Positions 1-41,058 of a stretch of DNA of 41,058 nucleotides are shown one piece after another. Where the stretch lies: positions 3,283 to 44,340 of the forward strand of contig MENI01000104.1 of assembly GCA_001768195.1 (NCBI GenBank), in the 5' to 3' direction. Every line of letters starts with the position of its first letter. The stretch's first letter is position 1. The notes under the pieces are model-generated. The model was not told the origin of the DNA. It was given only the letters and a program-made list of their open reading frames with translations, and did not search any database. Made by a program: the position numbers and the translations under genes. Source of the stretch: Bacteroidetes bacterium GWA2_40_15. GTDB taxonomy: Bacteria > Bacteroidota > Bacteroidia > Bacteroidales > VadinHA17.

Positions 1-175
1 ATTTATTTGAACTTGACAGTGTACCTTTGCAGACTGTAATAAACTACATAAATTTGAAGACAAGAATAACTACAGGCGAGCTTAGGATTCACGGTATTAA
101 GGTTTAAAACAGATTTGTATTCCAGAAAACTGAATCTGTAAAAAGTGAGAGTAGGAAAGGTATCAATGAAAATAA
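1..175 (+). pseudogene. Decayed 3' half of a DUF559 (Vsr-like) endonuclease gene
   Basis: The first 175 bases align base by base with the carboxy-terminal half of the DUF559 gene on the minus strand at 8154-8330. The shared path runs from the LDGD-motif region (CTTGAC near base 12) through GGATTCACGGTATTAAGG near base 88 and GTATTCCAG near base 117 to a stop at 173-175. Stops and frameshifts interrupt it, so it is not translatable. The same remnant, with the same apparent amino-terminal truncation, lies at 13068-13228. The window edge falls next to the expected left repeat arm, so the left junction cannot be seen. The homology is read directly by eye; mobility is inferred. Confidence 0.75.
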
Positions 176-195
176 TGAATAGATCTGATAAATTA

Positions 196-332
196 ATCAA
201 CCACCCCGGCCGCAAAGGTACTTTGCAATACATTTTCTATCATTGTTCTGCGGCCACCCCTCCTTCAAAAGGAGGGGAAACTTATACGGATCTCTGGATT
301 TACAATACCAGTCTTAAGTTGACGCCAATGGG
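196..332 (+). repeat. DUF559-element arm A (3' arm)
   Basis: The arm begins with ATCAACCACCCCGGCCG (196-212), contains the hairpin CCCCTCCTTCAAAAGGAGGGG (257-277), and ends with the outer motif AAGTTGACGCC (316-326). Reverse complemented, it matches the arms at 7981-8137 and 12911-13044 over nearly its whole length. It lies 43 bp before the start codon of the first propeller gene, so it probably supplies the 5' leader of that transcript. A short open frame across it (145-378) ends over the downstream start codon and is repeat-derived. Confidence 0.85.
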
Positions 333-374
333 GTTGGCGGCTGCATTGGGAGGAAGTAATAAGTCAAAACAATT

Positions 375-3300
375 ATGAACAGGATATTTAAAGGAATTTT
401 TTTCAACAGGTATATACTTATATCCTGCATGATTTTATTTCAAATATCTGTATCAGAATTGCATAGCCAGGAAACAAAACTCTTTCAACCTGTTCCTCCC
501 CAGAAATCAGGTATTACATTTAAAAATACAATTACCGAGAATGAGGAGGCAAATGCACTTACTCATGAAAACCTTTACAACGGAGGTGGTGTGGCCACAG
601 GGGATATCAACAATGACGGACTGGAGGATATATTCTTTATATCAAATATGGGATTCAACAAGCTCTACCTGAACCTCGGAGATCTGAAATTCAAGGATAT
701 TACAAAGAGTTCAGGCGTGGAGGGAAGAGCAGGATGGAAAACCGGAGTCACAATGGCAGACGTAAACGGGGATGGCCTTACCGACATTTATGTTTGCTTT
801 TCGGGTAAAGGATCGCCTGAACTAAGAAGAAATGAATTATACATTAATAAAGGTAACCTCAGATTTGAAGAGAAGGCGAAGGAGTTTGGAATTGATGACA
901 ACACCTATTCAACAATAGGAGCATTTCTCGATTACGATCTCGACGGGGACATTGATCTGTTCCTGGTTGCCACAAATGTAATTGTAATCAGGGGGATGGA
1001 TTTTGAGGATGCCCGCAAAGTAAATGATCCGTATGCAGGAGATAAACTATACAGAAATGACGGGAACCATTTTACCGATGTCACCCTCACATCGGGAATA
1101 ATTTCAAATGCAATGGGTTACGGACTGGGTGTGAATGTGTCAGATATTAATAAAGACGGATTGCCTGATATTTATGTGACCAATGACTATATAGAGCCTG
1201 ATTACCTCTATATCAATAACGGGGACGGGACTTTTACAAACCGGCTGACTGACTATATTCAGCATATTTCACAATCTGCAATGGGTTGTGAAATATCTGA
1301 TTTTAACAACGATACATGGCCCGACATATTTACTGCAGATATGCTCCCGGCCGACAACAGAAGGATCAAACTTCTCTACGGACCCGATAACTACATGCAG
1401 TATGCACTTGCTGTTATGGCCGGATATTACCACTCGAGCATGCGCAATATGCTTCAGATGAACAATGGCAATCACACTTTCAGTGAGATAGGACAGTTTT
1501 CTGGCATCTCAAATACAGACTGGAGCTGGGCACCTCTTTTTGCTGATTTTGATAACGATGGATGGAAAGATTTCTTTATCTCAAACGGATACTTCAAAGA
1601 TTATACTGACCGTGATTTCCTTAAATATAAAAACGACTATTTCAGTCAGCAGGCCAGAGCTAATACAAAGCCTGACACCTTTATGCTGACAAAATCTATG
1701 AAGTCTACCCCCGTACATAACTTCATATTCAAAAATAACAAGGATCTGACTTTCTCTAATAAAACAATTGAATGGGGGCTTGAGAAAAAAGGATTCTCAA
1801 CAGGTTCTGTATACTCCGATCTTGATAATGACGGAGATCTTGACCTGGTGATGAGCAATCAGAACGAAACAACATCACTATACAGAAATATGCTTCGCGA
1901 AACAAATCCTAAAGCTAACTATCTGAACATAAGACTTAAAGGATCAGGAAAAAACACGGCAGGACTGGGGAGTAAAGTATATCTTTATACAGGAAATGAG
2001 GTCCAGTACCTTGAGCAGTCACCATTTCATGGTTATCAGTCATCAGTTACCACCAATCTGCACTTTGGCCTTAATAACAGGGATTTTGCCGATTCCGTCA
2101 GGGTCGAATGGCCGGGCGGAAGAGTAAGCCGGCTTAAAAAGGTTAAAGCAAACCAGACAATAGTAATTGAAGAATCAGGGGAAAAACAAATTTCAATAAA
2201 ACCTTCTGCTACTTCTGCTGTTTTCTCATCTGTCGGGTCACTTGTACCCTATGAACATGTCGAATATGGTTCAAATGACTTCAAACGTCAGCCCCTGCTT
2301 CATTATATGCCATCACCGGTTGGTCCTGTGATAGCAATCGGCGATGTGAACGGGGACAAACTGCCTGACATATTTGCAGGAGGAGCCAAAGAGAGTCCGG
2401 GGAAACTGTTTGTTCAGTCAGCCGACGGGAAATTCAGGGCATCGCCATTTTTTAATTATAAAGAGGATTTCAACTGCACCGATGCTGATGCGTTATTCTT
2501 CGATGCCGATAATGATGGGGATCAGGATCTTTATGTAGTCAGCGGAGGTTATAATGATTATGCAAGAAGCGACAACGCTTTGCAGGACAGGCTCTATATT
2601 AATTCCGGCTCCGGTCGGTTTGCCAGAAGAGTGGATGCGCTTCCTCCCATGCCGGCATCAGGTTCATGCGTAAAGTCAGCTGACTTTGATAAAGACGGTG
2701 ACAATGACCTGTTTGTGGGGGGAAGATTAATACCAGGCGAATACCCCAGACCCCAGAAATCTTACCTTCTTGTAAATGATGGAAAAGGGAAATTCACAAA
2801 CAACCTTGAAACTCTTATTCCTGAGCTGAAATCAGGAGGTATGATAACTGATGCTGCCTGGGTCGATCTGAATAAGGACACATGGCCTGATCTTGTTGTA
2901 TGCGGGGAATTTATGCCAATCCGTATTTTCATAAATGAGAAAGGGAAAAAATTCACAGAGGCTACAAAATCATATTTTCCTCAATCCGATGGTGGATTAT
3001 GGAACCGCATTGCATTTGCTGACTTTGACAAGGATGGGGATCTGGATCTTGTTGCCGGGAACTGGGGTACTAATTCCCAGTTTAAATGCTCGCCCGAAAA
3101 ACCTATGCAGATGACATTCAAGGATTTTGACAATAACGGATCAGTGGATCCCGTACTGACATATTACATCGATGGCAAATCCTACCCATGGCCCAGCCGC
3201 GATGAGATCATAGCACAGATCCCGGTTCTCAGGAGAAAATTCCCTGACTACAAATCATATGCTGATGCCCAGCTGAAAGACATCTTCCAGGAGGGTGACC

Positions 3301-3701
3301 TGATAAATGCTGATGTGCTTACTGCAACTGAACTCAGATCGGTTTACTACCGGAACAATAACGGTAAATTTGAGAAACAGGCACTCCCGAATGAAGCCCA
3401 GTTCGCACCTGTATTTGCAATTGAGATACTTGATTACGACCAGGACGGGAATATTGATATGATCCTGGCAGGAAATCAGAACGCCGCATGTGTACGGCTT
3501 GGAGTTATTGATGCAAACTACGGACAACTCTTCAGGGGTGACGGTAAAGGCAATTTCAGGTATATCCCGCAATCGGTTTCAGGACTTTCATTAACCGGCG
3601 ATGTTAAATCTATGAAGATTATTACAGTCAGAAATATAAGCTATCTTATTGCCGGGATCAATAATCTTGGAATAGTTACATACAAACTAAATTCAAAATG
3701 A
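375..3701 (+). CDS. Secreted FG-GAP/VCBS propeller protein with ASPIC/UnbV domain (CRTAC1-like, ~1,100 aa)
   Basis: The protein has 1108 residues and a likely Sec signal peptide (about residues 1-32, ending near ELHSQ). It is an extracytoplasmic repeat protein with no enzymatic motif. Calcium-loop type FG-GAP/VCBS repeats of the form D-x-N-x-D-G-x-x-D recur throughout, for example GDINNDGLEDIFF and DLDNDGDLDLVMS. An ASPIC/UnbV domain lies at about 514-600. A second set of propeller repeats fills 620-1108, so the chain looks like two propeller units joined at the ASPIC domain. The stop overlaps the next start in ATGA (3698-3701), implying translational coupling to a paralogue. Relatives are common in Bacteroidota; their roles are unproven, and surface glycan or matrix binding is the usual guess. 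The start was chosen at the ATG that gives the signal peptide. Confidence 0.88.
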   Translation: MNRIFKGIFFNRYILISCMILFQISVSELHSQETKLFQPVPPQKSGITFKNTITENEEANALTHENLYNGGGVATGDINNDGLEDIFFISNMGFNKLYLNLGDLKFKDITKSSGVEGRAGWKTGVTMADVNGDGLTDIYVCFSGKGSPELRRNELYINKGNLRFEEKAKEFGIDDNTYSTIGAFLDYDLDGDIDLFLVATNVIVIRGMDFEDARKVNDPYAGDKLYRNDGNHFTDVTLTSGIISNAMGYGLGVNVSDINKDGLPDIYVTNDYIEPDYLYINNGDGTFTNRLTDYIQHISQSAMGCEISDFNNDTWPDIFTADMLPADNRRIKLLYGPDNYMQYALAVMAGYYHSSMRNMLQMNNGNHTFSEIGQFSGISNTDWSWAPLFADFDNDGWKDFFISNGYFKDYTDRDFLKYKNDYFSQQARANTKPDTFMLTKSMKSTPVHNFIFKNNKDLTFSNKTIEWGLEKKGFSTGSVYSDLDNDGDLDLVMSNQNETTSLYRNMLRETNPKANYLNIRLKGSGKNTAGLGSKVYLYTGNEVQYLEQSPFHGYQSSVTTNLHFGLNNRDFADSVRVEWPGGRVSRLKKVKANQTIVIEESGEKQISIKPSATSAVFSSVGSLVPYEHVEYGSNDFKRQPLLHYMPSPVGPVIAIGDVNGDKLPDIFAGGAKESPGKLFVQSADGKFRASPFFNYKEDFNCTDADALFFDADNDGDQDLYVVSGGYNDYARSDNALQDRLYINSGSGRFARRVDALPPMPASGSCVKSADFDKDGDNDLFVGGRLIPGEYPRPQKSYLLVNDGKGKFTNNLETLIPELKSGGMITDAAWVDLNKDTWPDLVVCGEFMPIRIFINEKGKKFTEATKSYFPQSDGGLWNRIAFADFDKDGDLDLVAGNWGTNSQFKCSPEKPMQMTFKDFDNNGSVDPVLTYYIDGKSYPWPSRDEIIAQIPVLRRKFPDYKSYADAQLKDIFQEGDLINADVLTATELRSVYYRNNNGKFEKQALPNEAQFAPVFAIEILDYDQDGNIDMILAGNQNAACVRLGVIDANYGQLFRGDGKGNFRYIPQSVSGLSLTGDVKSMKIITVRNISYLIAGINNLGIVTYKLNSK

Positions 3702-6700
3702 GATTATTGCGGACTCTTCTCTTTCCTGTCTCACTGATGATGCAGATAATCTTAAGTAATGCCTCATGCAACAACGACAAAGGAAAACTCTTTACAGCAC
3801 TGTCGCATAAAAGAACAGGAATCGATTTCAACAACATTATCCGGGAAAATGAAGAATTCAATATACTTGATTATGGATACCTGTTTAACGGAGCCGGAGT
3901 AGGTATCGGGGATATCAACAATGACGGATTGTCTGATATCTATTTCTGCGGCAACTTTGTGGAAAGCAGGCTGTACCTCAATAAAGGAAATTTCAGATTT
4001 GAAGATATTACAAATAAAGCCGGAGTCACAGGAGGAGGTAACTGGAATACCGGAGTATCAATGGCTGATATAAATGGTGATGGGTTTCTCGATATCTATG
4101 TTGTGAGCTCAACCGATGGAAGACCAAGGTACAGGAAGAATCTGCTTTACATAAACAACGGAGACCTGACTTTCAAGGAAAGCGCTGCAGCCTGGGGTAT
4201 TGATGATGACTCCTATTCAACTCACAGCGCATTCTTTGATTATGACAAGGATGGCGATCTCGACCTGTTTGTCATTAACCATTCTCTTGACAAATATGCA
4301 CACCCCGATTCGGCTCAGAAAAATATGCACGATCCGATTTATGAACATAAACTCTTCAAAAACACGGGGAATCGATTTGTTAATGCCAGTCAGGAGACCG
4401 GAATGAAAACGAATATTATGAACTTCGGACTGGGTCTGGCTATTGCTGATTTTAACAATGACGGATGGCCCGATATTTATATATGCAACGACTACTCCGA
4501 ACAGGACTATTTCTATATCAACCAGAAAAACGGAACATTCAAAGAGGAGCTTGAAAATTACTTTGACCATGTTTCCCTCTCCTCTATGGGCAATGATGCC
4601 GCCGATATAAATAACGACGGGTTTATTGACCTGTTCACACTCGACATGGATCCGGAAGACAATTATGAAAACAAGCTGGTGGCAGGCCCGGATAATTTTG
4701 ACCTTTACAGTATCCTGAAAAATACAGGCTTCTACAACCAGACTACCCGCAACATGTTGCAAATAAATAACGGTGGAAGATATTTCACCGATATAGGTCA
4801 ATATGCTGACATTTTTGCCACCAACTGGAGCTGGTCACCTCTTCTGTGCGATCTGGACAATGACGGCCTGAAGGATCTGTATGTAAGCAATGGCTATGGC
4901 AGGAACAGCACATATATGGATGCTATTATGGCCTCGGTACGCCAGATGTCGAAGCAGCAAAGAGGGATGCCTCATATGTCGAAGCTTGAGGTAGTTCAGA
5001 CCATACCTGCCACAATTCTTAAAAACTATATTTTCAGGAACAACGGCGATCATACTTTTACAAATGTCACTGAGACATGGGGTGATGAAGTGCCATCCCT
5101 GTCAAACGGAACTGCTTATGCCGACCTTGACAACGACGGTGACATGGATCTGGTCGCCAACGTTATCAACGGTTATGCAGGAGTTTACCGTAACAATTCT
5201 GAAAAACTGACAACAAATCACTACCTTAAAATAAAGTTCGATGGCACCGGACTGAACAAAGGAGGAATCGGTGCAAAAGTGGAGATCAGGTACAAGGACA
5301 AGATGCAGGTACAGGAATTCCAGCCATCGCGAGGATATATGTCGTCGATGAATCATGAATTGATATTCGGGCTGGGAGATGCAGAAGTTATTGATGAACT
5401 GAAGGTTATATGGCCGGATCTGCTTGAACAGTTACTGACCGGTATCAAAGCAGATCAGACAATAGTACTTCGTAACCGGGATGCAGAACCAACTGATCCC
5501 AAAGCATTACAGAAAATAAAACCCCTTCTTGTTCCTGCACCCGACAGCACCATTATTGACTTTAAACATATTGAAAATGATTATGTCGATTTCAGGAAAC
5601 AAATCCTGCTTCCTCATTTCCTTTCAACCCAGGGTCCGCATATTGCAAAAGGAGATGTGAACAACGACGGACTTGAAGACCTCTGGTTTAGCGGGGCTGC
5701 CGGAACTCCGGGAAAACTCTATATACAAAGGAAAGATGGTGCATTTGAATACAGCAGACAACAAAGTTTTGAAGCCGATAGTAATTGTGAAGATATTGGA
5801 GCTCAATTCTTCGATGCAGATGGCGACGGGGATATCGATCTGTATGTCGTCAGCGGCGGAAACGAATTTACTCCTCGGGCACCCGAACTGCAGGACAGGC
5901 TCTATCTTAATAATGGAAAGGGCAGCTTCACAAAAGCAACAAACAGACTGCCGGTCATGATAACAAGCGGATCATGTGTAAAGGCAGCAGATATCGACAA
6001 TGACGGCGACCCCGATCTTTTTGTGGGTGGCCGGCTCACCCCTGAGGCCTATCCCCTGTCGCCCCGAAGTTATATACTCGAAAATAACGGAAAAGGATAC
6101 TTTACCGACGTTACCGATAAGTATAACAGATCACTGACAGAAGCGGGGATGGTCATAGATGCCGTATGGGCCGATATCAACGGCGATAAACTGCCAGATC
6201 TCATAATTGCAGGAGAATGGATGAAGATCAGAGTTTTTAAGCACACCGGGGACGCACTGACTGAAATAACCGAGACCTGCGGACTGAAAGATACAGAGGG
6301 ATGGTGGAACTCAATTCATGCTGCTGATTTTGATAATGACAGGGACATAGATTTCATTGCCGGTAATATGGGATTGAATACCAGAATAAAGGTCTCTGTT
6401 TCAGAGCCGGCAACTATTCATGCAAAGGATTTTGATAACAACGGGACCATGGATGCCATAATGGGTTATTATATCCAGGGGGTAAGTTACCCCTTCTATG
6501 CAAAAGACGACCTCCAGGCTCAGCTACCGTTTATAAAGAATAAGTACCCTGATTATAAATCTTATTCTGATCAGACACTTAATGACATATTCTCCGCTGA
6601 AGAGCTGAAAGATGCACTTTTACTCAAGGCAACGCTTTTTGCCAGCTGTTATATTGAAAATAAGGGCAATGAACAGTTTGAAATAAGACCCCTGCCCCGC

Positions 6701-7012
6701 GAGGCCCAGTATTTTCCTGTTTATGGAATAGAGTCAGGTGATTATAATAATGACGGCCATACTGACATTATAGTGGCAGGCAATTTTACCGGGACCAGAG
6801 TCAAATTCGGAGAGCAGGATGCCGGAAAAGGATTGATGCTTACAGGAAATGGAAAAGGAGAGTTCACAAGCCTCAGTGACATGGAAAGCGGAATATTTAT
6901 AAAAGGTGAAGTGAGGGATATCGAAGAGGTAAAACTCTCAGACGGAAAAAGTATTTATGTTTTTGCCCTTAACAATAACAAGGCAAAATGCTATAGGATA
7001 AATGACAACTGA
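3698..7012 (+). CDS. FG-GAP/VCBS propeller lipoprotein with ASPIC/UnbV domain, paralogue of the upstream gene
   Basis: The protein has 1104 residues. It begins with a hydrophobic segment and a lipobox-like SNASC near residue 26, so it is probably an outer-membrane lipoprotein, whereas its upstream neighbour looks soluble. Domain order matches the neighbour: propeller repeats (DINNDGLSDIYF, DLDNDGDMDLVA), ASPIC/UnbV at about 507-595 (GGIGAKVEIRY, IFGLGD, IWPD), then a second propeller block to the end. Shared landmarks such as PDYKSY, NDIF and the Q-F-F-D-A-D repeat near 700 mark tandem duplication of one ancestor. The start overlaps the upstream stop by 4 bp. No transporter or SusC/D gene adjoins the pair, so the ligand cannot be guessed. 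Confidence 0.88.
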   Translation: MRLLRTLLFPVSLMMQIILSNASCNNDKGKLFTALSHKRTGIDFNNIIRENEEFNILDYGYLFNGAGVGIGDINNDGLSDIYFCGNFVESRLYLNKGNFRFEDITNKAGVTGGGNWNTGVSMADINGDGFLDIYVVSSTDGRPRYRKNLLYINNGDLTFKESAAAWGIDDDSYSTHSAFFDYDKDGDLDLFVINHSLDKYAHPDSAQKNMHDPIYEHKLFKNTGNRFVNASQETGMKTNIMNFGLGLAIADFNNDGWPDIYICNDYSEQDYFYINQKNGTFKEELENYFDHVSLSSMGNDAADINNDGFIDLFTLDMDPEDNYENKLVAGPDNFDLYSILKNTGFYNQTTRNMLQINNGGRYFTDIGQYADIFATNWSWSPLLCDLDNDGLKDLYVSNGYGRNSTYMDAIMASVRQMSKQQRGMPHMSKLEVVQTIPATILKNYIFRNNGDHTFTNVTETWGDEVPSLSNGTAYADLDNDGDMDLVANVINGYAGVYRNNSEKLTTNHYLKIKFDGTGLNKGGIGAKVEIRYKDKMQVQEFQPSRGYMSSMNHELIFGLGDAEVIDELKVIWPDLLEQLLTGIKADQTIVLRNRDAEPTDPKALQKIKPLLVPAPDSTIIDFKHIENDYVDFRKQILLPHFLSTQGPHIAKGDVNNDGLEDLWFSGAAGTPGKLYIQRKDGAFEYSRQQSFEADSNCEDIGAQFFDADGDGDIDLYVVSGGNEFTPRAPELQDRLYLNNGKGSFTKATNRLPVMITSGSCVKAADIDNDGDPDLFVGGRLTPEAYPLSPRSYILENNGKGYFTDVTDKYNRSLTEAGMVIDAVWADINGDKLPDLIIAGEWMKIRVFKHTGDALTEITETCGLKDTEGWWNSIHAADFDNDRDIDFIAGNMGLNTRIKVSVSEPATIHAKDFDNNGTMDAIMGYYIQGVSYPFYAKDDLQAQLPFIKNKYPDYKSYSDQTLNDIFSAEELKDALLLKATLFASCYIENKGNEQFEIRPLPREAQYFPVYGIESGDYNNDGHTDIIVAGNFTGTRVKFGEQDAGKGLMLTGNGKGEFTSLSDMESGIFIKGEVRDIEEVKLSDGKSIYVFALNNNKAKCYRINDN

Positions 7013-7116
7013 ATGACAACCTAATGACTTCTTGAAGGGCTCAAGGCACACGGCGCAAGACGCAAGGCAAAAAATCAGAGGCTCTTAGATATGAGACGCT
7101 TGCCTTAAAGTATAAT

Positions 7117-7124
7117 TAAATTTG
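7117..7124 (+). promoter_or_regulatory. Bacteroidota-type -7 box ahead of the lipoprotein gene
   Basis: TAAATTTG matches the -7 consensus TAnnTTTG exactly and would place the transcript start near 7130, about 24 bp before the ATG. No good TTTG element sits at the expected -33 distance, so this is suggestive only. The stretch before it (7035-7070) is a CAAGGC-rich repeat-like sequence. Confidence 0.35.
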
Positions 7125-7153
7125 AATAACACTGCTTTTACAACTATAATACC

Positions 7154-7924
7154 ATGAATTATCCGAAATTACAACAACTTCATATCTCACTGGCCATACT
7201 CCTTTTAGCCTCCTCCTGCTCCCTTATTGAAAAGGACCATACTCTGAAGCCTGAAGAATACCGGAAACTGGGAATGCCTGATCATAAAAAGGTATGGACA
7301 AATGATGATTATATAAGCTGTAATATCACTTTGAGCAGCCTTAAGATAAACGATCCTCTGTCGCTTCCCCGGAAAAACAGCAGGAAATCCGGCCCTCTCT
7401 TCAAAAGGATGGTAAATGAAGAGAATCTTGCTTTTATCCATGACACAATATTTCCGTTAAGGACAATTGCTTATACAATTCAGTATTACACCCGGTTCCA
7501 GAGTGAAATGGAACAGATGTACACAATTGAATACAAAGGGAAAATTTATTACAACGAGGAGTTGCTTGATCTGCATCTTTTCGGACTGGAAGTACATGAT
7601 AAGATGCTTGAGCTGGCTATGATCATAAACAAATCAGATGATGAAGATGTTTCAGGAATCAAGGGCGGTATGCAGTCAGTACAGTATAATTATATAAAAC
7701 TTATTCCCAGGCTTCTTGATGAACTGGCCAAAGCCAATCTGTATTCCACTGATGGCCTTGAAAGACTGAGCAAAGCCATATCTTCTTCGATTTTAGAGAA
7801 TAATAAATGGATGACTTCGTCAGATAAGAAAAACCTCGCATCTGAGTTTAAAACTGCAATTGAAAATAACGGATCAACTGAAGTAAAAAGCAACCTGGAA
7901 AGTGCTGTGAAGGTCTTGAAGTAA
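7154..7924 (+). CDS. Small lipoprotein of unknown function
   Basis: The protein has 256 residues. A hydrophobic leader ends in the lipobox LASSC (Cys about 22), so it is predicted to be exported and lipidated. The rest is mostly charged and helix-forming, with a run near 105-125 rich in Tyr and Gln and an acidic patch DDEDVSG near 160. I do not recognise a family. It lies 141 bp after the propeller pair with its own possible -7 box, so it may be transcribed separately. A repeat arm with a strong hairpin follows its stop. It could be an accessory surface protein for the propeller pair, but nothing in the sequence proves that. Confidence 0.7.
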   Translation: MNYPKLQQLHISLAILLLASSCSLIEKDHTLKPEEYRKLGMPDHKKVWTNDDYISCNITLSSLKINDPLSLPRKNSRKSGPLFKRMVNEENLAFIHDTIFPLRTIAYTIQYYTRFQSEMEQMYTIEYKGKIYYNEELLDLHLFGLEVHDKMLELAMIINKSDDEDVSGIKGGMQSVQYNYIKLIPRLLDELAKANLYSTDGLERLSKAISSSILENNKWMTSSDKKNLASEFKTAIENNGSTEVKSNLESAVKVLK

Positions 7925-7980
7925 TTTACTTTAAGCCTTTATTTTAGGTTGAACTTACCACTCTCCTACATCTGCTGACA

Positions 7981-8137
7981 CATGAACTCACCCCCATGAC
8001 CCATAGCCGTCAACCTGAGAGTAGAATTGTAAATACAGAGGTTTGAAAAAGTTTCCCCTCCTTTTGAAGGAGGGGGTGGCCGCAGCACAATGATAGTCAA
8101 GGTATTACAAAGACCGGTTGCGGCCGGGGTGGTTGAT
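7981..8137 (-). repeat. DUF559-element arm B (3' arm), inverted relative to arm C
   Basis: Outer end CATGAACTCA (7981-7990) is an exact inverted match to TGAGTTCATG at 8849-8858. Further in come the outer motif CATAGCCGTCAAC (8002-8014), the hairpin CCCCTCCTTTTGAAGGAGGGG (8055-8075), and the inner motif CGGCCGGGGTGGTTGAT (8121-8137). The arm lies directly after the 3' end of the DUF559 gene and faces arm C on the other side. The hairpin, about 130 bp after the lipoprotein stop, may also end that transcript. Confidence 0.85.
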
Positions 8138-8153
8138 TGATGTATCAGTTCGA

Positions 8154-8556
8154 TTATTTTCTATTGATAACTTTACTTATCTCACTTTTTAAATATTCAG
8201 GTTCCTGGAATACAATTCTGTTTTCAAACCCTAATACAGTAAATCCAAATCCCTCAAGGTATTTATCCCTGCTTTCATCTTCCTCTATCTTATGATATTC
8301 ACCATGGGGATCTCCGTCAAGTATTGACAAGTTTTTCTGAAAAACAACAGAAGTCAGCAATGTAACTACCAATGCTGTATTGTCTTCTGAATTTTCTTCC
8401 ATCAAGTTTTTTTGATTTTAACATCTCCCATAATGCTGCCTCAGCCGAAGTGGACCTGTTCCTGAGAGATGATCTGAAAGATTTAAGTCCTTTTCTGTTG
8501 AAGAGGTTTTTGTTATTAATAGATATAAAGATAAAAAGAAAGAATAAATCAACCAC
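8154..8556 (-). pseudogene. Frameshifted DUF559 endonuclease-domain gene
   Basis: Two minus-strand frames together make one DUF559 protein. The first (from about 8556) carries LKSFRSSLRNRSTSAEAALW, KFRRQYSIGSYIADF and ends at a stop after SEKLV; the second continues with LDGDPHGEYHKIEEDESRD, YLEGFGFTVLGFENR and ends at 8154. The break is at about 8322-8325, where four bases stand between the GTC (Val) codon and the CTT of LDGD instead of a multiple of three. The family is Vsr/restriction-endonuclease-like: the Asp of IADF and the Asp of LDGD are the expected metal or catalytic region. No clear ATG precedes the first frame, only a GTG within the repeat border. It sits exactly between inverted repeat arms B and C. 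A sequencing or assembly error is an alternative to true inactivation. Confidence 0.8.
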
Positions 8557-8858
8557 CCCGGCCGGGAAATAAATCTTGTAAATATCAGATAATCAATTGT
8601 CCCGGCGCCTTCCCTGCGGCCTGGCTCTTCGCTAAATTTGCCCACTGGGCAAATTCTTAACGCTCAGCCCCCTTCAAAAGGAGGGGAAACTATTATGCAT
8701 GAACTGAATTTCGATAATAAAATCCGTTTGCCGTAATTGATCCTCCCTGTTTAACCTTTTTCAGACTCCCTAAGTTGACGGCTATGCCCCCTGATCCTCT
8801 CTTTGCGAAGCAGAGAGGGGGAATCCTGAGCGGAGGAAAGGAAGGGCATGAGTTCATG
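8548..8858 (+). repeat. DUF559-element arm C (5' arm)
   Basis: Inner motif ATCAACCACCCCGGCCG (8548-8564) is the exact inverse of 8121-8137. Bases 8592-8691 are identical, as I read them, to 13280-13379. This 5' arm contains a ~75 bp segment absent from arms A, B and D, including the palindrome AATTTGCCCA-C-TGGGCAAATT (8635-8655). The hairpin 8668-8686, outer motif AAGTTGACGGCTATG (8772-8786), a CCTCTCT/AGAGAGG hairpin (about 8794-8819) and terminal TGAGTTCATG (8849-8858) follow. The arm ends 2 bp from the stop codon of the radical SAM gene and could terminate that operon. Confidence 0.85.
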
Positions 8859-8860
8859 AG

Positions 8861-9823
8861 TTAGAATAGCGATTTATCCACATCACAACTACACTCCACT
8901 TGAGGAAATATCTCCTGCCTTAAATTCATCTGAGTAATCCGTTCGATCCTGTTATCCAGGCACATATCGCATTTGGAGAACAATCCGAGGTCCCATGTAT
9001 CTGCGAAAACCCTCCCTTTTCCAAGCCCTATCCCGTATTCAAGGACTTTCTCAAGAGAAGTTATTTCAGGAATGGTAAAGTGACCACTCTTCATCAGCTC
9101 CTCCATAGCACCATTACCACCCCTTACAGGTATAACAGTACAACACTCCACACCTGCATCAAATGCAAAATCCAATGAGCGTTCTGCCCAGTAAATACCC
9201 TCAGATTCAGAAAGGAACGGAGGGCGCAGAAGTATAAATGCTCTTGATAGTATCCCATTTGCTGTTAAATAATTAACAGAGCCGGCAAAATCCTCAGGAG
9301 TCATCTTTTTGTTCAGTTTCTGCAGGATATCCGGGTTGACCGTTTCAAGTCCAAGTGCGATATGCAGGTCTGGTTTAAGAATATCCCTGAACCTGAGGCA
9401 TTTTTCACTTACCAGGCGGGGATGGCATTCAACAATCAATGTCTCCATTGAGCTGACCAGTGACGCGATTCTTTCATAATCGTTCTCAGGAATGGCCCGT
9501 TCATCAAAGAAACTTCCGCTGTTATATAGCTTTAGATGCCTGACACCAGGCATCTTTTCGAGAGCCCATTCGATCTGAGAGGCTATTGCACCTTGCGGTA
9601 CAGGCTCATCTGTGGTGTTTTTCCAGAGATCGCACATAAGGCAATGAAACGGGCATTCCATGTTTGTAAGAAAAATGATGCCTGTATCTTCGACATCCCC
9701 GCAGACTGTCCGCTCCTTCTCAACAAGCCAGGCATAAGGCCTCGCCGGATATACCCTGTTTTTGGCCCCCCGGTGTGAAAGTATCCATCTGTCGCTTAAG
9801 TTAGAATCTTTTTTTTCACTCAT
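8861..9823 (-). CDS. Radical SAM enzyme of the RaSEA-like (COG1244) type
   Basis: The protein has 320 residues from the ATG at 9823; a longer frame to 9940 would overlap the upstream gene by 125 bp, while this start overlaps it by 8 bp. The radical SAM cluster motif is C57-x3-C61-x2-C64 (ECPFHCLMCDLW). Further segments LKLYNSGSFFDER, ECHPRLVSEKCLRF, IALGLETVNPDILQKLNKK and LLRPPFLSESEG recall the family that includes the archaeosine synthase subunit RaSEA, an Elp3-like branch. The carboxy end adds CDMC and CSCD, which could bind a second cluster. Archaeosine is not known from Bacteroidota, so the substrate here is unknown. It is the last gene after a propeller protein and an asparagine-synthetase homologue, probably in one transcript. 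Confidence 0.82.
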   Translation of the reverse strand: MSEKKDSNLSDRWILSHRGAKNRVYPARPYAWLVEKERTVCGDVEDTGIIFLTNMECPFHCLMCDLWKNTTDEPVPQGAIASQIEWALEKMPGVRHLKLYNSGSFFDERAIPENDYERIASLVSSMETLIVECHPRLVSEKCLRFRDILKPDLHIALGLETVNPDILQKLNKKMTPEDFAGSVNYLTANGILSRAFILLRPPFLSESEGIYWAERSLDFAFDAGVECCTVIPVRGGNGAMEELMKSGHFTIPEITSLEKVLEYGIGLGKGRVFADTWDLGLFSKCDMCLDNRIERITQMNLRQEIFPQVECSCDVDKSLF

Positions 9824-11144
9824 AAAGCGAAAGAAATGCCTTCCTGTAATCGAGCTCTCTTGCCGGAAACAATTTGTTGAATTCGTTCCGTGAAACAGCG
9901 CCATGCTGAAAACGTCGTTTTTCGAATACGGGCATATCAATGCCTGTTACAGCCTTAACTCCTGCAGCGACTATAGCTCCCTTAAGCTCATAGAGTTTCT
10001 GGTGATCCCAGTTTGTCATTTCGATATAAGGGATCCCCTCCGATATCTCAATAACATTTGGCAAGGTGTACGGGCTGTATGATTCAAATCCCAAAGTGTC
10101 TGCCACCGAAATTGATCTCAGATAACCTCTGCTCAATCCTCCGGAATAAGTGAGAGAGTGTTTGATAGAATTGACTCCCCAGCCTTCATGATACAGCATT
10201 AGGTTATTAAGCACACTCCTGATTGTAAGTTCAGGATTATCCTCAATCGGGTAATCTTTAAGGTTCTCATCTCCTCCTTCACCGTCGATAATATATTTCC
10301 AGTCAGGATAGCGTGTCCTAATAGCTTTGAGCAGAGCAAGATTCATGGTAGCAGACTGAATATCAAGAGGTTTATAATCCTCCACCATTTTAATTGCCTC
10401 TTTCCAGTTAAGAGCTGAATAATCAGCCTCAACAGGTTCCAGAAACAATTCAAGGTTAAGGGCCTCGAGAAATCTCCTCGCCTGTATCAGGTCCTCGCCC
10501 GATCCGTCAATTGAGAGTGTGAATGCTTTAAGTCTTGAAGGACTCTCGCCTAACTCCCTGAGGGCGTGATATGTAAGCAGGAAAACAGATCCGCTGTCGA
10601 TACCGGCTGAGAATGTAACTCCAACAGGACCGGTTTTTGCACGGTACATCAGCCATTTTTTTATCTCATTGTACAACACTCCTGCGTATTGTTCGCCAAT
10701 CTTTGTAAAATCATCCTTCGGAAGGTTGTTACGTTCCGGGGTGAAGAATCTTTCATATACAGGATTAGGATCGGGACAACCCAGCAACTCGATTTTTGTA
10801 ATATAGTGGGCAGGAGCCATACGTGTATAAGAGGGATGGAACTGATCCTCATATCCTTTCGTTTTCAGAAAATCATATATCACATCTATTCTCTCAGCAA
10901 TAACAAGCATTGGCCCTGAAGCCTGCTTGGCAATGAAATATCTCATAGGACGTCCGATCGATCGTGCCATACGGATAGTTTTTCCATCAACCGAAACAAG
11001 ACAGAACTGCCCGTCGATCTTTCTTACTGCTTCAGCATCTCCCGACTTTAAAACATTCACAGCCTCTTCATGCGTCATGTTGTATATGATATTTTTTTCA
11101 GGATTGGTGAGGTCCACCACGTTTGTTACATAATTATGGTCCAT
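9816..11144 (-). CDS. Asparagine-synthetase-like amide ligase without glutaminase cysteine
   Basis: The protein has 442 residues. The carboxy-terminal two thirds match the asparagine synthase ATP-pyrophosphatase fold: PP-loop SAGIDS at 179-184 (usual SGGxDS) and GEGGDEN at 289-295 (usual GEGADE). Residues 1-120 resemble a shortened class II glutamine amidotransferase domain (DGQFCLVSVDGKTIRMARSIGRPM), but the chain begins MDHNY, with no Cys at position 2, so glutamine hydrolysis is not expected. Such proteins include beta-lactam synthetase and lasso-peptide cyclases, which make amide bonds by AMP activation. It overlaps the RaSEA-like radical SAM gene by 8 bp and follows a CRTAC1-like gene after 82 bp. 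A role in activating a carboxylate for the radical SAM partner is plausible but unproven. Confidence 0.82.
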   Translation of the reverse strand: MDHNYVTNVVDLTNPEKNIIYNMTHEEAVNVLKSGDAEAVRKIDGQFCLVSVDGKTIRMARSIGRPMRYFIAKQASGPMLVIAERIDVIYDFLKTKGYEDQFHPSYTRMAPAHYITKIELLGCPDPNPVYERFFTPERNNLPKDDFTKIGEQYAGVLYNEIKKWLMYRAKTGPVGVTFSAGIDSGSVFLLTYHALRELGESPSRLKAFTLSIDGSGEDLIQARRFLEALNLELFLEPVEADYSALNWKEAIKMVEDYKPLDIQSATMNLALLKAIRTRYPDWKYIIDGEGGDENLKDYPIEDNPELTIRSVLNNLMLYHEGWGVNSIKHSLTYSGGLSRGYLRSISVADTLGFESYSPYTLPNVIEISEGIPYIEMTNWDHQKLYELKGAIVAAGVKAVTGIDMPVFEKRRFQHGAVSRNEFNKLFPARELDYRKAFLSLYE

Positions 11145-11160
11145 ATTATTTCGTTTTTAG

Positions 11161-11224
11161 TTATGTCGGTATGTTGTTATGTCGGTATGTTGTTATGTCG
11201 GTATGTTGTTATGTCGGTATGTTG
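11161..11224. repeat. Four perfect tandem copies of a 16-bp unit
   Basis: The unit TTATGTCGGTATGTTG occurs four times without a mismatch, filling the 82-bp gap between the stop of the CRTAC1-like gene (11227) and the start of the asparagine-synthetase homologue (11144). The period is not a multiple of three and the tract is non-coding. Copy number could vary by slippage and change the leader of the downstream gene. Confidence 0.97.
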
Positions 11225-11226
11225 TT

Positions 11227-12900
11227 TTATTTAACCAGAATTCCGGTTCCCTGTAATATTGTAATATAACGATCAGCATCAATGTTTTTATATATCTCAA
11301 TAGTGCCATCTGACCACTTTATCCCGAGAAGATCTATCTTTTTGTTTTTGCCGAGGCCGATATGGAGCCTGGGGTCATTTGAAGAGAGGTAGCCTGTCGC
11401 CCACTGGTTTATAAGAACCTGCTTCATCTCTCCTGCAGTTACAGTTACCTTTGCACTTATTGCTGAAGCAGGACCATTCTGACCTTTAAGTGTAAGACCA
11501 AGCCAGTGGTTGGAGTTACCTCCGTCGTTTCTTAACACAGCCGTTGTTGCCTGTTTGTCAACATGGGATATGATAACATCAATGTCTCCGTCATTGTCAT
11601 AGTCAACCACAGCCAATCCCCGCCCCGACCGTTTTGTTTTAAAATATTCACCAAGCTCCTGCCCTGCATTTTTAAAATGCCCTTTACCATCATTCTCAAG
11701 CAACAGGGGATACTGAAGAATAAGCTCCTCTGCGGTACCGTTGGCTGCAATTATATCGAGGTCTCCATCATTATCGTAATCAAATAATACAGCTCCCCAG
11801 CTTCCTTTTCCTGACATATGTCCGGCAATTCCGCTCTTTTCAGAAATATCCTCAAATATGCCGTTGCCGAGTTTACGGTAGAGAGCCCCATATTCAAGAT
11901 CTGTAACAAGAATATCGATAAGCCCGTCACCATCTACATCTCCTATGGTGCCATGCATTGAACCGGAACCTATTCCCTTGCTGTTTGCCGCAACGCCACT
12001 GGCTACTGCAACCTCACTGAAAACTCCGTTGTCATTTCTGAAGAGGAAATTGAAGTGATGATCGTTTGCCTGGAAGATATCTATATCACCGTCATCATCA
12101 AAATCATATATTGTAAGCCCCATGCACTTTGAATCGGGATAGTACAGACCGGCTTTTTCAGTAACATCCTTAAATGTACCATCAGGCAGCTGTTCATAGA
12201 GCATGGAAGCCTGTCCCCTGTATTCGCTGGGATGGGGCATAATACCGGGACCTGCTGCAGAAACATAGGCAGGGTCAAAAGCGAGGAAATTTCCGACCAT
12301 AACATCTAGTCTGCCATCGAGGTTGTAATCCCAGAAAACAGCGCCAATACTCCATTTAACAAAGCCATTGAGTTTATCAGGTCCTCTGAGTCCGAGTGAT
12401 TCAGTAATATCGGTAAAGGTCCCGTCGCCATTATTCCGGCAAAATAGATTGGGCCCATAATTCAACAGGTAAAGATCCTGATCGCCATCGCTGTCATAAT
12501 CAACAGCTGCAGCCGCCATGCTCCAGTACCGGTCATTAATTCCTGACGCCTTTGTCACATCTGTAAATGTACCATCACCGTTATTTTTGTAAAGGGCATC
12601 GGGTGTATCTTTAAATACCTTCCCATCCGGATCGGAGACTCCTTCAATGTAGGTTCCGTTCATCATGAAAATATCCATCAGGTTATCGTTGTTGTAATCA
12701 AATACTGTGATCCCCGATCCGCTGCTTTCGAGGATGTTCACGTATGAGAAATCTCCTATGGTGTATTTGAAATCTATTTTTGTTTGTTTGCTGACTTCCC
12801 TGAAAGTGACCTGTTTCTTCTGAGCTGATACTTGAGTTTGAAAAAAGAGTAAAGAAAGAATTATCAGAAACCGGAATACGTTTAATCCTTTCCGGGGCAC
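11227..12900 (-). CDS. Secreted CRTAC1-like FG-GAP/VCBS protein with ASPIC/UnbV domain
   Basis: The likely start is the GTG at 12900, giving 557 residues with a good signal peptide (PRKGLNVFR, then FLIILSLLFF, cleavage after QTQVSA). The open frame continues upstream to an ATG at 13065, but those 55 residues (NHPGRK, PPSKGGE) are translated repeat arm D and would bury the signal peptide. No ATG exists between the repeat and the signal peptide, so the insertion may have replaced the native start. Calcium-loop propeller repeats follow (DYDSDGDQDLYLL, DVDGDGLIDILVT, DYDNDGDLDIIAA), then ASPIC/UnbV at about 465-550 (LKGQNGPASAISAKVTV, LHIGLGKNKKID). It leads a probable three-gene unit with the asparagine-synthetase homologue and the radical SAM gene. 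Confidence 0.85.
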   Translation of the reverse strand: MPRKGLNVFRFLIILSLLFFQTQVSAQKKQVTFREVSKQTKIDFKYTIGDFSYVNILESSGSGITVFDYNNDNLMDIFMMNGTYIEGVSDPDGKVFKDTPDALYKNNGDGTFTDVTKASGINDRYWSMAAAAVDYDSDGDQDLYLLNYGPNLFCRNNGDGTFTDITESLGLRGPDKLNGFVKWSIGAVFWDYNLDGRLDVMVGNFLAFDPAYVSAAGPGIMPHPSEYRGQASMLYEQLPDGTFKDVTEKAGLYYPDSKCMGLTIYDFDDDGDIDIFQANDHHFNFLFRNDNGVFSEVAVASGVAANSKGIGSGSMHGTIGDVDGDGLIDILVTDLEYGALYRKLGNGIFEDISEKSGIAGHMSGKGSWGAVLFDYDNDGDLDIIAANGTAEELILQYPLLLENDGKGHFKNAGQELGEYFKTKRSGRGLAVVDYDNDGDIDVIISHVDKQATTAVLRNDGGNSNHWLGLTLKGQNGPASAISAKVTVTAGEMKQVLINQWATGYLSSNDPRLHIGLGKNKKIDLLGIKWSDGTIEIYKNIDADRYITILQGTGILVK

Positions 12901-12908
12901 CCCCCACC

Positions 12909-13044
12909 CAATAGCCGTCAACTTAAGCTTAGTTTTTTGGCAGGAAAGAATGGAAAAAGTTTCCCCTCCTTTTGAAGGAGGGGTGGCCGCAGCACAATGA
13001 TAGTTAATGTATTGCAAAATTAGTTTGCGGCCGGGGTGGTTGAT
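12909..13044 (-). repeat. DUF559-element arm D (3' arm)
   Basis: Outer motif ATAGCCGTCAACTTAAG (12911-12927), hairpin CCCCTCCTTTTGAAGGAGGGG (12963-12983) and inner motif CGGCCGGGGTGGTTGAT (13028-13044) match arm B in the same order and strand. Its outer end abuts the signal-peptide codons of the CRTAC1-like gene, so it forms that gene's leader or extended amino terminus. Confidence 0.85.
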
Positions 13045-13067
13045 TTGTCTATCCGATCGATTCATTT

Positions 13068-13228
13068 TTTTTATTGAAAGCTTACCTTAAATCACTTTTT
13101 TATTCATGTTCCCGGAATACAAATATTTTTTCTCACCTTAATAAAATGAATCCCAAGCTCACCTGTAATTATTCTTGTCTTCAACTTTCTGTAGTTAATT
13201 TCAGTCTGAAAATAGCTCTCTGTCAATT
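13068..13228 (-). pseudogene. Decayed, amino-terminally deleted DUF559 remnant
   Basis: Read on the minus strand, this stretch follows the DUF559 gene from the LDGD region (AATTGACAG near 13228) to its 3' end, with GTATTCCGGGAACATGAAT opposite GTATTCCAGGAACCTGAAT of the fuller copy. The amino-terminal half of the gene is missing, and the LDGD region joins arm E directly. It resembles the remnant at 1-175 more than the fuller copy, for example in the shared GAAGACAAGAATAA stretch. It has no usable frame. Confidence 0.7.
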
Positions 13229-13235
13229 TAATTTA

Positions 13236-13390
13236 ATCAACCACCCCGGCCGGGAAATGAACATTGTAAAAAACAGATTATCAATTGTCCCGGCGCCTTC
13301 CCTGCGGCCTGGCTCTTCGCTAAATTTGCCCACTGGGCAAATTCTTAACGCTCAGCCCCCTTCAAAAGGAGGGGAAACTTTTACTACTCC
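13236..13390 (+). repeat. DUF559-element arm E (5' arm)
   Basis: Inner motif ATCAACCACCCCGGCCG (13236-13252), palindrome at 13323-13343 and hairpin 13356-13374 follow arm C. Bases 13280-13379 appear identical to 8592-8691. The outer GTTGACGG motif is missing on this side, and the stop of the TPR-CRTAC1 gene (13417) lies 27 bp further on. The hairpin may terminate that gene's transcript, which would separate it from the downstream CRTAC1/asparagine-synthetase/radical SAM unit. Confidence 0.85.
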
Positions 13391-13416
13391 TTACATTTAG
13401 AAAATTCTATTCTTTA

Positions 13417-16400
13417 TTATTTCACCTTCAACGCATTAAGATAGCCATCCCTGGTAACGATCCTGGTATTATACTCCTGGTGGTATTTCTTCAATTCAGG
13501 ATCATCAGGGTACTTATCCTTTTCTGAAGGCGGGTATGATGACATTCCATGATAAGGCAGCGGCATTACAGAGTTACCGAAAGCAGTATTCAGATCACCG
13601 TCCTTAACCCATCCCACACTCCTTATCAGATAGTCCCTCTTCCATCCTTTCTGTAACGGCGGCAGTTTTCTCTCATCAAAAGTAATTGTTGCTTCATCAC
13701 CTGCATTTGAAATTATATATCTATTATCGCTGGCGGTGATAAGGGGAAGTACATCGCCATAACGGGTATAATTACCCGGAAGATCTCTCCACATTGGCTC
13801 TTTATCTGTAACAGAATAATCGAACCAGTGAGGACCATAGCGCCCGCCTTTTCTGAAGCTCTTCGAAAATCCCCTGTAATGAAGGTCAGCAGAAACGGGT
13901 TCCATGGGTGTTGATACAACCGGGGCATCAGATAACCTGTCGGAAAAGAAGATATAATCCCAGTATATCTCCATATTTGTTCTGATCCTTATCCTGTAAT
14001 CGGAAGAAAGGAATTTACCTGTCAGGTCTGCAATCACTGTTTTGTCCTTACCCTGCGGAAATCCCAGATCATCTATTACTGTCTCCCATTCTCCTTTTTT
14101 ATTAATAACCTGTATCACTGGAGGTGTAACTTTCAATGTCTCTGACTGCGATAAAGCAAAATTGATGCTTGCATCAGTGGGGAATATCCATCCATTCAGA
14201 AATAGTATCAGGCCTCCCGGTTCTGCAATTTTCCCCGGATCAAGCACAAGGTCATGCATCTCTGTAATACCCTGGTATTTGTCAGTTTTGAAATCAGAGA
14301 GATACCTGTCATCTTTTTTGCTGATGAATTCAAGAACATCTCCGCCATCTGTACCCCTGGCTGAAGCAGGAAGAAATTTTTTTGAAACCGTATATAGCTT
14401 CAATCCCGGAAAAGGGGGTGGCGAAAATTGTTCAGGGACGTAAATATCGACTGAATCGGGATGATCTACTGCCACCAGATGCAGTTGATCAAGGTATATG
14501 GTTTCCCAGAGCTCAGAGGTAACCTGTATTGAGTATTTTCCTTTTTCCGGCTTCAGCAACTCCCCGGAAATCTTAAGGTAATCGTCGGAGGCATCGGCAA
14601 AAGCATATGCAGTTGTCCCTCCCATTATGCCAAGGGGCATTCCAAGAGCGCTACGCCACAGGATATCTTTGACAAAAACAAATTCATTTCCGTTCCAGGT
14701 ATAGAGGAACGGACATGAGCCTTTCAGTGTTTGCGCTTCAATGAGTGCCTGGTCAGTACCGGGGAAGAAAATATTCTGAGGGACACCGTTGGTCCAGGTG
14801 ATCCTTATAACATCTGCTACAGCCCTGTGACCGATACCAAAATGTATGTTCGGATCAGTGACAACAATTGTCTGATAAAGATTGCCTGAGCGTATCTCAA
14901 CTTTTGCACCGATACCGAAATGGTTATTCTTTGCACTGCCAGCCCTCAGCCCGACCAGTTTCATCCTTATGAAATGGTTAATATTACCGCCGTCATTCCT
15001 GAGAAGCGTTATTCCCCCGTTTACACCTGCCAGTACAATATCAAGGTCACCGTCATAATTGTAATCGAACAGTGCAACCTGATGTGCTGCTTTCACCTCG
15101 TCGGGAAGCAGATGCGAAACATCATTGAAACCGTCAATACCGTTGTTATGGAACAGGAATAAACCTCTTCCGCCGGCCTCAGCCGGCTCCCCTGCCATAA
15201 AAATATCGAGCGATCCGTCGTTGTCAAAATCTATAAAACATGCGTCGTGTATCCTGGCCTGCTTTGTTAAAGCAAAAATCTCACTTACACTGTTATCCCT
15301 TTCAAAAGATCCGGTGCGGGTATTCCTGAAAAGACGATGGACTCCACCCTCTGACGATGTGACCAGCAGATCGAGATATCCGTCGTTGGTATAATCCCCT
15401 GCCGATACAGATGATGAGCCTCCACTACTGACCAATCCACTCTTCTCTGTCTCATTCTTAAAAACACCCATTCGCTGATTAGAGTAGAAAATATCCGATT
15501 GATTACTATTTACTACAACCAGGTCAATATCCTCATCCTCATCAAAATCACCAAATACTGCATCGCGGCTGACCAGATTGCTATTAACCTGCTCCATCTT
15601 TTCTGACTGATCAGAGAATGTACCGTCGGCATTGTTCCTGAACTGCAGGTTATTTGTGGAACGCAACTCATACATATCGAGATCGCCATCATGGTCAAGA
15701 TCAAAGAACAGGGCCATATTACCTCCTGTTTTACTGCCTATTGCCGCCTTGGTAGTCACATCTTCAAATGTACCTTTTCCGGTATTCCGGTAGAGAATGT
15801 CACCTCCCTCTTTCACAATGTAAAGGTCGGGGTATCCATCGTTGTCAAAATCAACAAAGGTGGCTGAAGTCTCATTCCCTGAATGGTCAAGTCCCGACTC
15901 TGCTGTAACATCGGTAAATCTTCCCATGTCATTTTTGAACAGGTAGTGTTTGTAAGTTGAAGAGGCTTGATCATAGCTTCCGGCATATATATCAACATCG
16001 TCATCGTCATCATAATCAGATACTGCCAGGTGAGCTTTGAATCTGCTGTCCGTTGAAGCGCCTACTGCAGCAACCGGAATAATATCAAGACCTGCAGATG
16101 CTGTAACGTCTGAAAATGTTATTGCATCAAGGATGGATCTCTCTTCTGAGAATGCAAGGACAGCCTGTTCATCGAAGGTTATCAGGGGGAATCCAATCAA
16201 TGAACCTCCGGGGCCCTTCAGATCCATAATACCAGCCTGGTATGGTGATGTAACCTTAAGGAAGTTATTGAATACCGTAAAATTGAGAATTGCATTTTCA
16301 ATATCATTCCTTCTCAGGTCGCCTAAAGTCTTATCGAAGTATTCCACTGAAGGGCCAGGAAATTCTGGAAATTGTTGTCTGATTATTTCCAGCTGTTCAA

Positions 16401-16980
16401 CAGCTTTGTCCGGTTCACCGTTCTTTATAAAAACTTCAACCAGACCGAGCCTGGGTACAATATTGCCGGGCGCCAACTGAACCATTCTGGAAAGGCAGCT
16501 CTCATAATGCTTTTTTGAATCAGTGTCATCGCCTGACGAATAAAGCTCTGAAAGGTCATATAAGCTCTTTATATGATCCGGGGCAAAGACAAGGGCTTCA
16601 GTAAGTTCCGCAATAGCTTTATCTCTATTGTCACCCATCTCAAATACTGTAGCAAGGATAAGCCTGATATCAGGATCCTTTGGATCGAACTTTATGGCTT
16701 TTGCCAGTTGCTTTTCTGCCTCAGGATATTTTCCCATCCGGAGGTATGTAAGTCCGAGATTTGCATAACCGAATTTATCCCTGGGAGACAACTTTATGAA
16801 CTTTCTGAATTCTGTTTCAGCTTCTTCAAGCTTAAACTCTTCGAGGTATGCAAGCCCGAGTGTCTTAATTGACATCAGATCAAGGGCTTTCTGATTAATT
16901 TTTTCGTCGGAGCTCTTGCAGCTGTATAGAAAAATGAAACAAATTGCTGCAAATAACGTATAATAATATTTTGTACCCAT
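13417..16980 (-). CDS. TPR-CRTAC1 fusion lipoprotein with ASPIC/UnbV domain
   Basis: The protein has 1187 residues. The lipobox FLYSC places the lipidated Cys at 21. Residues about 30-205 are tetratricopeptide repeats (LGLAYLEEFKLEEAETEFRK, LGLTYLRMGKYPEAEKQLAK). A linker to about 290 precedes a VCBS/FG-GAP propeller (DYDDDDDVDIYAG, DFDNDGYPDLYIV, DYTNDGYLDLLVT) to about 690 and an ASPIC/UnbV-like module to about 770. The last 400 residues form another beta-rich region (LYTWNGNEFVFVKDILW) seen in TPR-CRTAC1 fusions. The protein would display TPR protein-binding and propeller surfaces outside the inner membrane. It ends the tight minus-strand gene series that starts at 27531, 70 bp after a LivK-type gene. 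Confidence 0.87.
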   Translation of the reverse strand: MGTKYYYTLFAAICFIFLYSCKSSDEKINQKALDLMSIKTLGLAYLEEFKLEEAETEFRKFIKLSPRDKFGYANLGLTYLRMGKYPEAEKQLAKAIKFDPKDPDIRLILATVFEMGDNRDKAIAELTEALVFAPDHIKSLYDLSELYSSGDDTDSKKHYESCLSRMVQLAPGNIVPRLGLVEVFIKNGEPDKAVEQLEIIRQQFPEFPGPSVEYFDKTLGDLRRNDIENAILNFTVFNNFLKVTSPYQAGIMDLKGPGGSLIGFPLITFDEQAVLAFSEERSILDAITFSDVTASAGLDIIPVAAVGASTDSRFKAHLAVSDYDDDDDVDIYAGSYDQASSTYKHYLFKNDMGRFTDVTAESGLDHSGNETSATFVDFDNDGYPDLYIVKEGGDILYRNTGKGTFEDVTTKAAIGSKTGGNMALFFDLDHDGDLDMYELRSTNNLQFRNNADGTFSDQSEKMEQVNSNLVSRDAVFGDFDEDEDIDLVVVNSNQSDIFYSNQRMGVFKNETEKSGLVSSGGSSSVSAGDYTNDGYLDLLVTSSEGGVHRLFRNTRTGSFERDNSVSEIFALTKQARIHDACFIDFDNDGSLDIFMAGEPAEAGGRGLFLFHNNGIDGFNDVSHLLPDEVKAAHQVALFDYNYDGDLDIVLAGVNGGITLLRNDGGNINHFIRMKLVGLRAGSAKNNHFGIGAKVEIRSGNLYQTIVVTDPNIHFGIGHRAVADVIRITWTNGVPQNIFFPGTDQALIEAQTLKGSCPFLYTWNGNEFVFVKDILWRSALGMPLGIMGGTTAYAFADASDDYLKISGELLKPEKGKYSIQVTSELWETIYLDQLHLVAVDHPDSVDIYVPEQFSPPPFPGLKLYTVSKKFLPASARGTDGGDVLEFISKKDDRYLSDFKTDKYQGITEMHDLVLDPGKIAEPGGLILFLNGWIFPTDASINFALSQSETLKVTPPVIQVINKKGEWETVIDDLGFPQGKDKTVIADLTGKFLSSDYRIRIRTNMEIYWDYIFFSDRLSDAPVVSTPMEPVSADLHYRGFSKSFRKGGRYGPHWFDYSVTDKEPMWRDLPGNYTRYGDVLPLITASDNRYIISNAGDEATITFDERKLPPLQKGWKRDYLIRSVGWVKDGDLNTAFGNSVMPLPYHGMSSYPPSEKDKYPDDPELKKYHQEYNTRIVTRDGYLNALKVK

Positions 16981-17050
16981 TTGTTCTGCTGAATTAGATT
17001 ACAGGCAGTTAAAATTTATAAAAACCAAAGTTAAGAAATAAAACCGCACA

Positions 17051-18265
17051 TCATTCAACCCTGATGACAGGAGATATCCTGTTGCCTTTTTCATCAAATT
17101 TTATTGTGCCGGTTACACCTCTGTAATCAGTTTCCATCATTGCTTTATGTATCCTTTCCCTATCAGCTCCTGAGGCTTTAACCGCATTTATCATAACCAT
17201 CATAGCATCAAAAACGTAAGCAGCAGATGCTCCGGGATAAGATCCGAATTTTTCATGATACCCGGCAGCAAATTCAGACTTCCCGCGCATGTACCATTCT
17301 CCCGATGATAACAGCAACAAATTAGCTGATACATCGGTATAACTGTAAAGAGGAGAATTTTCACATAGAAGGGAAAGCGGGCCATAGACAGGAAGGGAGA
17401 TCTTCATCTTAAATAATTCGCTGATAATCTTATCAGAAACAGCCGGTTCGGTAAATAAAATGAGGCAGTCGGTATCCATTTTGCCAATGATCCGTGCAGT
17501 TTCGGACATATCCCTGTCGGACTTATCGATTTTTATTGTTACCGGCTTTGCAGATTCCACTTCAGCTGATCTTCTTACGAAGCTCTTAAATGCAGAATTT
17601 GCATCATAATCATCATCGGCAACAATAGCACCCTTTCCGAATTTTTTCCGTTTCATCTCTTGTATCAGAATATCAGCCTGCTGATTATCATTTGGAACAC
17701 AATTGAAAAACCACGGGGTAAAAGCCTGGGAGAGAGTCGGGTCGCCTGACCAGGCGGACAAAAAGGTTACATTTGCCTTGGTGGTAGCCTGTTCCACAAG
17801 ATGGGCATTCCGTCCGTCGTGTGAACCCACGATAGCTATCACTCCATCGTTGAAAATCATATCAACTGCCTGTTTTGACCCTGTTCCCCAGGGGCCTTCC
17901 ATGGATTTAACCACAAGTTCAAACTTCCTTCCGTTAAAACCACCGTTTTTATTCGCCTCAGCGATAGCCATTTCAGCGCCATTCTTTGCTTCAACAGAGC
18001 TCGAGTTTTGAATGAGTAAACCAATCCTAATTGGTTTCACCCCCACATGCGCCTGCCGACCTGCGCTGCCCCCCTGCCCCCCTGAAGGGGGGTTAATTTC
18101 CGACTTAAATAAAATATGGTTAGGAGTAGGCTTTGTACCCCCTTCAGGGGGTGCCAATAAGCCGATAGGATTATTGGCGGGGGCCGTTAAGTCAGTACGA
18201 AATCCTGCAATAATGATTGTACATGAAAATAATAATGCAGGAAATATAATTATCCTTCTCATCAT
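17051..18265 (-). CDS. LivK-type periplasmic binding protein with repeat-derived linker
   Basis: The protein has 404 residues. A signal peptide (MMRRIIIFPALLFSCTIIIAG) is followed by an unusual linker at about 27-77 containing APPEGG and NPPSGGQGG, which is translated GC-rich repeat DNA. The type 1 periplasmic-binding fold begins at KPIRIGLLIQNSSSVEAKNG (about 78) and contains GGFNGRKFELV, GVIAIVGSHDG, STFLSAW-like ligand-loop sequence and FDEKGNRISPVIRVE at the end. The family binds branched-chain amino acids, amides or aromatic acids for ABC importers. No permease or ATPase gene is in the window, so it is an orphan receptor, perhaps used for sensing or capture. It directly follows DAHP synthase (17 bp gap), which hints at an aromatic or amide ligand. 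Confidence 0.85.
   Translation of the reverse strand: MMRRIIIFPALLFSCTIIIAGFRTDLTAPANNPIGLLAPPEGGTKPTPNHILFKSEINPPSGGQGGSAGRQAHVGVKPIRIGLLIQNSSSVEAKNGAEMAIAEANKNGGFNGRKFELVVKSMEGPWGTGSKQAVDMIFNDGVIAIVGSHDGRNAHLVEQATTKANVTFLSAWSGDPTLSQAFTPWFFNCVPNDNQQADILIQEMKRKKFGKGAIVADDDYDANSAFKSFVRRSAEVESAKPVTIKIDKSDRDMSETARIIGKMDTDCLILFTEPAVSDKIISELFKMKISLPVYGPLSLLCENSPLYSYTDVSANLLLLSSGEWYMRGKSEFAAGYHEKFGSYPGASAAYVFDAMMVMINAVKASGADRERIHKAMMETDYRGVTGTIKFDEKGNRISPVIRVE
18045..18180. repeat. GC-rich palindromic repeat inserted in frame inside a binding-protein gene
   Basis: Three hairpins lie in series: CCCCCCT-GA-AGGGGGG (18077-18092), ACCCCCT-TC-AGGGGGT (18137-18152), and GCCAATAA/TTATTGGC with a 10-base loop (18153-18178). 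The stretch translates as the Pro/Gly-rich linker between signal peptide and receptor domain of the minus-strand LivK-type gene. It is distinct in sequence from the DUF559-element arms and has no second copy in the window. Confidence 0.75.
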
Positions 18266-18282
18266 TCTCCCCCACTAACCTT

Positions 18283-19143
18283 TTACAGAATCATCCTGTC
18301 AACAGCAATGGCTATCTTTCTCAGCTCAGTCATAAGGAGAGAAAACTCATCCAGGCTCAGTGATTGCTGACCGTCACAGAGGGCCTGTTCAGGATCGTTA
18401 TGAACCTCCATAATGAGTCCATCAGCGCCTGCAGCTATGGCTGCTTTAGCCATAGAAGGCACCATCCACCTGAGGCCGGTTCCATGGCTCGGATCGACAA
18501 TAACAGGCAGATGTGTAAGTTGTTTCAGCATTGGCACTGCGCTCAGATCGAGGGTATTCCTGGTTGATGTTTCGAAAGTCCGGATACCACGTTCACACAG
18601 TATAACTTTGTCATTGCCCTGATTAAGAATATATTCTGCTGCCAGAAGGTACTCTTCTATTGTAGCCATCATTCCCCGCTTAAGCAATACAGGTTTCCGG
18701 CTCATCCCGGCTTCTTTAAGCAAGGGATAATTCTGCATATTACGAGATCCTATCTGAAGAATATCAGCATATTGTGATACAAGTTCAATTTGTCTTGTAT
18801 CCATTACCTCTGTTACAACAGGCAAACCTGTATCGCTGCTGACCTCACGGAGAAGCTTAAGACCCTCCTCTCCCAGTCCCTGGAAGTTATATGGAGAAGA
18901 ACGGGGTTTAAATGCTCCGCCTCTGAGTATTTTTGCTCCGCCGGCCATAACTGACCTGGCTGTTGCAAATAGCTGCTCCCTGCTTTCAACTGCACAAGGT
19001 CCGGCAATTACAACAATACCCTTCCCCCCCAATTCAGTCTCTTTCACTCTGACAATAGTTCCACCCGGCCAGGATTCCCTGCTTACTTTTTCAGGTAACG
19101 GGAAACCAACTTTCATCGGAACAGAACAGACATTTGCCTCCAT
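18283..19143 (-). CDS. aroF: 3-deoxy-7-phosphoheptulonate (DAHP) synthase
   Basis: The protein has 286 residues and is cytoplasmic. It condenses phosphoenolpyruvate with erythrose 4-phosphate to DAHP, the first step of the shikimate route to chorismate. Motifs of the Bacillus-type AroF/KDO8P-synthase-related family are all present: [66 protein letters not shown] and [17 protein letters not shown]. The chain has a short amino-terminal extension (to about 40) but no chorismate mutase domain and no full regulatory ACT domain. It sits between two LivK-type binding proteins (gaps 17 and 27 bp), with a RidA/chorismatase-like gene further upstream. No other shikimate genes are present, so it is probably a dedicated extra isozyme. 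Confidence 0.95.
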
Positions 19144-19170
19144 TTTCTTTTTTATTATGTCAAAAAATTA

Positions 19171-20505
19171 TTATCTGTATCCTTCACCGGTTGATCGTGG
19201 TGCAGGTTTTTTATAGATTATATCCTCCTTTTCCCATTTTGGTGCAGGATAGAATTCAAATTTCCCATTGTTGACCTCTGCCATAAAAATGGGCCTTATG
19301 TTATTCCAGGTACCATCATAAACCAATTCACCGGTAACACCTTTATATCCGTTAGATATCTTCATATCAGTAAGCACGTCCCGGATTAATGCCCGGTTAA
19401 GGCCGGCACGCTGTACAGATTGAATGATTAAATTCATCCCGTCGTAAGCATGTGCTGCAAAAACATCGGGTTCCATATCAAACCGCTTTATATAATTTGC
19501 CTTGAATTTTTTCAGTTTAGGATCATCAGCCTCCGGATTATACTGGCACGTTGTTACAACTCCCTCTGCAAGCGAGCCTGCAATATTCAGGAAATCCTTG
19601 CTAACAACCCGGTCAGAAGCATATACAGGCTGTTTAAGTCCCATAGCCCTTATCTGCTTAAGTATCAGAGCCGACTCCTTTGCGTTACCCCACATTGCAA
19701 TAGCATCGGGATTTGATTTCTTTACTCGCTCAAGCTGGGCAGTAAAATCTGTCTCACCATCGCTGAAACGTTCTTCGATGACTACCGGAAAACCCAACCT
19801 TGTTGCTGTACGGTTGAAATGAAGGGTACCCACGCGTCCATATCGGTTATTTGCTCTTATCATGGCAACTCTTTTATGACCATCTTTTACAAATATCCTG
19901 TTTACCAGTGCATAGCTCGACTGCCTGTCATCAGGTATGGTACGAACTACCCACGGAATATTGGTTTCTGTGAAGGTCGGGTCAGGATCGCCGGTATTGA
20001 CATTGGGAATCTCCATTTTAAGCGTAGCCCTGATAGCTACATGAGAATTTATATCATCAATAGTACCCAGCCATGCCCAAACCTTTTCATCGTCCATCTT
20101 TACTATTTCATTGGCTGCCGCACCCCACAGACCGAAATCATTATGAACCATTAGTTTATATGGTATGCCCTTGTATCCTCCTCTGGCATTGGCCTCTTCA
20201 ATTGCAAGTATTGAGCCCTGTAGCATCTGGTTACCAAGGTTCATCAGAATTGAGCCCTCAAGAGGACCAAGAAAGCCTATTCTAACCTCTTTCAGGTCGG
20301 TTGGTGCCTTCTTTTCGCGGCCTGCACCATAAAACTCTATGGGCTCAATAAAATGATATTTATATGCCTTCATATACTTATCATAGGCAACAAGCTCATT
20401 GGGGATATTTCCGTAGTTCTGAGCCTTTTCCTGGGCGTTTATTCCTGTAAGAGAAACAAGAATTATTACAAACTGTACAACTGTGTATCGAATCTGCAGT
20501 TTCAT
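19171..20505 (-). CDS. LivK-type periplasmic binding protein
   Basis: The protein has 444 residues with a Sec signal peptide (cleavage near GINAQ, residue 25). The receptor fold starts near residue 72 (KEVRIGFLGPLEGSILMNLGNQMLQGSILAIEEANARGGYKGIPYKL) and includes WAWLGTIDDINSHVAIRATL, VRTIPDDRQSSYALVNRIF, RVAMIRANNRYGR and a carboxy-terminal GELVYDGTWNNIRPIFMAEV. The 45 residues between signal and fold (VAYDKYMKAYKYHFIEPIEFYGAGREKK) are an uncommon extension. It differs clearly from the second LivK-type gene, so the two probably bind different ligands. As with that gene, no ABC permease or ATPase is nearby. The gap to the upstream RidA-like gene is 11 bp. Confidence 0.87.
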   Translation of the reverse strand: MKLQIRYTVVQFVIILVSLTGINAQEKAQNYGNIPNELVAYDKYMKAYKYHFIEPIEFYGAGREKKAPTDLKEVRIGFLGPLEGSILMNLGNQMLQGSILAIEEANARGGYKGIPYKLMVHNDFGLWGAAANEIVKMDDEKVWAWLGTIDDINSHVAIRATLKMEIPNVNTGDPDPTFTETNIPWVVRTIPDDRQSSYALVNRIFVKDGHKRVAMIRANNRYGRVGTLHFNRTATRLGFPVVIEERFSDGETDFTAQLERVKKSNPDAIAMWGNAKESALILKQIRAMGLKQPVYASDRVVSKDFLNIAGSLAEGVVTTCQYNPEADDPKLKKFKANYIKRFDMEPDVFAAHAYDGMNLIIQSVQRAGLNRALIRDVLTDMKISNGYKGVTGELVYDGTWNNIRPIFMAEVNNGKFEFYPAPKWEKEDIIYKKPAPRSTGEGYR

Positions 20506-20516
20506 AGTATATTTTT

Positions 20517-21095
20517 TTATTTCACTTTACAAACAGCATAAGCCTCAATCTCAACCAAAAGGGTCTCCCAGCAAAGCCTGGCCTGTATTCCCGTACTTGC
20601 AGGAAGGGGATCAAGTCCCAACCAGCTGTAAAAAGAAGTCCTGATCTTATTGAACTCTGCATAATCCCTTTCAATATCCCTGAGGTAATTTGTTGTCCTT
20701 ACAACATCATGCCACGACATTCCCTCTGCTTCAAGCAAACTGGTGATATTCCGGTAAGTTCTCCAGAGCTGGGCCCTGAAATCACCAATATGTTCTGCCT
20801 TGCCCTCTTCATTTACACTGGCTGTTCCTGATATGAGAAGTACCTTGTAGTCGCCGAAATCGAGACGTAATGCCCTGGAAAAGGATGAGGGTTTCTGATA
20901 ATTATAAGCTTCGTTTATTACGTGTGGAGCATGTGTTATATGCTTCTCAATGGGTGGGCGATCCTTATGAACTTCAGGCATTACCGTCTTTGTAATAATG
21001 TTTTCAGCACTCAGTATTCCCAGCTTTCTCATTTCAATGCGTTCGCCATCTGTGAGTTTAGAAAGGTCTAACAGTATTTTTTGGTCAGTCATCAA
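20517..21095 (-). CDS. RidA/chorismatase-like protein
   Basis: The protein has 192 residues, longer than plain RidA (about 130). Residues about 80-190 carry the YjgF/RidA fold: VLLISGTASVNEEG, HIGDFRAQLWRTYRNITSLLEAEGM, DVVRTTNYLRDIERDYAEFN and ARLCWETLLVEIEAYAV. The ISGTAS and LVEIE wording is closer to chorismatases of the FkbO/Hyg5 type than to imine deaminases; a Cys at about 175 sits just before LLVEIE. The first 70 residues are not recognised, and full chorismatases are about 330 residues, so only the catalytic half would be represented. With DAHP synthase two genes away, action on chorismate or a derived imine or enol is a reasonable guess. No signal peptide is seen. Confidence 0.72.
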   Translation of the reverse strand: MMTDQKILLDLSKLTDGERIEMRKLGILSAENIITKTVMPEVHKDRPPIEKHITHAPHVINEAYNYQKPSSFSRALRLDFGDYKVLLISGTASVNEEGKAEHIGDFRAQLWRTYRNITSLLEAEGMSWHDVVRTTNYLRDIERDYAEFNKIRTSFYSWLGLDPLPASTGIQARLCWETLLVEIEAYAVCKVK

Positions 21096-21144
21096 TTATA
21101 ATTTAGCTATGTTAGGTTATATATAAGTTTAAAGTAATCGGTAA

Positions 21145-22335
21145 TCAGTATTTAATTTTTTCACCGCGGCTGACGCCTTTTGAGGTTGCAACCCACAGGA
21201 CATCATCCTCGGCATCAACACCTATGATGAAATTATGTGCTATGGAGGGGCTTAGCGGGATCTCTTTCTTTACTCCACCGGTTGTCACTATAGCAACTCC
21301 ATTTGCATCGTTATCGTTTTTCTTATATGTAACCCAGTTTGTGCCATTTGTGCTGCTGAGTCCGTTATCGCTGCAGACATAAGCTACTGGTCCCTCAGCT
21401 CTGAGAAAATTGATAAAATTGCTGGCCAGTCCGCTGTCGTGATCAAAATATCCTTTCCAGTACTTGCCGTCGTAGCGGCTCATGCCAAAATAGGTTGAGA
21501 CCCAAAGGATCCCATCGGCCCATGATGTTGCAGTTGTAATGTCATGAACCACACCGTCATCAGGTTGCAGGTCGATTTCCATAAAACCATCCGGATCGGT
21601 ATAATCCCTGAACTTTTTGGTTTTTGTGTTATATTCAATTACCCCTCCGCCCCATGCAGCGATAAACACCTTGCCATCTCCGGCTGAAACACCATAAGTC
21701 CATGGTTCATGCATAGGGGCATTTGCCTCTGTGAATATTTCCCATTCTTTAGTGAAAGTATCATAATGTCCTGCACCTCCTCCTGTTGCACACCACACAT
21801 CCCTGCCATCGCAGATTACCATGTAAACAAGATCATTGGGCATTCCGCTGTTGAATTGGTTGAAAACCTCAAACTTTCCACCCGACCATTTTGTCAGGCC
21901 TCCTAACGTCCCTATCCAAACATCGCCTGTAATTTCGTTTACATCTACCGAAACCACTCCGTTATGGGACAGTCCGTCTTTTGTAGTATATGTTCGCCAT
22001 TTGCCATTCTCGTAAACAGCCAGTCCGTCATGAGTACCGACATAAACCTTATCCCCGTCAATCCTTACGCAAAAGCATTTGTCTGAAGGCAGGCCATCTT
22101 TTGTAGTGAAGTTCTTCCAGTTACCAAACACCGGTACATCCTTTGTTAAATCGTCTGGAGCCGGAAGGCCTGGTATTTCCGGACGATCAAAAGCATCTGA
22201 GGATGTCCGGACAGCACCATGCCGGGTGTTGTCATGATACTTATCCTTTAAAATAAAGCCCATGGATACGGCACCAAGAATGACAACTGCAAGGAGTGTT
22301 ATCTTGAAATATTGACTTTTGATGATTTTTTTCAT
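21145..22335 (-). CDS. Membrane-anchored Reg_prop beta-propeller protein
   Basis: The protein has 396 residues. One amino-terminal hydrophobic segment (residues about 12-30) would anchor or export it. The rest consists of two-component-regulator-propeller repeats such as WKNFTTKDGLPSDKCFCVRIDG, WRTYTTKDGLSHNGVVSVDV and DVWIGTLGGLTKW. In hybrid two-component systems these repeats sense glycans, but here there is no kinase or response domain, so it is a free-standing propeller. It lies 24 bp after the YncE/cytochrome fusion and 49 bp before the RidA-like gene, and joins four other propeller proteins in the same series. Confidence 0.85.
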   Translation of the reverse strand: MKKIIKSQYFKITLLAVVILGAVSMGFILKDKYHDNTRHGAVRTSSDAFDRPEIPGLPAPDDLTKDVPVFGNWKNFTTKDGLPSDKCFCVRIDGDKVYVGTHDGLAVYENGKWRTYTTKDGLSHNGVVSVDVNEITGDVWIGTLGGLTKWSGGKFEVFNQFNSGMPNDLVYMVICDGRDVWCATGGGAGHYDTFTKEWEIFTEANAPMHEPWTYGVSAGDGKVFIAAWGGGVIEYNTKTKKFRDYTDPDGFMEIDLQPDDGVVHDITTATSWADGILWVSTYFGMSRYDGKYWKGYFDHDSGLASNFINFLRAEGPVAYVCSDNGLSSTNGTNWVTYKKNDNDANGVAIVTTGGVKKEIPLSPSIAHNFIIGVDAEDDVLWVATSKGVSRGEKIKY

Positions 22336-22359
22336 ACTGATATCTAAATGGTTAGAGGG

Positions 22360-24384
22360 TTATTTTCTAATTGAAGCACGCTGTATCTTTGACTCATTTA
22401 TCTCATATGCAGGGCCTCTCAATGACTTAAGATACTCAACAAGATCATTAAGATCGATTTTTGTCATATCACCTGCTAATCCATGCCTGTCATCTTTTCC
22501 GTATAGTGTCCATATCTCTTCAAGTGTGTTTGCCCGGCCATCGTGGAGATAAGGGGGTGAGGCATAAATGTTGTTCAGATGGGGTGTGTCGAACAATATT
22601 GAATCGTCGCTGGCAGCAAGCGTACTTACATCTGCAGGCAGCAGGTTAGTATAATATGGTGCCGGATGGCATGTTACGCAACGGTTATTCTCAGTGATGA
22701 TGTTCCCAAAATTATCTGTTGTCCGCTCAAATATCTTTTTACCTCTCTTTTGTGCTTCGGTTAATTTACCATCGGGGTTGTACAGAAGATTCGGCGGGTA
22801 TGAGATACCTCTCATTATGTATGCGGTAATCGCATCCAGGTCCTTGTATGGGAACTGCTCTGTTCTGGTTAAAACTGTTGAGAATCTCATTCCATCCTGC
22901 TTGTAAACAGTCTGGTTTTTCCCGTTCCATTTGAAAGGAGGAGTATCGCCTATATCCCTAAGCGACTGGGTGTTGGTAACATTCCTTCCCATATCTTTGG
23001 AAGCCATATTGTAAACCAGTCCATCCTCGTGTTCATCAGGATGACATGTATAGCATGAATACTGATTCTGGAATGTACGACCTGCATTATTCAGTAACTT
23101 GCGACCATGCCTTAGCACTGTAACCCTATGTGACTTCCCAAGATTGATAGTATTCACCATTTCAAGGCTTTCAGTGCTGATTACTCCGATCCGGTCCTCA
23201 AGATGCTCTGCAACATAGAGTAGTTTTCCATCAGGAGAGAGTGCAAGGCCTTTGGGATTTGCACCGGTAGGTATTCGTTTTACAACATACCTGCTGCTTA
23301 CACCCAGGTGATTGGACCAGAGGCTAAGCATTTCAGGGGTTGATTCAGAGATCAGTTGTCTGACCGAATCAATATCAATAACTGTTATAAGATTAACCCC
23401 TGAACTTGAAATAAAGGCTCTTCTCCCGTCGGGTGTAATTACAATATCAAATGGATCTGAATAATATGCCTGCGGCTCATCTATAAGAAGCTGTATTATC
23501 CTTCCGTCTCCCTTCTGCTCTATAACACCAAATCCGTGGTTCATCATCCATCCTCTTTCAACCTGAAGTGTCGGTATCAGATTTTTTGGTCTGATAAGGG
23601 TTACTAATGCAAGGTCGCCTGAAGGTGTAAAAGCAACATTCTCCATCAGATAGGCCGACTCTACACTAAGGTATGTTTTGATCCGTTTTGAGTTGTCATT
23701 AATGACTGTCAGCTCTGTAGCCATGGGCTCTCCGTAAGGTACTATGGCAGCGCGCCTGGCTGTAACATACAATTCATTGCCATCAGGTGAAAGCTGAATG
23801 TTTGTAGGATTGCTTCCCGTGGACAGTCTCTTCTTTTCAACTCCTTCTTCAAGATCAATCACAGTGAGATCTGAACTATAGGAATTTACAACATAAAGAT
23901 GCTTTTCATCTGAGCTGAATGACATACCGGCAGGTCCGTTACCGGTTGCCAGGGTATCTGTTACCTTAAGATTATCCAGATCTATTACCGACACATTGTC
24001 AGACCATTGATTACTTACATAGGCTTTCTTACCGGCTTTATCAATGATGACCCCATAAGGCTTATTCCCCACTGAGATCTTTTTGATGATCTCGCCTTTT
24101 TCACTGTCGGCTACTATCAGTTCATCAGCATCCTGCGCCGTTACAAATAAAAGTTTACCATCACCTGATACAGTTACATTCACAGGAGAAAAATAATCTC
24201 TGTTAACCAGTCTTGATATTAATGGAGATTTGGATATATATGCATGACAGTCAGTGCATTTCAGCGGATGATCATCAGTTGCCGTTTTATAATTTACATG
24301 CGCCCTGGCCCATCTCTTACCCGGTATGAATACAACTATTGAAATAATGGCAATAACTCCGGCTGCCAGCAAGATTTTTTTCAT
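22360..24384 (-). CDS. YncE-like propeller fused to di-haem cytochrome c peroxidase-like domain
   Basis: The protein has 674 residues from the ATG at 24384; the longer frame to 24435 would overlap the preceding gene by 41 bp. A hydrophobic anchor (MKKILLAAGVIAIISIVVF) exports it. Three CxxCH haem sites are visible: CTDCH at 43-47, CYTCH at 444-448 and CVTCH at 569-573. Between the first and second lies a seven-bladed YncE/NHL-type propeller (GKLLFVTAQDADELIVADSE, KKAYVSNQWSDNVSVIDL). The carboxy third resembles MauG/cytochrome c peroxidase (DTPHLNNIYASPPYLHDGRA, TEAQKRGKKIFE). It should be a periplasmic or surface electron carrier or peroxidase-like enzyme. It pairs with the HzsA-related cytochrome 10 bp upstream, a likely redox partner. 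Confidence 0.88.
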   Translation of the reverse strand: MKKILLAAGVIAIISIVVFIPGKRWARAHVNYKTATDDHPLKCTDCHAYISKSPLISRLVNRDYFSPVNVTVSGDGKLLFVTAQDADELIVADSEKGEIIKKISVGNKPYGVIIDKAGKKAYVSNQWSDNVSVIDLDNLKVTDTLATGNGPAGMSFSSDEKHLYVVNSYSSDLTVIDLEEGVEKKRLSTGSNPTNIQLSPDGNELYVTARRAAIVPYGEPMATELTVINDNSKRIKTYLSVESAYLMENVAFTPSGDLALVTLIRPKNLIPTLQVERGWMMNHGFGVIEQKGDGRIIQLLIDEPQAYYSDPFDIVITPDGRRAFISSSGVNLITVIDIDSVRQLISESTPEMLSLWSNHLGVSSRYVVKRIPTGANPKGLALSPDGKLLYVAEHLEDRIGVISTESLEMVNTINLGKSHRVTVLRHGRKLLNNAGRTFQNQYSCYTCHPDEHEDGLVYNMASKDMGRNVTNTQSLRDIGDTPPFKWNGKNQTVYKQDGMRFSTVLTRTEQFPYKDLDAITAYIMRGISYPPNLLYNPDGKLTEAQKRGKKIFERTTDNFGNIITENNRCVTCHPAPYYTNLLPADVSTLAASDDSILFDTPHLNNIYASPPYLHDGRANTLEEIWTLYGKDDRHGLAGDMTKIDLNDLVEYLKSLRGPAYEINESKIQRASIRK

Positions 24385-24394
24385 AGATACAACA

Positions 24395-25825
24395 TTATTC
24401 CAGTTCAATTTTCTTTTCTTTAATTCCTGAAACATGCACCGGGAGAACTATCGGATCTTTACTTATGGCAATGGCATATCGGTTTGTCGGCACCATCTCA
24501 TTATCTTCATGGCATCCGATACAACCTCTTCTCTCATTTGGTCTCAGCCAGTACCATCCTCCTGGTCCATTCACGGTTTTGCCTCCGGCATCCAGTGTCC
24601 TGATCCTGAATGGCATATCAGCCGATACTTTAAGATAGACTGAGCCATCTTTTTCCACTTCCACAACTCCCAGCGATGAATCCACTCCTATTACTTCAAT
24701 ACGGTCAGCAAGCGGTAATGAAAAACCTGTTTCAGGAGAACTCATTCCCGTAACGTTTATGTTCTGACAAAGAAGCAATCCGGTTTTAACACCCATATCT
24801 ACCTCGCTGGGTAGTTTGCGTGGTCTTTCGTGCTCATAAACTGCAACAGCTTCAATAATATTTGCTGTTGTACTGCTGTAAAGCTTCTTGCCCAATAGCA
24901 TGTTCTCAGAATCAAATTCATATATTGAATAGAGGTCATTTTCAGACGTTCTGTAAGAGACAAGGGTTCTGCCGTCAGTCATCGCGAATACTGAGCGGAA
25001 GTCACCTTCCATTGATTGTGACAAATCTTTGCGGGAGTGCAGAGGTCTGTTATAGTTTATTGATACAAGTTTTCCTCCTGTATATGAATTATTTTCCGAT
25101 TCAATGAAAATGATCCTTCCGTCAGCCGTTTCCCATCCCCTGCTTACAGGTTTATTCCCCTTAACCCCTTTGTAGAAAAGTTCGGCTTTTGTCCCGTCAG
25201 GACGAAGAACCATTATAGCTGGTTCATCGAGATATGGGTATACCTGCCGGCTTATGGCTATCACACGACCATCTTTAAGTACCGATGGTGCAAAATATGT
25301 ATGGGGATTGAATGTGATTCTCTGCAGATCAGTTCCATCAAGGTTACATGTAAAAAGTGTGTGGCCGGCTTTAAGTGAGTCATTTTGAGACAACCTTGAG
25401 AAAACGACTCTTCTTCCGGGGAGATAAGCAGGATCAATTGAATTATCTGAAGAGGAGGTCACCTGTCTTGCTTTGAGACTCCCAAGGTCCATTTCCCATA
25501 TCTGCCAGGGTTCATTCTCATTCTGTTGTGCAGCAAAAATCAGGAATTTCCCATCATAAGAGACTTCAGGAGTACGTGCTGAGTAGAAATCAGGAGTAAT
25601 TATTTCAGGTGATTCATCCGGATGTTCGGGATTAAATGCTAAAAGGCGGGTTTGCGGTAAATAACGCCATGATTCTCCTGTAACAAAATCGGGCTTACCC
25701 TGGCTGCTTACTGACTCAGTAATGATGATCATGCCCTCCCCCGAATTCCCTGTACATGATGTTAATAAAATAGCAGAAGAGAGAAGAGCAAGTGCTATAT
25801 CAGTGAATATCATTTTGTTTCGCAT
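24395..25825 (-). CDS. HzsA-related propeller lipoprotein with one haem c site
   Basis: The protein has 476 residues. The lipobox LLTSC (Cys about 24) predicts a lipoprotein. A TolB/PD40-like propeller runs to about 340 (SYDGKFLIFAAQQNENEPWQIWEMD, GRRVVFSRLSQND, FTCNLDGTDLQRITF). The carboxy part, about 345-476, ends with a CIGCH haem site at 435-439 in ERRGCIGCHEDNE. This arrangement matches proteins annotated as hydrazine-synthase-alpha (HzsA) domain proteins, which are widespread beyond anammox bacteria. Without the other hydrazine synthase subunits, hydrazine chemistry is not implied. It sits 11 bp after a CRTAC1-like gene and 10 bp before the tri-haem fusion. Confidence 0.82.
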   Translation of the reverse strand: MRNKMIFTDIALALLSSAILLTSCTGNSGEGMIIITESVSSQGKPDFVTGESWRYLPQTRLLAFNPEHPDESPEIITPDFYSARTPEVSYDGKFLIFAAQQNENEPWQIWEMDLGSLKARQVTSSSDNSIDPAYLPGRRVVFSRLSQNDSLKAGHTLFTCNLDGTDLQRITFNPHTYFAPSVLKDGRVIAISRQVYPYLDEPAIMVLRPDGTKAELFYKGVKGNKPVSRGWETADGRIIFIESENNSYTGGKLVSINYNRPLHSRKDLSQSMEGDFRSVFAMTDGRTLVSYRTSENDLYSIYEFDSENMLLGKKLYSSTTANIIEAVAVYEHERPRKLPSEVDMGVKTGLLLCQNINVTGMSSPETGFSLPLADRIEVIGVDSSLGVVEVEKDGSVYLKVSADMPFRIRTLDAGGKTVNGPGGWYWLRPNERRGCIGCHEDNEMVPTNRYAIAISKDPIVLPVHVSGIKEKKIELE

Positions 25826-25836
25826 AAAAAACAGAA

Positions 25837-27531
25837 TTAGGGTTCTGTAACAGTCAATATCTGGTTTGCTTTCGTATTCTCTATTACCTGCACCTTACCT
25901 GAAGGCCATTTTATCTCAATTTTTTCGACAAGGTCATTCTTTGCGATTCCAAAATGCAACCTGTGGTCATTCTGCGAGAGATACCCGGATGTACTTTTCT
26001 TCTGGGTTGTCTGTACCTTCCCACCTGCTGATATTTTAACCCTTGATCCTATACCATCATGATTACCCGTAGTTCCTATAAGATTAATCATCAGCCAGTT
26101 ATTCATGTTACCCTTGTTGTTTCTCAGGAACATCCCCCGGCCATTCAGATTTGCTATATAGATATCCAGATCACCGTCATTATCATAATCACCAAGGCAG
26201 GCACCTCTTCCTACATGCTCCTCATGAAAATACGCTCCAAGGTCATTTGAAATATCCTTGAATTTTCCTTCACCCAGATTATCAAACAGCTGGTCTTCAT
26301 GCCCGTAAAGATGTTTCAGGGCGCCATTTGTTTTAAATATATCCACATCACCATCATTGTCATGATCAATAAATGCTGAGGTCCATCCGACAAACTGACC
26401 TGCTGCCATGGCAATTCCCGAAGGATATGACCGGTCGGCGAAAACCCCGTTACCGATATTCTGATATAATGAGCAATAGGTATCATCCGAAAGGAAAATA
26501 TCTATCAGTCCGTCGCTGTTAAAATCTGCAAAATCGACCGACATACTTACTGTTGCCTCTCCGGCCTGGCTGAATGCTGTGCCCGACATTGTTCCCCTGT
26601 CGGTGAATTTCTTACCGCCATCATTATGCCAGAGATAATTGAGAGTATGATCGTTGGCAACATATATGTCCATATAGCCATCATCGTCATAATCGACAGC
26701 ACCCACACCCATGGCCCTACCGTCAAGATCGAAGATGCCCATTTCACGGGTTACATCTGTAAATGTACCATCGCCATTGTTGCGATATAAGTAATCAGGT
26801 TCGGCGTCATATGCCATTGGTCCCGGAAAACCATCCGGGGCATAATAGTATTTATATTCCGGATCAAAACTCAGATAGTTACCAACGTAGATATCCAGAA
26901 GACCATCAAGATCATAGTCAAACCATACAGCTCCGATACTGCATTCCTTCAATCCTGCCACTCTGGCTTTTCTTGTAATATCGGTGAAAGTACCATTCCC
27001 GTTGTTCCTGTATAATATGTTGGCACCATAATTACATACATAGATATCAGGATATCCGTCATTGTTAAAGTCACCAATGGCAGCTCCCATCGAATAAGCC
27101 TGATTATCAATACCTGCTTTCCGAGAGACATCTTCGAAGGTTCCGTCACCGAGGTTGCGGTAAAGATGATTAAAAGGAAGTCCACTCGGTTTTTCACCCT
27201 TACTGAATCCATCAATCCAGGTCCCGTTGCTGAGGAACAGGTCAATATACCCGTCCTGGTCAAAATCGAGGAATGAGGCTCCCCCTCCGCTTGATTCGAT
27301 AATATTGTTAAGATGATCTGTCCCATTTCCGATGGAATGGATGAAATCAATCCCGATCTGCTTCCCTGTCTCCTGGAAGAAATCGTTATTTGGAGGGGGG
27401 GCTGTAAATGTTTGATTTTTGTTACCGGTATTACCTGAATTGCATCCTGAAAGTGTCAGAAAGATTAAGATAAAAAACATTAAATAACTGAAAATATTTA
27501 CATTACTGTAAATACTCTGATTTGTTTTCAT
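25837..27531 (-). CDS. CRTAC1-like FG-GAP/VCBS lipoprotein with ASPIC/UnbV domain
   Basis: The protein has 564 residues from the ATG at 27531. A start at 27558 is also open but would lie upstream of the predicted transcript start. The lipobox LSGC follows FFILIFLT. Propeller repeats include DFDQDGYIDLFLS, DFNNDGYPDIYVC, DYDDDGYMDIYVA and DHDNDGDVDIFK. The ASPIC/UnbV domain covers about 475-560 (LIGTTGNHDGIGSRVKISAGG, LHFGIAKNDLVEKIEIKWPSG). It is the first gene of the long minus-strand series and close in layout to the protein at 11227-12900. It is exported and probably calcium-stabilised; its ligand is unknown. Confidence 0.88.
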   Translation of the reverse strand: MKTNQSIYSNVNIFSYLMFFILIFLTLSGCNSGNTGNKNQTFTAPPPNNDFFQETGKQIGIDFIHSIGNGTDHLNNIIESSGGGASFLDFDQDGYIDLFLSNGTWIDGFSKGEKPSGLPFNHLYRNLGDGTFEDVSRKAGIDNQAYSMGAAIGDFNNDGYPDIYVCNYGANILYRNNGNGTFTDITRKARVAGLKECSIGAVWFDYDLDGLLDIYVGNYLSFDPEYKYYYAPDGFPGPMAYDAEPDYLYRNNGDGTFTDVTREMGIFDLDGRAMGVGAVDYDDDGYMDIYVANDHTLNYLWHNDGGKKFTDRGTMSGTAFSQAGEATVSMSVDFADFNSDGLIDIFLSDDTYCSLYQNIGNGVFADRSYPSGIAMAAGQFVGWTSAFIDHDNDGDVDIFKTNGALKHLYGHEDQLFDNLGEGKFKDISNDLGAYFHEEHVGRGACLGDYDNDGDLDIYIANLNGRGMFLRNNKGNMNNWLMINLIGTTGNHDGIGSRVKISAGGKVQTTQKKSTSGYLSQNDHRLHFGIAKNDLVEKIEIKWPSGKVQVIENTKANQILTVTEP

Positions 27532-27557
27532 AATGTCAGGGTTGTTGGGTATCAACA

Positions 27558-27592
27558 CAAACTTATTTAATTCTTACATTAAAAAAGTCAAA
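27558..27592 (-). promoter_or_regulatory. Promoter for the minus-strand gene series
   Basis: On the minus strand, TAAGTTTG (27565-27558) fits the Bacteroidota -7 box TAnnTTTG exactly, and TTTG (27592-27589) stands 23 bases upstream, slightly more than the usual 19-21. The transcript would start near 27552, about 20 bp before the ATG at 27531. Confidence 0.5.
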
Positions 27593-27711
27593 TGGAAAAC
27601 TTTAACTTTTAATAGTGCTTTATTTAAGAGTATCTTAAATGTTCACCCCCATAATTTAATTTTTTTTAACAAATTTTAAGATTTGAACATACGCAACCTG
27701 CGGGATTATGT

Positions 27712-27719
27712 TAAATTTG
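27712..27719 (+). promoter_or_regulatory. -7 box for the CE7 esterase gene
   Basis: TAAATTTG fits TAnnTTTG exactly. The nearest TTTG upstream (27682-27685) is 26 bases away, too far for a good -33 element, so the call rests on one box. It is back to back with the minus-strand promoter in the same AT-rich 270-bp spacer. Confidence 0.35.
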
Positions 27720-27802
27720 TTTAACTCATTATCTGGTAATAAAAAACCAATGGAACGATAAACTGAAGATTTTTATTTATTACAAATTATATCCCTTACA
27801 AT

Positions 27803-29095
27803 ATGAAAACCAACACTAAACAACTGACTCTGATTCTGGCAGTGTTTATTATTCTGAGCCTTTCAGGCCTATCACAACCTGCATCTACCCTTTTCAGGGT
27901 TATTGTATCGCCCGATCATAAAGACTGGACTTACAAAGTGAATGAAACGGCAAATTTTTCGGTACAGATACTGAAAGACGGCAACCTTGTCGAAAATGCA
28001 GTTATTGATTATGAAGCTGGTCCGGAAATGATACCTGATCAGAAAAAGGAGGGTATGGTATTGAAAAGCGGGAAAACTGAATTTTCAGGTACCATGAAGG
28101 TTCCTGGTTTTTATCGCGTAAGGGTATGGGCCGTTGCTGACGGCAAAAGATATGAAGGACTTGCAACTGCAGGTTTTGAGCCTGAGAAGATACAACCTAC
28201 AGTGAAAGATCCTGCTGATTTCGACACCTTCTGGAGCAATGCTATTGCTGAAGCCCGCAAAATAAATCTCGATCCGAAGATCACACTGATGCCTGAGAGA
28301 TGTACAAGCGAAGCTAATGTATACCATATAAGTTTTCAGAATGAGGCCCCCGGTTCGAGAATTTATGGGATACTTGCAATGCCGAAAAAGGCCGGGAAAT
28401 ATCCTGCCATTCTAAGGGTACCGGGCGCCGGGATAAGACCATATAACGGTGATTCCGGCACAGCCGGACAGGGATTCATAACCCTCGAGATTGGTATCCA
28501 CGGAATACCGGTGAATCTTGACCCCCAGGTTTATGCAAACCTTATGTCGGGTGCATTATCTTCATACTGGACTGTAAAAATGAATGACCGGAATACACAT
28601 TACTATAAGAGAGTCTTTCTCGGATGCGTAAAAGCAGTTGATTTCATTTTCTCACTTCCCGAATTCAACAGTACCGATATCGGAGTTACAGGTGGCAGCC
28701 AGGGAGGGGCCCTTACTATTATAACTGCCGGACTTGATAAAAGGATCAGATACATGGCAGGATTTTACCCGGCAATGTGCGACGCCACAGGATACCTTAA
28801 TAAACGAGCCGGTGGCTGGCCTCACTACTTCAGGAATATTGAACCCAAACCAAATGAAGTTGAGACACTTGCCTATTTCGATGTTGTAAACTTTGCCAGA
28901 AGGGTCACAATACCCGGTTTCCTTTCATGGGGCTATAACGATATAACCTGTCCGCCAACATCAATGTACTCTGCATATAATGTAATAAATGCACCCAAGG
29001 AACTTCATCTGTTCCTTGAAACAGGACACTGGACTTATCCTGAAGAGAATGAAGCGCTTAACGGCTGGCTTGTGAATAAACTAAAAAGGCCATGA
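27803..29095 (+). CDS. Secreted acetyl esterase, CE7 (acetyl xylan esterase/cephalosporin C deacetylase) family
   Basis: The protein has 430 residues, with a Sec signal peptide ending near LSGLSQP. An amino-terminal beta-sandwich (to about 130) precedes the AXE1-type alpha/beta hydrolase. The triad is readable: Ser299 in GGSQGG, Asp380 in GYNDITCPP and His409 in ETGHWTYPE. PADFDTFWSNAIAEAR is a typical CE7 entry segment. The enzyme should remove acetyl groups from oligosaccharides or xylan in the periplasm. It is transcribed away from the cytochrome/propeller series, and its 3' end overlaps the convergent propeller gene by 15 bp. Confidence 0.9.
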   Translation: MKTNTKQLTLILAVFIILSLSGLSQPASTLFRVIVSPDHKDWTYKVNETANFSVQILKDGNLVENAVIDYEAGPEMIPDQKKEGMVLKSGKTEFSGTMKVPGFYRVRVWAVADGKRYEGLATAGFEPEKIQPTVKDPADFDTFWSNAIAEARKINLDPKITLMPERCTSEANVYHISFQNEAPGSRIYGILAMPKKAGKYPAILRVPGAGIRPYNGDSGTAGQGFITLEIGIHGIPVNLDPQVYANLMSGALSSYWTVKMNDRNTHYYKRVFLGCVKAVDFIFSLPEFNSTDIGVTGGSQGGALTIITAGLDKRIRYMAGFYPAMCDATGYLNKRAGGWPHYFRNIEPKPNEVETLAYFDVVNFARRVTIPGFLSWGYNDITCPPTSMYSAYNVINAPKELHLFLETGHWTYPEENEALNGWLVNKLKRP

Positions 29096-31147
29096 GAAAA
29101 CAGTAGCATAATTTGATTCATTGTACAAAGACGGCCGGACAGGCTTATAAACTTTTGATCCTGTAAATGGCCGGTCCTGCGTGTAAATCCAAATCGATTC
29201 AGTGTCCCATACTATCAGCTCATCGCGCGGATCACCTGTAATGTCATGCACCATCCAGGCCAGATCAGGATGGCCGTCGTCAGGCAACATGACTACCCTT
29301 CGTCCCCAACCATCAACAAGTCCTCCTTCAGCATGGTTCGGTGTAAGAAAGATAAACTCTGTGCCATCTCCTCTCCAGCTAACCGGCTGAACCGGGGAGC
29401 CTGAATGGATCAGCTCAAAATTTGTGATCTCTTCACCATCACAATCATAAAGGGTTATAAGACCCGGTTCGCCCCAGAAATTGATGTTGCATAATTCCAG
29501 TCCCGGAATATCCGGACGGAACTGTCCGACACTTGGTGTCTGGGCATGACCAACCCTGTGGTGCTTAAGTATTTTCCCGCTGTCATCAAGCAACAGAACT
29601 CCATCATCACTGCCCCCGACAAAAACTTTATCAGGCTTTCCTGAAATAGAAAAGTCTCCAACACAGACTCCATCCGAGTGTTCCCCCATCAGAGAATCGA
29701 GCGACCATATGATCTTTCCGTCAGGATCGAATTTGGTATAGCCTATATAAATTTCATCCCTGCCATCTTTATTACTGTCGTGGAAGAAGGGGAAGTGACC
29801 CAGGTTAGCCGAAGCGGTCCAGAGCAGGCGGAAATCGTTTGTATAGGCCCATAAACGGGTATGCCTGTCTTTAATGATGACATCATTTGGTTTGCCTGTA
29901 CCGCGAAGGTCAGCGAATGAGAAGCAATCAACATTCAGATAAGGTAACAAGTCCCTCCGGTAGTAGTGTTTGTATTCCAGCCATGATGTCTCCCCCGGAA
30001 GAATTTCCGATGATGGAACAGGATAACGGGCTTTCTCTTTGCCTGTGAGGCCCTCAAGCACCTTTATCCACTGGCCCTGGGCCATAATTACCTCTGTCTT
30101 ACCATCTCCGTCGAGATCATGTATCTGAACTGCAACATCATAGGTGAGCCAGGCATGGTCAGGATCAGGTTTGCCATACTGCCAAAGCATCTTTCCGTCG
30201 TTATCCAGGGCAGTCAGACAGGTAATCTGATTGTAGTTGCTGCCAAAGAATGGCATATTCTGAACAATCAGGAAATCGAGACTGCCATCGCCATCAAGAT
30301 CCCCGAGCCTCATGGCTCTGGCTGCTCCAAATCCTTTGGTTGAGATCTTCTTCCAGACCATTGGTTTCGGATTTTCTGCCTGCAATGCTTTTAGTTGTGC
30401 CGCCAATGCGCTCTTTTCAGCGAGATATTCATCCTTCGCTCTTTTTGAAGTTGTCACACGTACATCATGAAAAAAAACAGGTGATGTGGCAAAGAGCCCT
30501 GCCTTACCACCTGAATACCGGCTATCAGTCACATTGAAGATCTCCTTTCCGTCAATCAGGCAACGGATCTTTGCTCCGGCCGTTTCGACCTGCATTTTAT
30601 ACGATTTCATCGGATCGGTGGGGTAACTCCCTCTTGCAAGTTCATGCCACCCATCCTTGCGAAAATCCTTTTCCCCGTCGCGATAGCGAAGAGTTACCTT
30701 ATTATCCTTGTCAAGGCCAAAGAGGTAATAATGACGGCCGTCTCTGTAACGGAAGATAATGCCATTAAGATCGCTGCGATCAGCCGGAGTCAGAGTGACT
30801 TCAAGGGTATAATCCTTCCACAGAAGGTCACCGTAACAGAGAATAGGATATATGAATTCGCTGGTCCAGACTGTGTTGTTATATCCCAGATACTGTAGTG
30901 AATGTTTCCCATCTGACTCAACAATAATCCATTCTTCGGGTCCCCTGTTATTAACAATATCCCAGCCATCGGTGAAATGCCTTGGAACATAGTGATATTC
31001 AGGAAATCCTTTTTCAGAATAGTCTCCAAACCTTCCCGGTTTAATCTTTGAGAAATCACAATAAGCCAGCTCTGAATCGGAACCGGCAGTATTCTGAGGC
31101 AATACGAAGGTTGCCAGAATATATAAAAGAGAGGTCCAGGTAATCAT
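29081..31147 (-). CDS. Secreted LamG-like plus FG-GAP propeller protein, possibly rhamnogalacturonan-lyase-like
   Basis: The protein has 688 residues with a signal peptide (about 1-22). Residues about 60-235 form a concanavalin-like sandwich related to DUF1080 domains (LEVTLTPADRSDLNGIIFRY, YKMQVETAGAKIRCLIDGKEIF). Residues about 265-688 are propeller blades with DLDGDGSLDFLIV, DLDGDGKTEVIMA and DSNKDGRDEIYIG. The blade wording resembles FG-GAP propellers of the PL11 rhamnogalacturonan lyase type, but I cannot identify catalytic residues, so a binding role is equally possible. It lies 12 bp downstream of the acetamidase-family gene on the same strand, suggesting co-transcription. Confidence 0.7.
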   Translation of the reverse strand: MITWTSLLYILATFVLPQNTAGSDSELAYCDFSKIKPGRFGDYSEKGFPEYHYVPRHFTDGWDIVNNRGPEEWIIVESDGKHSLQYLGYNNTVWTSEFIYPILCYGDLLWKDYTLEVTLTPADRSDLNGIIFRYRDGRHYYLFGLDKDNKVTLRYRDGEKDFRKDGWHELARGSYPTDPMKSYKMQVETAGAKIRCLIDGKEIFNVTDSRYSGGKAGLFATSPVFFHDVRVTTSKRAKDEYLAEKSALAAQLKALQAENPKPMVWKKISTKGFGAARAMRLGDLDGDGSLDFLIVQNMPFFGSNYNQITCLTALDNDGKMLWQYGKPDPDHAWLTYDVAVQIHDLDGDGKTEVIMAQGQWIKVLEGLTGKEKARYPVPSSEILPGETSWLEYKHYYRRDLLPYLNVDCFSFADLRGTGKPNDVIIKDRHTRLWAYTNDFRLLWTASANLGHFPFFHDSNKDGRDEIYIGYTKFDPDGKIIWSLDSLMGEHSDGVCVGDFSISGKPDKVFVGGSDDGVLLLDDSGKILKHHRVGHAQTPSVGQFRPDIPGLELCNINFWGEPGLITLYDCDGEEITNFELIHSGSPVQPVSWRGDGTEFIFLTPNHAEGGLVDGWGRRVVMLPDDGHPDLAWMVHDITGDPRDELIVWDTESIWIYTQDRPFTGSKVYKPVRPSLYNESNYATVFSWPF

Positions 31148-31159
31148 ATCATTTGCTTT

Positions 31160-32086
31160 TTAAATTCCAAAAACCCATGAAGGCACCTCCATGCGGGCGC
31201 CCTTGGTTGGGTCAACTATCTGATTAATTCTGAGCTTTCCGTTAAGTCCGACTAACAGACGGGCCTCAGCTTTAGTACGTCCGGTCTTTTTCTGGAGCAG
31301 AGTGATCATATCCTCAGTGGCCTGCCACGCTGCATCTTCAAGGTCTTTATGTGCCCCGAGTGTTGAAAATGAATCACTTCTGATGATGACAGGCCTGTCG
31401 GAAAGAGGTTCTGATTTGCGGAAACGTATTATGGCTTCTGCATCCGTCTCAATGCCCTGACCTGTAATCTCACCGTCACCCTGGAGTGCATGTGCATCGC
31501 CCATGCCAACCAGCGCTCCTTTAACCCTGGACTTGAAAATAATTGTACTTCCGGCACGAACCTCCCTGCAGTCTATGTTCCCGCCAGTATCTCCCGGCGC
31601 CCGGGTATCAACCAGACCCTGGTCCGAAGCAACTCCTATACCTCCGATCATGGGATCGAGAGGCAGTCTCAGGGTCGGGGAGAACACAGCATATCCGTCA
31701 CGCAGTTCAAAGATCCTCCCGCTGCAGTAGCCCCAGTCGCCGGTTTTAATATCCATTATGTCGATTGCCAGCGCATCGCCCGGCTCAATACCATCGACAT
31801 AGATGGGACCGGTCATGGGATTAATGACTGCATCCGGTCCGGGTTGGCTGAAGACACCTTCCCTGGTCACAAGTCCCGGCATCCCATGAGACATCTCAAC
31901 AAGCACAACCTCATCGAGACTGACATGAAAGGCCGCTTCCATCTGAGGCTTCCATACAGTGAAGTTGCGGTTAGCCGTCAGACGTCGCAAACCGCTTGTC
32001 TGAAGAGACTCAAAAATCCCGGAGCCAAAACCGGCTGCAACAGCAGGTGCCACCATAACGGACTTAATGAATTTGCTCCTATCCAT
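31160..32086 (-). CDS. Acetamidase/formamidase family protein
   Basis: The protein has 308 residues. Family signatures are INPMTGPIYVDGIEPGDALAID, DPMIGGIGVA, PGDTGGNIDCREVRAGSTIIF and GDAHALQGDGEITG, matching FmdA/AmdA amidohydrolases that split formamide or acetamide to the acid and ammonia. The amino end (KFIKSVMVAPAVAAGFGSG) looks like an export signal, which is unusual for a cytoplasmic amidase but known for Bacteroidota homologues. Its substrate may be an N-acyl group released during glycan breakdown, given the neighbours. It leads a two-gene unit with the LamG/propeller gene. Confidence 0.87.
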   Translation of the reverse strand: MDRSKFIKSVMVAPAVAAGFGSGIFESLQTSGLRRLTANRNFTVWKPQMEAAFHVSLDEVVLVEMSHGMPGLVTREGVFSQPGPDAVINPMTGPIYVDGIEPGDALAIDIMDIKTGDWGYCSGRIFELRDGYAVFSPTLRLPLDPMIGGIGVASDQGLVDTRAPGDTGGNIDCREVRAGSTIIFKSRVKGALVGMGDAHALQGDGEITGQGIETDAEAIIRFRKSEPLSDRPVIIRSDSFSTLGAHKDLEDAAWQATEDMITLLQKKTGRTKAEARLLVGLNGKLRINQIVDPTKGARMEVPSWVFGI

Positions 32087-32108
32087 GTGGAAACATTATT
32101 GATTCATT

Positions 32109-32139
32109 GCAATTTAGAATAATTGAACAGCAAGTCAAA
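32109..32139 (-). promoter_or_regulatory. Promoter for the acetamidase-family gene
   Basis: On the minus strand, TTTG (32139-32136) and TAAATTGC (32116-32109) are separated by 19 bases, fitting the Bacteroidota -33/-7 spacing with one mismatch or two in the -7 box. The ATG is at 32086. Confidence 0.4.
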
Positions 32140-32154
32140 ATCAATATGAAAAAA

Positions 32155-32185
32155 TTTACATAACCGGTAATTGTTAATATCTTTA
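32155..32185 (+). promoter_or_regulatory. Promoter for the GH92 gene
   Basis: TTTA (32155-32158) and TATCTTTA (32178-32185) lie 19 bases apart, each one mismatch from TTTG and TAnnTTTG. The ATG is at 32222. It is divergent from the acetamidase promoter. Confidence 0.35.
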
Positions 32186-32221
32186 AGTTGCTGAACAATA
32201 ACAATTACAATACCCTGAGCC

Positions 32222-34447
32222 ATGATGAAAGTCTTGTATTTAACCTGTTTGCTACATTTAGTGCTATACTCCTGCACCAATAAGGATGCTTCGCTTTATG
32301 TTGATCCGAATATCGGAAGTGTTGCTCCGCTCTTAACAACAAAGGTACCGACAGTACATCGCCCAAACAGCATGGTAAGGGTTTTCCCGGTAACAAAACC
32401 CGGACTGAATGACCGTTATCTGAGCGATCATATATACGGTTTCACAGTAAATATGCCGGCCTACAGGATGGGCTACCTTACCGAACTGATGCCTACCACA
32501 GGCAGAGTAAATGCTGACAGGAACAGTTATGCATCGAACTACGATCATGCAATGGAAGAGGTTCATCCATGGTACCACAGGGTTTATCTTGAAGATTATG
32601 ATATAACTGCTGACTGGACCACCACTGAACGTTCAGTTATCTACAGGTTCAACTATGGTGAAGGAGATACTTGCAATGTCATCTTCCGGTCCTCAAGAAA
32701 TTCATTTTTCACGCTTGCAGGGAAAAATGCGATCAGGGGCTGGGAAGAATTTGAAAATACAAGGCAGTACTTTTACGCTGAGTTCAGCAAGTCATTCGAT
32801 GAAACAGGTTCATTCAGTCAGGGTTTGATAAGATCCGACAGTGTTTCAACAGGCAGTAACAGCGGGCTCTTTATATGTTATTATTCCCCGGAAATACCGG
32901 TTGAGGTACGGATAGGGATTTCATATATAAATGAAGATCAGGCTGCTGCAAATCTTCATAAAGAGGCTGGCAGCAGGGGATTTGAAGCTGTCAGGAACGA
33001 AAGTCATAAAATATGGTCAGCTGCCCTGGGTAAGATCAAAGTTGAAGGTGGAACAGAACGGCAGCGAAGGATCTTCTATACCTCCCTTTACAGATCGATG
33101 GAAAGGATGGTCAATATTTCGGAAGATGGGAGATACTTCAGCGGCTATGATAAAAAAATCCATAGCGATGAAGGACGTCCGTTCTATGTTGATGACTGGT
33201 TATGGGATACATACAGGTCGCTTCATCCCCTTATGCTGATACTTGATCCTTCAAAACAGGCTGATATGGTTGAGTCGTATATCAGGATGTATGAGCAGAG
33301 CGGATGGATGCCAGGCTTTCCGCAGTTCTATGGTGATTTTCCTGCAATGATCGGATTTCACTCCGCAGCGCTCGTATGGGATACCTGGCAAAAGGGTATC
33401 AGGAATATTTCAGTGGAAAAAGCATATGAAGGTCTGAAAAAGAATGCCATGCACGGAACCATGCTGCCCTGGAGAATGGGCCACATGTGTGAGCTCGACA
33501 GCCTTTATCATCAGAATGGATGGTACCCTGCTCTGCCTGAGGACAGTACTGAATCGGTTGCAATGGTTGATGGATTTGAAAAGAGACAGGCAGTAGCTGT
33601 AACACTTGAACACAGTTACGACGACTGGTGCCTTGCCCAGCTGGCCAGAGAGCTTGGGAAAGAATCTGACCATAAGTATTTCCTTAAACGATCGAAGAAT
33701 TACATGAATGTATTTAACCCGGCAAACGGATTCATGGCCCCTAAAATGGCAGACGGCAACTGGGTCGAACCTTTTGATCCCCAGCTTTCAGGCGGAACAG
33801 GAAGCCGGTCATTCTATGCTGAGAACAACGCCTGGACATGGAATTTCAGTGTTCAGCACGACTTACCGCATCTTATTGAATTGTTGGGAGGCAATGAGAA
33901 ATTCATCAAAAGGCTTGATGCGCTTTTCAATGAACCAACGAGAATTTCGAAGTGGCAGTTTATGGGACAGTTCCCTGATGCAACAGGACTGAACGGGATG
34001 TTCGTGGCAGGAAATGAACCTTCATTTCATATTCCCTATCTTTATAACTACGCAGGTCAGCCATGGAGAACCCAGCGACGCATCAGGGAAATAATGGAGA
34101 TGTGGTTCGATGACAAACCCATGGGTATACCCGGAGATGAAGATGGAGGAGGATTATGCTCGTGGTATGTTTTCTCTGCCATGGGTTTTTACCCTGTAAC
34201 ACCGGGTAGTGGAGAGTACACATTAGGAAGTCCGTTTTTCGAATCTGTTAAAATAGAATTACCTGACGGTAAAGTGTTTTCAGTAATTGCGAAAAACTGT
34301 TCCTATAAGAATAAATACATCCAGTCAGCCAGGCTTAATGGCAAGGAACTTAACAAACCGTTTATTACGCATACTGATATAATTAATGGAGGAAAACTTC
34401 AGCTGGTTATGGGTGAAAAGCCTAATAAGAATTGGGGAGTTGAATAA
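32222..34447 (+). CDS. GH92 family glycosidase (alpha-mannosidase family), lipoprotein
   Basis: The protein has 741 residues, with lipobox LYSC (Cys about 18). GH92 enzymes are calcium-dependent exo-alpha-mannosidases. Family landmarks present are VDPNIGS at the mature start, FYTSLYRSMERM, YVDDWLWDTYRSLHPLMLI, SGWMPGFPQFYGDF and the carboxy-terminal GDEDGGGLCSWYVFSAMGFYPVTPGSGEYTLGSP. The usual GTGGHGHTFPGA segment after the opening DPFIGT-type motif is replaced by SVAPLLTTKVPTVHRPN, so it belongs to a divergent subfamily whose linkage preference may not be mannose. Its 3' end faces the GH3 gene across a palindromic terminator. Confidence 0.9.
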   Translation: MMKVLYLTCLLHLVLYSCTNKDASLYVDPNIGSVAPLLTTKVPTVHRPNSMVRVFPVTKPGLNDRYLSDHIYGFTVNMPAYRMGYLTELMPTTGRVNADRNSYASNYDHAMEEVHPWYHRVYLEDYDITADWTTTERSVIYRFNYGEGDTCNVIFRSSRNSFFTLAGKNAIRGWEEFENTRQYFYAEFSKSFDETGSFSQGLIRSDSVSTGSNSGLFICYYSPEIPVEVRIGISYINEDQAAANLHKEAGSRGFEAVRNESHKIWSAALGKIKVEGGTERQRRIFYTSLYRSMERMVNISEDGRYFSGYDKKIHSDEGRPFYVDDWLWDTYRSLHPLMLILDPSKQADMVESYIRMYEQSGWMPGFPQFYGDFPAMIGFHSAALVWDTWQKGIRNISVEKAYEGLKKNAMHGTMLPWRMGHMCELDSLYHQNGWYPALPEDSTESVAMVDGFEKRQAVAVTLEHSYDDWCLAQLARELGKESDHKYFLKRSKNYMNVFNPANGFMAPKMADGNWVEPFDPQLSGGTGSRSFYAENNAWTWNFSVQHDLPHLIELLGGNEKFIKRLDALFNEPTRISKWQFMGQFPDATGLNGMFVAGNEPSFHIPYLYNYAGQPWRTQRRIREIMEMWFDDKPMGIPGDEDGGGLCSWYVFSAMGFYPVTPGSGEYTLGSPFFESVKIELPDGKVFSVIAKNCSYKNKYIQSARLNGKELNKPFITHTDIINGGKLQLVMGEKPNKNWGVE

Positions 34448-34462
34448 TCCACTACTAAATCC

Positions 34463-34590
34463 CATAGCCGTCAACCTAATCGTAATTTTATGGTAGAATA
34501 GAATGGTATAAGTTTCCCCTCCTTTTGAAGGAGGGGAAACTTTTTCTAGTCCCCTTATCTACAATACTATTCTTAAGTTAACGCCTAGGC
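34463..34590. repeat. DUF559-element derivative F: outer arms only
   Basis: CATAGCCGTCAAC (34463-34475) and TTAAGTTAACGCC (34573-34585) are the outer motifs of the element in inverted orientation. The arms meet directly at the hairpin, and the inner CCACCCCGGCCG motifs and the DUF559 gene are absent. The left flank resembles arm D and the right flank resembles arm A. Confidence 0.8.
34510..34542. terminator. Bidirectional hairpin between GH92 and GH3
   Basis: AAGTTTCCCCTCCTT, a 3-base loop, and AAGGAGGGGAAACTT form a perfect 15-bp stem followed by a short T run (34541-34545). It lies 63 bp past the GH92 stop and 110 bp past the convergent GH3 stop, so the repeat probably serves as a terminator for both. 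Confidence 0.6.
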
Positions 34591-34651
34591 CCTTGGGGGG
34601 GGGTTAAAATCGACTATTGAGACACCCTACTTTGTGTGTGGTTATAAAGTT

Positions 34652-37303
34652 TCAGTTATCAAAAGCAAGCTCTTTGCCGGTAAGTCGGATCCTGCCGGTG
34701 AGTACCTGCGTGAACTTCGGATCGAGATATCCGGAGAAACCGGGTTGTTTTCCCCCAACGGATATGGTAAAATATCCCGGTTCAATAACTCTCTTTTCCT
34801 TGTTATTTATAATGGAAAACTGCCTTGGTTCCAGAGTAAAATCGACCACCCTGCTTTCGCCTGGCTTTAAATTGATCCTGCTGAATCCTTCAAGCTGACG
34901 GATTGGTCTTGGAGTGGACGCTTTCTCATCGGTGATATAGAGCTGGACAACCTCATCCCCTTCTGTTTTTCCTGTATTTGTAACGGTTACACTTATTTTA
35001 ACTTTCTCTCCGGCCAGAACATTCTGAGGAAATGAGAGGTTACTGTAGCTGAATGTTGTGTAGCTCAAACCGTAACCGAACGGGTAGAGAGGCTCCTGCG
35101 AAAAGAACCTGTATGTTTTTCCTTTCATATCATAATTCTCAAATACAGGGATTTGATCTATTGATTTATAATATGTTACAGGAAGCCGGCCGGCAGGATT
35201 ATAATCTCCGAACAGTACATCTGCAACAGCATTTCCTCCCTGCTGACCTCCGTATCCGGCAAGGATGATTGCTGAAGCTTTTTCATGTGCTTTGTTCACT
35301 GACAGTGCTCCTCCATTGGCAAGTACAACGATAACAGGTTTACCTGTAGCCGAAATGGCATCCAGCAGCTTTTCCTGAACAGCAGGAAGGTTAAGGTTGG
35401 TACGGTCTCCTCCGCTGAATCCTTCAATCTTTATTGGCATCTCTTCACCTTCAAGCCTTTGCGACAAACCCAGTACCAGAACAACAGCATCGGCATCTTT
35501 TGCTGCTTTTACAGCTTCTTCAAGAATACCTGTTCGTGGTCTCGCCCAGAGAAGTTTCATATCGGCATCACCGGCATAATTCTTATAAAAAACCTCAACC
35601 TTGTATCTTTCACCAGCTTTCATTTCCAGAGCCTCTTCGGTGTGAAACGCATGATGTTCACCCCTGTATTTTATTATACTTTTTCCGTCAACCAGTATCT
35701 CATAGCCTGATGAACCCCATCCTCCAAGATAAAAAGTATCCGTCCCGGGCGGTGTCAGATAAGTGGTCCATTTAACTCCGAAATCATCATCGGGCAGGTC
35801 ATACCGGGGTGAAAGATGCTCCCAGTAAAAATTGATCTGATCATCTGTCCTGGTAAATGCAGGAGTTCCTGTCATTTCCCTGTTGTTGAAATACTCCCCA
35901 AGCACACCCTGCTTCCCGTCCGGAGTCTGCAGATAACGTGAAGGAATAACTATCATATTATGAACACCTTCTGCAAGGTCGCTTCCTTCAGCATATATTA
36001 ACTTTGTATCAGGAGAAACCTTCCCTGAAATTCCTTCAAGCACAGTAACCGGATCTTTTGGTATCCCGTTATAGTTCCCTATCAATGATTCAAAATTATC
36101 AGCATTTGGCCCGATTACAGCTATTGTCTTAATCTCCTTTTTTAAAGGGAGCGTATTATCTGTATTTTTCAGAAGCACAACCGACTTCCGGGCAGCTTCT
36201 CTTGCAAGGCTGTTATTGAAGTCAGAACAGTTGACAAAAAACGGGATCTGCGCATAAGGAACAATATCATCAGGATCGAACATCCCGAGCTTAAACCTGG
36301 CCTGGAAAACCCTCTTAACAGCTATATCGATATCGGCTTCAGTCAGTAAACCTCTTTCAAAGGCTGTCATCAGTTGCTTATAGTCGACTCCGCACTCTAT
36401 ATCAGTACCTGCTTTAACAGCCAGAGCCGCTGCCTCGGCAGCATCTTTTGTATAGTTCATGAACTTCCAGTAGTCGGATACGGCCCAGCAATCAGAAACT
36501 ATATAACCTTTAAAACCCCATTCATTCCGGAGAATGCCATACAGCACAGGATTTGCCGTGCATGGTAAACCCCGGAACTTATTATATGCTCCCATTACCG
36601 ACCAGGTTCCTCCGTCAACAATGAGTGTCCTGAATGCAGGGAGATAAGTCTCACGGAGATCAACTTCACTTACCAGTGCATTAAAAGTATGCCTCAATGG
36701 TTCAGGTCCGGAGTGTACTGCAAAATGCTTTGCCGTAGCAACTGTTTTAAAATATTTCGGATCATCACCCTGCAGTCCTTTCACAAACTGCAGACCCATA
36801 CGTCCGGTAAGAAAAGGATCTTCTCCATAGGTTTCATGCCCCCTTCCCCACCGTGGGTCACGGAAGATATTAATATTTGGCGACCAGAATGTAAGTCCCT
36901 GGTAAATTCCACGCTTTCCTCTTCTCTGAAACTCATGGTATTTTGCACGTGCTTCGTCTGAAATGGCATTTGCAACAGAGTACATCAATCCCTCATCCCA
37001 CGAATTTGCAATGGTAATCGACTGCGGAAATACCGTTGCATATCCTGCTCTTGCCACACCATGCAAAGCTTCATTCCACCAGTTGTATTCCGGCACACCC
37101 AGACGTGGAATTGCAGGTGCAGTATAGAGGAGCTGGTCTGCCTTTTCCTGAAGAGTCATCCGTGAGACAATGTCATTGACTCTCTCTTCCGGTGAAAGAG
37201 AAGTATTTCTGAATGGAAAGGCATCCTTAACCTGTTGTGCATTAACAACAATTGCTGTTTCAGATAACAGCGTTAATATCATAGAGTACAATATCCTATT
37301 CAT
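34652..37303 (-). CDS. GH3 beta-glycosidase with PA14 insert
   Basis: The protein has 883 residues and a signal peptide (about 1-22, ending VVNAQ). GH3 amino-terminal barrel motifs include YNWWNEALHGVARAG, GRGHETYGEDPFLTGRMG, KTVATAKHFAVHSGP and GYIVSDCWAVSD, with the nucleophile Asp at 271. A PA14 domain is inserted in the second domain at about 455-610 (LGEYFNNREMTGTPAFTR, FYLGGWGSSGYEILVDG), and a carboxy-terminal fibronectin-like domain (TVTNTGKTEGDEVVQLYI) ends the chain. The EALHGV wording is common in xylosidase or glucosidase members of the family; exact specificity is not decided. The next gene upstream on the same strand is 12 bp away. Confidence 0.92.
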   Translation of the reverse strand: MNRILYSMILTLLSETAIVVNAQQVKDAFPFRNTSLSPEERVNDIVSRMTLQEKADQLLYTAPAIPRLGVPEYNWWNEALHGVARAGYATVFPQSITIANSWDEGLMYSVANAISDEARAKYHEFQRRGKRGIYQGLTFWSPNINIFRDPRWGRGHETYGEDPFLTGRMGLQFVKGLQGDDPKYFKTVATAKHFAVHSGPEPLRHTFNALVSEVDLRETYLPAFRTLIVDGGTWSVMGAYNKFRGLPCTANPVLYGILRNEWGFKGYIVSDCWAVSDYWKFMNYTKDAAEAAALAVKAGTDIECGVDYKQLMTAFERGLLTEADIDIAVKRVFQARFKLGMFDPDDIVPYAQIPFFVNCSDFNNSLAREAARKSVVLLKNTDNTLPLKKEIKTIAVIGPNADNFESLIGNYNGIPKDPVTVLEGISGKVSPDTKLIYAEGSDLAEGVHNMIVIPSRYLQTPDGKQGVLGEYFNNREMTGTPAFTRTDDQINFYWEHLSPRYDLPDDDFGVKWTTYLTPPGTDTFYLGGWGSSGYEILVDGKSIIKYRGEHHAFHTEEALEMKAGERYKVEVFYKNYAGDADMKLLWARPRTGILEEAVKAAKDADAVVLVLGLSQRLEGEEMPIKIEGFSGGDRTNLNLPAVQEKLLDAISATGKPVIVVLANGGALSVNKAHEKASAIILAGYGGQQGGNAVADVLFGDYNPAGRLPVTYYKSIDQIPVFENYDMKGKTYRFFSQEPLYPFGYGLSYTTFSYSNLSFPQNVLAGEKVKISVTVTNTGKTEGDEVVQLYITDEKASTPRPIRQLEGFSRINLKPGESRVVDFTLEPRQFSIINNKEKRVIEPGYFTISVGGKQPGFSGYLDPKFTQVLTGRIRLTGKELAFDN

Positions 37304-37315
37304 AATGAGGTTATT

Positions 37316-38221
37316 TCAGATGACATTCTGGAGTGCAAGGAAAAGTCCTTTATAACATTTCATGAATTCGACAGCTTCGCAGCTGACTCTGCTTACCTCG
37401 GCATTACAGTAACCTTTGAAGCCGGAATCCGAGAGCAATTTAAAAAAGTGGCGGTAGGGATATGAGGGATCATGCAGATCGTGCATGTGGACACCTTTAA
37501 TGCGATCTTTTACAGAATTGAAATTATATTCAAGCCCCTTTCCTGCAGAATCCAGGGCTTCACAATTCCAGTTCACATAAACATAAGGACTTTGAGAATA
37601 ATCGATGATCTTTTTAATTACAGCTACTGAATTCGTCCCCTGCCCGTGAACACAGACTCTCACTTCGACACCATTATTATTGGCGTAAGATCCCACCTCT
37701 GCAAGAGCCTTGCCTATCTGTTCCAAAGTTTTTTCCTTTGCTCCTCCCTCAGGAACTGCATTAGGGAAGACTCTGAATCCGGTTGCACCGACATCCCTGG
37801 CAAGCAGCACATATTCTTTTGTTCCTTCAATATTCTTTTTCAGCTCTGCAGGATCGGTTGAATGATACTGAAAAGCGCTGGCAAGACTTATGGTTTCGAG
37901 AGGCGAATCTTTAAACCTCTTCTTTACCTCAGCCCTCTGTGAAGGAGTAAGCGTTACTTCAACTCCATGTGCGTGGGTTGTACGAAGTTCTACAGACTGG
38001 AATCCTGTTTCGGTACAATTTTTAATGATTGTTTCAATATCCCATTTACTTCCCAGCAGGTAGGTCATAAGCCCGATTTTCAGAGGGGTCTTATTAAGTG
38101 TAAGTGAGTCTTCCTGTTTCTGATCATCTGAAGGAGTCAAAGAAAAACATGGAACCATTGATGCTGCCCCTGCAGCAGCAGATGATAGCAGGAATCTTCG
38201 TCTTGTTACCTGATTCTTCAT
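37316..38221 (-). CDS. Tat-exported sugar phosphate isomerase/epimerase-like TIM barrel
   Basis: The protein has 301 residues. A twin-arginine signal is clear (TRRRFLLSSAAAGAA), so the folded, probably metal-bound enzyme is exported. The xylose-isomerase-like TIM barrel shows KIGLMTYLLGSKWDIETIIKN, GFQSVELRTTHAHGVEVTL, VRVCVHGQGTN, VYVNWNCEAL, IKGVHMHDLHDP and YCNAEVS. Relatives act as keto-sugar isomerases or 3-keto-sugar processing enzymes in the periplasm. It is likely co-transcribed with the GH3 gene 12 bp downstream and fits sugar processing after glycosidase action. Confidence 0.85.
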   Translation of the reverse strand: MKNQVTRRRFLLSSAAAGAASMVPCFSLTPSDDQKQEDSLTLNKTPLKIGLMTYLLGSKWDIETIIKNCTETGFQSVELRTTHAHGVEVTLTPSQRAEVKKRFKDSPLETISLASAFQYHSTDPAELKKNIEGTKEYVLLARDVGATGFRVFPNAVPEGGAKEKTLEQIGKALAEVGSYANNNGVEVRVCVHGQGTNSVAVIKKIIDYSQSPYVYVNWNCEALDSAGKGLEYNFNSVKDRIKGVHMHDLHDPSYPYRHFFKLLSDSGFKGYCNAEVSRVSCEAVEFMKCYKGLFLALQNVI

Positions 38222-38259
38222 AATTATTTATTGAATTAAATTAGTGTCCGATCAAAAGT

Positions 38260-38411
38260 ATGAGATTCTTCGCTTCGCTCAGAATGACAGTTTCTTATGG
38301 GTAGGAGGGGAAGGAGGAGGTGGTTGGCGGCTGTGCCACCAACCACCTCCTCCTTAAAAACACAATTACCTGTCATTCTGAGCGAAACGAAGTGAAGCGA
38401 AGAATCTCATT
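38260..38411. repeat. Nested palindromic element in a gene-free spacer
   Basis: The spacer 38222-38511 has no gene. Outer inverted copies are ATGAGATTCTTCGCTTCGCT... (38260-38290) and the matching CTGTCATTCTGAGCG...GAAGAATCTCAT (38370-38410), the right copy with an extra 10 bp. Inside is a perfect 17-bp stem, AAGGAGGAGGTGGTTGG (38311-38327) with CCAACCACCTCCTCCTT (38339-38355). It looks like a small non-autonomous mobile element and is unrelated to the DUF559 arms. Confidence 0.8.
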
Positions 38412-38511
38412 GTTATTTCACATATTATCCATTTAGTAATTAATGAGTTAAATCATTTCATATTTGGTTTTCTTCTGTTCTAATAAACTTATTCAAGCAG
38501 CATGACTTCCA

Positions 38512-39096
38512 TCAGACAACTTTAGCACCAAAGTTACATAGCTGGGCGAACTCTTTTAATTCACTTTTATAATCGCCATAAAAGAAAAGCTGATGAAACC
38601 CCGGATAGGAGAGCACGTCCTGCTGATTATCCATTTTATATTTGACCGAAACCACACAGCCACCCGATGGTGGAACATTTAAGTTTTCAACAACTGTACC
38701 GGTTGAGATCAAAAGTTTTGATCTTTCAGCCTTAATTTCATGTGCCGGTAAAAAATCAAGCAGTGTAACTCTCTGACCTGTCTTCCAGATGGTCCGGGGA
38801 ACTGCATCCCTGTCGCCATGATGATGAACCTGCTCAAATGGTTCTGGCGGATTACCGAACCCGTTGAGTCGTGTCGGACAAGAGCAATGAGCTCCGATAA
38901 GGGTGTCATCTGAAGTGTCGGCAACAGGATCCTGCTGAAATCCGGGCCGATCGAACAGATACTGGACCATAATGTGTGCAGCTATTGCTCCGGTATCAGC
39001 CTCACAGGCTGCCGGTATACCATCATCATTCATGCGTGACCACGATATACATGGCAGACTTACATCTATCTTTCCAAGCGCCCCCAGGCAATCCAT
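38512..39096 (-). pseudogene. Amino-terminally truncated L-fucose/L-arabinose isomerase-like fragment
   Basis: The 194-residue frame begins directly with the carboxy-terminal domain of the FucI/AraA-like fold: CLGALGKIDVSLPCISWSRM, DDGIPAACEADTGAIAAHIMVQYLFDRPGFQQDPVAD and GAHCSCP. Family members are about 450-500 residues, so the substrate-binding front half is missing. In-frame codons continue 12 residues upstream of the first ATG (QEDVSQIVIAIS) to a stop near 39135-39140, which argues for truncation of a longer gene, not an independent short protein. The upstream UroD-like gene ends at 39178. The nearby palindrome at 38260-38411 is on the other side, so the cause of the truncation is not visible. 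Confidence 0.65.
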
Positions 39097-39177
39097 AGAA
39101 ATTGCAATTACAATTTGCGATACATCTTCCTGATTTCATCTTTATGGATATTTATATTATTGAATCGTTTAGAAATA

Positions 39178-40341
39178 TTAAATTCTCTCAACCTCTTCAA
39201 TCATTATCTCATAATTTCTGAATGTCCTCTCAGAAATTGTCCTTCCGTAGGGAGAGGCTGTAGGCATCAGTACAAATCCTCTTCCTTCACCAAAGGTACC
39301 ATCGGCAATGGTCTTCCTTACAACTTCCCTGAATTTATCTGATGGCAAATTCTCAATATCGGCAATTTCAATATTCCCGAAAAGAACAAGATTCTTTCCA
39401 TACTTCTCCCTGATCATTCTAAGATCTGCATTGCCATGTGGTGATGGCTCAAGCGGGTCAGTTGCATCTGCTCCCATTTTAACAATATGGTCAAGTATAT
39501 CCCTTACACTGCCATGGGAATGAATGCGGACATATCCTCCATATTCCTTAATCTTCTTTACCATCGGCCCTGTATACCTGACAACATATTCTTCGAAAAA
39601 CTTCACCGGAAGAAATGGCTCCGTCGCATATTCAGGACCATAGATGCGCCATAATCTTCCAGGAAAATCACGTGCTACCGCCTCAGTTCTTTTATGAATA
39701 TATCTGGCATGCTTCTCAAGCAGTTTATGGCACAACTCCTGTTCGGTAAATGCAAATACAGTGAAATCCTCCATGCTGAAAAGAGCGGCAACGGCACATA
39801 TAGGGTCTTCAGTGTCAACAAGTATGATTCCCTTGTCACCCAGCATCTTCTCCTGCTCATCAATATGGTTAATATCCATTCTTTCCTCAAATATTTCATC
39901 AGGTAACTGAAGATACTGCTTAACATCCCCGGAATTTTTCAGGAGGTGCTCAACCGTCCATACGGTATCAAGCTCCTTGTCTCTCCGCGTTGTGCTTGTC
40001 AGTTCTTTTCCGTTAATCCTGTACATTGAGCGGGTAAACCTGCTGTTGTTATCTTCCCAAACATGTTCTATAACATATTTTTGTCTGATTCCTGTATGGT
40101 CACTGCCATCCCACGCAAGATGTGACTGGGCTCTTACAGGGCTCACCATCCTTATAATGTCAGTTTTTTCTTCAGCCATCGTCAGCAAAGGCCTCCATGA
40201 TGGTGAATTGTAAATATTATATTCATCCTGATCATCAGGATTTATAATAAATCCACCTATCTCATGAAAGCTGACAGCCGGCCTGTCTACCGGTTCACCT
40301 CTGAGGGTCGCTATCAAACGTTCGCGTCTTGTCATATACAA
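39178..40341 (-). CDS. Uroporphyrinogen decarboxylase-family (UroD/MtaA-like) protein
   Basis: The protein has 387 residues and no signal peptide. It opens with TRRERLIATLRGEPVDRPAV, the usual start of the UroD/methyltransferase MtaA superfamily. It later shows GGYVRIHSHGSVRDILDHIVKMGADATDPLEPSPHGNADLRMIREKYGKNLVLFGNIE and a carboxy-terminal ASPYGRTISERTFRNY. The H-x-H near residue 265 replaces the H-x-C of zinc methyltransferases, so corrinoid methyl transfer is not assured. Bacteroidota carry such genes in glycan loci far from haem genes, role unknown. ATG at 40341 or the second ATG at 40335 are both possible. Confidence 0.82.
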   Translation of the reverse strand: MYMTRRERLIATLRGEPVDRPAVSFHEIGGFIINPDDQDEYNIYNSPSWRPLLTMAEEKTDIIRMVSPVRAQSHLAWDGSDHTGIRQKYVIEHVWEDNNSRFTRSMYRINGKELTSTTRRDKELDTVWTVEHLLKNSGDVKQYLQLPDEIFEERMDINHIDEQEKMLGDKGIILVDTEDPICAVAALFSMEDFTVFAFTEQELCHKLLEKHARYIHKRTEAVARDFPGRLWRIYGPEYATEPFLPVKFFEEYVVRYTGPMVKKIKEYGGYVRIHSHGSVRDILDHIVKMGADATDPLEPSPHGNADLRMIREKYGKNLVLFGNIEIADIENLPSDKFREVVRKTIADGTFGEGRGFVLMPTASPYGRTISERTFRNYEIMIEEVERI

Positions 40342-40364
40342 GATATATCTCTAAAGATCTATTT

Positions 40365-41058
40365 TCATTTCAATGTCAATACTGCAATACCACCTTTCTC
40401 ATACGTGGATATGATATCAGCCGGTTCTCCACCCTTAATTTCACCATTCAGACTCCACTCAGCATTTTCAATATTAATCCACCTTATATTATAATTTTTA
40501 CTGATGCTGCTAAGATCCAGATTTATTCTTCCAGGCTTTATGAAATATATAACAAATGTCTCATTATTCTTTGCTGCAATATAGGCCAGATTTTCCTCAC
40601 TGTCCATAAGCAGATCCATTGATGGATTAAGATCCCAGAATTTTACCACATCCTCAATTTCTCTTACTGTTTTGATACAATTTATGGAAGTTTGACTAAA
40701 ACCTATTCCGGAGGGTGGTCTGTGAAAACGGCTCGATGCATAGCCGCCAAGGACATTCCTGTAAAAGGTCTGAACCGCATGTTCAGTGTTTATCCCCCTG
40801 TCGAGCCAGCTGCCCCTGTCGCTGCCATATATCTTGGTGCTGTTTACAGGACGTGGAGTATCTTTTATATATTCAAAAACGTACTGCTGATTTAGCCAGT
40901 TCTGGTATCCCGGAAGCTGACTGTTCTGAGAAATATCAATATAGCCATACCTTTCAGGATGATCGAGTGTGCGTTTGTGGATATCTGTCTTTACGTCCCA
41001 GGTATCCCACATCTGGGTGATATAGATCTCCTTCCCTTTTGAATTTTCCCTTATAAAA
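40365..41058 (-). CDS. DUF4038-like secreted glycoside hydrolase, carboxy-terminal part (runs off the window)
   Basis: The minus-strand frame stays open to the right edge, so the gene is partial; the ATG at 41012 is internal. Visible motifs are QMWDTWDVKTD, NQQYVFEYIKDTPRPVN, RNVLGGYASSRFHRPPSGIGF, EIEDVVKFWDLNPSMDLL and a terminal sandwich LDLSSISKNYNIRWINIENAEW. This combination is typical of DUF4038/putative-collagen-binding proteins, a TIM-barrel glycosidase type related to apiosidases (GH140). The active-site acids expected in the front half are outside the window. It ends 24 bp before the UroD-like gene, so the two are probably co-transcribed. Confidence 0.78.
   Translation of the reverse strand, partial: FIRENSKGKEIYITQMWDTWDVKTDIHKRTLDHPERYGYIDISQNSQLPGYQNWLNQQYVFEYIKDTPRPVNSTKIYGSDRGSWLDRGINTEHAVQTFYRNVLGGYASSRFHRPPSGIGFSQTSINCIKTVREIEDVVKFWDLNPSMDLLMDSEENLAYIAAKNNETFVIYFIKPGRINLDLSSISKNYNIRWINIENAEWSLNGEIKGGEPADIISTYEKGGIAVLTLK

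Follow-up and report, generated by a model that had tools for sequence, protein, structure and literature searches.

DUF559 genes are associated, across phyla, with palindromic units that carry an intrastrand-triplex code and that match at the two ends of a gene, an association that we regard as secure; in the genome analysed here about 50 cores lie between paired arms of such units, and deletion derivatives are found among them. Recognition, cutting and spreading of the units by DUF559 would be the most economical reading, and we judge it somewhat better than evenly probable that DUF559 and its triplex hairpins form an element in which DUF559 is the cognate nuclease spreading repeats of the PIT/BoxC/TM class. 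The triplex hairpin structure itself has already been described; what is new is the tie to DUF559. Triplex repeats of more than 260 genomes have so far been without a gene explaining their spread (PMC4666352), and the DUF559 link makes this question testable: as DUF559 is often framed by triplex-capable repeats, it is a first suspect for spreading them.

The window copy and its family in the genome

The window, that is, the whole stretch of 41,058 nucleotides that was analysed, corresponds to positions 3283-44340 of contig C104 in a draft genome of 4.77 Mb and 127 contigs. Its copy at 7981-8858 is a decayed representative of a family, here referred to as family 1, that has about 100 hairpins genome-wide (Table 1).

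Table 1. Layout of the window copy and of further family-1 copies, in window positions
Feature	Position	Strand	Remark
CATGAACTCA, left 10-bp end	7981-7990		Pairs with 8849-8858; the same ends also accompany DUF559 genes of L111 and L145
CATAGCCGTCAAC, left terminal repeat	8002-8014	+	Common to IS4-like insertion sequence
Left outer hairpin, CCCCTCCTT-TTG-AAGGAGGGG	8055-8075	+	Pyrimidine and purine strands of triplex unit
Second hairpin in turn	8078-8125	+	Between purine strand and tail; stem GGCCGCA/TGCGGCC
Left inner motif	8121-8137		
Left tail, GGGGTGGTT	8126-8134	+	Mirror of AAGGAGGGG, T over A; proposed third strand
DUF559 (Vsr-like endonuclease) pseudogene	8140-8547	-	Frameshifted; locus L150
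Right inner motif	8548-8564		
Right tail	8551-8559	-	AACCACCCC on + strand
Right turn	8560-8667	-	With long alternative hairpin-bearing stretch
Right outer hairpin	about 8666-8686	-	Variant CCCCCTTCAAAAGGAGGGG
GTTGACGGCTATG, right terminal repeat	8774-8786	-	Common to IS4-like insertion sequence
CTCTCTTTGCGAAGCAGAGAGGGGG hairpin and TGAGTTCATG end (8849-8858)	8797-8858		Like second DUF559 family
Right part of another family-1 copy	196-330		Inner motif, hairpin, terminal repeat (2 mismatches); left part outside window
Short-core family-1 copy	12910-13374		Left terminal repeat, two hairpins, DUF559 remnant (L151 core)
Gene-less copy	34463-34590		One hairpin between CATAGCC-type end and more diverged end

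An earlier, sequence-only reading had described the copy at 7981-8858 as a DUF559 gene framed by several layers of inverted repeats. The repeats are real, and its motif sequences and coordinates for this copy were right, the motifs exceeding chance by far in the whole genome against reversed-pattern controls, but several details require correction. DUF559 sequence does lie between the repeats, although the gene is frameshifted, and the hairpin said to stand on both sides is present on the left, whereas the right side has a variant with a long extra hairpin-bearing stretch inside. The exact 10-bp ends had been thought to recur with other copies; each was found once in the window, and therefore they do not. 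The full ordered set proposed at 1-332 retains its inner motif, hairpin and terminal repeat but is cut by the window edge, that at 12909-13390 corresponds to a copy whose right CATAGCC-type end is absent within 2 mismatches, and the gene-less set at 34463-34590 has the CATAGCC-type end but a single hairpin, its other end being more diverged.

In the whole genome, the hairpin CCCCTCCTTTTGAAGGAGGGG, with at most 3 mismatches, is matched 97 times on one strand and 102 times on the other (reversed-pattern control, 0), the inner motif with up to 2 mismatches has 118 (control, 1), and PF04480 (DUF559) gives 32 matches, many of which are fragments or contain stops. Reading of 80 stretches of the genome, mostly around motif matches, revealed a regular layout, in which a hairpin is followed about 65 bp on by the inner motif, the core, a second inner motif and, about 61 bp on, a second hairpin. 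Fifty-two cores lie between paired arms, 50 of them distinct, since at two loci overlapping readings were counted separately. Core length is 410-520 bp in nine, 1407 bp in one and less than 300 bp in 42. DUF559 protein is matched by 46 of the 52, including 36 of the 42 short ones (tblastn, E 0.01), so that arms independent of any DUF559 sequence, named by the earlier reading as a finding that would count against it, are the exception. The matches of the short cores cover different parts of the protein, and the short copies are therefore mostly internal deletion derivatives; cores retaining an open DUF559 frame are found at other sites in the genome (L082, L117, L137 and L147).

The 1407-bp core (L081, C4:34514-36084) belongs to family 1 and is interrupted by a transposase-like gene, which we take to be of the IS630 type. 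The window also encodes very large open reading frame products rich in DxDxDG-like repeats (375-3701, 3698-7012, 11227-13065, 13417-16980 and 25837-27558), presumably proteins of the FG-GAP/VCBS or ASPIC type.

The triplex unit and its association with DUF559

A unit comprises two arms, the first of pyrimidines and the second of purines, with a loop between them, and then a turn and a purine-rich tail that can fold onto the purine arm again. In the window family the 3' arm of the outer hairpin is AAGGAGGGG, and the tail directly before the core, GGGGTGGTT, is the same string reversed, with T replacing A. In the purine-motif triplex code an antiparallel third strand places G over G and either A or T over A; read against this code, the hairpin and the inner motif are one unit with a predicted intrastrand-triplex fold. 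Both strings are kept in 96 arms, with a second hairpin between them (stem of at least 6 in 90, with several stem sequences). This hairpin, usually 49 nt, forms the turn in the window family, and elsewhere the turn is 3 nt long in 90 of 112 units (best 80 of 580 loci). Hairpin and tail change together in relatives, as judged by eye, for example a CTCCTCC/GGAGGAG stem with a GGAGGTGG tail. The alternative that the tail is a direct copy of the arm, forming an alternative hairpin, was rejected, as the mirror code wins by 97 to 33 among 249 asymmetric hairpins of the best 80 of 580 loci, a count in which near-symmetric arms leave 119 tied and for which the mirror rule had first been spotted by eye on the same 80 loci. 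Of the triplex units at these loci, 48 pass the direct code too.

Intrastrand triplex motifs are abundant and, as repeats, known in more than 260 genomes, with TTA and CCG named as second loops (Holder et al. 2015, PMC4666352), and archaeal motifs able to form a triplex or G-quadruplex have also been reported (PMC8044849). The units described here share with the PIT/BoxC/TM class a hairpin with an antiparallel purine third strand, a G/C-rich, intergenic nature, an arrangement in inverted pairs and, outside the window family, usually a second loop of 3 nt (for example TTA or CCG); the hairpins of what the sequence-only reading called a candidate undescribed mobile element are thus of a known structural class (PMC4666352). 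They differ in being tied to DUF559, whereas the class was described without any gene, and in the second hairpin in the turn of the window family, the 2015 search having used loops of 1-6 nt (PMC4666352). Triplex formation in vitro was demonstrated for E. coli TM repeats, the fold of the window family being a prediction; the 2015 survey found no mobility activities around E. coli triplex sites, and its text contains none of the words 'endonuclease', 'DUF' or 'Vsr' (PMC4666352).

The association with DUF559 was examined at the best 80 of 580 DUF559 loci found in species genomes with a single query, which are not an even sample; their record titles place them in more than ten phyla, with one archaeon among them. 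At these loci, the density of units is 2.07 per kb in the sequence next to DUF559 and 0.072 per kb at distances above 900 bp, and block-shuffled flanks have none. At least one unit is present at 56 of the 80, and both sides have one at 31. DUF559 genes elsewhere that lack such flanks, which the sequence-only reading had likewise set against its idea, are thus in the minority among these best 80 of 580, but the 24 loci without a unit, and the 49 with at least one empty side by the criterion used, speak against DUF559 as mobiliser. Among intergenic stretches of the same best 80 of 580 loci, six of which contributed no adjoining stretch, a unit was found in 73 of 126 adjoining DUF559 and in 3 of 87 others (greedy gene call); a harsher masking of open reading frames gave 12/26 against 15/82 (p 0.008) and was replaced because most DUF559 flanks were masked.

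The two sides of a gene are also related to each other. An inverted repeat scoring at least 30 joins both DUF559 sides (350-bp flanks) at 49 of 74 loci, six of the best 80 of 580 having too little flank, compared with 3 of 264 displaced controls from the same loci and 10 of 1480 shuffles. Mismatched partners, the left side from one locus and the right from another, reach this score in 85 of 580 cases, and part of the signal is therefore shared unit sequence. In the 31 two-sided loci among the best 80 of 580, the unit pair is inverted in 23, and an identical purine arm is present at both ends in 14, against 0.94 expected with shuffled partners; turn types did not split cleanly by gene side. Protein distance and unit distance are correlated across the best 80 of 580 loci (r 0.27, N 56, 0/2000 permutations). 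On plasmids, 5 of 10 DUF559 loci have a unit at looser settings, the others showing plain C/G-rich hairpins on reading.

A DUF559 match was found in 59 of 99 genomes searched, the own genome included. In a separate comparison of 59 genomes of the same genus, CCCCTCCTT(N2-5)AAGGAGGGG hairpins are commoner in 17 with a close DUF559 than in the other 42 (Mann-Whitney p 1e-5), the 17 having been chosen by hand (E up to about 3e-25) and three genomes with 58-65% remnants having been left among the 42. Any such hairpin is present in 16 of the 17 and in 18 of the 42; these 18 same-genus genomes with a hairpin yet without a close DUF559, and the one of the 17 without a hairpin, argue against DUF559 as mobiliser.

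Insertion-sequence ends and other candidate mobilisers

The outer CATAGCCGTCAAC layer is the repeat with which an IS4-like insertion sequence of the DDE type terminates: in relative G057 the same ends close a complete copy, standing on both sides of a frame of 464 codons that encodes a DDE_Tnp_1 domain, and a 10-bp duplication, CCCTAAATCC, lies outside both ends. Of the 99 genomes, 29 contain the 20-bp end with no more than 2 mismatches, some of them as single and possibly chance matches. In the own genome, 23 copies retain both CATAGCCGTCAAC-type ends, and five of these have exact 10-bp direct repeats (GGGCAAGCCC, CCCCAAGGGG, CCCCTAACCC, CCCTTGGGGG and CCTTTGAAGG); two further two-ended copies have, by eye, 10-bp repeats with one mismatch, and no 10-bp duplication was seen at the window copy. 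Four of the five exact duplications are small C/G-rich palindromes, some reading like the tips of other hairpin units. The copies with such ends and duplications are thus MITE-type insertions; the IS4-like transposase most probably made the duplications and is likely to be behind at least some of the copies in this genome. As the target duplications belong to the IS4-type ends, they do not speak for DUF559.

The sequence-only reading was right that DUF559 and the hairpins belong together, but its single nested terminal structure for all layers was abandoned: the CATAGCC layer is the IS4-like terminal repeat, and the 10-bp ends look like those of another DUF559 family. The CATGAACTCA layer encloses DUF559 sequence in L111 and stands on one side of it in L145, and the CATGAACTCA/TGAGTTCATG layer is probably the remains of this second DUF559/hairpin family, which the window copy appears to have entered.

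The whole arrangement could instead be a passenger in an IS4-family MITE, in which the IS4-like transposase, acting on the CATAGCCGTCAAC ends, would alone spread the repeats, with DUF559 and the hairpins as cargo. The complete insertion sequence of G057 and the target duplications argue for this, as do other interiors between the same ends, such as a Y1 gene with REPs, and the likeness to IS4-family insertion sequences and MITEs extends to both the ends and the 10-bp duplications of family-1 copies. It accounts, however, for the outer layer only, and not for the inner units or other phyla, leaving the DUF559-unit link there, E. coli ycjD and the matched end units unexplained. The transposase also had no match in the own assembly, an empty return that is weak evidence, though ends like both IS ends are visible at the contig ends of C11 and C85, each found once. 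We consider this alternative unlikely.

RAYT/REP elements consist of a Y1 transposase with palindromes, and the comparison with them drawn by the sequence-only reading was a good lead: both are small nuclease genes between inverted palindromes with many gene-less copies. They differ in that DUF559 elements have another enzyme fold, other palindromes and a triplex tail. That a Y1 (RAYT/REP-type) transposase itself moves the hairpins is highly improbable. Y1 has five matches in the genome, one of them inside a family-1 element (L154), and another Y1 gene lies between the same IS ends in G032; yet the three of the five whose surroundings were read have other palindromes of their own, for example CCGTTGGCTTCAGCCAACGG, and palindromes of this sort separate the nested gene from the DUF559 arms. 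Y1/RAYT was therefore rejected as mobiliser. DUF559 itself belongs to a different enzyme family.

The IS4-type ends also enclose other interiors. In L154 (C67 of the own genome) and L327 (C205 of G032) they surround Y1 genes accompanied by REP-like palindromes of their own, and L316 and L345 (G070) are short elements with IS4-type ends and REP-like interiors, L345 reading as flanked by CGCATGTGCG on both sides.

The DUF559 nuclease and its proposed role in spreading the units

An intact copy of DUF559 scores 115 bits against PF04480 (curated cut-off 20.6), and the closest solved structure is 3hrl by sequence and 3r3p by profile. For a structure model of a Bacteroidales DUF559 domain, built from 37 sequences (mean pLDDT 79), the top five matches include 3hrl and the homing endonuclease I-Bth0305I (3r3p) as well as, with a weaker match, Vsr (1cw0); the model predicts a Vsr/PD-(D/E)XK fold. 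I-Bth0305I, the nuclease of a mobile intron, is the closest characterised relative by profile and fold; unlike it, DUF559 has no intron or intein seen around it. We know of no hairpin ends for I-Bth0305I. Six unsaturated pairs of related DUF559 genes have dN/dS of 0.07-0.16, from a set of 12 coding sequences of which six were dropped (wrong strand or stops) and with 9 of the 15 remaining pairs saturated.

By 2005, YcjD had been classified with the PD-(D/E)XK superfamily, close to Vsr (PMC1189080), and Caulobacter VsrA, a DUF559 protein that triggers a DNA-damage response in a methyltransferase mutant, has been interpreted as a very-short-patch mismatch-repair nuclease (PMC12907096), which counts against DUF559 as mobiliser. 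DUF559 might thus be a host Vsr-like repair nuclease, with triplex repeats nearby by chance or through common insertion hot spots, and the modelled resemblance to Vsr would also fit. This is improbable, since the units match at both gene ends and follow protein distance, units are rare in the remaining intergenic sequence at DUF559 loci (3/87 stretches; best 80 of 580) and many DUF559 copies in this genome are broken. In the open-access literature, as far as titles and the starts of abstracts tell and with subscription papers and preprints outside its scope, no paper naming DUF559 concerned mobile elements; nothing there combined DUF559 with inverted repeats and transposition, none joined DUF559 or ycjD with an intrastrand triplex, and none of the 25 best-ranked of 164 papers named both ycjD and BoxC.

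In E. coli K-12 MG1655, ycjD is the DUF559 gene between sapF and fabI (YcjD, 167 bits against PF04480), and downstream of it stands CCCTCGCCCC-TCT-GGGGAGAGGG-TTA-GGGTGAGGGG, with a perfect mirror tail and one stem mismatch; another E. coli strain has two units, in opposite orientation, downstream of the gene. Of 5426 E. coli genomes, 3365 contain a match to a ycjD sequence. Two strains without it were examined (L288 and L291), in which an RND efflux operon lies beside fabI, and therefore these offer no clean element boundary. A control E. coli gave no match in the first DUF559 search, either because that strain is without the gene or because the match was missed.

In the model that we favour, the element would consist of a Vsr-like (PD-(D/E)XK superfamily) endonuclease gene between two inverted triplex units. 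A replication fork or repair tract would expose the G-rich strand, upon which the unit may fold; DUF559 would recognise the folded unit, or a target palindrome resembling it, and nick or break the DNA, and repair from the element-bearing copy would spread the unit, either together with the gene or on its own. Units that lack the gene would then remain as interspersed repeats, and in this genus, where the whole unit also lies between IS4-like terminal repeats, the transposase would explain at least part of the copying. More tentatively, DUF559 and triplex hairpins may constitute minimal mobile elements spanning phyla, whose nuclease recognises the triplexes at its own ends and of which PIT/BoxC/TM of E. 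coli and hundreds of genomes would be the gene-less progeny. If true, a Vsr-like nuclease would join the enzymes suspected of spreading palindromic repeats, DNA triplexes would have a suggested biological role, and a widespread family of unknown function would have a candidate substrate; with ycjD beside a triplex repeat, direct tests are possible in E. coli.

No clean boundary of an element without IS ends was found in Sinorhizobium, Sphingobium or the two E. coli strains, which argues against the mobiliser reading: a Sinorhizobium 'empty site' is in fact an internal DUF559 deletion, and the Sphingobium junction is rearranged, a second gene being missing too. Mobility in Deinococcus and Sphingomonas is suggested by gene order. 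Two Deinococcus plasmids have similar DUF559 elements at different hpa cluster junctions, and the hpaE/oxidoreductase junction contains a DUF559 element in one Deinococcus and overlapping genes in the other. The sufB-sufC junction contains a DUF559 element in Sphingomonas; in Azospirillum sp. B510 and Xanthomonas sacchari it has no gene and keeps C/G-rich hairpins. The same junction in A. lipoferum (L292:813-1431) is occupied by a GIY-YIG nuclease gene between inverted CGTCATCCCCGCGAAGGCGGGGATCCAG-type repeats, which are different from those of DUF559 and perhaps mark another small nuclease with its own palindromes.
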